DNA from: Halomonas binhaiensis
GTDB lineage: Bacteria; Pseudomonadota; Gammaproteobacteria; Pseudomonadales; Halomonadaceae
Assembly (NCBI RefSeq): GCF_008329985.2
Contig: NZ_CP038437.2
Location: forward strand, 124,001 to 188,000
DNA length: 64,000 bases
Direction of reading: 5' to 3'
The notes below the pieces were generated by a model. The model did not search any database and was not told the DNA's origin. It saw nothing but the letters and a program-made list of their open reading frames with translations. A program made the translations under genes and the position numbers. Position 1 is the stretch's first letter. Each line of letters opens with the position of its first letter. Shown piece by piece: positions 1 through 64,000 of the stretch.

Positions 1-1
1 G

Positions 2-316
2 GCGACCCTGACCCGCAACCTGGTGCGACGCGGGTATTGGAACAACTTTGTCAATCAGGATGCAGATGAGGCGTTTGTCACCGGTGGCGTCAGTGTTACA
101 CCTGGCCCCTATCACCCGATTGACCAGCATGGCTGCCCGCTGCAGGACCTCTATGTCCTAGGCTTGCCTTCGGAACACACCCGCTGGTTCATGCAGGCTG
201 GCAGCAGTCGCCCTGGCTTCTGGACCGACTTTGCCCAGGATGCACATCATGTAGCCGCACACGCGCTGCAGCCAGCCTGGGTGAATGTACCCGACCGGCT
301 TGCTGAAACAGTCTAA
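2..316 (+). CDS. FAD/NAD(P)-binding protein, C-terminal part
   Basis: The frame is open from the window edge, so the start lies outside. The visible 104 or so residues end in a pattern typical of FAD_NAD_binding_9-type proteins: a YHPID core, then LYVLGLPSEHTRWF, then a Gly-Phe/Asn step and an alanine-rich final helix. In that family the tail closes the flavin site. It ends 10 bases before the isochorismatase-like gene, so the two are probably co-transcribed. Its substrate cannot be read from this fragment. A partner role with the isochorismatase-like, cupin and aconitase-like genes is inferred from spacing only. Confidence 0.6.
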   Translation, partial: ATLTRNLVRRGYWNNFVNQDADEAFVTGGVSVTPGPYHPIDQHGCPLQDLYVLGLPSEHTRWFMQAGSSRPGFWTDFAQDAHHVAAHALQPAWVNVPDRLAETV

Positions 317-326
317 TCAGGGATGA

Positions 327-920
327 ATGATGTCTGGAAAAAAAGCATTACTGGTCATGGACTTCATCAACGAAATTGTCCATCCCGAAGGTGTCTATGC
401 ATGTGAGGGTTACTACCAGCAAACCCAGGAACGCGGCGTATTGAAGAATGTGGCTTCGGCCCTCAAGCATGCGCGCGAACAACAATTGCTCATCATCTTT
501 ATCGTTGTAGGGTTCAACGAGCACTATGAGGAGTTTCCCCCTCACTCCAGAGTGTTCGCACCTGCTCGGGCTCACTCCGTGCTGAAGCTGGACACCTGGT
601 CGACCCAGGTACATGAGGACCTCAAGCCACTCGACGATGAAATCATCATCGCTAAGAGTAGGGTCAGTCCGTTTTATCAGACCAACCTTGAGTTGGTTCT
701 GCGGACCCAAGGCATAGAGGAATTGATCTTGACTGGGGTATCGACCGAGCACGTCGTCCTCGCCACGACGCTCGAAGGGCATGACCGCGACTTCATTGTC
801 ACGGTGCTGGAAGACGCATGCTCGGCGGTGACACAAGAGCGTCATTTGGCCGCCATGGAAAGAATTTCGCTCACGGCCAATATCCGCTCGACCGCCCACT
901 TCGTCACCTCATCTCTGTAA
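327..920 (+). CDS. isochorismatase-family hydrolase lacking the catalytic Cys
   Basis: The 197-residue protein has the isochorismatase/cysteine-hydrolase fold signatures. They are an N-terminal LLVMDFIN strand carrying the catalytic Asp, an AKSRVSPF segment carrying the Lys, and a TGVSTEHVV segment where the nucleophile loop lies. In amidases of this family (nicotinamidase, N-carbamoylsarcosine hydrolase) that loop reads like TNVCVE. Here the Cys position is Val by ungapped alignment. Family members without this Cys, such as PhzD and EntB-type isochorismatases, hydrolyse vinyl ethers instead of amides. Two adjacent ATGs (327 and 330) are possible starts. It is the second gene of a + strand operon with 10-34 base gaps. 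Confidence 0.8.
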   Translation: MMSGKKALLVMDFINEIVHPEGVYACEGYYQQTQERGVLKNVASALKHAREQQLLIIFIVVGFNEHYEEFPPHSRVFAPARAHSVLKLDTWSTQVHEDLKPLDDEIIIAKSRVSPFYQTNLELVLRTQGIEELILTGVSTEHVVLATTLEGHDRDFIVTVLEDACSAVTQERHLAAMERISLTANIRSTAHFVTSSL

Positions 921-933
921 CAGGCTCTCGACC

Positions 934-1359
934 ATGACTCCTACCGTTCTCAACCTGTTGGGTGTTTCCCAGGAACCTGACTTGATCAATTGGTCGGCGC
1001 ACGCGCAGTTGGGCCGTAACGGCGCCCGTATCCATACCCTGTTCGAGTGCGCCGAAAGTGCCCAGCGCATTGCGTTGATCCGTTGCGACGCGGGTGCCAG
1101 TGCGGCGGCTCATCTTCACGATGGCCATGAAACTTTCCTGATTCTGGACGGTGATTTTGAAGATGAAAATGGGGTTTACCTCAAAGGGGACCTGGTCATT
1201 TACCCTCCGGGCAGTACCCACGCCTGGAAGTCATCCACCGGGGCGCTGATCTATGCGACCTGGGGTGGCAAGGTGAGCCCGGTGCCAAGCACACCGGTCA
1301 TTGCCACCAACTTGGAAGAGTACGACTACAGCATCTACGATGGCCAGCACTCGGTATGA
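934..1359 (+). CDS. ChrR-type cupin protein
   Basis: A 141-residue single cupin. The metal-site motif is visible as HLHDGHETFLILDG (two His, Glu) around residues 62-75, followed by a second half with YPPGSTHAW supplying a further His. The layout resembles the cupin domain of ChrR anti-sigma factors, but the N-terminal zinc-binding anti-sigma domain is absent, so this is more likely a small metalloenzyme or ligand-binding protein. It sits 13 bases after the isochorismatase-like gene and 34 before the aconitase-like gene. Its role is unknown; membership of the same pathway is inferred from the operon. Confidence 0.75.
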   Translation: MTPTVLNLLGVSQEPDLINWSAHAQLGRNGARIHTLFECAESAQRIALIRCDAGASAAAHLHDGHETFLILDGDFEDENGVYLKGDLVIYPPGSTHAWKSSTGALIYATWGGKVSPVPSTPVIATNLEEYDYSIYDGQHSV

Positions 1360-1393
1360 ATCTGGCACTGACTTGTTTTCGAGGTGAAAGATC

Positions 1394-3376
1394 ATGCCTT
1401 TGAGCCGTAATCCAAAACTGCTGTTTCTGAGCAACGATCCGTTAAAAATGTCGCGGCAACTGGGGGCGCAAGCGTTGACCCTGGAACAAGCCGCACCATT
1501 GCGTGATGATATTTCTACCGATGAAATAACGCCGATTCCCGTATTGGCATATTTTGACAATCGCTTGGCTTCATACCCCTATGTCGGCTTGAAGACCGGC
1601 GCTGTACTGCCAATCGGAAAGGACGATGTGGTTTCCCGGGGCTACGAAGTAACTGTCGCGGGCAAACGCTACGGCAAGGGCTCGTCACGTGAACATAGCC
1701 CTCTGGCGGAAAAAAAGGCCGGGATACGCTTGGTAATTGCCGAAAGCTTCGAGCGTATCTACCGACAAAATGCCGACAATATTGGCTTGCTGACCTCCAC
1801 CGACCTGTCATTGGTGCCTCGGCTGCTGGCAGGCGAAGACATACCGCTCAGTGAATTGATCGGTAGCAGAGACACACTGTCGACTGCCATTCTCAAAAGC
1901 GGGGGGCTGCTGAACTACGGCCGTGACCACCTGAGCAACGAGACCGACTTACCCGCCGAGTGCTCCCTGGATTTACCCGCCGGGCCCCTGACTTTTGCCG
2001 AAAAAATCATCCATCGACATTTGATCAAGGCCCGTGGAGCTGAACACGTCGACTATGGCTCGGGCATTCTGATGCGGGCCGACTGGCGCTTTATCCATGA
2101 GTACTACACCGGACTCTGTGCTCATCTGCTTCACGATTGCTTCGGCGAAACGTTCGAACTTCATAAACCGCAATCGATTCTGGCGTTTGAGGACCATCTG
2201 TCCTACAAGCGCCGAAGCCCGGCGCACCTGGGACAGAATCTGGTGGGTGAGCTTGATGGATTGTCTCGTGCTCATCGTGACTTTGTGCAACGGCACGGTA
2301 TCAAGGCCCACGGCTATCTGCCCGCCGAAGGCAGCGAGGGCATATCCCATGCCATGATGGCCGAGACCTATGCGTTGCCCGGACAGGTCGTCGTCGGCAC
2401 TGACTCTCATACTCCCCACAGCGGCGCATTGGGCTGTTTGGCATTCGGAGTGGGCACCACCGATATGGCTAATGCCTTCATGACAGGATCGGTAAGAGCC
2501 GTTTACCCACAGAGCTTGCGTATCTTACTCCAGGGTCGGTTAGCGGCCGGGGTGACGGCCAAGGATCTGGTACTGGCGCTGTTGTCTGACAGTCGCATCA
2601 AAGCAGGGTTGGGTGTCGGTAAGATTTTCGAGTTCAGCGGTCCTGCCGTGGCGTATCTCTCCACCGATGAACGCACCACGCTGACCAACATGACTGCCGA
2701 GCTGGGAGGGTTCACCGGCATCGTCGTACCCGACCAGGAAACGGTGCGTTTTCTGAAGGAACGACGAGACATCGACTTTGAGCTTGAGTCCTGGATGAGC
2801 AGCGATCCGGGTGCTGTCTATGCCGATACGATAGAGCTCGACTGCGGTGAAGTGCTGCCGATGATTGCCTCTCCCGGAGACCCTGGTAACGGCTGCAGTC
2901 TTACCGACATGACGGAACGGGTCAGGGTCGATATTGCGTATGGTGGTTCATGTACCGCAGGCAAGCGCGACGACTTCGATCACTATTTTGACGTGATCAA
3001 CTGGGCGCTCGAACAGGGACTGACTTGTCATCCGGACGTGAAGTTGTTCTTGCAGTTCGGCACGGTCGATGTACGTGAATACTGTGAACAGAAGAACTAC
3101 TTGTCGGCTTTCCGGAGATTTGGTGCAGAACTGCTCCAGCCAGCCTGCGGAGCCTGTGCGAACTGTGGGCCAGGGTCATCGGTGGACAAAGATCAGGTGA
3201 CCGTCAGCGCCATCAATCGCAATTTTCCTGGGCGCTCCGGGCCTGGCCAAGTGTGGTTGGCCAGCCCACCCACCGTGGTCGCCAGCGCAGTAGCGGGGTA
3301 CATCACCTCATTTAGCGCGCTGCGTACCCGTCACGAAACCCGCGACATGGGCATCGCTGAAGTCTGTCACGGGTGA
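1394..3376 (+). CDS. aconitase/isopropylmalate-isomerase family protein, swivel domain first
   Basis: A 660-residue fused hydro-lyase. Residues about 35-165 form the small swivel (LeuD-like) domain, with GKGSSREHSPLAEKKAG at about 95-110. Residues about 200-660 are the large LeuC-like catalytic part, with VVVGTDSHTPHSGALG at about 332-347. The [4Fe-4S] ligands fit Cys520 (GGSCTAG) and Cys585/Cys588 (ACGACANC, with an extra Cys591). In aconitases and homoaconitases the swivel domain is C-terminal, so the order here is permuted. Such enzymes isomerise a 2- or 3-hydroxy tricarboxylate or malate by dehydration and rehydration. The substrate is unknown. It ends a four-gene operon and is followed by a terminator hairpin. 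Confidence 0.85.
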   Translation: MPLSRNPKLLFLSNDPLKMSRQLGAQALTLEQAAPLRDDISTDEITPIPVLAYFDNRLASYPYVGLKTGAVLPIGKDDVVSRGYEVTVAGKRYGKGSSREHSPLAEKKAGIRLVIAESFERIYRQNADNIGLLTSTDLSLVPRLLAGEDIPLSELIGSRDTLSTAILKSGGLLNYGRDHLSNETDLPAECSLDLPAGPLTFAEKIIHRHLIKARGAEHVDYGSGILMRADWRFIHEYYTGLCAHLLHDCFGETFELHKPQSILAFEDHLSYKRRSPAHLGQNLVGELDGLSRAHRDFVQRHGIKAHGYLPAEGSEGISHAMMAETYALPGQVVVGTDSHTPHSGALGCLAFGVGTTDMANAFMTGSVRAVYPQSLRILLQGRLAAGVTAKDLVLALLSDSRIKAGLGVGKIFEFSGPAVAYLSTDERTTLTNMTAELGGFTGIVVPDQETVRFLKERRDIDFELESWMSSDPGAVYADTIELDCGEVLPMIASPGDPGNGCSLTDMTERVRVDIAYGGSCTAGKRDDFDHYFDVINWALEQGLTCHPDVKLFLQFGTVDVREYCEQKNYLSAFRRFGAELLQPACGACANCGPGSSVDKDQVTVSAINRNFPGRSGPGQVWLASPPTVVASAVAGYITSFSALRTRHETRDMGIAEVCHG

Positions 3377-3565
3377 TCCGGCGAACGGAAGGCGCATACC
3401 CTTGCGCCTTTTGTCACTCTTTGACAAAACGAATATCTGCTTCGAGAAACCTTTGCGCAAATCATTCGATGTGATGCGGGCGCGGATGCTCTATACCACC
3501 AAGCACAAGAAGAAAGCGCCGCAGACCAAGGGGCTCCGAACAGGTAATCCCATCTCGACCCGACC

Positions 3566-3590
3566 AGCCGCCCAAGGGCGGCTTTTTCTC
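3566..3590. terminator. intrinsic terminator between convergent genes
   Basis: A 7-8 bp GC-rich stem (AGCCGCC with GGCGGCT, loop CAAG) is followed by five T. It lies between the + strand aconitase operon and the - strand GST gene and can end the operon. The short frame spanning 3402-3650 over it has no family resemblance and is not called. Confidence 0.8.
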
Positions 3591-3642
3591 GCTCGGGCGG
3601 GAATGTGTATCACCCAGGATAATTCGAGGAACATTCCTGTGA

Positions 3643-4260
3643 TCAGGTAAGCGGAAGCATCACATGCTGTTGGTAGCCAGGGCGCTCGCACAAGCGTTCA
3701 TACCAAGCTGTCAGGTGCGGTAGCTCAGGACGTTCGATATCCATGCCGAACCAAGCATAGACGTAACATCCCAGAGGAATATCGGCCAGGCCAAAAGGCT
3801 CACCCGACAGCCAAGGGTGTTCGGCGAGCACACCATCGACCAAGGTCAAGTGACGGGAAAGATCTTCCAGGCCCCGCGCCATGGCCGCCTCGTCACGGTT
3901 GTCGTCGGTAGCCCGTACCTTGTTCCAGTACACGTCACGGAAGGGGGCGGCCAGCGTCGACAGCACCCAGTCCATCCACATGTCGCAGCGGGCTCGACTC
4001 GCAGGGCTGTCACTGGAGAGACGCCCCTCACCATACTCTGCGACGAGATAGCGAACGATAGTATTGGATTCCCAAAGGATCAGCTCGCCATCCTCCAAAC
4101 AGGGAATCAGGCCATTGGGGTTCTTCTCCCGGAAGCCGGAGGTATCCAGGCCGCCGAAGGACCCTCCCATGTCTATGCGCTCAAGTGGCAGGCCAAGCTC
4201 GGCCGCACACCACATGACCTTTTTGACATTGGTCGAATTGCTACGCCCCAACAATCGCAT
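3643..4260 (-). CDS. glutathione S-transferase family protein
   Basis: The 205-residue protein has the two-domain GST layout. The N-terminal thioredoxin-like half starts MRLLGRSNSTNVKKV, with Ser/Asn in the position of the catalytic residue. It continues with NPNGLIPCLEDGELILWES, the cis-Pro and glutathione gamma-glutamyl (E-S) motif, at about 48-66. The C-terminal half is all-helical with LADIPLGCYVYAW. It acts in the cytosol, and conjugation or a thiol-transfer reaction is likely, but the substrate is unknown. It is convergent with the operon upstream and divergent from the sigma-54 controlled alcohol dehydrogenase, with a 467-base regulatory gap between. Confidence 0.88.
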   Translation of the reverse strand: MRLLGRSNSTNVKKVMWCAAELGLPLERIDMGGSFGGLDTSGFREKNPNGLIPCLEDGELILWESNTIVRYLVAEYGEGRLSSDSPASRARCDMWMDWVLSTLAAPFRDVYWNKVRATDDNRDEAAMARGLEDLSRHLTLVDGVLAEHPWLSGEPFGLADIPLGCYVYAWFGMDIERPELPHLTAWYERLCERPGYQQHVMLPLT

Positions 4261-4522
4261 CAGCGGTGTTCCTTTAGTTGAGTATCCAGAATAGTTGTCG
4301 TGCTAACGAAACTATATTGCCTCTAGCATGCATCTGAAGCAAAGCACTCAATCAACTGTTCTTGAAACCGATTTTATACTCTCGTTGCAATGATCTCGGG
4401 CGTCCCTGTCCATGCTCTAAATAGGTCGGTTTTTATGCACTTTGCAGAGTGGGGTGAAGCGGCTCTGGAGGGCACTTCAGTCACAGGACTAGCGTTCATG
4501 GAAGCCGATGATCTTCCTGATT

Positions 4523-4571
4523 TGATGAAATTCATCATCATATAGCCGCTATATCGATGAAAAATATCATC
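4523..4571. promoter_or_regulatory. palindromic upstream activator sites for a sigma-54 promoter
   Basis: Three inverted repeats lie here. TGATGAA-A-TTCATCA (4523-4537) is perfect around a central base. ATATAGC-C-GCTATAT (4540-4554) is also perfect. A looser GATGA-N6-TCATC (4556-4571) repeats the first motif. The two TGATGA-type sites are centred about 33 bp apart, roughly three helix turns, and about 115 and 82 bp before the -24 element. That is the usual place for enhancer sites of a sigma-54 activator, and such a regulator is encoded downstream (7599-9209). Confidence 0.7.
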
Positions 4572-4643
4572 ATCAGAGTCGACCTTTGAGTCGGTCATCA
4601 AGAAAACAATCTAAAAAACAAATAATTACGAAAATAAAAAAAC

Positions 4644-4659
4644 TGGCACGACCCTTGCT
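4644..4659 (+). promoter_or_regulatory. sigma-54 (-24/-12) promoter
   Basis: TGGCACG-ACCC-TTGCT matches the RpoN consensus TGGCACG-N4-TTGCW at every defined position, with the GG and GC spaced correctly. Transcription would begin around 4670, about 57 bases before the alcohol dehydrogenase ATG. Confidence 0.9.
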
Positions 4660-4727
4660 ATCAGTTAATCCGGAACGGGGGCCATGAATCGCGCTCCCTC
4701 TCACGATAACAAGCACAGGTCCTGCCC

Positions 4728-5876
4728 ATGACAGTCAGCAATTTCAAGAGCGCTCATCGCCTGATCACTGGTTACCAGGCTTCGAGTGAACTTTGGCCTC
4801 AGGTTCAACGCCTTGGTATGCAAAGGCCTCTGGTCATCACCGATCGTGGTGTACTGCAATCGGGCACTCTGAAGCTCATCACCGATCAGCTCAATGCTGT
4901 CGACTACGCCATTTATGACGGTGTGACACCGGAGCCCGAAGTCGCCATCGTCGAGGCTTGCACAGACACTTTCCGTACCGGGGAGCACGATGGGCTAATT
5001 GCCGTAGGTGGCGGTAGTGCCATGGACATCGCCAAATGTGTGGCCGTCTATGCTCAACACGATGGCCCCCTGCACGAACTGTTCGGTGAAGGTCAGGTGC
5101 GCCAACGCAACATTCCCCTGATCGCCATCCCTACTACTGCGGGAACCGGTTCGGAAGTCACCAACATCAGCATCCTGTCCGATGCCGAACAGCAGATGAA
5201 GAAAGGCATTGTCAGCGATCATCTGCTGCCGGATGTTGCCATTGTGGCGCCGGAAATGTCGCAGAGCTGCCCTCGCTCGGTGACTGCGGCCAGCGGTGTC
5301 GACGCTCTCGTTCATGCTATCGAAGCCTATCTGTCGAACTTCGCCACCCCGATCACTGATGCTCTGGCCACCAAGGCCATGGAGCTGATCATTCGGGCAC
5401 TCCCCAAGGCCTTTGCCAATCCCGAAAACATCCAGGCTCGCGAGGACATGGCGACCGGCAGCCTGATGGCAGGTCTCGCGTTCGGCAATGCCGGCGTCGG
5501 AGCCGTTCATGCTCTGGCCTATCCACTGGGCGGCCGTTATCACCTGGCTCACGGGGTTTCCAACGCTTTGCTGCTGCCCCATGTCATGGAGTGGAACAAG
5601 CTCGCCTGCGTCGAGCGCTTCCGCGGTATAGCGGTGGCCTTCGGTGAGCCGATCGACAACCTCACTGACGACGAGGCCGCCGAGCGAGTCATCCGACGCC
5701 TGCACCGTTTATGCGCGGATGTCGAGATTCCTGCAGGCCTCCGTTCCTTCGATATCCCGGAATCGGCACTGCCCGAACTGGCAGCCGAAGCCATCAAGGT
5801 TGATCGGCTCCTGCGCAACAACCCGAGGAAGTTGGTGCTGGCTGATATTGAAGCTATCTACCGAGCCGCTTACTAA
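4728..5876 (+). CDS. iron-containing alcohol dehydrogenase
   Basis: The 382-residue protein is a group III Fe-dependent alcohol dehydrogenase. The NAD(P) motif GGGSAMD is at 94-100, and PTTAGTGSEV follows at about 135. Metal ligands are Asp192, His196, His261 and His275, which match the FucO set in order and spacing. It should interconvert a short-chain alcohol or hydroxy acid with its aldehyde or ketone in the cytosol. It is the first gene behind the sigma-54 promoter, followed by a permease and the activator gene, so the likely substrate is imported by that permease and sensed by that regulator. The start follows a weak AGG. Its stop codon touches the left end of a MITE-like element. Confidence 0.9.
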   Translation: MTVSNFKSAHRLITGYQASSELWPQVQRLGMQRPLVITDRGVLQSGTLKLITDQLNAVDYAIYDGVTPEPEVAIVEACTDTFRTGEHDGLIAVGGGSAMDIAKCVAVYAQHDGPLHELFGEGQVRQRNIPLIAIPTTAGTGSEVTNISILSDAEQQMKKGIVSDHLLPDVAIVAPEMSQSCPRSVTAASGVDALVHAIEAYLSNFATPITDALATKAMELIIRALPKAFANPENIQAREDMATGSLMAGLAFGNAGVGAVHALAYPLGGRYHLAHGVSNALLLPHVMEWNKLACVERFRGIAVAFGEPIDNLTDDEAAERVIRRLHRLCADVEIPAGLRSFDIPESALPELAAEAIKVDRLLRNNPRKLVLADIEAIYRAAY

Positions 5877-6017
5877 GGCTCTGTACGAAAAGTGCCTGCG
5901 CTTGCTCATGCTGTGTTGGAACTGATCTCAAAATGCTCATTTACACCCTGTAAACTCCGCTTTTTCGATCAATTCCTCCTTGCCTGATCATCGCTCGCCG
6001 ACTTTTCACACAAAGCC
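5877..6017. mobile_element. MITE-like element with 17-bp terminal inverted repeats
   Basis: The left end GGCTCTGTACGAAAAGT and the right end ACTTTTCACACAAAGCC form inverted repeats that match at 14 of 17 positions. The interior is non-coding and unlike its neighbours. The element is 141 bp with no transposase, so it would need one in trans. It has the look of terminal sequences of IS5-type elements, recalled rather than searched. No clear target duplication is visible. It separates the dehydrogenase from the permease and starts directly at the dehydrogenase stop codon. Confidence 0.65.
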
Positions 6018-6087
6018 TAGGTCACCCAGCGCACTACAAAGAAGCACCAAAACAACACAACAACACAAAATAGCCTGGAGACACGCC

Positions 6088-7539
6088 ATGAGTACCTGGA
6101 AACACCGCATCGATGGGGAGGAGTCCCCCTATATTCCCTTGGGGCCTTTCAAGCTGCGCCTGCCTTTCCTGCATTATCGCTTCGAGCTGCCCGACTACCT
6201 GCAGGGCTTGCTCATGTGTGCGGTGGATCTCGCCGCGATTCCCCTGATGATGCAGCTACTGGGCATGCCTTTCGAAGCTGCCCTGGCCATCGTCATGCTC
6301 AACGGCCTGCTATACCTGCTACACCATCTGCTTGGAGACCCGGTGATCCCCGGCTGGATCACCCCGGCCATTCCTCTGCTCATGGCCTATGTCGCCACTT
6401 TCCCGGAAGGGGTAGACAGGGTGCATGCTCTGATAACGTTCCAGATGATGCTCGGGATTCTGGCGATCGTCCTCGGTCAGACCGGCATGGCCAGTAAGGT
6501 GGTGCGTCTGATTCCTTCCGCCATCAAGGCGGGAGTGATCATGGGGGCGGGCCTTGCTGCCATTGTCGTGGTATTTGATGAAGGCGGCCGTTTCGACCAG
6601 TACCCCCTCACCATTACCATTGCCATCGGCCTGGCCTTCTATCTTCTCTTCTCACACCATTTCAGCCAGTTGAAAACGCGAGGGGGATTCTGGGGCGCCA
6701 TTGGCAAGCTCGGCATCTTCCCGATTATTGTGCTCGCCATCATCATCGCGCCACTGTTCGGTGAGGCCCCTTGGCCGAATGTAGAGTGGGGATTCAGTCA
6801 ACCCGATTTCGCCCTGATGTTTCGCGAATACACCGTCTTTGGCGTCGGCTTGCCGCCGCTGATGATGTTCATCACCGCGATACCCACCGTGCTGGCCGCC
6901 TACATCGTGTTATTCGGCGATGTACTGCAGAGCAAGGCGCTGCTGGACGAGGCAGATGAAAAGCGCCGTGACGAAAAGATCGACTATAGCCCCAACCGGG
7001 CTCACATGATCTTCGGCGCCCGCAACTTCAGCATGAGTATTCTCGGTCCTGATGTCGTGATGTGCGGCCCGCTATGGTCTGCCATGCAGGTAGTGACGGT
7101 AGAGCGCTACAAGCAGGGCAAGGCGGCCATGAACTCGATCTTCGGTGGTTCAGGATCCTTCCGTTGGGGTACCAATACGGGGCTGCTGTTGCTACCGATC
7201 GTCAGCCTGGTGCAGCCAATTCTGGGTATCGCCCTGGCATTGACCTTGTTGATCCAGGGGTATGTCAGTGTGCGTATCGGAATCCTGGAGGCACGCAGCC
7301 AACGTGATCTGGGCATCGCGGGGATCATCGCCGCGGTTCTAGTGATCAAGGGGGCCACCTGGGCTTTCGCCGTCGGCGTACTGCTCTGTGTCCTGATCTA
7401 CGGCAAGCGCTTCTTTTCTGGTGAGAACGACGGGACTTTTGCCAAGGATTTGGAGTCCGATCCACTGCCAGCCACTGACACCGGCCCTGCCGAGGTCAAG
7501 AAAGAACGGGATTCAGGCCCACGAGTTGGCATAAATTGA
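6088..7539 (+). CDS. SLC23/NCS2-like multipass permease
   Basis: The 483-residue membrane protein has about 12-14 hydrophobic segments. The N-terminal cytosolic stretch ends before LQGLLMCAVDLAAIPLM, and PGWITPAIPLL and SAIKAGVIMGAGLAAI match the repeat architecture of solute carrier family 23-like proteins. Nucleobases are the classical substrates, but the divergent subgroup to which this resembles carries organic acids or unknown compounds. The start at 6088 is chosen because CTGGAG lies 8 bases before it; an upstream in-frame start at 5980 would read into the MITE. It is linked with the alcohol dehydrogenase and the sigma-54 activator. Confidence 0.75.
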   Translation: MSTWKHRIDGEESPYIPLGPFKLRLPFLHYRFELPDYLQGLLMCAVDLAAIPLMMQLLGMPFEAALAIVMLNGLLYLLHHLLGDPVIPGWITPAIPLLMAYVATFPEGVDRVHALITFQMMLGILAIVLGQTGMASKVVRLIPSAIKAGVIMGAGLAAIVVVFDEGGRFDQYPLTITIAIGLAFYLLFSHHFSQLKTRGGFWGAIGKLGIFPIIVLAIIIAPLFGEAPWPNVEWGFSQPDFALMFREYTVFGVGLPPLMMFITAIPTVLAAYIVLFGDVLQSKALLDEADEKRRDEKIDYSPNRAHMIFGARNFSMSILGPDVVMCGPLWSAMQVVTVERYKQGKAAMNSIFGGSGSFRWGTNTGLLLLPIVSLVQPILGIALALTLLIQGYVSVRIGILEARSQRDLGIAGIIAAVLVIKGATWAFAVGVLLCVLIYGKRFFSGENDGTFAKDLESDPLPATDTGPAEVKKERDSGPRVGIN

Positions 7540-7554
7540 CTGACCTGACCACCG

Positions 7555-7575
7555 CCTGCCGACAACCTCGGCAGG
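7555..7575 (+). terminator. hairpin between permease and regulator genes
   Basis: CCTGCCGA and TCGGCAGG form a perfect 8-bp stem around CAACC. The tail (CCTTCT) has few T, so it may only attenuate transcription into the regulator gene. Confidence 0.5.
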
Positions 7576-7598
7576 CCTTCTGGAAAGAGGTCCAGTCA

Positions 7599-9209
7599 AT
7601 GCAACGGATCGAAGAGAGCCTGACAATAGAAGAGGCTTACCCTCTGTTCCGGGAACAGGGAGCCGACGCAGTAGAGGTATTCGATGATGCAGGCCAAACC
7701 ATCGGTGTGCTGACCGCGACGGATATCGAGATGGCCATGCGCGAAGCTGATCTTGGCCGCCTTGTCGGAGAGTGCATTCGCTACCGGGTGACGGGCACAC
7801 CCCCTACGTCAGGCCAGGCCAATATCTCGCAGAATGGTTTCAACACGGAACCACTGCGTTCAGTGCTCAACGCCCTCCACGATGGTGTCTACATTACCGA
7901 TGCGCAAGGCGTCACCGTGACCATCAACAAGGCCTATGAACGCATCACCGGGATTCGCCGGGAGGATGTGGTGGGCTTCCACATGGCTGACCTGGTCAAG
8001 GCAGGTTACATCTCGAAGTCCGTCTCACTTGAAGTCATCCGTGAACGCCGCCCGATCACCCTGGTACAAACCATTCGCGACAGTCGCAAGATCGTGGTCA
8101 GTGGCATGCCAATGTTCGACCACGATGGTGAACTGCAGTATGTGGTCACAAATGTCCGCGATGTGACTGAGCTCCTGCGTGCCAAGCACGCCCAGGACCA
8201 GCTGGAACAACTCCAACGCATACGCAAGACATACGGGGTAGCGACGGACGACGAAGGGGCGCAGTGCCTGATTACCAGTCACCAGACAATAGCCTGCTAC
8301 GACTTGGCGCAACGCATTGCCCCAACACAGGTAAAGGTGCTGATTCAGGGAGAAACCGGGGTCGGAAAAACCCAACTGGCCCGATATATCCACCGCCACA
8401 GCCAACGTGCCGATGGTCCCTTTCTGGAACTCAACTGTACCGCCTTCCCGGAGAGTCTGCTGGAAGCGGAACTGTTTGGGTATGCCCCCGGTGCCTTTAC
8501 CGGAGCTTCCTCACGAGGCAAGCAGGGCCTGCTGCAAGTTGCGCATGGTGGCACCCTTTTTCTCGACGAAATTGGTGACCTCCCCTTATCACTGCAGGTC
8601 AAGCTGCTCAAGGTCGTCGAGGAGGGGAGGTTTCTTCCTGTTGGCGGCACCGAGTTTCGTCATGCCGATGTCCGCTTGATCACTGCGTCTCATCAGGATC
8701 TTCATCAGCGTGTACGCGAAGGCGGTTTCCGCGAGGATCTCTACTACCGTATTGGAGTCGTGCCGCTGACACTGCCGCCTCTGCGTGAACGTCGCGAGGA
8801 GATCATTCCGCTACTCCACCATTATCTCGACTATTTCAACCAGCAATATTCTCGCCATATCCAGTGGACCCCCGAGGCTCTGGAGCTACTGGTGGCCCTC
8901 GATTGGCCTGGTAACATCCGAGAACTGATCAACTTGACCGAGCGGCTCGTGGTCACCGCCACCGAGGACTTGATTACATCGGACAACCTTCCTGTAGACA
9001 GTAGGCCAGTCCCGGCACGAGGCGTGACTTCCTCGGGAAGAACACTACGTGAGCAAGTCGCTGCCCTTGAGAAGCAGTTGATAGAATCGGCCCTTGCTGC
9101 CCATGGCAATACTCGTGCCGCCGCCGCAGCGTTAGGCATCGATCAGTCAACACTGGTCAAGAAAGTTCAGCGATGGCGAGCGACTTCGCCCCCGACAACC
9201 CCCGATTGA
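7599..9209 (+). CDS. sigma-54-dependent activator (CBS-PAS-AAA+-Fis)
   Basis: The 536-residue enhancer-binding protein starts with a single CBS-like segment (about 1-58), then a PAS domain (about 85-190). The AAA+ domain (about 222-450) has Walker A GETGVGKT at 251, the sigma-54 contact motif GAFTGA at 298-303 and Walker B FLDE near 321. A Fis-type helix-turn-helix follows at about 500-527. The start at 7599 has AAAGAGG 8 bases upstream; an earlier in-frame TTG overlapping the permease stop lacks a site. The PAS domain probably senses the pathway substrate. The consensus promoter and palindromes at 4523-4659 are its expected target. Confidence 0.93.
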   Translation: MQRIEESLTIEEAYPLFREQGADAVEVFDDAGQTIGVLTATDIEMAMREADLGRLVGECIRYRVTGTPPTSGQANISQNGFNTEPLRSVLNALHDGVYITDAQGVTVTINKAYERITGIRREDVVGFHMADLVKAGYISKSVSLEVIRERRPITLVQTIRDSRKIVVSGMPMFDHDGELQYVVTNVRDVTELLRAKHAQDQLEQLQRIRKTYGVATDDEGAQCLITSHQTIACYDLAQRIAPTQVKVLIQGETGVGKTQLARYIHRHSQRADGPFLELNCTAFPESLLEAELFGYAPGAFTGASSRGKQGLLQVAHGGTLFLDEIGDLPLSLQVKLLKVVEEGRFLPVGGTEFRHADVRLITASHQDLHQRVREGGFREDLYYRIGVVPLTLPPLRERREEIIPLLHHYLDYFNQQYSRHIQWTPEALELLVALDWPGNIRELINLTERLVVTATEDLITSDNLPVDSRPVPARGVTSSGRTLREQVAALEKQLIESALAAHGNTRAAAAALGIDQSTLVKKVQRWRATSPPTTPD

Positions 9210-9276
9210 AGTGCCCTCGGTTACAGCATTCTCCCGTTCGTTTCGCGATGCAGGATTTATAGCCAAATCTTTAGTT

Positions 9277-9291
9277 ATAAGATTTTCTTAT
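9277..9291. promoter_or_regulatory. inverted repeat in the cysH promoter
   Basis: ATAAGA-TTT-TCTTAT lies in an AT-rich stretch about 70 bases before cysH. CysB-family activators bind AT-rich imperfect repeats in such positions, and a CysB-like gene is convergent downstream. The link is inferred. Confidence 0.45.
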
Positions 9292-9358
9292 TTCTTTTAG
9301 GTCTAGAGAAACGGTAGCATGCTCTCTATTCATTTATCTAAGAGAAGCTATAGGGACC

Positions 9359-10039
9359 ATGGGACCGAACGCCAATACTCAGAGTATCGTCGCTCCAGAA
9401 CGCGCCTTTCATCATGGCGCTGACCTGGAAGCACTCAACGACCGTTTCAAGGGTGCACTGCCGAGCGAAATCATGCGCTATACGCTCGAGAGAGCAGAGA
9501 ATCCGGTCGTCTTCACCAACTTCCGTCCACTGGCGGTGGCCTTTCTGCATCTCGTCACCCGTATCAAGCCGGACATTCCGGTGGTCTGGGTCGACCACGG
9601 TTACAACACGCCAGAAACCTACCGGCATATTGATCGAGTGATCAAAGAGCTTGATCTCAACCTGGTGACTTACGCACCGAAAATGTCGGCTGCGCACTAC
9701 GATGCGGTTTACAACGGTATTCCTGCGTTTGACACTCCAGAGCACGATTTCTTCTCACGCACCGTGAAACTGGAGCCGTTCAATCGCGCCATGCAGGAGC
9801 TGAAGCCTGATGTCTGGTTGAATGGTATTCGCCACGACCAGAACACGCATCGCGGAAACCTGGATGTATTCACCCAGGGCAGTCACGGCACTGTGCGGGT
9901 GGCGCCAATGTTCCACCTGAGGAAAGTCGATGTCGAGAAATATGTCCATGAGAATGGCCTGCCGGACAACGACATCTACTTCGACCCAACCAAGGGCGAA
10001 GAGCACCGGGAATGCGGGATATTTCTGCAGAAGAAATAG
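9359..10039 (+). CDS. cysH: phosphoadenylyl-sulfate reductase
   Basis: The 226-residue PAPS/APS reductase family protein has an ATP-pyrophosphatase-like core: VVFTNFRPLAVAFLHL near 50, then PVVWVDHGYNTPETYRH near 75. It closes with EHRECGIFLQ, the ECG tail that carries the redox Cys in thioredoxin-dependent enzymes. The CC pairs that bind a [4Fe-4S] cluster in the APS-type enzymes are absent, so it should use PAPS, reducing it to sulfite in assimilatory sulfate reduction. It is monocistronic, with an AT-rich promoter upstream and a CysB-like regulator gene convergent downstream. Confidence 0.9.
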   Translation: MGPNANTQSIVAPERAFHHGADLEALNDRFKGALPSEIMRYTLERAENPVVFTNFRPLAVAFLHLVTRIKPDIPVVWVDHGYNTPETYRHIDRVIKELDLNLVTYAPKMSAAHYDAVYNGIPAFDTPEHDFFSRTVKLEPFNRAMQELKPDVWLNGIRHDQNTHRGNLDVFTQGSHGTVRVAPMFHLRKVDVEKYVHENGLPDNDIYFDPTKGEEHRECGIFLQKK

Positions 10040-10192
10040 TTCTCTCAGTGTCCTGAGTGGGAAAAGCCTGGCCTCTTCCGCGCTGCACCTTGTCGATAAG
10101 TCATGTGCCGTGCCGATGAGGCCTTGTTGTTTGATCAGGTTCGTGAGCGGTACAGGAACGCCTGAAAACCGGTGACGTGCTCTTGTCGTGAA

Positions 10193-11125
10193 TTAACCTT
10201 GATTGCCAGCCAACACCTGTTGGACGGTGGCGGCGTCCAGGTCGCTGTGGCAGAGCTCCAGGAAGTGATAGGCAAAGCTGCGCAGGAAACGCCCTCTACG
10301 CAGGGCCAGATAAGTGATATTGCGGGGCAGTAGGTCGCTGGCATCAAGCAGCTTTAGTCCCCGATCGCGATCTTCATGGTAGGCCATCGAAGCGACCACG
10401 CCGACGCCCAGCCCCAGTTCTACATAGGATTTGATGACATCGGCATCCAGCGCCGTCAGCACGATATCCGGCACTAACTCCGCCGAGATGAAGGTCTGAT
10501 CGATACGAGCGCGTCCTTTGACACCTTCGTGGTAGGTGACGATGGGGTGTTCAGCGATACGGGCCAGGGTCAGTGGCTTTCCATCGTCCAGGGGGTGCCC
10601 TTCGGGCACGATGACACCGTGATACCAGTGGTAGAAGGGAAAGCAGGCAAAAAGCTGTTCCTCCTTGTGAAGCGCCTCGGTGCCGATACCGATGTCCACC
10701 TTGCCGGCCTTGAGTAGAGACACGATCTCGTCGGGTCCGCACTGGTGAAGCTCCAGATGCACCTTGGGAAAGGCCTGCTTGAAGCGGGCAATGATCGGCG
10801 GCAACGCATAGCGGGCAGGGGTATGAGTCGTGGCAATGGCCAGGATGCCCTGATCTTCATGGGTCAACTGATGAGCCGAGCGCTTGAGATTCTCCGCGTC
10901 CAGCAAGATGCGCTCGATGATCTCCAGCAACCTGGTGCCGGCTTGAGTCAGCCCCAGAATGCGCTTTCCTCGACGCTCGAAGAGCTCGACCCCCAGCTCC
11001 TCTTCCAGGTCACGAATATGCTTGCTGGCCCCCGACTGGGAGGTGAAGAGCGCGTTGGATGCATCGGTGAGGTTGAAGTTGTGACGTACGGTTTCTCTCA
11101 CGATACGTAGCTGTTGAAAGTTCAT
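10193..11125 (-). CDS. CysB-family LysR regulator
   Basis: The 310-residue LysR-type regulator starts MNFQQLRIV, which is the CysB/Cbl start pattern. The winged HTH (NLTDASNALFTSQSGASKHI) is at about 17-36. The effector domain has the CysB-like TTHTPARYALP segment and GLGVGVVASMAY near 240. CysB activates sulfate uptake and reduction genes with N-acetylserine as inducer; this copy, convergent with cysH, fits that role or a Cbl-like sulfonate role. An in-frame TTG three codons upstream is an alternative start. Its first 15 bases and some 55 bases of upstream DNA recur at 15409-15481. Confidence 0.88.
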   Translation of the reverse strand: MNFQQLRIVRETVRHNFNLTDASNALFTSQSGASKHIRDLEEELGVELFERRGKRILGLTQAGTRLLEIIERILLDAENLKRSAHQLTHEDQGILAIATTHTPARYALPPIIARFKQAFPKVHLELHQCGPDEIVSLLKAGKVDIGIGTEALHKEEQLFACFPFYHWYHGVIVPEGHPLDDGKPLTLARIAEHPIVTYHEGVKGRARIDQTFISAELVPDIVLTALDADVIKSYVELGLGVGVVASMAYHEDRDRGLKLLDASDLLPRNITYLALRRGRFLRSFAYHFLELCHSDLDAATVQQVLAGNQG

Positions 11126-11212
11126 ATAGAACAAATCTGTCAGAAGTGTCTTTGGAATATAAATGACTTTTTTTATTCTTAGAAGACATTTACGGAGACA
11201 TTAGCGGAGTAA

Positions 11213-11398
11213 GGTGGATATCAGCACTCAACCGAGGGCGATGTCGTGATCCTGGAAAATCGCTCGGCCCAGAGTGAGGCCAAGGATATTTTCATAGTCC
11301 ATGAAAAGTTCGAGCTGGGCGCAGGAAAGCGCAATGATGCGACATTTCTATGCTCTGTCATCACCGATGTGATCACCCTGATGAACCCTGTTGTGTGA
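11213..11398 (+). pseudogene. possible C-terminal coding remnant, unidentified
   Basis: After a stop at 11210 the frame stays open for about 61 codons without any good start and ends TGA at 11396-11398, inside the antisense end of the next LysR gene. The peptide (VVILENRSAQSEAKDI then HEKFELGAGKRNDATF) has a natural composition and codon pattern, unlike a random frame. I do not recognise the family. It could be the tail of a gene whose front has been lost, or chance. Confidence 0.2.
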
Positions 11399-12293
11399 GA
11401 TGATCCAGAAGCAGCCGCAGTGGCACCATGTCTCGGTATTCGCGCGGGAAATAAAGGAAGATGCCCTGGGTTTCAGGCATATGGCGCTCAAGTACTGGAA
11501 GCAGTGTCCCTGTCGCAAACTCTTCGGCAACATAGTCGTGGAATGTGTAGATCAGGCCAGCTCCTTGTGTTGCCAGATCGACCAAAACAGGAAGCGAGTC
11601 GGCGATGAGATGCCCTCGCACATCCACACTGATCTCGCCATCTCTAGTATGGAAGCTCCAAGGCGCGATGTGGCCTGAGGGCTGGTAACGATAGCGGATG
11701 CAGCTGTGGTCCAACAGGTCTTCCGGGGTCTTCGGGTGGCCAACTGCTGACAGATAATAGGGACTGGCCGCTACGGTCAGAGCAAGAGGGGGTGTCATGC
11801 GTACTGCCACCATATCTTGTGCAATTCGGTCCCCCAGTCGGAAACCGGCATGTAGCTCATCGTCCAGGATATCGGTAAGTGCGTCAGTCAGAGAAAGCTC
11901 GACCTCGATCTCCGGATAGGTCGCACAGAAGGATGCCAGGGCTGGGCCGACAACGAGGCGATAGGCGAATTCCGGAATCGTAAGCTTCAATGTGCCCCGT
12001 GCTGCATGGCCGCTGGTGCGGGCGCTCTCGACGGCCCCGGCTAACTGCTCGAAGGCGGGCCCCGCACCGCGAATCAGGGCCCGCCCAGCTTCAGTCAGGC
12101 TGATAGACCTGGTGGTGCGGATGAACAGGGGGGCGCCCAACTGGTCTTCAAGCGATTTCAGTTGATGACTGACCGTCGAGGGCTTGATCCCCAGGGCGTT
12201 AGCGGCGGCGCGCAGGCTGCCATGGCGGGCAATTGCAGCGAAGACTTCGAGCGCGGTAAGCGGCAGGCGCATTTTGGCTTCTCGGTAGTTCAT
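11373..12293 (-). CDS. LysR-family transcriptional regulator
   Basis: The 306-residue LysR regulator has its winged HTH at about 16-40 (ARHGSLRAAANALGIKPS) and a GcvA/AmpR-like effector domain ending in a conserved YFPREYRDMVPLRLLLDHL. It is divergent from a DHA2-type efflux gene 115 bases away, the usual arrangement in which a LysR protein controls the neighbouring gene. A perfect 14-bp palindrome sits 8 bases upstream of its start, suggesting self-repression. The ligand is unknown. Confidence 0.88.
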   Translation of the reverse strand: MNYREAKMRLPLTALEVFAAIARHGSLRAAANALGIKPSTVSHQLKSLEDQLGAPLFIRTTRSISLTEAGRALIRGAGPAFEQLAGAVESARTSGHAARGTLKLTIPEFAYRLVVGPALASFCATYPEIEVELSLTDALTDILDDELHAGFRLGDRIAQDMVAVRMTPPLALTVAASPYYLSAVGHPKTPEDLLDHSCIRYRYQPSGHIAPWSFHTRDGEISVDVRGHLIADSLPVLVDLATQGAGLIYTFHDYVAEEFATGTLLPVLERHMPETQGIFLYFPREYRDMVPLRLLLDHLTQQGSSG

Positions 12294-12300
12294 TGTTCGA

Positions 12301-12314
12301 TTTCATGCATGAAA
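12301..12314. promoter_or_regulatory. LysR operator candidate
   Basis: TTTCATGCATGAAA is a perfect 14-bp palindrome in the divergent LysR-MFS gap and contains a T-N11-A spacing. Confidence 0.55.
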
Positions 12315-12408
12315 CAAGTGTAAATCTAGGGGATTATCGTAAAAAGAGGTAGGGCTTATATTCGCTTCATCAGCAAGATTCAGTGGAACTCCCTGAAGAG
12401 GTACACAC

Positions 12409-13827
12409 ATGAAGCTCCTTGTTTCCTCGAAAACCAGCTCTCCTCAACTGACCCTCGTCGCCGCCAGCCTTGGCTTTGCTGTCATCTCCCTTGATGTTTC
12501 CGTCGTCAATGTCGCGCTCGAACGCATTCGCGAGGCCCTGCAGACGGATGTCACCGGACTGCAATGGGTCTTGAACGCCTATACACTCGTTTTCGCAAGC
12601 CTGCTCTTGTCGGCAGGCGCACTGGGTGATCGGCTCGGGCCGCGCCCGGTCTATGCCGCGGGGCTGGGGCTCTTCACTCTTGCCTCGGTTGGATGCGCGT
12701 TTTCCGGATCGATCGAAAGCTTGATTGCTGCCCGTATTGCCCAGGGCCTGGCAGCGGCGCTTTGTGTGCCAGCCTCCTTTGCGCTCATCACCATGAGCTT
12801 TTCCGAAACGACTTCCCGTGCAAGAGCCATCGGAACTTGGGCCGGAATTGCCAGTTCGGCCCTTGGGGCCGGCCCGTTGGTCGGCGGCGTCTTGATCAAC
12901 ACTTTTGGTTGGCAGAGCATCTTCTTGATCAACCTTCCCCTTGGCCTGGTTGGGGTCTGGCTTACTCTCACGAATGCTCCGCATGGCACTCGCCCCACCA
13001 CTCGCAGCCTGGATCCCATAGGGCAGATGTTTGCCATCCTGGCTCTGGGCGGCCTGACTATCGGCTGTGTCGAGATTGGCCGCTTTGGTTGGGAGGCGCC
13101 CTTGGTGCTGGCGGGATTTGGAGCCTTTGTCATCTGTGGTATGGGGTTCGTTTTCTACGAGTCGAATCATCCGGATCCGATGTTGCCGCTCGGAGTGATG
13201 CGCACTGCTGCGGTGGCGGCGCCATCCTTTATCGGCATGGCGATCAATTTTGCCTTCTATGGTTTGATGTTTGCCGTCAGCCTGTTCTTTCAGACGGTCA
13301 AAGGCTACTCCCCTCTGCAGACTGGCTTGGCATTCCTGCCGATGACAGGTGTCATCACCCTGACCAACTTTGGTGCCGGCTGGCTTTCTGCTCGCTTCGG
13401 GCCGAAGTTGCTGATTCTTGCCGGGCTTGTGATGGCGACCATCGGCTATCTGTGGCTTTCCGAAATCTCTGCCTCGACACCGTTTGGGTCCATCATTCCT
13501 CGACTGTTCCTGATTGGCATCGGCGCCGCACTGGTTGTCCCCCCGATCAACGCGGTGCTGTTGTCTGGAGTCGATCATGGGCGGGTTGGCATTGCGTCGG
13601 GGGCGCTGAACGCAGCTCGTCAGATCGGCGGGGTTATCGGCGTTGGTGTCTTCGGGTCGCTCGTTGCCGGCAGTGCTGCAAGCATTACGGCAGGCCTTCA
13701 GTCAGCACTACTCCTGTCCGCTCTTGCCATGATTCTGGCGTTTGTCGTAGCGACCAGAATCCCACGCGAGCGACATGTCGCTGTCCCCTCATCGGGTGAG
13801 GCTGATCCACGGTTCCCTAAGGCGTGA
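12409..13827 (+). CDS. DHA2-type MFS efflux transporter
   Basis: The 472-residue major facilitator has the DHA2 (14-helix drug/H+ antiporter) N-terminus: LDVSVVNVALERI in helix 1 and WVLNAYTLVFASLLL in helix 2. The motif-A loop GALGDRLGPRPVY follows, and ARIAQGLAAALCVPASF and GAGPLVGGVL (antiporter motif C) come later. It should export a toxic small molecule by proton exchange in the inner membrane. It is divergent from the LysR gene, its likely regulator. A GAGG site precedes the ATG. Confidence 0.88.
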   Translation: MKLLVSSKTSSPQLTLVAASLGFAVISLDVSVVNVALERIREALQTDVTGLQWVLNAYTLVFASLLLSAGALGDRLGPRPVYAAGLGLFTLASVGCAFSGSIESLIAARIAQGLAAALCVPASFALITMSFSETTSRARAIGTWAGIASSALGAGPLVGGVLINTFGWQSIFLINLPLGLVGVWLTLTNAPHGTRPTTRSLDPIGQMFAILALGGLTIGCVEIGRFGWEAPLVLAGFGAFVICGMGFVFYESNHPDPMLPLGVMRTAAVAAPSFIGMAINFAFYGLMFAVSLFFQTVKGYSPLQTGLAFLPMTGVITLTNFGAGWLSARFGPKLLILAGLVMATIGYLWLSEISASTPFGSIIPRLFLIGIGAALVVPPINAVLLSGVDHGRVGIASGALNAARQIGGVIGVGVFGSLVAGSAASITAGLQSALLLSALAMILAFVVATRIPRERHVAVPSSGEADPRFPKA

Positions 13828-13974
13828 ACCTGATTCTGTTGCTCTTGAGATGGTGCGTATCAAATACATCTCAACTAATTATGCAGGGTGGCGCGAGCTC
13901 TTCTTCCCGTTGGTTGTCACGACTTGCCGTATGGTTTCCACAACCTTGGAGAAGTGCTGATGATGGGTGAAAGC

Positions 13975-15186
13975 TCAGTCACGAATCACTCGCTCATAGT
14001 GGCGTGGATCGAAACGCATCCCGATGATCACCATCAGCAGACTGGTGACGGTTAGCCCGGCCCAGGCCCAGGCGAAGCTGCCGAACTGGTCGCGTACGGC
14101 ACCGGCCAGCCAGGGTGACAGAGCTCCGATGCTGTAGCCGGCACCCTGGGCAATAGCCGTAATGGAGCCGGCACGATGAGGGTCGGCATGGTGGTCAAGG
14201 CTGATGATCAGGCTCAGCGGGAACAGACCGCCGAGGCCGATGCCCAGTAAAGTGGCGATGGCTAGAGGCGCAACTGCCGGGGCCTGCCACAACCACAGGA
14301 AGCCAGCCAGGGCACAACCCAGCGGAAGCATCAGTACAGGGCGCCGGTCCGAGCGGCGCTGGGCCAGGGAGGGCAGGATCAGACCTGCGACCACCTCGAT
14401 GGCGGTGAGATAGCCGAGCAACAAGCCGGCAGCGGATTCCGTCCAGCCGAGCGCAATGTAATAGGGTGGCAACCAGGCCAGTACACAGGCATAGCCCGCG
14501 GCACTGAGGCCGAAGAACACGGTCAGGGTCCAGACACGTGGCTGGCGATACAACGTAGCCCGGAGATCTGGCCCTTCGGCCGTGCTGTCGGTGGCCGGCA
14601 ATAGCAGCCCGCGGCAGTTCCAGACCAGCAAGGCAGCCAGGGCCACCAGTGCCCAGACTGCTAGGGCGGCTTGCCAGCTGCCGGTCAGTTCGGCAAGCAT
14701 CGGGGCCGAAGTAGCGGCTATCGCTGCACCTCCCATGATGGAGGCAACATACCAGCCCATGACCAGCGGTGTGCGTTGCCCTGCCTGATGCTTGATCAGT
14801 GACGGTAGCAGGGCCTGGATGCTGGCAATGCCAATGCCGGCGATCAGGGCGGTGATCAACAACGTCGCGCTGCCATGCCCGACCAGGCGCAGACCGTCGG
14901 CCAAGGCGATGAGCAGCAGGGAGCTTCCGATCAGGCGATTCTGTCCCAGATGACGGGCCAGTGTCATGGCGAGGAAGCAGCCCGCTCCCATCGCCAGCAC
15001 CGGAAGAGTGGTGAGCAGGGAGAGTTGAGAATAACTGATGGGAATATCGGCCTGGATACGCTCGACCAGCGGGCCTATGGCCGCCATCGACGGCCGAAGA
15101 TTCAGCCCGATCAGCATCGTCAGCAGGATCATGCGGCGCAGGGGGAGTCCTTGCTGCCGTGAAGAGGATGTCAGGGTGCTGTGCAT
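13975..15186 (-). CDS. CynX/NimT-family MFS transporter
   Basis: A 403-residue 12-helix MFS carrier of the CynX/NimT type: GLNLRPSMAAIGPLVERI in helix 1, LSLLTTLPVLAMGAGCF in helix 2 and LGIGLGGLFPLSLI in the C half. Family members move cyanate, nitroimidazoles or unknown anions. The start at 15186 follows AGGAAGG by 5 bases; an ATG 7 codons earlier lacks a site. It is convergent with the DHA2 gene and has no clear regulator beside it. Confidence 0.82.
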   Translation of the reverse strand: MHSTLTSSSRQQGLPLRRMILLTMLIGLNLRPSMAAIGPLVERIQADIPISYSQLSLLTTLPVLAMGAGCFLAMTLARHLGQNRLIGSSLLLIALADGLRLVGHGSATLLITALIAGIGIASIQALLPSLIKHQAGQRTPLVMGWYVASIMGGAAIAATSAPMLAELTGSWQAALAVWALVALAALLVWNCRGLLLPATDSTAEGPDLRATLYRQPRVWTLTVFFGLSAAGYACVLAWLPPYYIALGWTESAAGLLLGYLTAIEVVAGLILPSLAQRRSDRRPVLMLPLGCALAGFLWLWQAPAVAPLAIATLLGIGLGGLFPLSLIISLDHHADPHRAGSITAIAQGAGYSIGALSPWLAGAVRDQFGSFAWAWAGLTVTSLLMVIIGMRFDPRHYERVIRD

Positions 15187-15305
15187 GGATTCCTTCCTTG
15201 AAAGCATCTGATGGTCCGACGCTTATGCTGGACCATGGGCTGATGCAGCCTAATTCCTCAACTTAGGTTGAGGTCAAGGAAGGAGAAAGGACATGTGGGA
15301 CATGT

Positions 15306-15351
15306 AAGCAGGAGCCTTACCATGACCGATTGGGCTGCCTGAACTTGTGGC
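15306..15351 (+). pseudogene. decayed start of a GFA-like gene
   Basis: The ribosome binding site and first codons resemble the GFA gene at 31290: about 34 of 46 bases match those at 31274-31319. The frame here reads M-T-D-W-A-A and then TGA, followed by T-C-G. A single change (CGA to TGA) would restore the Arg-Thr-x-Gly start of a GFA protein. No further homologous sequence follows. Confidence 0.35.
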
Positions 15352-15399
15352 ACGTCATGGGAGAGAAGCCCCTTCAGGGGCCGCAGGAGGGGGCTGTTG

Positions 15400-15481
15400 T
15401 TAGAATTTCAGCTGTTGAAAGTTCATAGAGAATAAGTCTGTGCAGAAGTGTTTTTGGAATAGATAATGCTTTTCTATTCTG
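15400..15481 (-). pseudogene. decayed start of a CysB-like gene
   Basis: Read on the - strand from 15426 the sequence is M-N-F-Q-Q-L-K-F and then a TAA stop. The first six residues equal those of the CysB-like protein at 11125. Upstream DNA out to 15481 also resembles the promoter of that gene (AGTCTG, CAGAAGTGT, TTTGGAATA in the same order). It is the stub of a second CysB-type gene, or a promoter copy left after a deletion. Confidence 0.6.
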
Positions 15482-15579
15482 CTTGGCCAAGCACGATTGT
15501 GCGAATGTAGTTCGGTTGGCGTTATCCTTGAGCACGTAGAGTAAGGCCATATGCCCTATTAAGGATCCCAGCCAACGCC
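15481..15579. repeat. palindrome and imperfect inverted repeat in a gene-free gap
   Basis: GCTTGGCCAAGC (15481-15492) is a perfect palindrome. GGTTGGCGTTATCCTT (15514-15529) and AAGGATCCCAGCCAACG (15561-15577) form an imperfect 16-bp inverted repeat 31 bases apart. With the two gene stubs this fills the 420-base gap between 15187 and 15606. Confidence 0.4.
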
Positions 15580-15606
15580 AAACATATACAATGGAGACAT
15601 GGTGAT

Positions 15607-16389
15607 TCAGCTCTCTATATTAACTAGGATCTTGGCAATAGTTCTCTTCATCTCATCAAGGTAGCGATAGGCAGCTGCCTCGGGAGATAAGGTTGAGCGG
15701 AGAAATACCAGGTTAAGGCACCCATAGAGTTTTTCTTCGCTTTTGATGGGAAGTGCGATGGCGCCAAAATTCTTTTCTGGGCTCCATTCTCCGTGATTGG
15801 AGCCATATCCCTGCTGTCGAGTGGTATTAACCAACCTTTCAACGAACTCTTTGTCCCGTGCCCTTTCACCCTCTGCATCCTCTTTCTGTGCCAGCAGCGA
15901 AATCAGCGCTTCTCTTTCCGCTGAATCTGAGTAGGCGATATAGGCTTTACCAGAAGCAGAGAAGAGTAACGGTATGCGCCTGCCCACCATCGCACGATGA
16001 AAGGAAACGGGACTGAAGCGGTGCGTGGTCTCGCGAACAATCATGGCATCCACGTCCAGGGTAGTGAGGTCGGTTGGCCAGCGTACTTGCTGCTGCAGCT
16101 CACTGAGGAGGGGAGCCACCACTGACGATATCCAGTGTTCATCGCGATATCCATCGCTGAGATCGCGAACTCTTCGCTCTAGCCAATAGCTCTTGTCTGA
16201 TTCGCTTAATCGTACGAGGCCCTCTGACTGCAGGGTCTCGAGCAGACGTCGAGTGGTAGTGCGGTGCAGTCCAGTGCGCTCGCTCAGTTCCGCGATGCTG
16301 CCACCACCATTGAGGCGGTTGAGCTCATAGAGAAGTCTCAACCCTCTGACAAGGCCTTGAACTGTCTTGTATTTCCTTTCATCTGACAC
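15607..16389 (-). CDS. mhpR: IclR-family regulator of the mhp operon
   Basis: The 260-residue IclR-type regulator starts with a winged HTH (about 10-75: SIAELSERTGLHRTTTRRLLETL). An effector domain of about 180 residues contains FSASGKAYIAY and YGSNHGEWSPEKNFGAIALP. It is divergent from mhpA with a 369-base gap, the layout of E. coli mhpR, where the protein activates the operon with 3-(3-hydroxyphenyl)propionate. The assignment is from context plus family. Confidence 0.85.
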   Translation of the reverse strand: MSDERKYKTVQGLVRGLRLLYELNRLNGGGSIAELSERTGLHRTTTRRLLETLQSEGLVRLSESDKSYWLERRVRDLSDGYRDEHWISSVVAPLLSELQQQVRWPTDLTTLDVDAMIVRETTHRFSPVSFHRAMVGRRIPLLFSASGKAYIAYSDSAEREALISLLAQKEDAEGERARDKEFVERLVNTTRQQGYGSNHGEWSPEKNFGAIALPIKSEEKLYGCLNLVFLRSTLSPEAAAYRYLDEMKRTIAKILVNIES

Positions 16390-16758
16390 TCAGGTGCTCC
16401 TCTTTTTTTCTTGTGCACTATGTGCACATGCTCTCAAACTTTATGCATAACATATATGTTTTTCATTGCTGCGGTGAAATTTGTTCCCTAGACTTCAAAA
16501 ATATTTTAAATAACTTCGATCACTCATGTGATTAATCGCCTGCAACTTATTGGTAATGATATAAGTTGTTTGGAGATGTTTGCCTTAATTTAGTATGTGA
16601 GATTTTTCAGGTGGTAAATGGTAGCTAATATTTAATCAAGATTTGAATATTTCAGTTAAAACATACCCTCCAGATGTTAAATAACATGCTGGAAAGGAGA
16701 GGTGTTTTCCTGAAATAAGAGACATCGGCTTCAGGTTGCTTGTGGAGGCAAAACAAAT
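16390..16758. promoter_or_regulatory. divergent mhpR-mhpA control region
   Basis: An AT-rich 369-base gap. The clearest element is ATGTTA-AA-TAACAT at 16674-16687, inside a near-palindrome (CCAG...CTGG, 16670-16692). It is 72 bases before the mhpA ATG and about the size of an IclR operator. GGAGG precedes the mhpA start. No reliable -35/-10 pair was resolved. Confidence 0.55.
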
Positions 16759-18456
16759 ATGAATTCAAGTGCTCAAAATATGAAAAACCGCACCGGCGCT
16801 CCTAACCATGAGGTAGAAATTGTGATTGTTGGGGCGGGACCGGTTGGCCTGACGTTAGCGAACTATCTCGGAATGCGTGGCGTCAAGGTCATGGTTATCG
16901 AGAAACTTGACCAGCTGATCGACTATCCACGCGCCATTGGTATCGACGATGAATCTCTGAGAACCATCCAGGCCATCGGCCTGATTGATGACGTCCTACC
17001 CCACACCACGCCCTACCATTCGATGCGTTTCCTTACGCCGAAAGGCCGTTGCTTCGCCGATATTCAGCCGATGACCGATGAGTTTGGCTGGTCACGGCGC
17101 AATGCCTTCATTCAGCCCCAGGTAGATGCAGTACTACATAGTGGCCTGAGTCGCTACTCGGACGTCGAGGTGTTGTTTTCCCGCAGCGTGAACGGCATCG
17201 AACAGGATGAGGACGGTGTCGTTGTCAGCGTAGAAAACGAGCAGAAGCCGGGAGAAACCGAGAGCGTTCGAGCCAAGTACCTGGTGGCTTGCGACGGCGG
17301 CAATAGCTATGTGCGTCGGAGTCTGGATATTGGCTTTTATGGCAAGACAGCGCCGAACCAATGGATTGTCGTGGATATTGCCAAGGATCCCTTGGCGATC
17401 CCCAACGTTTATCTTTGCGCGGACCCTGTCAGGCCCTACGTCTCCGCCGCTCTTCCCCACGCTACCCGCCGCTTCGAGTTCATGGTGATGCCGGGCGAAA
17501 CTCAGGAGCAACTGAGTCAGCCGGAAAATATGAAGCGGCTGCTGAGTAGCGTACTTCCCAATCCCGACAATGTGGAACTGATCCGAAGTCGTGTCTACAC
17601 CCACAACGCGCGCCTGGCGGAGAGGTTTCGGGACAAACGCATTCTGCTGGCGGGTGATGCCGCCCATATCATGCCGGTATGGCAGGGTCAGGGCTACAAC
17701 AGCGGCATGCGAGATGCTTCCAACCTGGCCTGGAAGCTGGCGCTGGTCGTCAAGGGAAAGGCATCCCCCCATCTGCTTGATACCTACGAAGACGAACGCC
17801 GTGATCACGCCAAGGCAATGATCGACCTATCGGTCATGGCGGGTCATGTCCTGGCTCCGCCGAGGCGCTGGCAGGGTACCTTGCGGGACGGCATTTCCTG
17901 GTTGCTGAACTATGTACCGCCGGTGAAACGCTACTTCCTGGAGATGCGCTTCAAGCCGATGCCGAAGTACGAAAGAGGAGCTCAGGTGGAGGTGTCCCCG
18001 AAACCGAAGGGGCCGACACCGGTGGGCAAAATGTTCATCCAGCCTCGAGTGGATACAGAGCATGGTGAGGAAATGCTGCTCGATGATGTGATCGGATGCA
18101 ATTTCGCCTTTATCGCCTGGGGGGCTGATCCCACTTGGGGGCTGAACGAGGAGCAAGTGCGCTCATGGCGAGAGCTCGGCACCACATTCATTCAGGTGGT
18201 ACCGAGCTTTCAGTTGAAAGCGCCAAGTGATGTGAGCGATGGGGTTATTCGTATAGGCGACAGCCAGGGACGCTTGAAAGAGTGGTTCGGGCGTTTCCCA
18301 GCGTCCATTGCCGTGTTGCGTCCGGACCGCTTCGTTGGCGCCGTTGCCATCCCCCAAACGATCGGAGAGGTCTCCGATCGCTATCTCTCGGTCCTGGGTG
18401 TTGAGGCCGGTGATGCCATCCCTTCACGCGAGAATATCAACCTGGAGGTGGCTTGA
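16759..18456 (+). CDS. mhpA: 3-(3-hydroxyphenyl)propionate / 3-hydroxycinnamate hydroxylase
   Basis: The 565-residue FAD-dependent aromatic monooxygenase is a PheA/TfdB-type flavoprotein. It has [13 protein letters not shown] at about 23-35 (the FAD GxGxxG), a DG motif ([12 protein letters not shown]) near 180 and a [19 protein letters not shown] stretch near 303-321. It hydroxylates 3-(3-hydroxyphenyl)propionate or 3-hydroxycinnamate to the 2,3-dihydroxy compound, the first step of the pathway. It is the first gene of the operon and ends one base before mhpB starts. The length fits the E. coli enzyme (554). Confidence 0.93.
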
Positions 18457-18457
18457 T

Positions 18458-19399
18458 ATGACGGCTTTGCTTCAGTGCCTTTCTCATACGCCGCTCATCG
18501 GCCACCTGGACCCAAGCCGAGAAGTACTTGACGAAGTGAACGACGTCATCGATTCGGCGGCCAGAAAAATCGCCGAATTCGATCCTGAACTGGTGATACT
18601 TTTCGCGCCGGATCACTACAACGGCTTCTTCTACGACATCATGCCGGCGTTCTGTGTCGGTACCCATGCCCATGCCATCGGGGATTTCGGCTCCGCAAAG
18701 GGTGATATTTACGTTCCTGAAGGACTGGCCGAAGGGCTCGCTATCCAGGCACTGGCCGACGGTGTGGATATTGCTGTTTCCCACAAGATGCAGGTGGATC
18801 ATGGCTTTGCCCAACCACTGCAGTTTCTGTTGGGAGGTCTGGATAAAACGCCGACCATCCCCGTTTTCATCAACTCGGTTGCTGTACCACTACCAGGATT
18901 CAAGCGTGCCCGTATTCTTGGTGAATCCGTAGGGCGATACGCCAAGTCACTGGGAAAGCGCACCCTCTTCATCGGTTCCGGTGGTCTGTCCCATCAGCCT
19001 CCCGTTCCAGAGCTCTCGACGGCCAGCAGCAACCTTCGTGATCGCTTGCTGGGAAGCGGGCGCGATCTGCCATTGGATGAGCGCGAAGCTCGTACTCAAC
19101 GTGTGATTGACGCCGCACGCAGGTTCGTTGACGACCAGAACTCGCTGCATCCGCTCAATCCTGAGTGGGACCAGAAGTTTCTTGAGCTGGTAGCGTCCGG
19201 CTGCATTGCCGACCTCGATGGAATGAGCAACGAAGCGCTTTCCGAGATGGCCGGAAAGTCTACCCACGAAGTGAAGACATGGGTCGCCGCCGGGGCGGCG
19301 CTATCGGCCTTTGGTCCCAGTCATGAAATGGATCGCTACTACCGCCCGATTCCTGAGTGGATTGCGGGCTTTGGTGCTCTCACTGTCAGAGCCGCGTGA
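18458..19399 (+). CDS. mhpB: 2,3-dihydroxyphenylpropionate 1,2-dioxygenase
   Basis: The 313-residue LigB-class extradiol dioxygenase has [17 protein letters not shown] near 45-60, carrying an Fe(II)-binding His, and a [14 protein letters not shown] stretch near 108 with the catalytic His. It cleaves the catechol ring next to the hydroxyls. The start at 18458 follows GGAGG by 8 bases and lies one base after the mhpA stop; a longer upstream frame would overlap mhpA and has no family match. The length equals E. coli MhpB (314). Confidence 0.93.
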
Positions 19400-19437
19400 C
19401 TTCATTGGTTACTCGATCAATTAGTTGGAGGTGCAGG

Positions 19438-20301
19438 ATGACGACACAAAAATGGACCGAAGAAGGGACCAGTCATTTCGTAAAGGTCCAAGAAGGTGAG
19501 CTGGAACTCAATATTCACTACAACGATGTGGGAGAGGGTGAAGAAACCATCGTCATGCTCCACGGCTCTGGGCCCGGTGCCAGCGGCTGGGCCAATTTCA
19601 ACCGTAATATCGAACCGTTTACCGATGCCGGCTACCGTGTCCTCCTCTTGGACTGCCCAGGATGGAGCAAGAGCGACTCCATTGTTTCCACGGGATCACG
19701 TTCGGACTTGAATGCCCGCGTGCTGAAGTCTGCCCTCGATGCCCTGGATATTCGCAAGGTTCACATCCTGGGCAATTCCATGGGTGGTCACAGCGCCGTG
19801 GCGTTCGCTCTGAGCTATCCCGATCGGGTGAGCAAACTCGTGCTGATGGGCGGAGGAACCGGTGGTGGAAGTATGTTCACACCGATGCCTGCCGAGGGGA
19901 TCAAGCGGCTGCAAAAACTTTATCGCGAGCCGACCCTCGATAATCTCAAAGAGATGATGGACATCTTCGTCTACGACACCAGCAGCCTCACCGAGGAGCT
20001 TTTCAAGACTCGCCTGGACAACATCCTGGCTCGCGAGGATCACCTGGTGAACTTCGTCAAGAGCAGCCAGGCCAATCCCAAACCCTTCCCGGATTTCGGC
20101 CCGCGCCTTGGCGAGATCGCCCATGAGAGCTTGATTATCTGGGGCCGGGATGACCGCTTTGTGCCCATGGATACGGGCTTAAGGCTTCTCAATGGACTTC
20201 AGCGAGCGGAGCTTCATATCTTCAACCGCTGCGGTCACTGGGCTCAATTCGAGCATGCGGACAAGTTCAATCGGTTGGTTCTGGACTTTCTTACGAACTG
20301 A
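19438..20301 (+). CDS. mhpC: 2-hydroxy-6-oxonona-2,4-dienedioate hydrolase
   Basis: The 287-residue alpha/beta hydrolase acts on a C-C bond. It has an oxyanion region [10 protein letters not shown] near 42, a nucleophile elbow GNSMGG near 111-116, an acid Asp in WGRDDRFVP near 235 and the catalytic His in [12 protein letters not shown] near 262. It splits the ring-fission product into 2-hydroxypentadienoate and succinate (or fumarate from the cinnamate branch). The start at 19438 has GGAGG 7 bases upstream. It sits third in the mhp operon. Confidence 0.93.
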
Positions 20302-20327
20302 GTTGACTGAGCCCAAGGGAGAATCCG

Positions 20328-21122
20328 ATGAGTGATATCTCGAAGTCATTGGCGGAGCTGGCGCAAGCGCTACGCCAAGCGGAACAAGATGGCGACCCGA
20401 TTGCGCCACTGCGCAAATCGATCGGCGAGGACAACGAACAGGATGCCTACGCGATCCAGCGGATCAATGTCGAGTACGCCCGAAAGAACGGTCGCCGCGT
20501 GGTCGGACGCAAGATCGGACTGACCAATGCCAAGGTCCAGGCCCAGCTTGGTGTGGATCAGCCGGATTTCGGCACCCTCTTTGCTGACATGGCCTACGGC
20601 GACAACGAAATTGTCCCGATCAAGCGCGTGACTCAGCCGAAGATTGAAGCCGAGATTGCCCTGATACTCGCGGAAGATCTACCCCATGCCGATACCAGCT
20701 TGGCGGACCTGGTCAGTGCGGTGGGGTGGGTCCTTCCGGCCCTGGAGATCGTGGGTAGCCGCATACGGGAGTGGGACATCAGGTTCGTGGATACCGTTGC
20801 CGACAATGCATCGAGCGGCAGCTTTGTCCTGGGCGGTCCGGCCCGACACTTGGCTGATACCGACCTGCGCAACAGCCAGATGCGTCTTCTCAAGAATGGG
20901 GAAGAAGTCTCGGTAGGCAGCGGCGCCGAGTGTCTTGGCAACCCCTTGAATGCGGCTGTGTGGCTGGCACGGAAAATGGCGAGTCTCGGTTCTCATCTGA
21001 AAAAGGGCGACCTCATCTTGACCGGCGCGCTAGGCCCCATGGTGCCGGTAGCTGCTGGCGATCATTTTGACGCGGTCATCGAAGGGATTGGACAAGTTGG
21101 CATCGCCTTCAGCGAGCAATGA
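20328..21122 (+). CDS. mhpD: 2-keto-4-pentenoate hydratase
   Basis: A 264-residue FAH-superfamily hydratase. [24 protein letters not shown] lies near 57-80 and the metal-site acid pair is seen in [15 protein letters not shown] near 103-117. It adds water to 2-hydroxypentadienoate to give 4-hydroxy-2-oxovalerate. The length matches MhpD (269). It starts 26 bases after mhpC behind AGGGAGA. Confidence 0.94.
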
Positions 21123-21151
21123 TCTCACGCCGAATAACTGAGGTAACAACG

Positions 21152-22087
21152 ATGAGCACATCCCCCAAAGCTGCCATTATCGGATCCGGCAACATCGGCA
21201 CCGACCTGATGATCAAAATTCTGCGTACCAGCGATGTGCTGGAAATGGGTGTCGTTGTCGGGATTGATCCTGACTCCGATGGCCTGGCCCGCGCCCGGAA
21301 GATGGGAGTGGCCACCACCCACGAAGGTGTAGAAGGCCTCGTCAAGATGCCCGAATTCACCGATATCGAGGTCGTGTTCGATGCCACTTCAGCTGGCGCT
21401 CATTCATACAATGAACGTGTATTGCGTGAGCACAAGCCTGATATCCAGTTGATTGATCTGACTCCCGCAGCACTCGGTCCCTATTGCGTGCCTGTAGTGA
21501 ATCTCGAGCAGAACCTCAATCAGCGCAACGTGAACATGGTCACTTGTGGCGGCCAGGCCACCATTCCTGTCGTCGCGGCAGTGTCTCAGGTTGCCAAGGT
21601 CCACTATGCCGAGATTGTTGCGTCCATCTCTAGCCGGTCAGCGGGCCCTGGTACCCGGGCGAACATCGATGAATTCACCGAAACCACCTCGAAAGCCATC
21701 GAGTCAGTAGGCGGAGCACAGAAAGGCAAGGCCATTATTGTTCTGAATCCCGCTGAGCCACCTCTTCTGATGCGCGATACCGTCTACGTGCTATCCGAGC
21801 TCGCCGACAGGGAAAAGGTCGCCGCCTCTATTGAAGAAATGGTGCAGGCGGTGGGCCGTTACGTGCCTGGCTATCGCCTCAAGCAGGAAGTTCAGTTCGA
21901 ACAGATTCCCGATGACGCCCCGATCAATGTGCCCGGTGTAGGCAAGGTGAGTGGGCTCAAGACTTCGGTGTACATCGAAGTGGAAGGCGCTGCTCACTAC
22001 CTGCCTGCCTACGCAGGCAACCTCGACATCATGACTTCCGCTGCCCTGGCAACGGCGGAGCGCCTGGTTGCAGGTCAAGGGAACTAA
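21152..22087 (+). CDS. mhpF: acetaldehyde dehydrogenase (acylating)
   Basis: The 311-residue protein is a DmpF/MhpF-type enzyme. The NAD motif [14 protein letters not shown] is at about 10-23. The catalytic Cys is in [11 protein letters not shown] at about 130. It converts acetaldehyde and CoA to acetyl-CoA, taking the aldehyde directly from the aldolase MhpE through an internal channel in the known complex. The start at 21152 follows GAGGT; an ATG at 21119 overlapping the mhpD stop lacks family sequence. MhpF before MhpE is the E. coli order. Confidence 0.95.
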
Positions 22088-22099
22088 GGAGACAGCGAC

Positions 22100-23122
22100 A
22101 TGAATTTCATCCCTGAAAAGAAACTCTACATCTCCGATGTCACCCTGCGAGATGGCAGCCATGCCGTCCGCCACCAGTACTCTGTGGACGATGTGCAAAG
22201 GATCGCTCGCGCGCTGGATCTGGCCAAGGTTGATTCCATCGAGGTGGCACATGGCGATGGCCTCCAAGGGGCTAGCTTCAACTACGGCTTTGGTGCCCAC
22301 ACCGATCTGGAGTGGATCGAGGCGGTGGCCGATGTGGTGAAACATGCCACTATCGCCACGCTGCTGCTCCCGGGCATCGGCACTATCGAAAACCTCAAGG
22401 ATGCCTACCAGGCCGGTGCCCGTACTGTGCGCATCGCTACGCACTGCACTGAAGCTGATGTGTCCCGTCAGCATATCGAGTCTGCGCGCAAGCTTGGCAT
22501 GGACACCGTTGGCTTTCTGATGATGAGCCATATGCAGACGCCCACTGGCCTTGCCGAGCAAGCCAAGCTGATGGAGGGCTACGGCGCGAACTGCATCTAT
22601 GTGGTGGATTCGGGCGGTGCCATGACCATGGCGGATGTCCGCGAACGCTTTCGCGCTGTCAAGGACGCCTTGGATCCTGCCACCGAAACCGGCATTCATG
22701 CCCACCACAACCTCAGCCTTGGGGTAGCCAATTCCATCGTCGCCGTGGAAGAAGGCTGTGATCGGATCGATGCGTCGCTGGCGGGCCAAGGCGCGGGTGC
22801 CGGCAATGCGCCTCTGGAGGCCTGCATTGCCGTGTTCGATAAGCTGGGCTGGGAGCACGGTACCGACCTTTACACCTTGCTGGATGCCGCTGACGACATT
22901 GTTCGCCCCCTCCAGGACCGTCCCGTTCGGGTGGACAGGGAAACCTTGGCCCTTGGATATGCAGGTGTCTATTCGAGCTTCCTGCGCCACGCCGAGATGG
23001 CCGCCGAGCGATACGGGCTCAAGACCGTCGATATCCTCGTCGAACTTGGCAAGCGTCGGATGGTGGGTGGCCAAGAAGACATGATCGTCGATGTAGCGCT
23101 CGATCTACTCAAGTCGCAGTGA
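22100..23122 (+). CDS. mhpE: 4-hydroxy-2-oxovalerate aldolase
   Basis: A 340-residue DmpG/MhpE-type class II aldolase of the HMGL-like superfamily. The metal and catalytic segment [15 protein letters not shown] is near 13-27 and the metal-binding His pair [11 protein letters not shown] near 195-205. It splits 4-hydroxy-2-oxovalerate into pyruvate and acetaldehyde. It begins 12 bases after mhpF, consistent with the tight complex of the two. Confidence 0.95.
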
Positions 23123-23169
23123 GGACGACCTAGTCCCCCACCTTCATCAAAGAAAACGGTACCTAAACA

Positions 23170-24459
23170 ATGCCAACAAAAAATATTACTGGCACCACAC
23201 AACAGGCATCGGCCACGCCGGCGCGTACTTGGGTAACGATCGCCCTGTGTTTCATGGTGGCCTTGCTCGAAGGCTGGGATCTCCAGGCACCGGGTATCGC
23301 AGCTCAAGGAATGACAGCTGTCTTCGGGCTCGACCAGATGGCCATTGGCTGGGTTTTCAGTATTGGCATCTTCGGGCTGCTTCCGGGCGCCTTGATGGGT
23401 GGCCGGCTCGCTGACAAGTTTGGCCGCAAGATATTGCTGATCATGGCGGTGGCCATCTTCGGGCTATTTTCGGTGGCTACAGTCTACGCCTGGAACCTCA
23501 GCACGTTGCTCATTGCCCGCCTTCTCACAGGCATTGGTTTGGGGATGGCCTTGCCGAACTTGATTGCGCTCACATCCGAAGCGGTGGGAGAGCGGATGCG
23601 CGGTTTTGCCGTCAGCTTGATGTACTGTGGTGTACCGCTGGGCGCGGCCTTGGCCGCCACCGTTGGTATCGCCGGCTTCGAGGAGACGTGGAAGATCGTC
23701 TTCATTGTGGGAGGAATCACTCCGCTGATGATCATCCCGATGCTGGCTTTCTACTTACCTGAATCGGCTGCCTTTCAGTCCCAGCGTAATCAGAGCGGCC
23801 AGTCCGAGGCATCTGCCACTGCCTGGCGCAATCTATTCAGCGATGGGATGGCGGCTCCTACTCTAATGCTCTGGAGCTCCTACTTCTTCACCCTTTTCGT
23901 CGTGTACATGTTGATTAATTGGCTCCCCAGTCTTCTGGTCGAACAGGGCATGACATCAGCGGACGCCAGCTGGGTCATGTTCTCCTTCCAAATAGGTGCA
24001 GTGGTCGGCACCTTGGCGCTGGGCGCGCTGATCGGGCGGTTACCCGCCATGGCGCTGGCTGTGCTTATCTACCTCGGTATCTTCAGCGCCCTGATTGCAC
24101 TGGCCCTGGCAGGCCAGCTCACCAGCATGATGACAGCGGGCTTTATGGTCGGTCTCTTTGCCACCGGCGGGCAATGTGTTCTCTATGCTCTGGCGCCCAT
24201 GTTCTATCACACACGCTTGCGTGCTACTGGGGTCGGCACTGCGGTGGCCGTAGGTCGACTCGGTGCGATGGGAGGCCCTCTGGTTGCCGGACAAATGCTG
24301 GCAGTGGGCGCAGGGACAGTTGGTGTGATGGTGGCGACAGGGCCCGGCATTCTTATCGCCGGCTGTGCAGTTTTCAAATTGCTGAAGGGAATAAGCCCTA
24401 CCGGTACCGAGGGTAACCAGGAGGCGTTTTCAACAATAAGCGCAAATGGAAAAGGGTGA
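23170..24459 (+). CDS. mhpT: 3-hydroxyphenylpropionate MFS transporter
   Basis: The 429-residue MFS carrier of the aromatic acid:H+ symporter family starts with CFMVALLEGWDLQAPGIA, the DxxD-like helix-1 signature of that family. It continues with GALMGGRLADKFGRK (motif A) near 78-92. It should import 3-(3-hydroxyphenyl)propionate at the inner membrane. It closes the mhp operon 47 bases after mhpE, behind AAAGAAAACGG. The last 20 residues are hydrophilic. The substrate is inferred from position. Confidence 0.87.
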   Translation: MPTKNITGTTQQASATPARTWVTIALCFMVALLEGWDLQAPGIAAQGMTAVFGLDQMAIGWVFSIGIFGLLPGALMGGRLADKFGRKILLIMAVAIFGLFSVATVYAWNLSTLLIARLLTGIGLGMALPNLIALTSEAVGERMRGFAVSLMYCGVPLGAALAATVGIAGFEETWKIVFIVGGITPLMIIPMLAFYLPESAAFQSQRNQSGQSEASATAWRNLFSDGMAAPTLMLWSSYFFTLFVVYMLINWLPSLLVEQGMTSADASWVMFSFQIGAVVGTLALGALIGRLPAMALAVLIYLGIFSALIALALAGQLTSMMTAGFMVGLFATGGQCVLYALAPMFYHTRLRATGVGTAVAVGRLGAMGGPLVAGQMLAVGAGTVGVMVATGPGILIAGCAVFKLLKGISPTGTEGNQEAFSTISANGKG

Positions 24460-24533
24460 ACCTATAAAGCGGTGGCCTGAATTGTCATGAACCAAATTGA
24501 TTTGAAGAAAAATAAACAAGGGATTTAAGTAGA

Positions 24534-25523
24534 ATGAAATATAAAAATGTTGTTTCCACATTGTTCGCGTTATCAGCATTGCTCCCCGGTATCGTATATG
24601 CACAAGAGGAAAACCTCGAGTCCCAAGCGACAGATACCAACACTCGGGTAATCATGCTTGGTACAGGGTCACCAAACTTTCGAGCGGATCGTGCAGGCCA
24701 AGCTATTCTCGTGGTAGTCGACAAGAACCTTTATCTCTTCGATGCGGGCCCTGGTTACATGAAGAACCTCAATGCCTTTTCGGGAGAGGACTTCATGCCA
24801 CCGGATATAAACTACGATAGCGGTTCAGATTATTCCAACAGCACTGTATATGGAGCGATGAACAAGCTCTTCATTACCCATTTGGATTCCGACCACGTGC
24901 TCGGTGTGGATGAAATGCTCTTTCGTCCCTGGGTAATGGGGCGTGATCAGCCTGTAGCTATCGTGGGGCCCCATGGTACTCAGAAACTGGTTGATGGATT
25001 GCTCGAATCCTACCAAGCGGATATCCACCATAGAATTGAAGGGAGTCAGCCAGCGAATACGACGGGTTACAAGGCACAAGTTACCGAAATTGATGATTTG
25101 CAGGTTGTCCATGAGGATGAACTTGTCACTGTGACGGCCTTTCCTGTTCTCCATGGTAGCTGGCAGCATGGAGAGGCATTTGGCTATCGTATCGAGACGC
25201 CGGATAAGGTTGTAGTGATAAGTGGCGATACGCGTCAGTCTGAGTCGCTCTACGATTACTATCGTGGGGCCGATATACTCATTCATGAAGTGATGAGTGA
25301 TGTCGGGTTGTCGAGGTTAAGCCAGGATTGGCAAGACTATATGTATCATGCGCACACCAGCACCCGGCAGTTGGCAGAAATTGCCGAAGCCGTCAATCCT
25401 GGACTGCTTGTCATGACGCATCCGCTGTATTTTGGGCAGTCGGATGAACAAATCAGGGAAGAGATGACTGGCTTCTATGATGGTGATTTTGTGCTTGCCG
25501 AAGATCTTGATGTTTATGAATAG
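24534..25523 (+). CDS. exported metallo-beta-lactamase-fold hydrolase
   Basis: The 329-residue protein has a signal peptide of about 23 residues (ends VYA-QE). The fold is RNase Z/arylsulfatase-like metallo-beta-lactamase: GTGSPNFRADRAGQ near 43-56, then ITHLDSDH at 114-121, His207 in PVLHG, Asp232 in ISGDT and His296 in MTHPLYFG. In the usual HxHxDH motif the second His is here Asp118 (HxDxDH), so the first metal site may be altered. It acts in the periplasm; the substrate is unknown. Base composition is visibly more AT-rich than the mhp genes before it, which hints at separate acquisition. Confidence 0.8.
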   Translation: MKYKNVVSTLFALSALLPGIVYAQEENLESQATDTNTRVIMLGTGSPNFRADRAGQAILVVVDKNLYLFDAGPGYMKNLNAFSGEDFMPPDINYDSGSDYSNSTVYGAMNKLFITHLDSDHVLGVDEMLFRPWVMGRDQPVAIVGPHGTQKLVDGLLESYQADIHHRIEGSQPANTTGYKAQVTEIDDLQVVHEDELVTVTAFPVLHGSWQHGEAFGYRIETPDKVVVISGDTRQSESLYDYYRGADILIHEVMSDVGLSRLSQDWQDYMYHAHTSTRQLAEIAEAVNPGLLVMTHPLYFGQSDEQIREEMTGFYDGDFVLAEDLDVYE

Positions 25524-25694
25524 CTATCGGAATCCTTGCTCAGAAAAAAGCACCACTACATAACTGCTGGCAGCTAAATCATCCATGCCGTTTGGAAGAA
25601 GGTGGGTATTCAGCCTTGAAGGTAGCCAGCGTAGTGGTTCACTGGCTCTGGACAAGAATTTCGCATCAAACAAGCACGAAAGCTGCCGATGAAC

Positions 25695-25727
25695 GTGCCA
25701 CCAGGGCTTGACCGCCCTGTGTGGCAC
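25695..25727. terminator. long two-tier hairpin between convergent genes
   Basis: GTGCCAC and GTGGCAC enclose CAGGGC-TTGACC-GCCCTG, giving 13 pairs with one extra base. There is no T run, but the place between two convergent 3' ends suits a terminator or 3'-end stabiliser. A 75-codon frame across it on the - strand (25524-25751) is not supported. Confidence 0.5.
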
Positions 25728-25754
25728 ATAGGAACTACCTGATGACGTCACGCT

Positions 25755-27395
25755 TCAGGCGCGCATACGCCGCAGTTCGCCATTCAGCGCTTTGATGATG
25801 GAGTAACACATCAACAGCATCACGATGGAGAAGGGAATCGCGGTTGCCGTTACGCCGGCCTGAAGTGCCGACAGGCCACCGCCGAGCAGCAGCACGATGG
25901 CGACCAAGCCTTCCACTGTCGCCCAGAACATTCGCTGAGGCCTGGGGGCATCTATCTTGCCGCCTGCTGTGATGGTATCGATGACCAGAGAGCCGGAATC
26001 CGAAGAGGTAACAAAGAAGATCAGCGCCAGAATGATGCCAAGGGTGGACATCAGGCCAGTCATCGGCAGCTTGTCCAGCATTCCGAAAAGCGCCAATTCG
26101 GGTCTGTAGTTATCGATAACGTATTCCTTTACCAGGCTGCTGGAAGGATCTGCATAGAGCTGATCCAGCGCGATGCCGCCGAAGACGCCCATCCATACAA
26201 AAATGAACAGGCTGGGAATCAGCAATACACAGATCACGAACTCGCGAATGGTGCGGCCGCGTGACACCCTGGCAATGAACATGCCGACAAACGGTGCCCA
26301 ACTGACCCACCAGGCCCAGTAGAAGACGGTCCACGCCTGACGGTAGCTGGCATCATCGCGGCCGAAGGGAGCAGATAGCGGGATGAAGTCCTTCACGTAG
26401 GTCTCCAGGCCTGTCCAGAACCCGCTCAACCCCACCAGGGTCGGGCCGGCGAACAGCACGAAGAAGAAGAACAGTACCGCGAGAACCATGTTGATCTCGG
26501 ACAGCTTTTTCACACCGCCTTCAAGTCCTCGCCAGACCGACACCAGGGCCACTGCCGTCACCAGCATAATCACGATGACCTGGGTGGTGGTGGTGACGTC
26601 CAGGCCAAAGATGAAATTCATTCCCGCATTGGCCTGCTTGGCGCCGAGGCCGAGTGCAGTAGCCAGCCCGAACAGGGTGGAAAACACGGCGAGGATGTCG
26701 ATCACATGTCCCCACCAGCCCCAGACACGCTCTCCCAGGATAGGGAAGAAGGCTGAACGGATGGAGAAGGGAAGCCCCTTGTTATAGGAGAAAATGGCCA
26801 GCGCCAATGCCATGACTACATAGACGGCCCAACCATGTATGCCCCAATGGAGAAACGTGCCGGCAAGGCCCAGGGCACTGGCCTCGGGAATGGCCTCCGG
26901 ATTCAAGCTTCCATCCGCTCCGAAAGGAGATGTCACGCCCAGTGGCAGGGACACGTTGGCGTGATATACCGGCTCCAGTACGCTGAAGAACAGTAGCCCG
27001 ATACCGATGCCGGCAGTGAACAGCATGGCGAACCAGGACAGGTAACTGTGTTCTGGCCGGGCGTCAGGTCCTCCCAATCTGATCGATCCATAGGGAAGGA
27101 CGACAAGCGCAACACAGAACAGGATGAAGAAGTCCACGATACTCATGAAGTACCAGTCCAGCGTGCCCGTCGCGAAGCTGACAATGGACTGGAAGATGCT
27201 GCCTGCCTGTTCCGGGAACAGCAGGGTGAGCACGATGAAAACGAGTGAAGCAAGCGCCGATATAACGAAGACACGATTGTGGATATCGAAACCGACGGGG
27301 CCTAGCTGCCCCACAATGTTGTCCTGGCCGACAGTGTAATCCGTATGCATGTCACTGATCATAGGAGGCGACTTGGGGTCGCTCGACGTCGTCAT
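25755..27395 (-). CDS. BCCT-family betaine/carnitine/choline transporter
   Basis: The 546-residue carrier has 12 membrane helices. Family signatures seen are GIGIGLLFFSVLEPVYH near 130 (the Gly-rich helix 3), GWAVYVVMALALA near 190, and the helix-8 tryptophan box with WWVSWAPFVGMFIARVSRG near 362. Helix 8 supplies the aromatic cage for quaternary ammonium groups. The N-terminal extension of about 40 residues is hydrophilic. It takes up a betaine-type compound at the inner membrane using Na+ or H+. It lies downstream of the tmpA/tmpB-like genes on the same strand, after a broken choline-sulfatase gene, so quaternary ammonium substrates are likely. Confidence 0.92.
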   Translation of the reverse strand: MTTSSDPKSPPMISDMHTDYTVGQDNIVGQLGPVGFDIHNRVFVISALASLVFIVLTLLFPEQAGSIFQSIVSFATGTLDWYFMSIVDFFILFCVALVVLPYGSIRLGGPDARPEHSYLSWFAMLFTAGIGIGLLFFSVLEPVYHANVSLPLGVTSPFGADGSLNPEAIPEASALGLAGTFLHWGIHGWAVYVVMALALAIFSYNKGLPFSIRSAFFPILGERVWGWWGHVIDILAVFSTLFGLATALGLGAKQANAGMNFIFGLDVTTTTQVIVIMLVTAVALVSVWRGLEGGVKKLSEINMVLAVLFFFFVLFAGPTLVGLSGFWTGLETYVKDFIPLSAPFGRDDASYRQAWTVFYWAWWVSWAPFVGMFIARVSRGRTIREFVICVLLIPSLFIFVWMGVFGGIALDQLYADPSSSLVKEYVIDNYRPELALFGMLDKLPMTGLMSTLGIILALIFFVTSSDSGSLVIDTITAGGKIDAPRPQRMFWATVEGLVAIVLLLGGGLSALQAGVTATAIPFSIVMLLMCYSIIKALNGELRRMRA

Positions 27396-27557
27396 GAGGT
27401 ATGTCCCGTTGTTGTAATAGTCTGAATGTTAAAGATTTTCATGCTGGTAGTCTAAAGGTGTCGTGTCATGGAATCACTGTTCATTTCTTGATGCCCTTGT
27501 GGAGTAGGAGGGTGCCACTCAGGTCGATGAAATTGATGTCAGCTGCCAGCAACTCCA

Positions 27558-27679
27558 TGTTGGGGTGATTGAAAGGGTTGTGTGCTTGAAAGGGTTGTGT
27601 GCTTGAAAGGTTAGGGTGCCTGAAAGGTCGGGGGGCTTGAAAGGTTTGGGGTGATCGAAAGGTTTGGGGTAAACGAAAG
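27558..27679. repeat. degenerate 17-18 bp tandem repeat
   Basis: Six to seven copies of a unit like CTTGAAAGGTTTGGGGTG, with conserved TGAAAGG cores. The array begins where the choline-sulfatase homology ends and seems to have replaced the rest of that gene. Confidence 0.75.
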
Positions 27680-27916
27680 ATTCGCGCCACCGGCTGACTG
27701 ATACACAGGCACCGGAAGGCAATCGGCCTGCCATCAAGATAAAGCGGGAGGGCGCGCATGGCGGCTATTGCAATAGGCTGAGCCGGTGACCATGTCCCCG
27801 TTCGCCAACTGCGGCAGGTAGGGCGTCTTGACGACAGGGAGACCGTGGCAGGGAAGCACAGAAACAGCCGTCTGGTCGGCCATCAAGAACGGAACACAGG
27901 GCTTTCGAGTGGTCAT
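27672..27916 (-). pseudogene. betC: choline-sulfatase fragment (frameshifted, truncated)
   Basis: From 27916 the frame reads MTTRKPCVPFLMADQ, then VVKTPYLPQLANG and SAYCNS, the BetC/sulfatase N-terminus. A one-base loss after CNS shifts the frame. In the next frame the catalytic box follows as C-A-P-S-R-F, then LMAGRLPSG, matching the BetC MAGQLPS segment. After another shift V-Y-x-x-A appears where BetC has VYDNAA. Homology then stops at the tandem repeat, so only about 80 of some 500 codons remain. The intact gene would have released choline from choline-O-sulfate. It lies just upstream of the BCCT carrier, which may once have been its partner. Confidence 0.75.
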
Positions 27917-28145
27917 GTCGAGAGTTCCTGAAGCGGTAAAGTGATAATAGCTTCCCTAGTCTCGTCATGAATCCATAGGCCTGTAAAGTCCCTGTTTTTT
28001 AATGTTTCACATTAGCTCTACTAATGTTTTTGGGTAAGTGGATGAAGTAGCGCAATAATGATCTGTGATCCTGGTCGAGTCGATCAATGTACGCCCGCAC
28101 CCTCGCCGCTGATGTCCCATTCCTCGGCAGGGTGACGCAGTGACA
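27917..28145. other. non-coding gap between tmpB-like gene and betC fragment
   Basis: AT-rich near 27980-28060, without a recognisable gene. It may hold the former betC promoter and the tmpAB 3' end. No terminator with a T run was found. Confidence 0.4.
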
Positions 28146-28733
28146 TCATGGCTCCAGCGAATGTTCTTCACCGATTACCTCAGGATCGAAGGGAGCGCGG
28201 GAGAACACCCTCCGCAACATGGGTTCAAAGTGCGCCAGTGATGGTGTGGGATAATCCGGATCAAACGCCGCCTGGTCGTAGCGCTCGCAGAAATCCACAC
28301 AACTCTGGTACCAAGGGTGGTCTCTGTAGCGGTCGCGCTCGTTCGGGTCGTCGCCGAAATGATGGGCGTAATAGAACTTCTGGAACAGGCCATGGTGATG
28401 TACCACCCAAGTGACCTCGCCGCGTACGTAAGGGCGGATGATGGCGGCGGCCAGCTGCGAGTGGTTGTAGGGCGCCAACTCGTCACCGAGGTCGTGCAGC
28501 AGGGCGCCGATGATCATGTCTTCATCGGCACCGTCCGCTTCGGCTCGTGAGGCCGACTGCAATGAATGCTCCAGGCGTGTCACCTGGTAACCGCTCAGGC
28601 TGTGCTCAAGGTTGCGAAGTGCCTGCAGTAGGCGATCTGCAAGGCCCTGGTTGAACTTGTCCTCCAGGTGCTCAAGAAAGACATACTCTTCTCGGGTGCC
28701 CTCTTTCATCTGCCGAAATGCAACCTGTTCCAT
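28146..28733 (-). CDS. tmpB: HD-domain oxygenase, TmpB/PhnZ-like
   Basis: The 195-residue HD-domain protein has the diiron ligands of PhnZ-type mixed-valent oxygenases in order: His56 (RLEHSLQ), His80-Asp81 (LLHDLGD), His91, His112-114 (VVHHHG) and Asp153 (RYDQ). The stretch LEHSLQ...GAD..M...ALLHDLG is nearly that of PhnZ. Such enzymes use O2 to break the C-P bond of a 1-hydroxyphosphonate; TmpB converts the hydroxylated 2-(trimethylamino)ethylphosphonate to glycine betaine and phosphate. It starts directly after the stop of the dioxygenase gene (TGA-ATG), so the two are translated together. Substrate choice between aminoethyl- and trimethylaminoethyl-phosphonate is inferred. Confidence 0.75.
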   Translation of the reverse strand: MEQVAFRQMKEGTREEYVFLEHLEDKFNQGLADRLLQALRNLEHSLSGYQVTRLEHSLQSASRAEADGADEDMIIGALLHDLGDELAPYNHSQLAAAIIRPYVRGEVTWVVHHHGLFQKFYYAHHFGDDPNERDRYRDHPWYQSCVDFCERYDQAAFDPDYPTPSLAHFEPMLRRVFSRAPFDPEVIGEEHSLEP

Positions 28734-29867
28734 TCAGGCAACCTCCTCGATCGAATCACGATGCTTCATGAGACTGGCGAAACGCTCACGCGGGCCGTCG
28801 GTATCAAGGTAGCAACCCTGCAGATGACGCAGCCCTTCGTTGGTCTCGTAGCTGGTACGCCCATGTAGCACACGGCTGTTGTCGAACAGCATCAGTTCGC
28901 CAGCGTGGAGGGCGAAACGCACCTCGTAGGCCGGGTCCGAGAACAGCTGGCCGAGTCGCTGACGGGCGCGATGAAACAGACGGACCTGGTCATCGGGAAG
29001 CAAGGGCAGGGCATCCAGGCGTGGACTGTAGTGAACGCCCGTGGGATGACCTTCATCGTCGGTCTGGATCATGGTGCGGTGGGAGATGAGCTCGGTTCCG
29101 GCATCGACAAAGCGAAAGCGTACCGGAATGGTCTTGAGCAGGGCGTAGCCCTCTGGAGTTTCGTGGCGCAGCTGCTCAAGCACTTTTAGGCTATCGACCA
29201 GTGTCGACAGGCCACCGGTGGTTTCGTTGACCAGGCAATGGAGTAGCTGGATGCCCGGTACCGGGTTGCGATACGGATTGTCGGTATGTGGGCCGAGGGC
29301 AACGCTGCGATAGGCCAGGTCATTACCGCTTGGTCGTGAGTAGACTTCGAAGTAGCGCCCGAAGTTGGTTTCCTTGACATAGCCGTAGTATCCGCCGACC
29401 TGAAGAATATGCTCAGGGTCTGTCGGTACACGGTAGAGGACGATGTAACCGTAGCGCAGATAGGCGTCCAGCGAGGCCCGGAAGTAGGCCTGATCTTCCT
29501 GTATCCGTTGCCAGTCGAAGCGTACCTGGTCCTGATTCAGGCTGGCATCCCAGGGTTCGGGGGAAGGGAACGTCGCATTGTCATTCAGCTCACTGGCCAG
29601 CAAGCGAAGGTCATAGGTCTCACGATGCCCATCACTGAATGCCAGGGCCGCGTGACTCTCGTCAATCCATGTCGCGCTCTCTAGCGTCAGTGCCACGTCG
29701 ATAGCGTGGGAGTCGAACAGGCGCTGCTGGGTCATGGGCTCCAGCTGGTCGGGGGCCTGAGTTCGTTCACGCAGCCATAATGGGCTGATTTTCCGTGACT
29801 GCTCTCCGTCATCGAGCATGATGGATGGCGGCTGCTCGTGAATGACGAATGCATGATGGGCGGGCAT
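28734..29867 (-). CDS. tmpA: Fe(II)/2-oxoglutarate dioxygenase, TmpA/gamma-butyrobetaine hydroxylase-like
   Basis: The 377-residue protein has an N-terminal GBBH-like domain (about 15-95, SPLWLRERTQ) and a TauD-type jelly roll. Iron ligands fit His194-x-Asp196 (GPHTDNPYR) and His335 (RVLHGRTSY); an Arg near 347 can bind 2-oxoglutarate. TmpA and PhnY-type enzymes hydroxylate the carbon next to phosphorus, making the substrate for the HD oxygenase encoded right after it. A carnitine-type role (gamma-butyrobetaine hydroxylation) is the main alternative; the HD partner argues for a phosphonate. A LysR gene lies 160 bases upstream on the same strand. Confidence 0.77.
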   Translation of the reverse strand: MPAHHAFVIHEQPPSIMLDDGEQSRKISPLWLRERTQAPDQLEPMTQQRLFDSHAIDVALTLESATWIDESHAALAFSDGHRETYDLRLLASELNDNATFPSPEPWDASLNQDQVRFDWQRIQEDQAYFRASLDAYLRYGYIVLYRVPTDPEHILQVGGYYGYVKETNFGRYFEVYSRPSGNDLAYRSVALGPHTDNPYRNPVPGIQLLHCLVNETTGGLSTLVDSLKVLEQLRHETPEGYALLKTIPVRFRFVDAGTELISHRTMIQTDDEGHPTGVHYSPRLDALPLLPDDQVRLFHRARQRLGQLFSDPAYEVRFALHAGELMLFDNSRVLHGRTSYETNEGLRHLQGCYLDTDGPRERFASLMKHRDSIEEVA

Positions 29868-30027
29868 GTCGGATATCCTCTTTTGGCTTCTGTCATCACG
29901 CAGGTGGTCACTGGCATGGTGACGAGAGAACTGCCGCCCGAGTAGAGTCGGTAGCTTATCCTGGGGTATGCAGATTCCTTATGCCTGGCCAAGGTGGATG
30001 AATGCGCCGCAGCGCGTTCCTTATCCC

Positions 30028-30927
30028 TTACCGCCGGACGGCGTTGATTAGCCAGTCACTGATCGGCTCGATGACCGTGCTGCGATGATGCTTGACGCTG
30101 AGCCAGTAGCCATAGTCCTCACGAGTTACCTGCGGGCCTAATGCAACCAGTTGTCCGCTTGCCAGATAGTCCTCCACGAGTATCGACCAGCCCAATGCCA
30201 CCCCCTGGTGGGCAAGTGCGGCATTCAGCAGCAACGCGTAGTTGCGGTAGGCGAAGACGTCATCTCCGGGTGTCAGGCCAAGCCCAGCATGCCGACACCA
30301 CTGGGCCCAGTCGAGCCAGCGAGGATCCTTGATATCCTGATGGAGCAAGGAGAGGTGGGGGAGGTCCGACGCTGTCAGCACGGCGCTCAGGCCGCGCTCC
30401 TTCGCATAGTCGGGGCTACAGATGGGAAAGACCGCTTCGCTGGCTACCAGCCGCCCCTTGTCCTGCGGTACGTAAGGGCCAAAGCGAATCGCGATATCGG
30501 CTGCTTGCATTTCTGGATCATCAACTCGGTCGATGGGCGCCAGCTTGAAGGTGAAATCAGGAAAGGCCCTTTTGAGAGCGGGAAGGCGAGGCAGGAGCCA
30601 GAGGTGTGTGAAGCCTGAGCCGGCAGCGATCACTATCGATGGTGATGGTCGATTACCATGGTGGGTCAGTTGCTCGCAGGCTTCACGAATCCCTTTGAGG
30701 TTGGGCGCTATCTCACGATAGAAGCGCTCTCCTTGGGTAGTAAGGTTCAAGCGACTACCCTGGCGATCAAAAAGCGGCAATCCTAGAAGTTCTTCCAAGG
30801 CCCGAATACGTTGCGAGATGGCTGGCTGGGTGGTGCGTTCCTCTTCAGCCGCCGCGGTCATCGACCCCAGGCGTGCGGTGGCTTCGAAAGCAATCAGCGA
30901 TTGCATGGAAGGAGGTTTATCACTCAC
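30028..30927 (-). CDS. LysR-family regulator, GcvA-like
   Basis: The 299-residue LysR regulator has its winged HTH at about 8-66 (FEATARLGSMTAAAEEERTTQPAISQRI) and a GcvA-type effector domain with DIAIRFGPY near 140 and LAHQGVALGWSILVEDYL near 245. It lies directly upstream of the tmpA/tmpB-like pair in the same direction, so it is the likely phosphonate-responsive regulator of that pair. The ligand is unknown. Confidence 0.87.
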   Translation of the reverse strand: MSDKPPSMQSLIAFEATARLGSMTAAAEEERTTQPAISQRIRALEELLGLPLFDRQGSRLNLTTQGERFYREIAPNLKGIREACEQLTHHGNRPSPSIVIAAGSGFTHLWLLPRLPALKRAFPDFTFKLAPIDRVDDPEMQAADIAIRFGPYVPQDKGRLVASEAVFPICSPDYAKERGLSAVLTASDLPHLSLLHQDIKDPRWLDWAQWCRHAGLGLTPGDDVFAYRNYALLLNAALAHQGVALGWSILVEDYLASGQLVALGPQVTREDYGYWLSVKHHRSTVIEPISDWLINAVRR

Positions 30928-31289
30928 AGGTAGGGCCTTGACTGCATGGAAACGAGTGCACCAGAGGTGAGGGAGACAATATCCCCCCGATCAATCACCT
31001 GACAAGGACAACTTTCGTGTATCTGATACGAGTCTGAGTGTCCTAAGAGCTGCCCCTCTATCTCATGGGCCTCGTGGGTTGCCTATTCCATCTGCTCTTC
31101 AGACGCCAGGCGCTGTACGCTCCGTTCCTTTAATGCACAAGCCAGATCATGCACTACCATGGTGGAGACACTGTGTATGGCGGGCAGGGTGGCCTGCCTT
31201 GAGCTGTCGGAGGCTCTGGCAATGCATTGGGGCTTCAAAGATGACACAGTGCCCAATGTCACACGGACCATGCAAACAGGAGCTTTACC
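30928..31289. other. gene-free gap between LysR and GFA genes
   Basis: A 362-base divergent gap. On the - strand, 31083-31260 reads as a 57-residue tail (ending ERSVQRLASEEQME) that could be the remnant of a lost gene, but I recognise no family. The GFA ribosome binding site CAGGAG is at its right end. Confidence 0.3.
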
Positions 31290-31745
31290 ATGATCGACTG
31301 GACCTCTCGAACGGGTGGCTGCCGCTGTGGACGGCTGCGTTTTCGCATCACAGCACCTCCGATCATGACGATGGCTTGCCATTGCAAAGGATGTCAGCGC
31401 ATGACGGCCAGTGCCTTTTCGCTCAGCCTTACCGTAGCGAACGACGGCTTCAGCATTGAACAAGGACAGCCTGTGCGTGGTGGGGCTCAGGAAATAGAAG
31501 GGCTCGAACATTCCTTCTGTGATGACTGTAAAAGCTGGGTCTTCACACGCTTCCCCGAGGTGATGGGGGACTTCGTCAACGTGCGCAGCGCCATGCTGGA
31601 TGAGACGGCCGGTATCGAGCCCTTCATCGAAACCTGCACCGCCGAAGCACTCCCCTGGGCCAAGATCCCAGCCACTCACAGTTTCGAAGGCTTCCCGCCG
31701 GCCGATGCCTTTGTTTCACTAATGAGAGAATATGCAGCACGCTGA
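31290..31745 (+). CDS. GFA-family zinc protein
   Basis: The 151-residue protein is of the glutathione-dependent formaldehyde-activating (GFA/CENP-V) family. The zinc ligands are visible as GGCRCG at 9-14, CHCKGC at 30-35 and FCDDC near 78. Family members bind two zinc ions; the founding enzyme adds glutathione to formaldehyde, but most members have unknown substrates. CAGGAG precedes the ATG by 8 bases. Its start region has a decayed relative at 15306-15351. Confidence 0.88.
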   Translation: MIDWTSRTGGCRCGRLRFRITAPPIMTMACHCKGCQRMTASAFSLSLTVANDGFSIEQGQPVRGGAQEIEGLEHSFCDDCKSWVFTRFPEVMGDFVNVRSAMLDETAGIEPFIETCTAEALPWAKIPATHSFEGFPPADAFVSLMREYAAR

Positions 31746-31865
31746 TACATGTGCTGCTTTTACTTTTCTGCTCGATAAGTGCTGCATCGTGCGCTTCTCG
31801 GCATACACTTACTCTTGTCCTGCGCAGCCCTGCTGCGAAAACGCATCAAGACCAAGGAGAGCATC

Positions 31866-32291
31866 ATGTCGATTGAACAAGTGCTGTATAGAGCCGAGGC
31901 CACTGCCGTTGGAGGCCGTGAGGGAAATGCCGAATCCTCGGACGGTGTCTTGAAGGTTCAGCTATCCACACCGAAGGAGTTGGGTGGTGCAGGAGGACCG
32001 GGTACCAATCCCGAGCAGCTGTTTGCCGCTGGCTATTCCGCTTGTTTCCTCGGTGCGCTGAAATTTGTCGCGGCCAACGAAAAGGTAACGTTGCCAAACG
32101 ATACCAGCATTACAGGCAAGGTCGGGATCGGTGCCATTCCCACTGGCTTCGGTATCGAGGTCGATCTACACATCAGCCTGCCAGGGCTGCCTCCTGAGCA
32201 GGCACAGGCGTTGATCGACAAGGCTCATGTCGTCTGCCCGTATTCCAACGCCACGCGCAACAACATCGATGTGCGCCTGCATCTCGCCTGA
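31866..32291 (+). CDS. ohr: organic hydroperoxide resistance protein
   Basis: A 141-residue Ohr/OsmC-type peroxidase. The two redox cysteines are Cys60 ([10 protein letters not shown]) and Cys124 ([11 protein letters not shown]), both in the Ohr context. It reduces organic and lipid hydroperoxides in the cytosol with lipoyl-type reductants. The start at 31866 has AAGGAGA 7 bases upstream; an ATG 29 codons earlier is not supported. No OhrR gene is beside it. Confidence 0.94.
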
Positions 32292-32342
32292 ATGTCTGCC
32301 CTGTTGCACGATGGGGCTTTCCCATCATAGGTAGAAAGCGAG

Positions 32343-32373
32343 AATGATCGCGGCAGTGCTTGTCGCGATCATT
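32343..32373. terminator. hairpin between convergent genes
   Basis: AATGATCGCG pairs with CGCGATCATT (10 bp, 11-base loop), with T-rich flanks on the left when read in the - direction. It separates ohr from the large HrpF/NolX-like gene. A smaller hairpin (GATGGG/CCCATC) precedes it at 32310-32326. Confidence 0.65.
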
Positions 32374-32405
32374 TCAGGCTTGGCACCGCCAGAACTCGCG
32401 GAACG

Positions 32406-35400
32406 TTATGACAGCTCCCCCTGGCCTTTGGCTTTTTCCAACCAAAGGGCGATGTCCTCGTCGCTGAACATATCGTCTCTGGTTCTTTCTCCGTAGCGCA
32501 TGGTGTCCAGCAAGTCCATGAAGCGTGGATGATCGAGCATGAACTGAGCCGCTTCCTGCTCTTGAGGACTCCAGTTACCTTCTTCACCCTTGGCGATCTT
32601 TTTCAGGTCATCAATACTGACGATCATATCTCCGCCAAATTGCTGCCCCCACGCTTCCCAGTTTCCATCAATGACATCGATGATATCGCGATTTTCTTCA
32701 TAGAAAGATGCTCCAAATACGCTAAGGGCATTGTTATGAAGCGCTTCATTGAGGCGGTTGCTCGATGAACCATTTTCCGATGGCGTCGAGGTAAAGTTTT
32801 CCCACTCGCTTTGCTGATATTTGAAAATACTTTCGTCCATAGGTGCATCGCGACCACCATAGTGATGAAAGGAGTAGCGTGCATATTCGACCTTGTCACC
32901 CCAGTCTGACTGCAGCAGGCCGATATTGGCCAGATCCTTGAACCACTGGCCTTCCTTGTCGGTGGCTTGCTGTTTTTTATCATGCTCGACAAAGAAGCTG
33001 ATGATGCTGCCAATCACCCCCAATACGGCAGTAAGGAGAAACAGCGGACCTGTAAGCGCGGCCCCGAGCGTACTCCCCATGAAGCCTGCTACACCGCTTG
33101 CACCTGCAATGAGACCGATGCCACCGGTAGCCACATCTATACCGCCCTGGGCCTTGGTGAGCTCGTGCCCCGACTGAATGCCATTGTTGATGGTAAAGGC
33201 CCCGAGGACGATGCCGGCGATGCCCCCTGCAATATCGGTAGCAGGTCCAATAACCTTCAGGGCAGAAGCGGCCAGCTTGGACGCAATGCCTGGTGCCACC
33301 TTGGTGCCGCCCTTGGCTTCAATGGATTCAGATATCAGGCTTTCGAGCTTATCTCCATTGGGGAAGTCCGAGTACACGGCTTCCTTCATGGAAGAATAAT
33401 TAGTTGAAAGCTTTTCATAGATGGCTTTTTTAATATCTTCTGATATCGGTGTTCCTGCAGCATTTTTAAACTTTCCAAGATCGATGCTCTTGTCCTTTCC
33501 CCATATTTCAGGGACGGATTTATCCAGACCAAGGAAATCTATCAGATTACCTTTTCCAAGGGTTTCTGCTACGGCACTACCGAGTTTGACGAAGTGTTCT
33601 GAACCACCGGCAAAGCTGAGGAAATCTCTTGCAATTCCGAGGCGCTCCAAGGGCTCGTCACCAAGCTGTCCACCCTTGCCAACCAACTGATAAATACCTG
33701 AGAAAAGGGAGACACCACTGCTGAGTGAGCCAAGAAGTCCCTTCTGGTTGAGAAAATCAAGAATCTTACCGATATTTCCACGCTCAGCCACAGAGAGATA
33801 TGTCCCGGAGGCGAGGGCCGTATTGATATCCGCCTGGCTGATCTTGCCGTGCCACTCAAACTTTTCTCCCAGCTCCTTGAGCGCCTTATCCACATCCCCT
33901 GCGGTCTTGTTGTTGCCAAGCGTCTCGTTGATGAATTTTTCATAGGTGGATTGAAGTCGGCGGGGCATATCAATCCCACCCTTGATCAATCCCTTGATGA
34001 GCAAGAACAGGTCCTTGGTGGCTAGGGCCTGATTCTCTTCTGTCACCTTGCTTGCGTCACCCATGATGGCATTAAGGTCGACGATCAATGCATCACGCTG
34101 GATCTTTTGTGCTGCACGAGTTGCGGCATCTTCATCGAATACCGCGAGGGAGCTGAGCACGTTGTTCAAGTCTTGCATTGCTGCTTCATCAAGCCCCTGG
34201 TTTTTCAGGGACTCAAGGTATTTTATATACTCTGGATTTTCGACGAGATCTCTCAGCTGGCTTTCAATCTGTTCCTTGTTATCAAGCTTGGTCAGGGCGC
34301 TGTTGATCTTTTCCTTGTAATCACTATGAATGGTTTCATTGCTGAACAAGGATGTCAGCTCTTCTACAAGCTTGGGGCCGTCGATGATGTCGTGCATGTC
34401 GGCGGCAGTCAGTTGGGTGGGGTCATCGTCGAACTTTCTGGTTGTTCCAACGACAAGGTCGCCAAATATCTTGTCAACCTTTTCTTCATAGCCGGTGATG
34501 GAGTGGCCATTCTGGTAGGCAGCTTGTGCTTCTATCGCAATGACCAATTTAGCGCGTGGATCATCCTTGTTGACCTTTCCGTCTTCAAGAAGCTGGCGAT
34601 AGTCGTCGAGCAAGGACTTTGTGGCTAACTCACCAACGCTCATGGTGGGAGAGCCATTGTCGTTTTCGTCGACATGGACGCCAGTATCCATATTCATGAC
34701 GTCTATGTCGCTTGGCTTGGGAAGGCTAAAGGTCTCACGGCCCGTGTCACGGGTGCTATCTATATTGAACCAACTATTCGACGTTTCGCTGACCTTGTCA
34801 TAGAGCTGTGGGCTGATTTCTTTGGAAACAATGAATTTTCCTTCGCTTGTTTCATAGCGAATCAAGCCATTACCCAGTTCTTCTACACTGCCAACAACCG
34901 TAATATCACCCTGCTCAAGGTAGTCATTGGGACCAGAAAGCTGGTAGCCATCCCTTATGCTGTCATTGATGATATCGTGAGTTTCTTTGGCTTGCTCTAC
35001 CTTGCCGAATAGTTCAGGAGTCAGGTCCTTTGACACAACTACCTTGTCACCACTCTCGGTCTGATAGGTGATTATATCGGCGCCGATTTCGAGCTGCTTG
35101 TACTGAGTAGGTCCTGGTGCCGTGTCATCATGACCTGCAAGCGTTGCCCCATTTCTCTCGGCCTGCTCAATTGCACCACGCTTGTCAGGGTTGGTGAGTA
35201 TTTCATGCATGCCGCTGAGGTAGGTGTATAGGTCGGGGTTGCTGTCATACGACACGACCACCTTGTCATCGCCATTCTGGTAGCGTATCAGACCCGGTCC
35301 CATTTCCCCTTCAGGTCCCACAGTAGTGCCCGCGACAGGAGGCCAGGAGGCTTCCTGGTCACCCAGCCGATAGCCTTGCTCTTCGCTTATATTGATTCCC

Positions 35401-35792
35401 TTCAATTGCGCGTAGTCATGACTGACCTTGGCATACAGCTCAGGGTTGTCGCTATCGCTGATAACGAATTTCTCACCTTTCTGATTTTCGTAGCGAATCA
35501 GTCCTGGTGCGACTTCATCAGGTGGGCCGATGTACAAGTAATCGATTAGCGCCTGTTCACCTTCAGCATCGGTTTCTGCATGCTGATAGCCTTCATTTTC
35601 GCTTTTTGAAATACCCTCTCGCAGCTTTTCATCGCTATCTGTCTCCTTCTCATGCGAGGCAGGATCAGGATCTTTCGCCGTCTTGTTTTTCAGACTCAAG
35701 TCATCAAGCGTCTTTTTCCATAGCGTCTGGTTGTCCGTATTATGCGGGCCTATTGGTGACTGGCTTGAGACTGAGTGATTTGGTGTTGTCAT
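32406..35792 (-). CDS. HrpF/NolX/HrpK-like putative type III translocon or effector protein
   Basis: The 1128-residue protein has no signal peptide and a polar, Ser/Asp/Lys-rich N-terminus. Four imperfect repeats follow, with cores of about 30 residues near 96-123, 166-192, 238-265 and 308-333 (pattern G-L-I-R-Y...G...V-S...P-x-L-Y), spaced about 70 apart. The middle is helical. Near 830-960 are Ala/Gly-rich hydrophobic helices (GIAGIVLGAFTI, LLTAVLGVIGSIISFFV). The C-terminus has ARYSFHHYGGRD, ESIFKYQQSEW and LDTMRYGER. N-terminal repeats plus C-terminal hydrophobic segments is the HrpF/NolX plan; those proteins are about 600-800 residues, so this is long. No secretion apparatus is in the window. 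An RTX-independent adhesin or toxin is the alternative. Confidence 0.5.
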   Translation of the reverse strand: MTTPNHSVSSQSPIGPHNTDNQTLWKKTLDDLSLKNKTAKDPDPASHEKETDSDEKLREGISKSENEGYQHAETDAEGEQALIDYLYIGPPDEVAPGLIRYENQKGEKFVISDSDNPELYAKVSHDYAQLKGINISEEQGYRLGDQEASWPPVAGTTVGPEGEMGPGLIRYQNGDDKVVVSYDSNPDLYTYLSGMHEILTNPDKRGAIEQAERNGATLAGHDDTAPGPTQYKQLEIGADIITYQTESGDKVVVSKDLTPELFGKVEQAKETHDIINDSIRDGYQLSGPNDYLEQGDITVVGSVEELGNGLIRYETSEGKFIVSKEISPQLYDKVSETSNSWFNIDSTRDTGRETFSLPKPSDIDVMNMDTGVHVDENDNGSPTMSVGELATKSLLDDYRQLLEDGKVNKDDPRAKLVIAIEAQAAYQNGHSITGYEEKVDKIFGDLVVGTTRKFDDDPTQLTAADMHDIIDGPKLVEELTSLFSNETIHSDYKEKINSALTKLDNKEQIESQLRDLVENPEYIKYLESLKNQGLDEAAMQDLNNVLSSLAVFDEDAATRAAQKIQRDALIVDLNAIMGDASKVTEENQALATKDLFLLIKGLIKGGIDMPRRLQSTYEKFINETLGNNKTAGDVDKALKELGEKFEWHGKISQADINTALASGTYLSVAERGNIGKILDFLNQKGLLGSLSSGVSLFSGIYQLVGKGGQLGDEPLERLGIARDFLSFAGGSEHFVKLGSAVAETLGKGNLIDFLGLDKSVPEIWGKDKSIDLGKFKNAAGTPISEDIKKAIYEKLSTNYSSMKEAVYSDFPNGDKLESLISESIEAKGGTKVAPGIASKLAASALKVIGPATDIAGGIAGIVLGAFTINNGIQSGHELTKAQGGIDVATGGIGLIAGASGVAGFMGSTLGAALTGPLFLLTAVLGVIGSIISFFVEHDKKQQATDKEGQWFKDLANIGLLQSDWGDKVEYARYSFHHYGGRDAPMDESIFKYQQSEWENFTSTPSENGSSSNRLNEALHNNALSVFGASFYEENRDIIDVIDGNWEAWGQQFGGDMIVSIDDLKKIAKGEEGNWSPQEQEAAQFMLDHPRFMDLLDTMRYGERTRDDMFSDEDIALWLEKAKGQGELS

Positions 35793-35889
35793 GGTGCATT
35801 CCTGCCAGGCTGATGGAGGCCAAACAAGTACCGGATCTTGTACTTTTATATATGCGATTTATGCTATCCACTTCAGCCAGGTTCAGAGT

Positions 35890-35909
35890 ATATTCTCACT
35901 AGAGAATAT
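35890..35909. promoter_or_regulatory. palindrome upstream of the HrpF/NolX-like gene
   Basis: ATATTCTC-ACTA-GAGAATAT is a perfect 8-bp inverted repeat about 98 bases before the gene start, in an AT-rich stretch. It could be an operator. No HrpL box (GGAACC-N16-CCAC) was seen near it. Confidence 0.45.
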
Positions 35910-35980
35910 TCCGTGGTTAAAAGGGAAGTCATTATATGAGAAGAAAACTCTATCGGTGTTTCTATTGGTGTTATAGGGAC

Positions 35981-36009
35981 TTCCGCCAACCATCCAGATG
36001 GTGGCGGAA
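35981..36009 (-). terminator. hairpin after the small gene
   Basis: TTCCGCC-A-ACCATC and GATGGT-GGCGGAA form a 13-bp stem with one bulged base, 46 bases after the small gene's stop on the - strand. The T run is poor. Confidence 0.5.
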
Positions 36010-36055
36010 ATCACAGGCCAGGGGTATGGCCACTACCCACCAGATATTGATGGCA

Positions 36056-36247
36056 TCAGTTATTGGGTCGAGATGACCTCGCAGTATCGACCTCTGTATT
36101 GCCTTCAGTCTTGGCCTTGCTCACTTCCATGGATTTTTTTGCAGCTTCTTCGAATACCTGCTTTAGCTGGTTGACATCGATACCTCCGCCACTACCAGCC
36201 CCTTCTATGGCAGCTTCTTTTCTTGATGTTAATTCGAAAAAGGACAT
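36056..36247 (-). CDS. small hydrophilic protein beside the HrpF/NolX-like gene
   Basis: The 63-residue protein starts MSFFELTSRKEAA. It has a Gly-rich hinge (GAGSGGGID) and one amphipathic helix (VNQLKQVFEEAAKKSMEVSKAK), then a polar tail. The size and shape recall type III needle, pilin or secreted accessory proteins, but no family is recognised. The start at 36247 has TGGAGA 6 bases upstream; an ATG 4 codons earlier overlaps that site. It is upstream of the large gene on the same strand, 263 bases away, and both are AT-richer than their neighbours. Confidence 0.6.
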   Translation of the reverse strand: MSFFELTSRKEAAIEGAGSGGGIDVNQLKQVFEEAAKKSMEVSKAKTEGNTEVDTARSSRPNN

Positions 36248-36259
36248 GGGGATCTCCAT

Positions 36260-36543
36260 TGCTTTTATTCAAGTTTCATCCTGTGCAAGAGGCAGTAAAG
36301 ATATGGCATCTGAATATCTTTTAAATAAAAGATATAGATATACGGTCGTATCTGGACTGCACTTTATAAAGGCTAGAAGAAGGCGTTGCTTTTCACCATG
36401 ACAAAACCACGGTTTTTTAAAGGCAGAAAACAAGATTAAGTAATTGATTTATCAATGTATCATGTGTCTTCCTGACGCCAATTTAACAAAATCACCGATA
36501 GCCGCCTTGGAGGATCACCCGCCACGGTATGGCTTCTGCGACA
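36260..36543. other. AT-rich gap, promoter of the small gene
   Basis: AT-rich with a run of ATCTTTTAAATAAAAGATA near 36317 (an inverted repeat) and a short hairpin AAAACC-AC-GGTTTT at 36403-36416 that may end yccS transcripts. No gene is seen. Confidence 0.4.
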
Positions 36544-38739
36544 CTATGGACCAGCGCCAGCAACCAGCTTTCCAGAAGTCTTGCTCAAGGGGCCAAGCTG
36601 GCGGCAGATCAAGGCCAGCTGTATCTGCAGCAGGCGTTTGGCATCTTCCGGCGCTTCTTCTGCAAGCGTGTCCTGCGTATTGGCCTCAACCTCCCATTGG
36701 CTGTCATCCAGCTCAATGGGGTGGCGTTCCGTCAATTGTGCAGCCAAGGTCTCCAGTGCAGCAGCAACGCTCTCCACGCATTCCAGCAACTGCTTGTCCT
36801 GCGTCTGGTCCAGGCGTGTTTCCCCACGATGGGCGCCCAGTGCCGAGAGGTAATTCAGCAGCGTATGAGAGTGCACCAGGAAACGCAGCCCAATATCGAC
36901 ATCGCGCCGGAAATGCCCCGGTTCCTGCAGGATATTGCCCAGTAGGGCTGCGAGCGCAGCATCTGCATTATGTGCATTGCGCCGTGCCAGGCGGTACGCC
37001 AGGTCATCGCGTTTCCCCTGGGCGTATTGGGCAACAATTTCCCGCAGGTAAGCGGCGCTGTTCGTTAATGTGAAAGCAGCCTGTTGGTGCAGGTTACGCC
37101 CCTGCCAGTCGGGTAGCACCAGCATCACGGCCAGGCCAGCAATGGCAGCGCCAATCAGCGTATCGAACAGGCGCGGCCAGATCAGGCCAAAGCCATCGCC
37201 GACTTGGTTGAAACAGCACAGCACCATCAGGGTGATGAATGCGGTTGCCAGTGTGTAGCGGCGTGCTCGGGTGGCGAAGAAGGCAACGCCCGCAACAACG
37301 GCAATCAGTGCCTGCATGGACTCTGCCGGAAATAGCGTAATCAGTGCCCAGCCAGCTACCAGCCCCAGGATAGTCCCTTGAATGCGCTGGCGCAGAAAGC
37401 GCTGTGTCGCACCAAAGTTGGGGCGGCACACAAACACGCTGGTCAGCAGTATCCAGTAGCCTTGTGTCGGGTGAATCCAGTGCAGTACACCGTATCCCAC
37501 AGTCAGCGTCACACTGAGCCGCAATGCATGGCGAAAGATCGGTGAAGACAGCGTCAGGTGCTGGTGGATTCTCTCTGCGATATCCCGCCAGCCGTTGGGG
37601 GAACGATCATAGAGGCTGTTGTCTTCGTCTTCCGCCAGTGCGTCCGGGTTATAGGCACTGGCCAGACGTGCTTCCAGCGTCGCCAGATTATCGGCCAATG
37701 CGTTGAGCGAGCGTAACAACCCAAGCCACTCACTGCGCTGTTGTGCTCGCAGATGATCCAGCGAAGCGTGCAGGTCCTCCAGCGCTTGGGCGCTCTGGCT
37801 ATGGTCAAAAGGGCGGTTCAGCAACAGTGCCTTGCTTAATGCCTTGCAAGCCTGCCCCTGTTGATTCAGCAGACGCTGGACACGAAACAGGATGTCATGG
37901 TGAAAGAAGGTTTCTGCCAGTTCGCCATAGGGGGTATGGGACGAGCTGGCGCGTTCATGAATATCCTGGGCAATGAAATAGAGGCGCAGGTAACGGTTCA
38001 GCTTGGCTCTGCCATTCTGGTGTTCCAGGCGTCGAAAGATCATCTCCTTGGCTTGGTTGAGCGCCTCGACCACGCGCCGGTTCTGCTGTGCCAACGCCAA
38101 GCGCTGGCCTTCTACATCCATGCCCCGCAGCGGCTCGAACAGCGTTGCCTTCAGCTGCAGGTAAACGCCGAGTTCACGAAATACTTTTGCAATGCTCAGC
38201 TTGATAGGGTGGCGAGAAAAAAACACACACCAGACCACGGAAATGACACCGTACCAGGCGGCTCCCAGTACCAGCAGCAACGGCTCGTGCCAGAGCTCTC
38301 CCATGGAGACACCGCCCCGCTGCTCTATGCTGATCATGGTATAGATTGCCAGGATCAGGGTTGCAGTGGCGATGGTGGCATAGCGCTGATTCACAGCGCC
38401 CAGCATGGTCATGCCAAAGGTAGAGACAGCCAGTCCCACGACAAACCACCACGGATGGGAAAAGGTCAGCTCCACGGCCAGTGCGGCCACGGTGAAGCAA
38501 ATCAGGGTGACCAGTAACGCCTGCAGTCGCCCCTTCCAGCTATCGTCGGTTTCTGCCAGCGCACTGGCGATGATGCCAAGAAACAACGGCGTCAATTTGC
38601 TCATGTCGCCTAGCTGCCAGCACAGCGCCATCACGCTGCCCAGCGCAAGGAAGACGCGCAGGCTGTAGGTAAAGGAAGAGAGCGTCCATAAGCGACGCAG
38701 GGTTTGATCAAGAGAAGCGGGCAATCGTGTTGAGGTCAT
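36544..38739 (-). CDS. yccS: YccS-family FUSC inner-membrane protein
   Basis: The 731-residue protein has two hydrophobic blocks of about six helices each (about 20-175 and 405-530) separated and followed by helical cytosolic domains. This is the YccS/YhfK layout of the fusaric-acid-resistance-type (FUSC) superfamily. Marks are LGIIASALAETDDSWKGR near 54-71 and HPTQGYWILLTSVFVCRPN near 429-447. Such proteins are thought to export aromatic acids or similar compounds without an outer membrane partner gene here. It is downstream of the multidomain acyl ligase/P450 gene on the same strand, 284 bases away, so it could export that product, though this is speculation. Confidence 0.88.
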   Translation of the reverse strand: MTSTRLPASLDQTLRRLWTLSSFTYSLRVFLALGSVMALCWQLGDMSKLTPLFLGIIASALAETDDSWKGRLQALLVTLICFTVAALAVELTFSHPWWFVVGLAVSTFGMTMLGAVNQRYATIATATLILAIYTMISIEQRGGVSMGELWHEPLLLVLGAAWYGVISVVWCVFFSRHPIKLSIAKVFRELGVYLQLKATLFEPLRGMDVEGQRLALAQQNRRVVEALNQAKEMIFRRLEHQNGRAKLNRYLRLYFIAQDIHERASSSHTPYGELAETFFHHDILFRVQRLLNQQGQACKALSKALLLNRPFDHSQSAQALEDLHASLDHLRAQQRSEWLGLLRSLNALADNLATLEARLASAYNPDALAEDEDNSLYDRSPNGWRDIAERIHQHLTLSSPIFRHALRLSVTLTVGYGVLHWIHPTQGYWILLTSVFVCRPNFGATQRFLRQRIQGTILGLVAGWALITLFPAESMQALIAVVAGVAFFATRARRYTLATAFITLMVLCCFNQVGDGFGLIWPRLFDTLIGAAIAGLAVMLVLPDWQGRNLHQQAAFTLTNSAAYLREIVAQYAQGKRDDLAYRLARRNAHNADAALAALLGNILQEPGHFRRDVDIGLRFLVHSHTLLNYLSALGAHRGETRLDQTQDKQLLECVESVAAALETLAAQLTERHPIELDDSQWEVEANTQDTLAEEAPEDAKRLLQIQLALICRQLGPLSKTSGKLVAGAGP

Positions 38740-39023
38740 GAGGCATTATTATTGGAGCAGTCATTTAGACTAAAGTATAACTTCGCTAAGCCTGTCTCCG
38801 ATAGTGCCATTGGCGCATTCATGAGCTGTGTCGATCATAACGCCCATCATTCCAGTCGAGCGTATCAGGCTGCTTTCCTCCATCGTTGTGATTTGGTCGA
38901 TACTCCTGTCTGGCAGGACGGTATCGCCAGCCGCTATTGTCCTCTTGTCTTGGAAGGTGGTCGTTACCCTTCCTGTTATCTCGGCCGATATGCGGCTGGC
39001 GCTCCAGCGTGATGTGTCTTCCG
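38740..39023. other. gap between yccS and the FAAL-P450 gene
   Basis: 284 bases. A - strand frame (38770-39081) partly covers it and overlaps the P450 end in another phase; it has no family resemblance and no good start. No terminator was resolved. Confidence 0.3.
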
Positions 39024-42000
39024 CTACAGGAAATTGATCCGCAGTTGTTCCATACCCCGAAAGACCATGCTGTCTCTCCACTGCACGCCCTCGGGGGCAA
39101 GGGCGAAATCGTGACGAATCAATGCCGGCAAGACACGGCGCAGCTCAAGGCGCGCCAGATAAGCCCCCAGGCAGTAGTGTGCGCCGTGAGCAAAAGCCAC
39201 GTGCTTGCCAGCGTTACGTCCGATATCCAGACGCTCAGGATTAGGGAACGCTTGCGGGTCCCGGTTCGCTGCCGAAAAAGAGAAGACTACGGTATCGCCG
39301 CGTTGAATCTGCTGGCCACCGAGTTCCACATCGTCGAGGGCATAACGCATCGAACAGCGCACTGCGCCGTCATAGCGCAGGAGTTCCTCTACCGCGTTCT
39401 CGGTGAGTTCGGGGTGTCTACGCCACCGTTCGAGCTGATCCGGGTTGCGCAGCAAGGCCAAGGTGCTGTTGCCGATCATGTCGGTGGTGGTTTCAAAGCC
39501 GACAGCAAAGATTATGGCATATTGCGCTATCAGCTCTTCGAGGCTTAGCCCCTGATCCAGCGCTGCGCAAGGGCTGAGAGTGTACTCATTGGCGACAGCA
39601 GAGGTTCGACGAAGGGTTTCCAGGTGTTCACGCAGGTAGCGGGTAAAATCTGCTGCACTTTGATCAATGCGGCGAGTGATCTCGTCGGACAGCAGAGGAT
39701 CGAAGCTCCGGATCAGATCCTGTGCCCAGGGCAGCAGCAAGGGAATATCTTCCTGTGGGAGACCGAGCATGCCCGAGATCACGGCCACCGGAAGAGGGAG
39801 AGCGAGGTCTCTGACAAGGTCAGGGGCAGGGTGCGCTTTCAGATTGCCAATGAGCTCCTCTGCACGTGCGTCGATGAAATGGGCCCAATGCTGCACGGCC
39901 TCTGGGGTGAACAGTGGTGTGAAGACACGCCTCAAGTACTGGTGTCGCGGCGGATCGAGAAATAGCATGAAGTTGTTGAGCAGCGAGTTGAAGGCCTTGT
40001 CCTGCTGCTGCCGACTTGAGGCACTGAGCATAGGAAGAGAGATATTGCTGTTCTTGGCGAAGGTGTGCTCGATACCTTGCAGGCTGCGAGGGTCGACGCT
40101 GAAGCGCTTGTCACGCATGCCGGCTGAAACATCCGCATGACGGGTAATCCACCATCTCGACATGATGTCCCTGATGGCGGGGGTCTGTGTCCGGACCTGA
40201 CGGAGGATGGGATAAGGGTCTTCGATATGGACAGGGTGGTATGGGTCAAGCGTCAGCGCCTGCGCGGAAATGTCCAGGGGGCGCCCCTCGCGATGAGGGA
40301 TGTGAGCCGCTGCCAGACGCTCCAGGCCGAGATGCATGCGAGGGCGATCACTGATGGCTTCCTGCATGGCAGTGACGAGTTCCGTGGCGTGGGATGGCAG
40401 CACCATGGTGAAGTGGTCGCCAGGCACCTTGACGACCTTGAGTGATGGACAGAACGGCTCCCAACCGAGCGTCTTATTGCCACACCAGAGCATCAACTTG
40501 CGGGCAGGGTGCAGCACTTGTTCGGGGAAGCTGGACCGAGCACGAAATAGCGTCACAGGCCCGGCATACGGCCGTGGCCGATAGCTTTCCATGGCCGCGT
40601 AGCTGGCCTTATAGATCGCCGCCAGCCGGGTGGCCACCGTTGTGCTTTCCACACCCAGTTCGCGAGCGAGGATTTCGCGCTGCTGCTCCAGGGACAGCGT
40701 GTCGAGTTTCTCAAGCCCCGGTACTGGGCTTGCATCCCCGGTGAAACGCCGGTTCACGTGGCAGAGCTCGAACAGCGCCATCACCTCATCGCTGGCATCT
40801 GAGGTTTCGTCGTTCTCCGAGGGCGTGAGTGTATCCAGCAACAAGACATGCACGGACGCCCCCTGTTCACTGAGTCGCTGCGCCATTTCGTAGGCGACCA
40901 GGCCACCGAAGGAGTGCCCTGCGAGCGTGTAGGGCCCTTCGGGCTGAATGGCCTTCATCTCATCGATATAGCGCGACGCCAGCTCCTCGACCGACCCCAG
41001 CGGGTGCTCCAGACCATCGGCACCTGGCGCCTGAAAGGCGACGAGTGGACGGGATGTCCCAAACGCAGGAGCCAGCGACGACAAATAGGCTGGCATGCCC
41101 GTCAGCCCGGGGACACAAAACAGAGGTGCGTCCACTTTCCAGTCACTCAAGGCCACCGCGCATCCGCCAGGGAGTGTCGCTACGCAGGTAGCGTCTGAGG
41201 CCGCATGTAGCGGTGCCGTGGCGTCATCCTGCCACTGCCAGCCCTTGTTCTTCTTATTCCCATGTATGCCCGTCTGCTCCACGCGGGCGATCAGATCGCC
41301 AAGCGTTGTTGAACTGAGCAGTGCCATGAGTGGCAGGGACACGCCAAATTGCTGCTCGATATGTACAGCAAGGTCCATGCCGGCCAGGGAATCCAGACCA
41401 ACCTGGCTGAGGCGGGCATCAGGCGCAAGGAGTGCATGATCGCCATTCCCTGTCAGTCGTGAGATGGCCTGGGTGATGTCATCGCGCAGGAGCTGCCGCC
41501 GTGCGTCGGCATCCAGTGTGTGCCAGCCGGTGTGGTGGCTCTCGCTTGCAGGTGCGGTCGTTGAGGTGGCAGTGGAAATTGACGCGGAAGCTGTTTCCGT
41601 GGGCGTTACCAAGGTGGCACCAAGGTTCCAGGTGAACAGCGTCTCGAGCTTATCCTTGAGATAGCGTCGCTTGCAGGCCTGGCGGGCGAGTTTGCCACTG
41701 GATGTCTTGTCGATGCTGCCGGCTTTGATCAGCACAATGTCGTGGACGAGCAGCGCATGTTGTTCGCTCAAGGCGCCACGAATGGCCTCGGCCATCGCAG
41801 CGAAGACCAGCTGATCCTGCTTCTGGGGTAGATGGGAGGCGATTTCGGCGATGATGACCAGGCGCTGCTCTGCGTCCTCCTGCTCGCAGGTGAAGGCGAT
41901 CACGGCCCCGGGGCGGATGCCGGAATGGCTGCGTTCAGCACTGAGTTCAAGATCCTGCGGATAGTGATTCTTGCCGCGAAGGATGATCAGGTCCTTGATA

Positions 42001-43379
42001 CGCCCGGTGATGTAGAGGTGGCCAGACTCGAGGCAACCCAGGTCGCCGGTGCGTAGCCAGGGAACGGCCTCATGCTGGTCCAGACAGGCCTTGAAGGTGG
42101 CTTCGGTGTCATCGTCACGCTGCCAGTAGCCGTGCGCGACGTTCGAACCGCGGACCCACACTTCCCCCACTTCACCGGGGGCGACGAGCTGGCACGTCTG
42201 GGGATCGACGATCTCCACCTGGACACTGGGCAAGGGCCTTCCGGAGGATACCAGCGGCACGGCCTCGTGATCCGAGGGGGGTACCATCATAATGCGATTG
42301 TCGGCCAGCGCCTGCTTGTCCACGAACAGGCTGCGCGGGGTTTCACCCTCCGGTCCACCACTCACCGCGACCACGGTCTCTGCCAGGCCGTAGCCGGGAA
42401 CCATGCTTGAGGATGCCAGCCCTTGTGGCTCGAAGGCCTCGATGAAGCGCTCGATGGATTCGTGGCGCACGGGTTCCGCGCCAACAATGCAGTACTTGAG
42501 GCAGGAGAGGTCGAGCGCTTCACGCTCGCAGCCCACGATCTTGCGCACGGCGATATCAAGGGCAAAATTGGGAACAAAGGTGTTGGTGGCCCGATAGCGC
42601 GATATTGTTTCCAGCCATGAAGCCGGGCGACGCAGGAAGTCCAGCGGTGACATCAGCACTGAACTGCCACCGACGAGAGCTGGAAGGAAGACGCCTCCCA
42701 TGAGGCCAAGGTCGTGATAGGTGGGCAGCCAGGAAACGAAGACGCTATCAGCGCCCTGGCACGCTCTGGACTCAATCATCTCCATATTGGCCAGAATGTT
42801 GTGATGGCTGACCATGACCCCCTTGGGTATCGAGGTCGACCCTGATGTGTATTGAATCAAGGCCAGATCCTGAGGCGTGAGTTCAGGATCCCGATAGGCA
42901 GGAATGACTGGGTTCTGGCATAGCTCATCCACTGCCAGCCATGGCAGCTGAGCAAGGTCCGGCGCGAAGACCAGCAGGGGCTCCGCCATACCCTTGAGCA
43001 TGCTGTTGGTGAGAACGATGGCAGGTGCTGCATCGGTCGCGATGGCCTTGAGCCGCGCAAGTGTTCGCTCGACCCGGGAAGGCTCTGGAGGATAGGCGGG
43101 GACAGCGATGGCTCCAGCATAGAGACAACCATGGAGGGCGACGGTGAAGTCGAGGCCGGGCCAGAACAGCAGCAGTACCCGTGGCTGCTCCTGGCCTCCT
43201 GCGTGCGTTCGGATCTCTTCTGCAATGAGGCGAGCGCGACTGTCGAGCTGCGCATAGCTGAGATGCTCACTCCTCTGGCCAGCATCATCAAGAAAGGTAT
43301 AGGCCGTCTTGTCCGGGCTTTGTTCTGCATGTGTGCGTACACAAAGATTCAAGGTCGGATAGCGCGTGTCCATGTGCAT
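39024..43379 (-). CDS. fatty acyl-AMP ligase - carrier protein - thioesterase - cytochrome P450 fusion
   Basis: One 1451-residue chain holds four domains. Residues 1-590 are a fatty acyl-AMP ligase: YTSGSTSIPKGVMVSH at 177-192, VPGYGLAET at 327-335, TGDLG at 444 and Lys563 in SSGK. Residues 620-705 are a carrier protein with the phosphopantetheine Ser664 (GLDSLAG). Residues 750-1010 are a type I thioesterase with Ser823 (GHSFGG), Asp849 and His989 (GDHF). Residues 1030-1451 are a bacterial P450: I-helix GFETTTD near 1294, ExxR at 1332-1335 and heme Cys1403 (HGAHYCLG). The plan reads load a fatty acid, hold it on the carrier, oxidise it, release it. No membrane anchor or redox partner is adjacent. 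The ATG at 43373 is an alternative start. Confidence 0.93.
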   Translation of the reverse strand: MHMDTRYPTLNLCVRTHAEQSPDKTAYTFLDDAGQRSEHLSYAQLDSRARLIAEEIRTHAGGQEQPRVLLLFWPGLDFTVALHGCLYAGAIAVPAYPPEPSRVERTLARLKAIATDAAPAIVLTNSMLKGMAEPLLVFAPDLAQLPWLAVDELCQNPVIPAYRDPELTPQDLALIQYTSGSTSIPKGVMVSHHNILANMEMIESRACQGADSVFVSWLPTYHDLGLMGGVFLPALVGGSSVLMSPLDFLRRPASWLETISRYRATNTFVPNFALDIAVRKIVGCEREALDLSCLKYCIVGAEPVRHESIERFIEAFEPQGLASSSMVPGYGLAETVVAVSGGPEGETPRSLFVDKQALADNRIMMVPPSDHEAVPLVSSGRPLPSVQVEIVDPQTCQLVAPGEVGEVWVRGSNVAHGYWQRDDDTEATFKACLDQHEAVPWLRTGDLGCLESGHLYITGRIKDLIILRGKNHYPQDLELSAERSHSGIRPGAVIAFTCEQEDAEQRLVIIAEIASHLPQKQDQLVFAAMAEAIRGALSEQHALLVHDIVLIKAGSIDKTSSGKLARQACKRRYLKDKLETLFTWNLGATLVTPTETASASISTATSTTAPASESHHTGWHTLDADARRQLLRDDITQAISRLTGNGDHALLAPDARLSQVGLDSLAGMDLAVHIEQQFGVSLPLMALLSSTTLGDLIARVEQTGIHGNKKNKGWQWQDDATAPLHAASDATCVATLPGGCAVALSDWKVDAPLFCVPGLTGMPAYLSSLAPAFGTSRPLVAFQAPGADGLEHPLGSVEELASRYIDEMKAIQPEGPYTLAGHSFGGLVAYEMAQRLSEQGASVHVLLLDTLTPSENDETSDASDEVMALFELCHVNRRFTGDASPVPGLEKLDTLSLEQQREILARELGVESTTVATRLAAIYKASYAAMESYRPRPYAGPVTLFRARSSFPEQVLHPARKLMLWCGNKTLGWEPFCPSLKVVKVPGDHFTMVLPSHATELVTAMQEAISDRPRMHLGLERLAAAHIPHREGRPLDISAQALTLDPYHPVHIEDPYPILRQVRTQTPAIRDIMSRWWITRHADVSAGMRDKRFSVDPRSLQGIEHTFAKNSNISLPMLSASSRQQQDKAFNSLLNNFMLFLDPPRHQYLRRVFTPLFTPEAVQHWAHFIDARAEELIGNLKAHPAPDLVRDLALPLPVAVISGMLGLPQEDIPLLLPWAQDLIRSFDPLLSDEITRRIDQSAADFTRYLREHLETLRRTSAVANEYTLSPCAALDQGLSLEELIAQYAIIFAVGFETTTDMIGNSTLALLRNPDQLERWRRHPELTENAVEELLRYDGAVRCSMRYALDDVELGGQQIQRGDTVVFSFSAANRDPQAFPNPERLDIGRNAGKHVAFAHGAHYCLGAYLARLELRRVLPALIRHDFALAPEGVQWRDSMVFRGMEQLRINFL

Positions 43380-43860
43380 TCCTTAACGTTCTCCGCGACA
43401 GGCCTTTAGCCGCCATGCATGTGGCGTGTCCAGAAAAGGCGCTATGCAGCGTTGACAGGAAAATGAGAAGTGTCAGTCCTGTTGCTGTCAGTTGAAGCAG
43501 GTCGGGTAAACATATGCCGGCCTGACGATGATGCAGGAAATAACAGTAGTTGATTTTTCATGATGCCAGGCAGGCTAGGCGGAAGGTGTTAAAGGCACGA
43601 TATAGCCGTGTTAGTACTGTCATGGCGATAAATGGTGTCAATATCTCAAGGCGGTGTAAGTGATATCTTACATATGCTCAGCATAATGGTTTGTCAGTCA
43701 GGCAGTTTGTTTTTGTATGAAGCGTTTTAGTTTGCTTGTTGATGCATTATTTATTTTTTGTAATTTATATTATTTTCTTTGATCAAGTGGAGAAAATGCC
43801 TGGCCCAGACCTCTGTATTGAAGATAAAGACATAGATATAGACAAGGATAAAGATAAAGA
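43380..43860. other. AT-rich leader region of the FAAL-P450 gene
   Basis: About 480 bases without a gene. It is very AT-rich near 43740-43790 and carries a repetitive GATAAAGA/GATATAGA stretch (43823-43864). The promoter of the - strand fusion gene should lie here. A -35/-10 pair was not resolved with confidence. Confidence 0.45.
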
Positions 43861-43868
43861 CAGGACAG

Positions 43869-43895
43869 CCAGCCTTATGCCGTGAACAAGGCTGG
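43869..43895 (-). terminator. terminator of fhs
   Basis: CCAGCCTT pairs with AAGGCTGG around an 11-base loop; on the - strand a T-rich tail follows. It lies 78 bases past the fhs stop. Confidence 0.65.
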
Positions 43896-43972
43896 AAAGT
43901 TAAACCTGCGTTATGAGCTCATCGAGATATGAGCGGCGTGGCAGAGCAAGCGTCTTAGGTGATGCAGTATTC

Positions 43973-45706
43973 CTAGTTCAGATTGACCGTTTCGCCATTC
44001 TCGTCGATATCGATGCGGGTGGCGGCAGGTGATGCGCTGAACCCGGGCAGCGTGAGGATATCGCCGGCAAGGGCGTAGACGAAACCTGCTCCGGCGGAGA
44101 GACGCACTTCGCGCACCGGCAGGCGCCATCCCTTGGGGGCACCGAGTCGCTTCGGATCGGCGGAGAGCGACTGGTGCGTCTTGGCGATGCATACCGGCAG
44201 GTTGCCGTACCCTTCGTGCTGCCAGGCATCGAGCCGTTCCTGGGCCTGGGGGGAGAAGTCGACGCCATCGGCACCGTAGAGGCGGGTCGCGATGCGCTCT
44301 ATCTTGTCTGCCAATGGCAGCTCGGCAGGGTAGAGGAAGTGAAAGTCGCTATTGTCCTCGGCGGCTTCCGCTATCGCTTCGGCAAGTGCCAGGGCCCCTT
44401 CACCGCCATCACGCACATGCGTGGAGACCACTGCGCGCACGCCCGCCGAGGCTGCCAGTTCATGAATCGCCGCGTACTCACTGGGATGGTCGCTGGGAAA
44501 TGCGTTGATGGCCACCACTGGAGTGAGACCGTGGGCGCGTACATTATCGATCTGCTTGAGCAGATTGGCGCCGCCCTCGAGAACCTCTTCCGGGTGTTCC
44601 GCCAGCAGCGAGGCTGGCAGGGGTTTGCCAGTCACTACCTGATGGCGACCGCTGTGATACTTCAGGGCACGTACCGTGACCACCAGGACGGCGGCATCGG
44701 GTACCAGGCCGGAAGTGCGGCATTTGATGTTGAAGAAGCGCTCGGCCCCCATATCGGCACCAAAGCCTGCCTCGGTGACCAGGAAGTCACTGGTGTGCAG
44801 GCCGATGTGGTCGGCGATGATCGAGGAGTTGCCATGGGCAATATTGCCGAAGGGGCCTGCGTGGATCAGTGCTGGAGCGTGTTCCAGGGTCTGCAGCAGG
44901 TTGGGCTTGAGTGCCTCCTTGAGTAATACGGTCATGGCACCGGCAGCGCCGATCTGTTCGGCAGTGACTGCCTGCCCTTCACGATCCAGTCCCACTATAA
45001 GACGACCCAGCCGCCAGCGCAGATCGGCAAGCGAATCCGCCAGCGCCAGTACGGCCATGACCTCGGAAGCTGCGGTGATCTCGAAGCTGCCCTGGCGAGG
45101 CATGCCGTTTCCGCGCCCACCCAGGCCCAGCACGATGTTCCTTAATGCGCGGTCGTTGAGGTCGATGACCCTCTGCCAGAGGATCTCGCGAGGGTCCAGC
45201 TCGGGTGTCAAGCGATGATGCAGGTGATTGTCCACCATGGCTGCCAGCAGATTGTGGGCTGCTCCCACTGCATGCAGGTCACCCGTCAGGTGCAGGTTGA
45301 TGCGCTCCATCGGCAGCACCTGGCTGTAGCCACCACCGGTCGCCCCGCCCTTGAGCCCGAGGGTGGGGCCCATGGAGGGCTGGCGCAAGGCCACGGTGGC
45401 GGTGTATCCCAGGCGTTGCAGCCCTTGCACCAGGCCGATGGCGGTCGTCGTCTTGCCCTCGCCGGGTGGGGTCGGGGTCATCGAGGTGACCACCACGTAA
45501 CGCCCCCGTGGACGCTGGCTCAGGATTGACATGGCTGACAGGTCAATCTTGGCGATACCCCGTCCGTAAGGCTCTACGGCCTCGCCCGGCAGGTCCAGGT
45601 GGTGAGCGATTTCCTCGATTGGCCAGAGCCTTGCGGCCCGGGCAATGCTTAAATTGTCGTTGGCCCCTGCCGGGACCTGTTCGCTTGCCTGGATGGCCAT
45701 CGGCAT
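43973..45706 (-). CDS. fhs: formate-tetrahydrofolate ligase
   Basis: The 577-residue enzyme has the P-loop-like TPTPPGEGKTTTAIGL near 76-91 and the family stretches LRQPSMGPTLGLKGGATGGG near 104, GPFGNIAHGNSSIIAD near 288 and TEAGFGADMGAERFFNIKCR near 314. It makes 10-formyl-THF from formate, THF and ATP, or runs in reverse during one-carbon oxidation. The start at 45706 follows GGGGAGA; 12 codons of upstream open frame are less likely. It is divergent from the GbdR-like regulator and part of a one-carbon island with the DMGDH-like, GcvT-like and MetF-like genes. Confidence 0.95.
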   Translation of the reverse strand: MPMAIQASEQVPAGANDNLSIARAARLWPIEEIAHHLDLPGEAVEPYGRGIAKIDLSAMSILSQRPRGRYVVVTSMTPTPPGEGKTTTAIGLVQGLQRLGYTATVALRQPSMGPTLGLKGGATGGGYSQVLPMERINLHLTGDLHAVGAAHNLLAAMVDNHLHHRLTPELDPREILWQRVIDLNDRALRNIVLGLGGRGNGMPRQGSFEITAASEVMAVLALADSLADLRWRLGRLIVGLDREGQAVTAEQIGAAGAMTVLLKEALKPNLLQTLEHAPALIHAGPFGNIAHGNSSIIADHIGLHTSDFLVTEAGFGADMGAERFFNIKCRTSGLVPDAAVLVVTVRALKYHSGRHQVVTGKPLPASLLAEHPEEVLEGGANLLKQIDNVRAHGLTPVVAINAFPSDHPSEYAAIHELAASAGVRAVVSTHVRDGGEGALALAEAIAEAAEDNSDFHFLYPAELPLADKIERIATRLYGADGVDFSPQAQERLDAWQHEGYGNLPVCIAKTHQSLSADPKRLGAPKGWRLPVREVRLSAGAGFVYALAGDILTLPGFSASPAATRIDIDENGETVNLN

Positions 45707-45991
45707 GTCTCCCCAGCGCTGTATGCAACCTTCGACCTTCAACTCTCCTTCGACCTTCAGCTATGTCGTACAACTCCAGTTCTTTAGTACAGCCTTAAGC
45801 TCAGTATCGCGCGCCATGTGGCATGGGGTTGCCTGGTGGCGTCAATGGCCTTGGGCACAGCGACATATGCGGTGAACAATGAGCGTGGCGTTGGTCAAAG
45901 GAATAGGCTATGCCTAGTGGGATGGTTTGCGGAGATGGTTCTGTGGAGAGGGTTCTGTCGCCGTCTGCACCCGAGAGTGGAAGGAGGTGCG

Positions 45992-47047
45992 ATGTCAACC
46001 TCCATACCGGCCAAGGGACACTATGATATCGGCTTCCTGCTGCTGCCGGGTTTTTCCCAGCTTGCCTTTACCTCGGCGCTGGAGCCGTTGCGCATGGCCA
46101 ATCATCTGGCCGATCGCATCCTCTACACTTGGCATCTCGTGAGTCGTGATGGTGCCGCCGTGACGGCCAGCAATAATGTGGCCACCGCGGTGGATCAGGC
46201 GCTGGAACCCATGCCGGCACTGGATCTGTTGCTGGTATGTGGTGGTCTCGAGGTCCAGCGTTACGATGATCGCTCGACCCTGTCATGGCTCCGGCGACTG
46301 GCTGAACGGCGCATTCCCCTGGGCGCGGTGTGTACCGGCGGCTACGTGCTGGCCCGGGCGGGGCTGCTCGATGGCTATCGCTGCACGCTGCATTGGGAAC
46401 ACATATCCAGCCTTCATGAGGCACAACGCTTCCCCAACGTGACCTTCACTTCCCAGCTGTTTGTCATGGACCGCGATCGCTACACCTGTTCGGGTGGCAT
46501 CGCTCCCCTGGACATGATGCTCAACCTGATTGGTCGCCAGCAGGGGCTGGCGCTGGCGGAGTCGATTGCCGAGGAGTTCATCCACGAACGTATTCGCGGG
46601 GTGACCGATCGCCAGCGCACGCCGCTGAGGCTTCGGCTGGGCCACAGCCATCCCAAGCTGGAGGAGGTGGCCAATCTGATGGATGCCAACCTGCAGGAAC
46701 TGCTGGGGCTCGATGAGCTGGCCTGCTATGCCGGACTATCGCGGCGCCAACTGGAGCGATTGTTTCAGCGCTATGTGGGCTGTCCACCGCTCAGGTTCTA
46801 CCTGGAGCTGCGGCTGGCGCGGGCTCGCCTGCTGTTGTTGCAGACCCATATGCCGATTACCGAGGTGGCCCTGGCTTGTGGCTTCGTGTCGCCGACGCAC
46901 TTCACCAAGTGCTATCACGACCATTTCGGTCACTCTCCGAGCAGTGAGCGCAAGCGCCGCCACGAGCGCCAGGCCGACCTTATCGAGCCGCTGGTAGTCG
47001 ATGAACCGCCGATCGACGAGGCCGGGGAAAATGAACGGCTTCCCTAG
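45992..47047 (+). CDS. GlxA/GbdR-type AraC-family regulator
   Basis: The 351-residue protein joins an N-terminal DJ-1/PfpI-like domain (about 10-190; GAVCTGGYVLARAGLLDGYRC near 110) to a C-terminal AraC double HTH (about 230-325; VALACGFVSPTHFTKCYHDHFG). P. aeruginosa GbdR has this build and activates betaine and dimethylglycine catabolism genes. The start at 45992 follows GGAGGTGC. It sits between fhs and the DMGDH-like gene, so it probably regulates the one-carbon island in response to a methylated amine; the exact inducer is inferred. Confidence 0.82.
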   Translation: MSTSIPAKGHYDIGFLLLPGFSQLAFTSALEPLRMANHLADRILYTWHLVSRDGAAVTASNNVATAVDQALEPMPALDLLLVCGGLEVQRYDDRSTLSWLRRLAERRIPLGAVCTGGYVLARAGLLDGYRCTLHWEHISSLHEAQRFPNVTFTSQLFVMDRDRYTCSGGIAPLDMMLNLIGRQQGLALAESIAEEFIHERIRGVTDRQRTPLRLRLGHSHPKLEEVANLMDANLQELLGLDELACYAGLSRRQLERLFQRYVGCPPLRFYLELRLARARLLLLQTHMPITEVALACGFVSPTHFTKCYHDHFGHSPSSERKRRHERQADLIEPLVVDEPPIDEAGENERLP

Positions 47048-47052
47048 GCTTT

Positions 47053-47089
47053 CTGTAGGGTCAACTGCGTACTGTAGGGTCAACTGCGT
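47053..47089. repeat. 19-bp tandem duplication at a gene end
   Basis: CTGTAGGGTCAACTGCGT occurs twice in a row (47053-47070 and 47072-47089). The copy at the right contains the stop codon of the DMGDH-like gene. Confidence 0.85.
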
Positions 47090-49647
47090 GGGCGAATATT
47101 CTCCGCATCATAAAGCGCCCGATAACCCACCGCTTCCACCCGCATCGGATAATGCTCGCCGAAGTATTCCAGCAACAGGGAGCGACCTTCCACGGCATGA
47201 CTCGCTGGCAGGTAGCCCAGGGCAATGTTGCGGCCTAACGAAGGACCGTAGGCGATGCTGGTGGTATAGGAGCGTCGCCCCAGGGCATCCACCGGGACTT
47301 CACCATTCTCCGGGTCGAGCAATGGCGATTGGCCGACCGGATAACGTGCCTGGCCAGTGCCATCAAGGTGTGACTCCATCACCAGCGTACACAGATAGGC
47401 CGGCTGACGCTCACGCTCGCGCTGCTCCAGATGGGCGGCCTTGCCATGGAAGTCCGGGTTCTTGACCTTGGGCCTGGCCAGGCCGGTTTCCAGCAGGTTG
47501 TAGTCGGTGAGCAGGTCGACATTCTGCAGGCGCAGGCTCTTCTCCAGGCGGCGGCTGTTGGCGTAGGTCTCGATGCCCACCGGGGGCACTCCGGCCTCGA
47601 ACAGCAGGTCCCATAGCGCCAGGCCATAGCTGAAGGGGACATAGAGTTCCCAGCCCTGCTCGCCGACATAGGAAATATGGAATGCCCACACCGGAAGGCC
47701 GCGCACCTGGATTTTCCGCGCACTGGCGAAGGGGAAACGCTCGCTGGTCAATTCCTCGGGGGTGTCGGCCAGTGTCTGCAGGATACGCCGGGCATTGGGT
47801 CCCCACAGGCCCAGTGTGGCCAGGCTGTCGCTGCGATCTTCCAGATGCCAGCGCGTCAGCCCCACATCCTCGGCGCGCCGGGTGATCCACATCAAGTCGC
47901 GATGGCCGGTATCGCCACCGCAGATCACCCGGAAGCAGTCCCTGGCTAGGCGGACGATGGTCAGGTCGGAGTGGACGCCGCCACGGGCATCGAGGAAGTG
48001 GGTATAGACTCCCTTGCCGAGGGGCGTGTCGCCGCCGATCTTGGCCACAGAGAGATATTCCAGCAGGGCCTCGGCATCGCGACCGGAGATGTCGTAGATG
48101 GCGAAGTGGGAAAGGTTGATCATGCCCACATCTTCGCTGAGCGCCAGATGCTCGGCGTTGGAGACCTGCCAGAAGTGACGGGCATCCCATTCCACTGGCC
48201 GTTCAGGCACCTCATCGAGATAGTGCGCCAGGCGTGTCTCGTTGGCGGCGTAGCCGTGGGCGCGTTCCCAGCCAGCCGTCTCCATGAAGTAACCACCGAG
48301 TTCACATTCCCGCGGCCAGAAGGGGCTGCGCCTCAGATTGCGTCCACTTTCAAAGGGCTCGCGCGGATGCACTGCGGGATCGTAGATCTTGCGAGCGATT
48401 TCCTCGCAGCGGCCGTACACGTGATGTGGTGTCTTCTGCACAGGATAGAAGCGGGCAATATCGATGCTGCAGGGGTCAATCGAGGGATGCCCGTCGGTAA
48501 GCCAGTCAGCGAGGATCTTGCCCATCCCCGGGCCGTCCTTGACCCACACCGCTTCACAGCACCACAGGCCACGGGTTTCCGGCGCTTCACCTATCAGAGA
48601 ACCGCCGTCCGAGGTGACCGACAGCAAGCCATTGAAGGAGTGCTTCTCGTCCCAGCCGAGTTCGCCGAGTAGTGGCGTGAGCTCCACTGCTCGCTCGAAG
48701 GGCTCAGCGATCTGATCGGCCTCCAGGTCGTGCATGGACGGGGAGAGCCGGGCTTGTTCCCGGGCAAGAATATCGCGGGGGTGGACCAGGCGGGGATGAG
48801 TGGTTTCGTAATAGCCCCACTCCAGCATGCCTCCTTCGGTGGAGCTGGGATCACCGGTGTCACGCATGTAGGCAGAGTTGCCCTGATCACGCATCAACGG
48901 ATAGCCGATTTCCTTGCCGGTGCCGGCGAAGGCATCGAAGGGACCGAAGAACATCAGAGGATGCTCGACCGGCATCAACGGCAGCGCCACCCCCGCCATG
49001 GCGGCCGGCAGAGGCCCCCAGATACCGCAGCAGAGAATCACGACAGGGGAGGCGATATAGCCTTTGGCTGTCTGGACACCGCATACCCGGCCGTCCTGGA
49101 CATCGATGTCCTGTGCCGCTGTGTCGGCGAAGGCGCGCAGGTGACCACTTTCCACGGCACGCTCGACCAGTTCGCCGGCCACTTGCTGTGAACGCGGGAC
49201 CACCAGGCCTGCATCGGGGTCCCACATGCCGCCCAGTACCCGCTCACGTTCGAGCAGCGGAAAATGTTCTACCACTTCATCGGCGTCGATCATATGGACG
49301 TGGGTACCGAAGGCCTTGCCAGAGGCAACCTTGCGCTGCAATTCGGCCAGTCGTGCCTCGTCGCCGACCCGGGCGATCTCGATGCCGCCAACCCGGTGAT
49401 AGTGTCCCAGCGACTCGTAGAACTGGCGGCTATAGGTGGTGGTGTAGCACGCCATGCGGTCGTGGGAGGTCATGAAACAGAAGTCGGAAGCATGGGCGGT
49501 GGAACCGACATCGGTGGGAATGGCAGAGGCATCGATACCCACCAGATGGGTCCAGCCCCGTTCGATCAGGTGGTGGGCCACCGAGGCGCCGACGATGCCG
49601 CCCAGGCCGATGATCACCGCGTCCGCTTGCGAGGGTAGGGTCGCCAT
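47080..49647 (-). CDS. dimethylglycine/sarcosine-dehydrogenase-like FAD-GcvT fusion
   Basis: The 855-residue protein has an N-terminal DAO-type FAD domain (VIIGLGGIVGASVAHHL at about 13-29; STAHAS near 50 offers the His to which FAD is attached in related enzymes). A FAO-linker region follows, and then a C-terminal GcvT/aminomethyltransferase half from about 430 (VSNAEHLALSEDVGMINLSHF, HISYVGEQGWELYVP) that binds THF. Such fusions remove N-methyl groups and pass formaldehyde to THF as 5,10-methylene-THF. The start at 49647 follows GGAGGAAG. It is divergent from the GcvT-like gene. Dimethylglycine, sarcosine or another methylamine could be the substrate. Confidence 0.85.
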   Translation of the reverse strand: MATLPSQADAVIIGLGGIVGASVAHHLIERGWTHLVGIDASAIPTDVGSTAHASDFCFMTSHDRMACYTTTYSRQFYESLGHYHRVGGIEIARVGDEARLAELQRKVASGKAFGTHVHMIDADEVVEHFPLLERERVLGGMWDPDAGLVVPRSQQVAGELVERAVESGHLRAFADTAAQDIDVQDGRVCGVQTAKGYIASPVVILCCGIWGPLPAAMAGVALPLMPVEHPLMFFGPFDAFAGTGKEIGYPLMRDQGNSAYMRDTGDPSSTEGGMLEWGYYETTHPRLVHPRDILAREQARLSPSMHDLEADQIAEPFERAVELTPLLGELGWDEKHSFNGLLSVTSDGGSLIGEAPETRGLWCCEAVWVKDGPGMGKILADWLTDGHPSIDPCSIDIARFYPVQKTPHHVYGRCEEIARKIYDPAVHPREPFESGRNLRRSPFWPRECELGGYFMETAGWERAHGYAANETRLAHYLDEVPERPVEWDARHFWQVSNAEHLALSEDVGMINLSHFAIYDISGRDAEALLEYLSVAKIGGDTPLGKGVYTHFLDARGGVHSDLTIVRLARDCFRVICGGDTGHRDLMWITRRAEDVGLTRWHLEDRSDSLATLGLWGPNARRILQTLADTPEELTSERFPFASARKIQVRGLPVWAFHISYVGEQGWELYVPFSYGLALWDLLFEAGVPPVGIETYANSRRLEKSLRLQNVDLLTDYNLLETGLARPKVKNPDFHGKAAHLEQRERERQPAYLCTLVMESHLDGTGQARYPVGQSPLLDPENGEVPVDALGRRSYTTSIAYGPSLGRNIALGYLPASHAVEGRSLLLEYFGEHYPMRVEAVGYRALYDAENIRPRS

Positions 49648-49978
49648 GGCTTCCTCCGGGGAACGGTCTTCTTTCCGCAGCATACTTTCCGCAGCATAGG
49701 GCAGGGGTATGGCACCTCGCTATCCCGTGGCGACGCCTCCCTTGTTCGCGACGACAAGTGGATAAAGAGGCTGTCGCCAATGCCAAAGAGCTGGACGTCG
49801 GTAGCAAGATGTTGGGCTGCCGGCCGGTCTAGGTTGGAAATGAGAGTATCGAACTCAAGGGTGGCCAAGCGAGGCCGCTCCCTGACCTCGAGACGAGGGC
49901 TTCGAAACACAGGGCTTCGAGACTGAGCTTCGAAACAGAGCTTCGAAACAGAGTTTCGGAAAAGAATAGGAGGCGGTC
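49648..49978. promoter_or_regulatory. divergent control region with TTCGAA-type direct repeats
   Basis: A 331-base gap between the divergent DMGDH-like and GcvT-like genes. At 49898-49964 five direct repeats of 13-14 bases (AGCTTCGAAACAG and variants) run up to the GcvT-like ribosome binding site. They may be tandem regulator sites or slippage repeats. Confidence 0.55.
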
Positions 49979-51175
49979 ATGAATCCAGCCATCGAGAACA
50001 TCCAGGGCATTCAGGCGGCGCCGGAAATTCTGCTTTATCCGCGCATCCGCAAGTCGCCGTTCTTCTATGCCTCTCGGCGCCATGGTGTGCGCAAGTACAG
50101 CGTCTACAACCACCATTATCATCCGCGTCTCTACACGGATCCGGTCGATGAGTACTGGGCCCTGATTCAGGGTGTCACCCTGTGGGATGTAGGGGTGGAG
50201 CGCCAGATCGAGATCAGTGGTCCTGATGCCTTCGCCTTCACCCAACGTCTGGTGCCTCGCGATATGCGCCAGTGTCAGGTGGGGCAGTGCAAGTATGTCT
50301 TCGTGACAGCTCCCGATGGCGGCATTCTCAATGACCCGGTGCTGCTGCGCATCGAGGAGAACCGTTTCTGGCTGTCACTGGCCGACAGCGACATTGTGCT
50401 GTGGTGTCGTGGTCTGGCCTATCACTCCGGACTCGATGTCACCATCCAGGAAGTGGATGTGGCCCCTGTCCAGGTACAGGGGCCCAGGGCCAAGGCAGTG
50501 ATGGTCGACCTGTTCGGGGAGTCAGTGCTGGCGATGCCTTACTACCACCTGATGGAGGCCGAGCTCGATGGCATGTCGGTGGTAATCTCCCGCACAGGGT
50601 ATTCCGGTGAGATTGGCTACGAGATCTACCTGCGCGATGCCAGCCGCCATGGCGAGGCACTCTGGCAGCGAGTCTTCGAAGCGGGGGCTCCCCATGACAT
50701 GCAGGTGATTGGCCCTTGCCACATTCGCCGCATCGAGGGCGGCATTCTCGCCTTCGGCTGCGACATCTGGTACGACACCAACCCCTTCGAGGTCGGCATG
50801 GGCTATGACTGGATGGTCGACTTGCGCGGCGACGACGATTTCATCGGCCGGGCTGCCCTGGAGCGGATCAAGGCTGAAGGAGTGTCGCGCAAGCTGGTGG
50901 GAGTGGAGATCGATGGCCCCAGCGTCGGTTACTTCACCGATGGCTTGATGATCGATGTCTTCCCGGTGCTGGCGCCCGGTGGCGAGCGTATCGGCCAGGT
51001 CACCTCGGCCACGCATTCGCCGCGCCAGGAGCGCAATATCGGTTACGCCATGGTGCCGCTGGCGTACACAGAGTTGGGCACGCCGCTGCGCATCGAGGCG
51101 AATACCGGTCCGCAGGATGCCGTGGTCGTGGCCAAGCCCTTCCATGATCCCAGCAAGGATATCCCCAAGGCCTGA
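49979..51175 (+). CDS. GcvT/DmdA-like THF-dependent aminomethyl- or demethyltransferase
   Basis: The 398-residue stand-alone GcvT-fold protein has SGPDAFAFTQRLVPRDM near 80-96, RTGYSGEIGYEIYL near 204-217 and a C-terminal barrel (LVGVEIDG, IGQVTSATHSP). It resembles the DMSP demethylase DmdA and related aminomethyltransferases. It should move a methyl or methylene group from a small methylated compound to THF in the cytosol. It is followed after 15 bases by a MetF-like gene, which fits a methyl-THF product. True DmdA activity cannot be claimed. Confidence 0.82.
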   Translation: MNPAIENIQGIQAAPEILLYPRIRKSPFFYASRRHGVRKYSVYNHHYHPRLYTDPVDEYWALIQGVTLWDVGVERQIEISGPDAFAFTQRLVPRDMRQCQVGQCKYVFVTAPDGGILNDPVLLRIEENRFWLSLADSDIVLWCRGLAYHSGLDVTIQEVDVAPVQVQGPRAKAVMVDLFGESVLAMPYYHLMEAELDGMSVVISRTGYSGEIGYEIYLRDASRHGEALWQRVFEAGAPHDMQVIGPCHIRRIEGGILAFGCDIWYDTNPFEVGMGYDWMVDLRGDDDFIGRAALERIKAEGVSRKLVGVEIDGPSVGYFTDGLMIDVFPVLAPGGERIGQVTSATHSPRQERNIGYAMVPLAYTELGTPLRIEANTGPQDAVVVAKPFHDPSKDIPKA

Positions 51176-51190
51176 GTCGGAGGAGGCATC

Positions 51191-52084
51191 ATGAATGATG
51201 TCAATCGTGCCGCCCTGACGGCGGCCTTTGTACCTCCTGCCCGGACGGCAGTCCGATTCGAGCTGTTGCCGATCACTGGCATGCAGGAAGCGGCCCGGGC
51301 TCTGCCCGAGGGGGCCGAGGTGACGGTGACCTGCTCGCCGCGCCACGGCCTTGAGCGCACCCTGGAGGCTGCCGAGTGGCTGGTCGAGGCGGGGCTCCAG
51401 CTCCAGGTAGTACCGCATATCGCCGCACGGCTGGTGCGTGATCATGCCCATCTGGAACGTCTGCTCCAGCGCCTGGAAACCTTGGGCATCGATGATGTGT
51501 TCGTGGTAGGAGGTGATGCCCCGCGTCCGGTGGGCAGCTATCCTCACGGCCTGGCGCTGCTGGAGGACATGAACCGCCTGTCCTTGCGTCCAACGCGCGT
51601 CGGCGTACCGGCCTATCCTGAAGGCCATCACCACATCGACGCCTCACGCTTGCAGCAGGATCTGGAGGCCAAGGTGGCACTGGCCAATTATGCCGTCACC
51701 CAACTGTGCTTTGAGGCACGACCGCTGTTGCACTGGCGGGAGTGGCAGAAGCAGCTTGGCCTTGAGCTACCGGTGCATGCGGGCATTCCTGGAGTGATCG
51801 AACGCAAGCGCCTGCTGAGCATCGCATTGCGCCTGGGCATTGGTCCTTCCGTGAGATCACTAAGAAGTAAGTCGGGACGGATGAGCCGGTTGCTGGGTGG
51901 CTCCGCCTATCATCCCGATACCCTGATGGAAGCACTGGGACCATCATTGGGGGACTCTGACGGCGGCTTTGCGGGCCTGCATGTCTATACCTTCAATCAT
52001 GTCGCCCCGACCCGGGCCTGGCTGGAGTCATTGAAGGATCCCAGATTGTCCCAGTATGAAGACGGTCAGGGAGACAGGAGGTAA
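51191..52084 (+). CDS. methylenetetrahydrofolate-reductase-like protein
   Basis: The 297-residue protein has the MTHFR TIM-barrel order: an N-terminal FELLP in place of the usual EFFPP, EVTVTCSPRHGLERTLEAAEWL near 41-62, then VPHIAARLVRD, DDVFVVGGDAP near 105-115 and AYPEGHHHI near 139-147. It converts methylene-THF and methyl-THF, here perhaps in the oxidative direction after demethylation. It starts 15 bases after the GcvT-like gene. The C-terminus differs from biosynthetic MetF, so a paralogue tied to catabolism is likely. Confidence 0.82.
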   Translation: MNDVNRAALTAAFVPPARTAVRFELLPITGMQEAARALPEGAEVTVTCSPRHGLERTLEAAEWLVEAGLQLQVVPHIAARLVRDHAHLERLLQRLETLGIDDVFVVGGDAPRPVGSYPHGLALLEDMNRLSLRPTRVGVPAYPEGHHHIDASRLQQDLEAKVALANYAVTQLCFEARPLLHWREWQKQLGLELPVHAGIPGVIERKRLLSIALRLGIGPSVRSLRSKSGRMSRLLGGSAYHPDTLMEALGPSLGDSDGGFAGLHVYTFNHVAPTRAWLESLKDPRLSQYEDGQGDRR

Positions 52085-52189
52085 GCACCTGCTCGGCAGG
52101 GAGAAATGCTTGGCAAGAGAAGAGACGAATCGAGGCTGCCTCGCTATTCTGATCGTCCTGGGATGAACACAAATGGAGATCAGATAGTC

Positions 52190-52786
52190 ATGATGACGGT
52201 GTTGATGAAAAAACCTCGCGGTGCTCTGTTTTCTTGCGCCATGCTGGTGGCCTTGCTGTTCAACATCAGCCAAGCCAATGCCGAAACGCCTTCGGAAGAT
52301 GCCAAGCAGACGGTGAATCAGTTGCTGACGTTGATTGATGAGCGACTGGCGATTGCGCCAGAGGTGGCAAAGGCCAAGTGGAACTCTGGTGCGCCGATCA
52401 ATGCACCGGAGCGGGAAGCGCAGATACTGGAGCGCGTGGTGGCGGAGGCGGCAAGCGCCGGCGTCGATGAAGCGCTGGCCCAGACATTTTTTCAGCACCA
52501 GTTTGATGCCAGCAAACGCGTTCAACAGCGCCTTCATGATCAATGGCAGAAAACGCAGCACCCGCCTTTCGATAACGCCCCGGACCTGGCCAATGACATA
52601 CGCCCCAAACTGGATAAACTGACGCCACAGCTGATTGGCGCGCTGCACGACTTTCAGGAAACGGCCAAGACTCCCGGCGTCGGAGCGTATCTTGAATCAC
52701 AGTCAGCCTTGCTGGTGCAGGATGATGCTTCAGGCGATGCCCGGGAAGAAGCCGTGTCCCCCTTGTTCGACGTGGCAACTCCATAG
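52190..52786 (+). CDS. periplasmic AroQ-gamma chorismate mutase
   Basis: The 198-residue protein has a signal peptide (MKKPRGALFSCAMLVALLFN..., cut near ANA-ET). An AroQ helical domain follows, with LLTLIDERLAIAPEVAKAKWNSGAPI and EREAQILERVVAEA. The Arg and Lys of the first helix and Glu of REAQ are catalytic-type residues in this class. It would turn chorismate into prephenate in the periplasm, a role that is still unclear for the class. The start (52190, 52193 or 52205) is uncertain. Confidence 0.85.
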   Translation: MMTVLMKKPRGALFSCAMLVALLFNISQANAETPSEDAKQTVNQLLTLIDERLAIAPEVAKAKWNSGAPINAPEREAQILERVVAEAASAGVDEALAQTFFQHQFDASKRVQQRLHDQWQKTQHPPFDNAPDLANDIRPKLDKLTPQLIGALHDFQETAKTPGVGAYLESQSALLVQDDASGDAREEAVSPLFDVATP

Positions 52787-52912
52787 GGATTGATGCGTGG
52801 AAACGAAGAGCGGCGTGTTTCCCATGGCGGGCCTGCTCTCCTGCCTTGTCCCGCATCCTGTCGACGGCATAAGCTGAAGGACTGGTCGCGAGAACGTAAG
52901 AGGTGGCTGCAA

Positions 52913-53179
52913 ATGGCAGGCGGTTGGTCAAAGGACGGTGACGTACAGGAGCAGATCGACAACACGGTCGAGGATGCCGTGCATCGCTCGCGCAGTCGCC
53001 TGCCGCATGGCGAGAGTCTGCGTCATTGTGAGGAATGTGACGAACCCATTCCCCAGGCGCGCCGGGAAGCGCTGCCCGGAGTGCGTCTTTGCATCAACTG
53101 CCAGGCTGAGCATGACAAGCACGAGAAAGCCTTCAGCGGGTATAACCGACGTGGCAGCAAGGATAGTCAGTTACGTTGA
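52913..53179 (+). CDS. DksA/TraR-type C4 zinc-finger protein
   Basis: The 88-residue protein has a single C4 finger: HCEECDEP, then LCINCQAEHDKHE (C-x2-C-x17-C-x2-C). This is the YbiI/TraR-like short form of DksA without the long coiled coil. Such proteins may bind the RNA polymerase secondary channel. The start at 52913 follows AAGAGGT. Confidence 0.85.
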   Translation: MAGGWSKDGDVQEQIDNTVEDAVHRSRSRLPHGESLRHCEECDEPIPQARREALPGVRLCINCQAEHDKHEKAFSGYNRRGSKDSQLR

Positions 53180-53320
53180 GTGGCTGACAGGTCTTCCACC
53201 TTGCCCAGGCAGTGGGCCACCGAACGCATCGTCCTGCCGCTGACAAACGGGTCTTGTCGTGAGCATGCCATGCAATGTGTCGCATTTATTCAATCTTTCC
53301 TTCAGGTAGTGGCTATTAAT

Positions 53321-53348
53321 GAAAGGTCCTTCTCATGAAGGACCTTTC
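53321..53348. promoter_or_regulatory. 12-bp perfect hairpin in the nhaC leader
   Basis: GAAAGGTCCTTC-TCAT-GAAGGACCTTTC. It has no T run, lies 62 bases before the nhaC start, and an alternative ATG (53335) sits inside it. It may terminate the previous gene or control nhaC. Confidence 0.6.
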
Positions 53349-53409
53349 GATGGCGCTGGTGTGCCATCGAGAGCGATTCGACAAAAATAACCACAAGGAG
53401 AGATGGTTC

Positions 53410-54930
53410 ATGGTTCATTCCCCTGTCACTCGGCCGGGGCTGCTGCTGGCGTTGCTGCCCATCGTACTGACGTTCGCTGTACTGGGCGTACAGTTATTCA
53501 TCTTCGATGACTTCACTCCGCATGTGCCCTTGATCATTGGTATTGCCATTACCGCGCTGGTGGGCCGCTATCTCGGCTTGAGCTGGGAGGATATGGAAAA
53601 GGGCATGCTGCATGTGGTGAGCGTTGGTTTGCCGGCAGTAGGCATCCTCATGCTGGTGGGCATGATCACTGGCCTGTGGATCGCCAGTGGCACTGTACCG
53701 ACATTGATCTACTACGGCCTGGAGCTATTGAGCCCGCAGATCTTCCTGGCTGCGGCCACCCTGTTGTGCGCCCTGGTTTCGGTGTCCCTCGGGACTTCCT
53801 GGGGTACTGTCGGCACGGTAGGCCTGGCCTTGATGGGCATCGGGGCGGGGTTCGGCATTCCACCCTACTGGACGGCTGGCGCAGTGGTATCGGGAGCCTT
53901 CTTCGGTGACAAGGTGTCCCCGCTTTCCGATACCACCAACCTGGCGCCAGCCGTCACTGGCGTCAACCTGTTCGATCACATCCGCAATTTGATGCCGACG
54001 ACGCTACCGTCGATGGCGATTGCTCTGGTCATATACCTGATGGTTGGGCAAGGCATGGTCGGCGATCAGGCAGCTTCCTTCGAGCGTATCTCCTCCATTA
54101 CCGAAGGGTTGTCACAGCACTTCGATATCACCGCGACGTCACTGCTGCCGGCATTGGTGGTCATTGCCTTGGCCATGTTGCGTTTCCCGGCACTGCCGGT
54201 GCTGTTCGTCGGTGTGCTGCTGGGTGGTGTCATGGCTTTCCTGCAGCAAGGAGAGAGCGTCAGTACGTTGTTCGCCTTTGCTTTCTCGGGATATTCGATC
54301 GATACCGGCGTGGCCGAGATTGATGGGCTGCTCAACCGTGGCGGCCTGCAATCGATGACCTGGGTGATTACCCTGCTGCTGATCGCCTTGTCGTTCGGCG
54401 GCATCCTGGAGCGGACAGGTTGCATGCACGCGATCATCTCGGCCATCGTGCGCCGGGTCAAAAGTTTCGGGGGGCTGCAGACCTCGGCCATCGCCAGTTC
54501 CATGAGCACCAACCTGGTGGCAGGCGATCCCTATCTGTCCATTACCCTGACCGGTCGGATGTTCGGCCCCGTCTATCGCGGCAAAGGCTATTCGCTGCTC
54601 AACCTGTCGCGCGCCACAGAAGAAGGCGGTACCTTGATTTCCCCCTTGATTCCGTGGAACGCGGGCGGAGCGGTGGTCATCACTGCTCTGGGCCTGAACA
54701 GCGGAGCGGGTGGTATGGAAAGCCTGATGTACATTCCCCTGGCCTTTGCCTGCTGGATCTCTCCCCTGATTGGCGTGACATATGCCTGGCTGGGCTGGTT
54801 CTCACCGCGTGCCAGCGAAAGTGAAGTGGCGCAGTGGCATGCCAATGGCGAGGAAATCATGGATTTCAATGCCTCCAGCCAATCTGGCGCTGCTGTCAGA
54901 GGCGTTGATGTCGCTACGCGAATGCCCTGA
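53410..54930 (+). CDS. nhaC: Na+/H+ antiporter NhaC
   Basis: The 506-residue membrane protein has about 11 or more hydrophobic segments. The NhaC stretch GAFFGDKVSPLSDTTNLAP is near 160-178, and TNLVAGDPYLSITLTGRMF and EEGGTLISPLIPWNAGG come in the C half. It exchanges cytosolic Na+ for protons, a key function in salty or alkaline media. The start at 53410 follows AAGGAGA by 9 bases; the ATG at 53335 lies in a hairpin and is less likely. Confidence 0.93.
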   Translation: MVHSPVTRPGLLLALLPIVLTFAVLGVQLFIFDDFTPHVPLIIGIAITALVGRYLGLSWEDMEKGMLHVVSVGLPAVGILMLVGMITGLWIASGTVPTLIYYGLELLSPQIFLAAATLLCALVSVSLGTSWGTVGTVGLALMGIGAGFGIPPYWTAGAVVSGAFFGDKVSPLSDTTNLAPAVTGVNLFDHIRNLMPTTLPSMAIALVIYLMVGQGMVGDQAASFERISSITEGLSQHFDITATSLLPALVVIALAMLRFPALPVLFVGVLLGGVMAFLQQGESVSTLFAFAFSGYSIDTGVAEIDGLLNRGGLQSMTWVITLLLIALSFGGILERTGCMHAIISAIVRRVKSFGGLQTSAIASSMSTNLVAGDPYLSITLTGRMFGPVYRGKGYSLLNLSRATEEGGTLISPLIPWNAGGAVVITALGLNSGAGGMESLMYIPLAFACWISPLIGVTYAWLGWFSPRASESEVAQWHANGEEIMDFNASSQSGAAVRGVDVATRMP

Positions 54931-54955
54931 AGCGGACATCGTGTGATGTGAAAGG

Positions 54956-54992
54956 GGCGCCCAGCTTGTCGAGCTGGGCGCCTTCGTTTTCG
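54956..54992 (+). terminator. nhaC terminator
   Basis: GGCGCCCAGCT pairs with AGCTGGGCGCC (11 bp, 5-base loop), followed by TTCGTTTTC, 25 bases past the nhaC stop. Confidence 0.9.
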
Positions 54993-55149
54993 TCTCGCCG
55001 ATGCATCGAGTAGATGCATTGCAAACATGTATCGCGAATATGGCGACGCCATAAGGTTGATCTTGGTCAAAACGGCCTGAAGGGTGCCGCAAGGCGTCAA
55101 TCAGCACTGCTAAAGTGCATGTACATTACCGAATTAATGGGGTGTCGCC

Positions 55150-55821
55150 ATGAACAAGATTGCCTCTTCAGTTTCCGTTCTTGCGCTGTTGGCAGGAGTG
55201 AGCATGGGAACTGCACTATTCCCTGATTCTGCCTCTGCCCATCAAGACCAGGAGAATCCCTGCCCCTTTGGCCAGGGCATGATGGGTCCCGGTATGGGCG
55301 GCCAGGGCATGATGGGCCCCGGTATGGGCGGCCAGGGCATGATGGGCCCCGGTATGGGTGGCCAGGGCATGATGGGCCCCGGTATGGGTGGCCAGGGCAT
55401 GATGGGCCCCGGTATGGGTGGCCAGGGCATGATGGGCCCCGGTATGGGTGGCCAGGGCATGATGGGGCCTGGTATGGGTGGCCAAGGCATGATGGGGCCT
55501 GGTATGGGTGGCCAAGGCATGATGGGGCCTGGTATGGGCGGCCAAGGCATGATGGGGCCAGGAATGATGATGGGGCCAAACATGGGTGGCCAGGAGGGCT
55601 ATCATGGCCGAATGGTGGCCCCCCAGGCGCTTACTGTCGATGATGTCCGCACCATGTTCGAGAGCCACCTCGAGTGGCAGGGAAATCCACGCCTGAAGCT
55701 GGGTGATGTCGAGGAAAAGGACGAGAACACTATTGTCGCCGACATCGTTACCGTCGATGACTCACTCGTGCAGCGCTTGGAAGTGGATCGTAATACCGGG
55801 TGGATCAAGCGGGCTCAATAG
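55150..55821 (+). CDS. exported Met/Gly-repeat protein, possible metal binder
   Basis: The 223-residue protein has a signal peptide (about 30 residues, cut near ASA-HQ). Ten copies of QGMMGPGMGG follow, and then a folded C-terminal domain of about 65 residues (LTVDDVRTMFESHLEWQGNPRLKLGDV). Each repeat carries three Met, so a periplasmic soft-metal (copper-type) site is plausible. A similar C-terminal domain in short Met/Gly-rich proteins of other proteobacteria is recalled, without a known function. It is convergent with the P-type ATPase gene. Confidence 0.8.
   Translation: MNKIASSVSVLALLAGVSMGTALFPDSASAHQDQENPCPFGQGMMGPGMGGQGMMGPGMGGQGMMGPGMGGQGMMGPGMGGQGMMGPGMGGQGMMGPGMGGQGMMGPGMGGQGMMGPGMGGQGMMGPGMGGQGMMGPGMMMGPNMGGQEGYHGRMVAPQALTVDDVRTMFESHLEWQGNPRLKLGDVEEKDENTIVADIVTVDDSLVQRLEVDRNTGWIKRAQ
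55273..55566. repeat. 30-bp coding tandem repeat, ten copies
   Basis: The unit encodes Q-G-M-M-G-P-G-M-G-G. Copies 3-6 are almost identical in DNA, and copies 7-10 share GGGGCCT variants, so the array grew in blocks. Open frames on the other strand here are artefacts of the repeat. Confidence 0.95.
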
Positions 55822-55877
55822 CAAGACAAGGCCGAGTGCTGGCTCATCTGGATGGTCAGTTCGAGTGAACCAAGCAC

Positions 55878-58583
55878 TCACTTCGGGCTACGCAGCTGGG
55901 CCCAGCGCAGTCGCAGTTGCTTTTCCAGCTCGATGATCACGAACGAAGCTGCTCCGATGCCGATGATGACGAGGCCGTCCGTGAATGGAACGGCCTCGGT
56001 GCCGAATAACCGCTGCAATAGCGGTAGGTAGGTCACGGCGAACTGTCCCAGGGTCACTAGCACAACAGTCAGCCAGACTATCGGTGTGCCTGCTATCGCT
56101 CGTGGTGTCAGCGAGGTTGTGTAGAAGTTGCGCATGAAGAACAGGTGGAAGATTTCCATTACCACCAGCGTATTGATGGCCATGGTTCGGGCCAGTTCGA
56201 TGCTGTAGCCCTGGTCGAGTGCATAGCTGAAGATGCCATAGACACCGCAGGGGAACAGGCTCGATACCAGCACGATGTGCCAGGCCAGGGTCCCTGTCAG
56301 CAAGGGTTCTTTGCGCCGCCGTGGTGGGCGTTGCATGGTTCTTGCTTCCAATGGCTCGAATGCCAGTGCAAGCCCCAGGGTAATGGCAGTGATCAGATTG
56401 ACCCAGAGGATCTGCACGGGTGTTACCGGCAGGGTGGTACCCAACAGCAGGGCGATGATGACGGTGAGTGCCTCTCCGGAGCTGGTCGGCAGCGTCCAGC
56501 CGATGACCTTCCTGAGGTTATCGTAGACACGCCGCCCCTCGCGGACTGCCGCGACAATGGTGGCAAAATTGTCGTCTGCCAGCACCAGGTCCGCGGCTTC
56601 CTTGGCCGCCTCGCTACCACTGCGGCCCATGGCAATGCCGATATCGGCCCTTTTCAACGCTGGGGCGTCATTGACGCCATCGCCGGTCATGGCCACGATC
56701 ATTGAATTGGCCTGCAGCGCCATTACTAGCCGCAGCTTATGTTCGGGGCTGGTACGGGCAAAGACATTGGTCGTCTTGATCGCCACCATCAGCTCTCCAT
56801 CGCTGAGCTGGTCGAGATCGGCTCCCGTCAGCACAGTCTCAGGCTTTTCCAGTCCTGCCTGTCGGGCAATCGCTGTTGCGGTGCCTGCATGGTCACCGGT
56901 GATCATCTTGACGCTGACTCCGGCCTGGCGGCACTGGGCCACTGCCGAGATCGCTTCCGGACGTGTTGGATCGATCAAGCCCACCAGGCCAAGCAGCAGC
57001 AGACCATCTTCCAGGTCGTCGAACGCCAGGGCCGTTCTTTCATGACTGACCGGTTTCATTGCCAGGGCCAGTACACGCTGCCCCTCCGCGGCAATAGCCT
57101 CGTAGCGCTGACGCCAGTGTTCCCGGTCAAGGCGGGCGGGGCCATCCGGATGCCACTGACCACTGCAGAGTTCCAGTAGTACTTCGGGGGCACCCTTTAC
57201 GTAGATGCAGGCGTGCTGGCGATGATCGTGATTGAGCGTCGCCATGTAACGATGGCTGGCATCGAAAGGAATGGCATCGATCCGCGGCCAGGAGCGTCGC
57301 AGGGCATCATCGTTCCTGCCCAATTTGCGGGCCAGCACCAGTAGAGCCCCCTCCATCGGGTCTCCCTCGATGTTCCAGCGACCATCCAGCTTGTGCAGGC
57401 ACGCATCGTTGCACAGGCTGATCACTGCAGCGATTGGCTCCAGCCAGGCATCTGCATGGGGTTCGATGATTGCATCGTCCTGTTGCAGGTGACCCTCTGG
57501 TGCGTAACCAGAGCCGGTCAGGCGATAGTGATGGAGGTCGGTCATCAAGGTAGTGACCATCATCTCGTTGCTGGTCAGAGTGCCGGTCTTGTCGGTGCAG
57601 ATCACCGAGACTGCGCCGATAGTCTCAATGGCCGGCAGGCGCCGCACGATCGCATGATGCTTGGCCATTGCCTGCACTCCGATGGCCAGTGTGATGGTCA
57701 GTACGGCCGGCAGGCCCTCTGGGATGGCTGCAACCGCCAGTGCAACGACGGCCATGAACAGGTCGGCGAAGGGATGATGGTGAATGAAATAGCCAAACAA
57801 CAGCACCAGGGCGGAGATCACCAGAATCAATAGTGTCAGCCAGCGTGCAAACTCCGATATCTGTCGCAGCAAGGGGGTTACCAACGGTTCCACCGACGAC
57901 AGCAGGCCGCTGATACGCCCGATTTCGGTCTCGGATCCTGTTGCTACCACCAGGCCGCGGCCCTGGCCGCTGCTGACCAGGGTGCCGCTATAGGCCATGC
58001 AGCTGCGATCGCCGAGTGCTGCTTCAGCATCCACGGCAGAGCTGCTCTTTCCCACCGCGACCGACTCGCCAGTGAGGATTGCCTCCTGCATTCGCAGGCT
58101 ATGGCAATTCAGCAGGCGCAGGTCAGCCGGTACCCGGTCTCCGGCTTCCAGCAACACGATGTCACCGGTCACCAGCTCGACTGCCGACACAGCTTGCCGC
58201 TGTCCATTTCTCAATACCGTTGCCATGGGCGCGAGCATCCTGCGCACAGCTTCCATGGCCTGTTCGGCTCGGCCTTCCTGGATGAATCCCAGCAAGGCAT
58301 TGATCAGCACCACTGCCAGGATCACGCCTGTATCAATCCAATGCTGGAGGAGAGCAGTGATGCCGGCCGAACCCAACAGCATGTAGATCAGTGCATTATT
58401 GAACTGTGCCAGCAGGCGCAGAAAGGGATGGCGTCGAGGGGGCGCTGGCAGCCGGTTCGGGCCTTGGGCGGCAAGGCGCACTTTGGCTTCTTCGCTGCTG
58501 AGCCCATCGGCCTCACTGCGATACTGTGCCAGTATGTCTTCGGGAAGGCAGGCATGGGGCGGTTTCCTGGCGTCATTCAGCAT
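55878..58583 (-). CDS. P2-type cation-transporting ATPase
   Basis: The 901-residue pump has an N-terminal cation ATPase domain (about 10-70), TGES in the actuator near 183, PEGLPA in helix 4 near 290, and the phosphorylation site CTDKTGTLT near 328. The hinge is MTGDGVNDAP near 630 and the C-terminus has six helices. PEGLP and the six-helix C-terminus place it with Ca2+/Na+-type (PacL/SERCA-like) pumps, not with copper P1B pumps, as no CPC is present. It exports a cation using ATP. GAGGGGAG precedes the ATG. Confidence 0.9.
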   Translation of the reverse strand: MLNDARKPPHACLPEDILAQYRSEADGLSSEEAKVRLAAQGPNRLPAPPRRHPFLRLLAQFNNALIYMLLGSAGITALLQHWIDTGVILAVVLINALLGFIQEGRAEQAMEAVRRMLAPMATVLRNGQRQAVSAVELVTGDIVLLEAGDRVPADLRLLNCHSLRMQEAILTGESVAVGKSSSAVDAEAALGDRSCMAYSGTLVSSGQGRGLVVATGSETEIGRISGLLSSVEPLVTPLLRQISEFARWLTLLILVISALVLLFGYFIHHHPFADLFMAVVALAVAAIPEGLPAVLTITLAIGVQAMAKHHAIVRRLPAIETIGAVSVICTDKTGTLTSNEMMVTTLMTDLHHYRLTGSGYAPEGHLQQDDAIIEPHADAWLEPIAAVISLCNDACLHKLDGRWNIEGDPMEGALLVLARKLGRNDDALRRSWPRIDAIPFDASHRYMATLNHDHRQHACIYVKGAPEVLLELCSGQWHPDGPARLDREHWRQRYEAIAAEGQRVLALAMKPVSHERTALAFDDLEDGLLLLGLVGLIDPTRPEAISAVAQCRQAGVSVKMITGDHAGTATAIARQAGLEKPETVLTGADLDQLSDGELMVAIKTTNVFARTSPEHKLRLVMALQANSMIVAMTGDGVNDAPALKRADIGIAMGRSGSEAAKEAADLVLADDNFATIVAAVREGRRVYDNLRKVIGWTLPTSSGEALTVIIALLLGTTLPVTPVQILWVNLITAITLGLALAFEPLEARTMQRPPRRRKEPLLTGTLAWHIVLVSSLFPCGVYGIFSYALDQGYSIELARTMAINTLVVMEIFHLFFMRNFYTTSLTPRAIAGTPIVWLTVVLVTLGQFAVTYLPLLQRLFGTEAVPFTDGLVIIGIGAASFVIIELEKQLRLRWAQLRSPK

Positions 58584-58816
58584 ACTCCCCTCTCATCGCA
58601 GTTTGCGTGGCCACCCTCCCGGGGGGGGCGCGAAATCCGGTGATCAGCCCAAGCCAGTCATCTCTGAACAGACGCTGGCACTTGCATGGCAGGAATTCGT
58701 GTCACCAGTGTGGATGAGTTTTGTGGTGCGGCAGCGTTATCCGTGCACAGACTTGCTGCAGGTCAAGAAAAGCCAAGCCTGCCGTTGAGTTGCCTTGTCG
58801 GGTTGAAAATACGCAA

Positions 58817-60097
58817 TCAAGCCAGCCAGGCCAGCGCCAGGCCTATCAGCAAGGAAAATACCATGGGTACTGCAACACGACTTTTCAGCCGAGGGGTACC
58901 GATAAAGACGGCGACCCCAGCCTTGAACACATTATTGACGGTTGCAGCGATGACAATGCCGAGAACAGCAGTAGAAGCATCAATTCTTTCCGGCACCATA
59001 CGCGTCAGCGAGAGGGTGATGGCGTCCAGGTCGGCGATACCGGATGAGGCCGCCAGGAGATAGATACCGGCGTTACCCAGCCAGTCTTGTAGCCATGTGC
59101 CTAGCACCATGATCATGGCCAGAAAGGTGCCAAGCAGCAGTGCGGTACGCAGTTCCAGAGGGTTCTTGCTCAGTTGGATACGGTCAACCTTGAGCGTCCG
59201 GTGTTGAGTGCGCCAGATATACAGTGCTGCGACGTAGAGTCCGACTCCCATGGTCGTCACCGGCAACCATAGCCGCGGTAGCAGGGTAGGGTTGATGACC
59301 GCGGCATACAGCAGGATGCGAGGAAACATGGTGCCGCAGGCCACCAGAATTCCCGCTGCCAGCATGGGCCCCAATTCCGGGTTGCGGCGCGACTGGCGCG
59401 AGTAGTGCAGTGTCAGAGCAGTGGATGAGCTGAGACCGGCGAACAGTCCGGTGAAGAGAATGCCTTTTTCAGCACCACCGACGCGGATGGCAAAGTAGCC
59501 AACAAAGGAAATCGAAGCGATCAACACCACCAGCCACCAGATTTCGTAGGGGTTGAGTACTCCACCTGGTCCCATGCCCCGGTCGGGGAGCAGGGGCAAC
59601 AGCACCGCGCTGATCAGCAGCAGCTTGAGGGCAGCGTCGAGCTCATGGGATTGCAGCTTGTTCAGCAGGCCGTGGATTTCATCCTTGTTGTCGAGAATGA
59701 CGGCAGTGATGACGGCGATGGCAGTCGCAAGCGCCAGGTCAACAGTAACGGCAATCGCGCCAAAACAGAAGGTCAGTAGTAGGCCAATCAAGCCGGTGAT
59801 GCTGTAGTCGTGGCTTTCAGCGACACGCTCTCGCCAGGCGACCAGGCTTATCGCAGTCACAGACAGGAAAATCAGTGGAAATGCCCAGGAGGTGACGGTT
59901 TTCGACAGCAGTGCGGCGACCCCGCCAAGCAACCCCACCAATGCGTGGGTGCGAATACCCGCCACACGTTCACCCGACTTCTTCTCGCGTGCCACCCAGC
60001 CTCGTTCGATGCCGATCAAGGCACCTAGCAGCAGTGCCATTCCCAGGCGAAAGGCGGTCTCATTGGCGGTAAGGAGCTGGCTGGCGACATTATCCAT
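58817..60097 (-). CDS. MgtC/SapB-DUF4010 membrane protein
   Basis: The 426-residue protein has an N-terminal MgtC-like block (LGMALLLGALIGIERGW near 15-31; RTHALVGLLGG). A DUF4010-type C-terminal block of about eight helices follows, with FTGLFAGLSSSTALTLHYSRQ. The function is unknown; a role in ion homeostasis is suggested by the MgtC half. The start at 60097 (MDNVASQLL) is chosen because family homology begins there. It is followed by the ATPase gene on the same strand. Confidence 0.82.
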   Translation of the reverse strand: MDNVASQLLTANETAFRLGMALLLGALIGIERGWVAREKKSGERVAGIRTHALVGLLGGVAALLSKTVTSWAFPLIFLSVTAISLVAWRERVAESHDYSITGLIGLLLTFCFGAIAVTVDLALATAIAVITAVILDNKDEIHGLLNKLQSHELDAALKLLLISAVLLPLLPDRGMGPGGVLNPYEIWWLVVLIASISFVGYFAIRVGGAEKGILFTGLFAGLSSSTALTLHYSRQSRRNPELGPMLAAGILVACGTMFPRILLYAAVINPTLLPRLWLPVTTMGVGLYVAALYIWRTQHRTLKVDRIQLSKNPLELRTALLLGTFLAMIMVLGTWLQDWLGNAGIYLLAASSGIADLDAITLSLTRMVPERIDASTAVLGIVIAATVNNVFKAGVAVFIGTPRLKSRVAVPMVFSLLIGLALAWLA

Positions 60098-60459
60098 GAG
60101 TGCAATGGTGATACCTTGCCAGAGCGCTCTCGCATGGCCGCGGAATTGACCGTGCAAGAGGGCGCAGAATGAAAGATTTCCCATCTATCCAATACGATAG
60201 GCGCGCCGATGAAGGCTTGCCACCGTGACCGACTTCTTTCTGGAGCAGCACCGAGGTATGCACAGGAGAAGTGGTTGAAATGAGTCACTGCATGTACGTT
60301 TTGATCCATGTCAAAGTTTCTAATTGCCATCATCGCATGCCTGGCTGAGTCGACCTAATGTTCAAGTGTGGCCTTCTTGCCCGACCAAAGAATGCCGCGT
60401 GGTCTACCCGAGGCAAGGCCACATATCGTGAATTTCTCATCAATATGTATTGAGTATTT

Positions 60460-60482
60460 CGATTGCTCAAAGGGAGCGATTG
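60460..60482 (+). promoter_or_regulatory. RBS-masking hairpin, candidate RNA thermometer
   Basis: CGATTGCTC (60460-60468) pairs with GAGCGATTG (60474-60482), nine pairs including two G-U, with loop AAAGG. The Shine-Dalgarno AAAGGGAG lies in the loop and stem, and the hsp20 ATG follows at 60485. A second small hairpin (CAATA-TG-TATTG, 60441-60452) is just upstream. This is the layout of ROSE-type thermosensors of small heat-shock genes. Confidence 0.6.
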
Positions 60483-60484
60483 TC

Positions 60485-60991
60485 ATGGCCAAGAAAAGTG
60501 TAGAGGTAAGCAGTCCCTCCAGCAGCAAGGCTTCCCTGGCTCCGGTCACGCATGGCATAAGCCCGTTTCGTGAGTTCGACCGACTGATCGACCGCTTTTT
60601 CGATCATGAATGGCGGCACCCGCTACGCTGGGAGCAGTCCCTGCTGGACGGACTCGCAACCGCTGGTCCACGGATTCCCAAGGTCGATGTCATCGACCGG
60701 GATGCCGAGGTTGTCTTGCGTGCCGAGGTTCCGGGCATGGCACGTGAAGATCTGGAAGTGTCTGTCACGGACAGCACTGTCACGATCAAGGGGGAGAGCC
60801 ACAAGGAAGCCAAGGAAGAAAGTGGCGACTATTATCGCTGCGAAATGTCGCACGGCAGTGTGGCTCGTACGGTGTCATTACCTTGTGAAGTCGACGCCAA
60901 CAAGGCCGAGGCAAGGTTCAAGGATGGCATTCTGGAATTGACGCTGCCAAAGACCAAGGAAGCCCATCGGCGGACGCTAAAGATTCAATAG
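60485..60991 (+). CDS. Hsp20/alpha-crystallin small heat-shock protein
   Basis: The 168-residue protein has an N-terminal arm (FREFDRLIDRFFDHEW near 28-43). The alpha-crystallin domain runs from about 62 to 160, with VDVIDRDAEVVLRAEVPGM, and the end GILELTLPKTKEAHRR carries the conserved L-x-L-P. A C-terminal I-x-I motif is not obvious (the end is RTLKIQ). It holds unfolding proteins in the cytosol. The start at 60485 has AAAGGGAG 7 bases before it; the longer frame upstream is not family sequence. Confidence 0.93.
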   Translation: MAKKSVEVSSPSSSKASLAPVTHGISPFREFDRLIDRFFDHEWRHPLRWEQSLLDGLATAGPRIPKVDVIDRDAEVVLRAEVPGMAREDLEVSVTDSTVTIKGESHKEAKEESGDYYRCEMSHGSVARTVSLPCEVDANKAEARFKDGILELTLPKTKEAHRRTLKIQ

Positions 60992-61322
60992 TCATTCTGA
61001 GCAACATGATGCGAGTCGGGCTGTCATGTTCGGCTCGCTAATTGAAATAAAGAGCACTTGTATTATTTGCGAATAATATTATCTGTTTTTTAGAAATATC
61101 ATATTGATTCAATTGGGCGTTATTTAATCAAAGTTCTAGCCCTCTGGCCGAAGGCCATGTCCGAAATACACCTTACCAGCAACTCTCGGTGTACGGGAGG
61201 AGCTGAGCATCAGGGCGAAAGAAGAGAGTTTGCAACAAATAACGAGCCCCTACTCATCAACGGATAGACCTGGCTCATCAGGAATGGCTCTTTTACGCGG
61301 TACTCGCATCGAGGGCTTGAAC
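60992..61322. other. AT-rich gap before arcD
   Basis: 331 bases. AT-rich around 61060-61130, presumably the arc promoter. TTGATTCAATTG near 61103 recalls, but does not match, an FNR/ANR box. No gene is seen. Confidence 0.4.
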
Positions 61323-62747
61323 ATGCAATCAACACATAAGTTGAAGATCGGTGCACTTAGCGCATTGGTGGTTGGCTCCATGGTCGGCGGCGGTATCTTC
61401 TCGTTGCCGCAGAACATGGCCGTCAGTGCGAGTGCAGGTGCGATTCTGATCGGTTGGGGCATCACTGGCGTAGGCATGTTGGCCCTGGCGTTCCTGTTCC
61501 AGTCATTGGCGATACGCAAACCGGAATTGGATGGTGGGATCTATGTCTATGCCAAGGCGGGCTTTGGCGACTATATGGGTTTCTCATCCGCCTGGGGATA
61601 CTGGATCAGCGCCTGGCTGGGAAATGTCAGTTATTTTGTTCTTCTGTTCAGTACATTAGGGTTCTTCTTTCCCGTTTTTGGTGATGGTAATACGTTGGCG
61701 GCCATCATTGGTTCCTCTGTCCTGCTCTGGGGAGTGCATTTCCTCGTGTTGCAGGGCATCAGGGAAGCCGCCTTCATCAACCTGATCACCACCATTGCCA
61801 AGATAGTGCCGCTTATTCTCTTCATCATCATCACGGCAGTGGCATTCCAGGCGGACATCTTCACTCAGGATTTCTGGGGCGACACAAGTCTGGAACTCGG
61901 TAGCGTGGCTGATCAGGTGCGCAACATGATGCTGGTGACGGTATGGGTGTTCATCGGCATCGAAGGGGCGAGCATCTATTCTGCTCGGGCTGAAAGACGC
62001 AGGGATGTCGGGCGGGCCACCGTGGTCGGCTTTCTTGGTGTACTGCTGTTGCTGGTGCTGGTCAATGTACTGTCCATGGGTGTCATGACCCAGGCTGAGC
62101 TCGCAGGACTCAGCAATCCCTCCATGGCCGGAGTGCTGGAACGGGCCGTCGGACGATGGGGGGTAGTGCTGATCAGTATAGGGCTGATCATTTCTCTGAC
62201 TGGGGCCCTGCTCTCCTGGACACTGCTGTGTGCCGAGATTCTGTATGTCAGTGCTCGCGATCACACCATGCCTGCCTTGCTCAGGAAGGAGAACCGCAAG
62301 CAGGTACCAGCCAATGCATTATGGCTCTCCAATGGCCTGATCCAGATTTTCCTGATCATCACCCTGTTCAATGAGGCCACCTATCTCAACCTGTTCTATC
62401 TCGCCACGGCGATGATCCTGTTGCCTTATTTCTGGTCGGCGGCTTATGCCTTGATGCTTTCTCTGCGTGGTGAGACCTATGAGGGGAAGCCCTATGAACG
62501 CCAGAGGGATATGTTCATCGCACTGGTGGCCACTCTCTACGCCATCTGGCTGATTTATGCGGGAGGTGCCCAGTACGTTCTCCTGTCTGCCTTGCTTTAC
62601 GCACCTGGTGCCTTGTTGTTCGCCAAAGCCAAGCGTGAACAGGGGGTTGCTGTATTCACCTATATCGAAAAACTGATCTTTCTCGGGGTGCTGCTCGGCG
62701 CTGCCATGGCGATATATGGCCTGTATGCAGGCTTGCTGACACTTTAG
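61323..62747 (+). CDS. arcD: arginine/ornithine antiporter
   Basis: The 474-residue APC-family carrier has 12-13 helices. The substrate motif [16 protein letters not shown] at about 18-33 is the ArcD/basic amino acid antiporter signature in helix 1. [22 protein letters not shown] near 205-226 follows. It exchanges arginine for ornithine at the inner membrane. The start at 61323 is where family homology begins. It is followed 57 bases later by arcA, which confirms the role in the arginine deiminase pathway. Confidence 0.92.
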
Positions 62748-62803
62748 CAAGGCGCGAATTCACCAGCACTTCTTCCAACCACTACCACGCATCGGGGGCT
62801 TTC

Positions 62804-64000
62804 ATGTCCGATAATCTGCCCAGGTCAGGCGACCAACCCAAGCTCGGTGTTCACTCTGAGGCAGGCAAGTTGCACAAGGTCATGGTCTGTTCTCCGGGAC
62901 TGGCCCATCAGCGGCTCACGCCTAGCAACTGTGAAGATCTGCTGTTCGACGATGTGATCTGGGTCAATCAGGCCAAGCGCGATCATTTTGACTTCGTTAC
63001 CAAGATGCGCGAACGAGGGGTTGAAGTGCTGGAGATGCATAATCTGCTGACCGATGTAGTGCGCGATGGGGAAGCGTTGGCGTGGATTCTGGATCGCAAG
63101 ATCACGCCGAACCAAGTAGGTGTCGGTCTACAGTCTGAGCTGCGCAGTTGGCTGGAAGGGTTACCTCCACGTAACCTCGCCGAATTCTTGATCGGTGGTG
63201 TTTCCGGTTCCGACCTGGAAGGCACCCACAGCGGAGAGGTGGTCAATATGTATCGTGACTATCTCGGCCACTCCAGCTTTCTTCTTCCGCCGTTACCCAA
63301 TACTCAGTTCACTCGTGACACCACCTGCTGGATCTATGGCGGTGTCACGCTGAATCCTATGTACTGGCCGGCACGGCGTCACGAGACATTGCTCACTGCT
63401 GCTATTTATCGATTCCATCCGGAGTTTGCCAATGCGGACTTTCCAGTCTGGTTTGGTGATCCTGATACCGACCATGGACTGGCGACTCTGGAAGGTGGTG
63501 ATGTGATGCCTATTGGTCGAGGAGTGGTGTTGATTGGGATGGGAGAGCGCACATCGCGTCAAGCAATTGGCCAGCTGTGCCAGGCGCTGTTTCAGGCCGG
63601 GGAAGTCGGGCATGTCATAGTGGCCGGCCTTCCAAGGTCACGTGCCAGCATGCACCTGGATACGGTCTTCAGCTTTTGCGACTACGACCTGGTAACCATT
63701 TTTCCTGAGGTGGTAAAGGGCATCGCTGCCTTCAGCCTGCGCCCCGATGAGAGCAAACCTGGCGGTATCGATGTATGCCATGAACCTTGCGGGCTGTTGG
63801 ACACTGTTGCCAGGGCGCTTGGCTTGAAAGCGTTGCGGGTTGTCGAGACCGGAGGGGATAGCTTCGTCTCCGAACGTGAGCAGTGGGACGATGGCAACAA
63901 TGTACTGGCACTGGAGCCAGGTGTGGTAGTTGGCTATGACCGCAATACATCAACCAATACGTTACTGCGCAAGGCCGGCATCGAAGTCATCACCATCAAT
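62804..64000 (+). CDS. arcA: arginine deiminase, cut by the window end
   Basis: An open frame of 399 codons runs off the window. It begins [21 protein letters not shown] and continues with [11 protein letters not shown] (substrate site), [13 protein letters not shown], the catalytic Glu/Asp in [10 protein letters not shown] near 227, and the His in MHLDTVFSF near 283. The C-terminal catalytic Cys (usually in HCMSCP) would lie about a dozen or so residues past the edge. It hydrolyses arginine to citrulline and ammonia for ATP generation through arcB/arcC, which should follow outside the window. Confidence 0.95.

Follow-up and report, generated by a model that had tools for sequence, protein, structure and literature searches.

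The locus described here raises the question of whether one protein can load, oxidize and release a fatty acid without an accompanying gene cluster. In the window, by which we mean the whole analyzed stretch of 64,000 nucleotides from the halophilic bacterium Halomonas binhaiensis (contig NZ_CP038437.2, positions 124,001 to 188,000), a single intact frame encodes, in this order, a FAAL-type ligase, an acyl carrier domain (ACP), a type I thioesterase (TE) and a cytochrome P450, with catalytic residues present in all domains. On balance, we favor the view that this protein is a self-contained, carrier-tethered fatty-acid monooxygenase, whose product would most likely be an in-chain hydroxylated free fatty acid.

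Domain organization of the gene

The features of the gene are as follows. Residue numbers throughout refer to the 1451-residue frame.

39024..43373, minus strand: FAAL-ACP-TE-P450 gene, 1449 amino acids counted from the second ATG
42123..43337, minus strand: FAAL N-terminal domain, residues 15-419 (Pfam PF00501, alignment to a solved FAAL-type chain, conservation)
41640..41993, minus strand: FAAL C-terminal part with catalytic Lys563, residues 463-580 (Pfam PF23024)
41280..41480, minus strand: acyl carrier protein domain, residues 634-700 (Pfam PF00550)
41388..41390, minus strand: codon of Ser664, the phosphopantetheine attachment serine (GLDSL; alignment)
40365..41126, minus strand: type I thioesterase domain with triad S823/D849/H989, residues 752-1005 (Pfam PF00975, alignment)
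39036..40250, minus strand: cytochrome P450 domain, residues 1044-1448
39171..39173, minus strand: codon of Cys1403, the heme thiolate ligand (alignment)

Four domains in a single frame had been predicted from the sequence alone (hereafter, the original prediction), and a Pfam domain search recovered all of them: AMP-binding (15-419, 245 bits), AMP-dom_DIP2-like (463-580), PP-binding (634-700), Thioesterase (752-1005) and p450 (1133-1428). Alignment likewise placed the key residues K563, S664, S823, D849, H989 and C1403 at the positions given for them. The open frame first considered comprises 1451 codons (39024-43379, minus strand). The sequence AAGGA adjoins its first ATG and lies 6 bases upstream of the second, and the database entry for the protein (P0001) has 1449 amino acids; this spacing and this entry make the second ATG, at 43373, the more likely start. 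The gene has a GC content of 0.604, and its codon distance of 0.191 is the lowest among 13 window genes, so a foreign origin as judged by composition was ruled out.

Fused relatives

All four domains occur together in 26 further clusters, which with the window protein makes 27 fused clusters; 20 additional clusters lack the FAAL and keep the carrier serine. Colinearity with the query was established by alignment for 25 of the 26, and P0126 was included on the basis of its domain list and FAAL motifs. Within this set, P0002 is a relative at 78%, P0020 and P0025 have shortened N termini, and P0026 has no Pfam carrier match although the serine is kept. The conservation counts below come from an alignment of 46 proteins (26 fused and 20 FAAL-less). 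With this many clusters, the rarity that had been supposed for the domain order as such is not supported. The homologues are numerous, and our literature search found no characterized relative and no study of a product; relatives are thinly scattered across other bacteria. Two related chains, P0087 and P0090, carry an extra flavin amine-oxidase-like domain.

The original prediction had also allowed that a frame error might have joined separate genes. In favor of this, a Pseudomonadaceae-type copy is read as two overlapping frames, and there are FAAL-less forms. However, the 26 other fused clusters rule out a frame, sequencing or fusion artifact, and the 25 proteins compared share with the query 46-82% identity in the FAAL, 42-79% in the TE and 40-81% in the P450, so that we regard such an error as exceedingly improbable.

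The ligase domain

The prediction that the ligase is of FAAL type is supported by several characteristics of its sequence, among them features expected to exclude CoA. Of the 26 fused proteins, all but P0020, whose sequence is truncated at this point, have the adenylation motif YTSGST..PKG, and all 26 have RTGD or RSGD together with the SSGK lysine. The FAAL-specific helix is present at approximately residues 245-251 (segment PLDFLRR). For the FAAL-specific insertion of the N-terminal domain, presumably located within residues 324-424, the comparison was with the solved FAAL-type chain 7r7e, against which this stretch shows only one-residue gaps; the spacing of the motifs is 113 in 25 of 27 fused proteins, 126 in P0009 and 114 in P0026. 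Solved FAALs (the 7r7e chain, FadD32, FadD23 and FadD28), which feed PKS or NRPS enzymes, resemble the window protein along its FAAL part; in the window protein, by contrast, TE, P450 and carrier share a single polypeptide.

By alignment and conservation, W217, L224 and F272 occupy the CoA-blocking positions. In EcFAAL, W224, M231 and F279 are described as the bulky residues that block the CoA pocket (PMC8460268). The spacing of W217 and F272 is identical to that of W224 and F279, and the Met position is Leu in 22 of 26 fused proteins, including the window protein, with two Phe and two Met. In a search of protein models, all of which scored far below their cut-offs, the top model for the ligase was an NRPS/PKS subfamily (479 bits), and NF005850, named long-chain-fatty-acid--CoA ligase, scored 343 bits.

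Carrier and thioesterase domains

The carrier serine is conserved in all 46 aligned proteins and the Asp preceding it in 43. The TE Ser and His are likewise invariant (46/46), and the triad Asp lies within one alignment column in every protein. Matches of the TE in the PDB are to NRPS, Pks13 and FAS thioesterases.

The cytochrome P450 domain

Both the heme Cys and the ExxR motif are present in 46 of 46 proteins. The I-helix Glu-Thr pair is intact in the window protein and in 42 of 46 overall; P0014, P0021, P0023 and P0024 lack it, and therefore not all members need be ordinary monooxygenases. In the structural model, the linker between TE and P450 has pLDDT values of 51-74. Every NCBIfam P450 model scored far below its cut-off against this domain. 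The solved protein closest in sequence is PDB 9w6b (405 residues aligned, E 2e-106), a 437-residue P450 chain that is even closer to the P450 part of the Pseudomonas aeruginosa ACP-TE-P450 protein P0042 (664 bits).

The original prediction invoked P450s of the BioI type, which act on carrier-bound acyl chains. BioI (CYP107H1) is a stand-alone P450 of Bacillus biotin synthesis, fused to neither a FAAL nor a TE. The best structural matches of the modeled P450 are BioI bound to acyl-ACP (PDB 3ejb, 3ejd and 3eje), but CalO2 and StaP are tied with it in Z score. If the likeness extended to chemistry, the P450 could cleave the chain internally, as BioI does, and release a short, pimelate-like dicarboxylic acid in place of a hydroxy acid. 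For P0042, BioI is indeed the best solved relative by sequence after 9w6b; for the query, however, it ranks tenth, and no biotin gene is found among the 12 neighboring proteins scanned. We consider in-chain cleavage unlikely.

Slightly less probable still is that the P450 desaturates or epoxidizes the chain or oxidizes it in some other way, or that the substrate is an unusual acid and not a common fatty acid. The differing I-helix motifs and the flavin amine-oxidase-like domain of P0087 and P0090 favor this view, and we know of no way to read a FAAL substrate from sequence; the intact Glu-Thr pair of the window protein and the fatty-acid type of its ligase speak against it. Decarboxylation had also been entertained; in its OleT (CYP152) form it looks unlikely, because the matches of this P450 are CYP107-like enzymes.

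Genomic neighborhood

The original prediction held that no PKS or NRPS genes lie nearby, and none was found, nor any desaturase, among 12 neighbors scanned here and 19 around relatives. The chain itself ends in TE-P450, with no PKS or NRPS modules after FAAL-ACP. The proposal of a pathway complete in itself is thus credible, this lack of partners among the scanned neighbors being what speaks for it. The suggestion that a downstream yccS gene exports the product found no support: when window ORF proteins were compared with eight stretches around relatives (1e-8), the yccS of the window had no match. The matches obtained in these stretches covered the FAAL-ACP-TE-P450 region, partly through antisense frames. 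A LysR/TauD/193-aa group of one host-genus genome (L015) was also matched by window ORF proteins. Two cross-matches were weaker: a LysR-type window protein matched L038 and L015, and the product of 19357-20301 matched a region of L038 with an alpha/beta hydrolase. Near the Pseudomonadaceae-type copy, a 1128-aa neighbor and an 1860-aa frame had best BLAST E values no lower than 1.2.

The same scans bear on whether the protein instead prepares a modified acyl building block, its TE passing the oxidized chain to an acceptor (an amine, an alcohol or another carrier) and not to water, so as to supply a lipid or lipopeptide whose synthesis is encoded at another locus of the genome. Type I TEs can cyclize or transfer, and the Pfam domains of many FAAL-bearing matches from P0044 onward identify them as NRPS or PKS proteins. 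Lysobacter has one fused and one FAAL-less copy at a distance of approximately 11 kb, and chains might therefore pass between them. However, given the absence of NRPS and PKS genes among the scanned neighbors, and of a second FAAL in the host genome at E 1e-25, we regard this role as rather unlikely.

FAAL-less forms

The 20 FAAL-less clusters show that members of the family can do without the FAAL step; one such homologue occurs in Halomonas elongata. A single clade for these forms is rejected (p-AU 0.0009), and the FAAL was lost (or gained) at least four times. Inspection by eye of the FAAL-less proteins found no docking peptide motif common to the lineages in place of the FAAL. Three host-genus genomes with the FAAL-less form have no FAAL at E 1e-25; where none is detected, the ACP would have to be charged by another route. 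The acyl group might come from fatty-acid synthesis, through an acyl-ACP synthetase, or from acyl-CoA, the last hinted at by an acyl-CoA-binding domain fused to some members. Such relatives are a natural experiment on how the carrier gets loaded.

Proposed function and comparison with known systems

From the domains and their conserved linear order, we infer the following reaction steps for a self-contained monooxygenase. The FAAL would adenylate a free fatty acid by using ATP and load the acyl group onto the ACP next to it, at a phosphopantetheine arm presumably installed by a separate transferase. Moving on flexible linkers, the ACP would carry the chain to the P450 for oxidation, most likely an in-chain hydroxylation like that by BioI, with electrons from a putative ferredoxin/reductase of the host. 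(Among Fer2 loci, none is in a frame of usual small-ferredoxin size, the smallest being 164 aa.) The TE would then hydrolyze the product to a free hydroxy fatty acid, or possibly a lactone. Chain length, position of oxidation and biologic role are likewise matters of prediction. Several observations given here weigh against this reading: our searches found no relative with a measured reaction, the model scores of the ligase are low, some members lack the Glu-Thr pair, the FAAL is absent from many relatives, the Fer2 loci are of unusual size, BioI is tied in structure and tenth in sequence, and the linker between TE and P450 is modeled with low confidence.

Carrier-tethered P450 oxidation is known; its predicted occurrence here in one chain would be what is new. 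The logic resembles that of nikkomycin biosynthesis (NikP1, NikQ and NikP2), in which an acid is placed on a carrier, hydroxylated there by the P450 NikQ and freed by a thioesterase. That system consists of separate proteins and acts on an amino acid, not a fatty acid, within a larger antibiotic pathway; release of the carrier-bound acid by NikP2 is described in PMC4147253. In bacterial polyyne clusters, FAAL, ACP and thioesterase also act on a fatty acid (PMC8406139); the genes are mostly separate and are joined by three desaturases, whereas the neighbors scanned here include none, and a P450 is confined to some of the actinobacterial clusters. In our literature search, the same apparent order as in the window protein was found in one passing line, a catalogue entry that lists Pseudomonas 'NRPS 10' as an NRPS with no assigned function, with A-T-TE-P450 in one protein and unpredictable A-domain specificity (PMC8719888); this comparison is by described domain order.

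If the proposed working is correct, one protein would hydroxylate an ordinary fatty acid with position selectivity, providing a compact model for recognition of a carrier-bound chain by a P450 in cis and a ready biocatalyst. More tentatively, the family may represent lipid pathways of a new class, each consisting of one gene: lone genes in distant Proteobacteria that would release a free oxidized fatty acid (a signal, antibiotic or membrane component) without a cluster, and whose loading domain would have been shed repeatedly, with descendants fed in trans and the ACP charged by another route where no FAAL is detected. Because the genes seem to occur alone, work on one gene should suffice to identify the product.

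Occurrence in other sequence collections

Among plasmids, 94 records partly match a TE-P450 query at 1e-40, and in no record does a single region span 80% of the query. Viral contigs gave 12 pattern matches with no relative among them, and PADLOC had no match for the system. An exact-peptide scan of genome contigs yielded 10 loci, with no match past residue 861; the best of them, L001, contains a 2272-aa frame that matches residues 14-701.

Domain layout and conserved residues

The original prediction was of a single chain joining a fatty acyl-AMP ligase (FAAL), an acyl carrier (ACP), a thioesterase (TE) and a P450. This arrangement is real and conserved. The features are as follows, with residues numbered by the 1451-residue frame.

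39024-43379 (-): single open frame of 1451 codons
Residues 15-419 (-): AMP-binding (Pfam)
Residues 463-580 (-): DIP2-like AMP domain (Pfam)
Residues 634-700 (-): PP-binding (Pfam)
Residues 752-1005 (-): Thioesterase (Pfam)
Residues 1133-1428 (-): p450 (Pfam)

Because the sequence AAGGA directly adjoins the first ATG but lies 6 bases ahead of the second, and because the public database entry of the protein (P0001; P numbers denote protein clusters from homologue searches) has 1449 residues, the gene probably starts at 43373.

We aligned 46 proteins: the query, 25 others with all four domains ("fused") and 20 with ACP, TE and P450 only ("FAAL-less"). The key residues first proposed (K563, S664, S823, D849, H989 and C1403) were all right. 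The ACP serine, the TE serine and histidine, and the P450 cysteine and ExxR are kept in 46/46 proteins, as is the TE aspartate to within one column. The Asp preceding the ACP serine is missing in three (P0040, P0042, P0043), and the I-helix Glu-Thr pair in four (P0014, P0021, P0023, P0024). Structures in the PDB resembling the thioesterase are those of NRPS, Pks13 and FAS thioesterases. The parts of the protein are ordinary; their packing and the repeated loss of the loader are unusual.

Type of the ligase

Judged by its sequence, the ligase is of the FAAL type. NCBIfam FAAL models match it with up to 436 bits, the top model, an NRPS/PKS subfamily, reaches 479 bits (residues 9-592), and two models named for CoA ligases give 343 (NF005850) and 187 bits (NF004837). 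Since every matching model scores far under its own cut-off, the ligase has no named equivalog. PMC8460268 gives as FAAL hallmarks a FAAL-specific helix and bulky residues blocking the CoA pocket (W224, M231 and F279 of EcFAAL). In the query, W217, L224 (at the Met place) and F272 have the same spacing, and the helix segment is present at 245-251. Among the 26 fused proteins in the alignment, the Phe is invariant and the Met place holds Leu in 22, Phe in two and Met in two. The closest solved structure is chain 7r7e ("Polyketide synthase"), matching residues 18-584 with short gaps; when it is compared with RsFAAL of PMC8460268, the quoted A269 misfits, and the code 7r7e is absent from the main text.

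Family members and distribution

The best 120 of 412 homologue matches were examined. Each of three protein searches scored the 8000 candidates sharing most words with its query, and the family counts are therefore lower bounds. At least 27 clusters, the query's own included, are fused (P0001-P0026, plus P0126 from another search); P0026 keeps the serine without a Pfam ACP match, and P0020 and P0025 have short N-termini. At least 20 are FAAL-less (P0027-P0043 and P0046, plus P0121 and P0122), with lengths of 799-858 residues; P0042 and P0043 keep the serine without a Pfam carrier match. This count omits P0125, a TE-P450 protein of 680 residues that may be a fragment. Source-named organisms with the fused form are Pseudomonas, Serratia odorifera, a Collimonas MAG and Lysobacter; those with the FAAL-less form are Halomonas elongata, H. 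eurihalina, Microbulbifer, Dyella, P. aeruginosa, Burkholderia sola and Lysobacter. The start of the FAAL-less protein in G051, a genome of the window's genus, resembles that of its H. eurihalina counterpart.

Related chains contain the same parts shuffled: P450-amine oxidase-FAAL-ACP-TE (P0087), amine oxidase-ACP-TE-P450 (P0090) and P450-C-A-T-TE (P0115). Residues 1-390 of P0090, ahead of the amine oxidase, look catalase-like by eye and have no Pfam match at 1e-5. Four fused members (P0005, at residues 6-80, P0006, P0007 and P0015) are listed with an N-terminal-type acyl-CoA-binding domain, an odd partner for a CoA-rejecting ligase type.

The distribution of TE-P450 homologues is sparse. With this part as query, matches occurred in 4/275 genomes of the window's family, all four in its genus, and in 1/390 genomes in the order and 1/369 in the class, each time the window's own. 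P0017 as query found 0/25 and 1/398 genomes around a group taken for Pseudomonas, and P0038 found 1/237 genomes of a family taken for Xanthomonadaceae, with two copies in that genome. On the Lysobacter stretch L037 (G1594 C44), fused and FAAL-less copies lie ~11 kb apart with 42% identity, and are not close relatives.

Shared history and loss of the FAAL

Rank correlations of distances among fused proteins were 0.876 for FAAL-P450, 0.722 for FAAL-TE and 0.680 for TE-P450 (24 of 26 rows, omitting P0020 and P0025), and 0/2000 permutations reached the observed value for any pair. The domains of fused proteins thus have much of one history in common.

Placing the FAAL-less rows requires four changes both on an ACP-TE-P450 tree of 49 rows, in which long branches were flagged, and on a TE-P450-only tree of 42 rows, which omits the outgroup and four long-branch fused rows (P0022, P0023, P0025, P0026). 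Each tree is a quick LG+G4 estimate. The pattern is most simply explained if the fusion is ancestral and the FAAL was lost several times. A single FAAL-less clade, the group being defined by domain content, was rejected on the 42-row tree (log-likelihood 359 lower, p-AU 0.0009), in a test made after the 49-row tree was seen. At E 1e-25, a FAAL was found in 0/3 genomes of the window's genus with the FAAL-less form, while the query's own genome gives a match; the ACP in those three would therefore be charged by another enzyme, or receive acyl groups from fatty-acid synthesis.

Proposed mechanism

In the fused protein, the FAAL would activate a free fatty acid and load the ACP of the same chain, the ACP would take the acyl chain to the P450, next to the TE, and the TE would release it. 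We consider this overall scheme moderately probable. Our first choice for the P450 step, held with less confidence, is in-chain hydroxylation, given that the modelled P450 matches BioI, which has been solved with acyl-ACP (a match tied with those to CalO2 and StaP), and that its acid-alcohol pair is intact. The query's own is the single P450 locus of the genome, which also has ten Fer2 loci (smallest frame 164 residues) and three PPTase-family loci (145, 213 and 232 residues), the latter suggesting one AcpS and two Sfp-type enzymes.

Literature searches for the domain string, and for its components in combination, covered a minority of subscription papers and no bioRxiv preprints, and yielded one relevant line. 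PMC8719888 describes a Pseudomonas "NRPS 10 ... A-T-TE-P450" with an unpredictable A domain, and by this description, rather than by sequence, it has the same apparent order as the query. As far as searched, the family is uncharacterised.

Genomic context

In the window, 12 of 51 ORFs of at least 200 residues (the 51 include spurious ORFs) were scanned. A yccS-type transporter gene lies 284 bases downstream of the query gene, followed by genes for a 1128-residue protein, a LysR regulator, a TauD-type dioxygenase and a BCCT transporter. Upstream are those for a formate-THF ligase, a DJ-1/AraC regulator, two GCV_T proteins (one of them also with a DAO domain), an MTHFR-like protein, a Na+/H+ antiporter and a P-type ATPase. 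We read 25755-52084 as a betaine/one-carbon metabolism neighbourhood, not a biosynthetic cluster; its betaine/one-carbon genes are the TauD-type and BCCT genes and all those upstream except the antiporter and the ATPase. The 1128-residue protein (32406-35792, -) has no Pfam or NCBIfam match; its gene has a GC content of 0.50 against ~0.60 in the surroundings, and the protein carries imperfect GLIRY...VVVS-type repeats.

The scan around relatives covered 19 neighbours. Nine flank the Halomonas-type locus on L017: lactate permease, a pyridine-nucleotide oxidoreductase with a VTT domain, alpha/beta hydrolase, GATase, AIRS, a RadA-like protein, an NlpE-domain protein and two without a match. The six in Lysobacter are aquaporin, a tyrosinase domain, GGDEF/EAL, alpha/beta hydrolase, GNAT and LysR. 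The four near a Pseudomonadaceae-type copy (L032:11393-15699) are a Tn3-type transposase, ~6 kb away, and three without a match. This copy reads as two frames, of 957 and 519 residues, that overlap; a frameshift and an assembly error are candidate causes. In another genome of the window's genus, L015:18234-20000 holds, in rearranged form, probable orthologues of three window genes (LysR, TauD and the 193-residue gene; 80-90% identity), ~5 kb from a FAAL-less ACP-TE-P450 gene, a closeness that may be coincidence.
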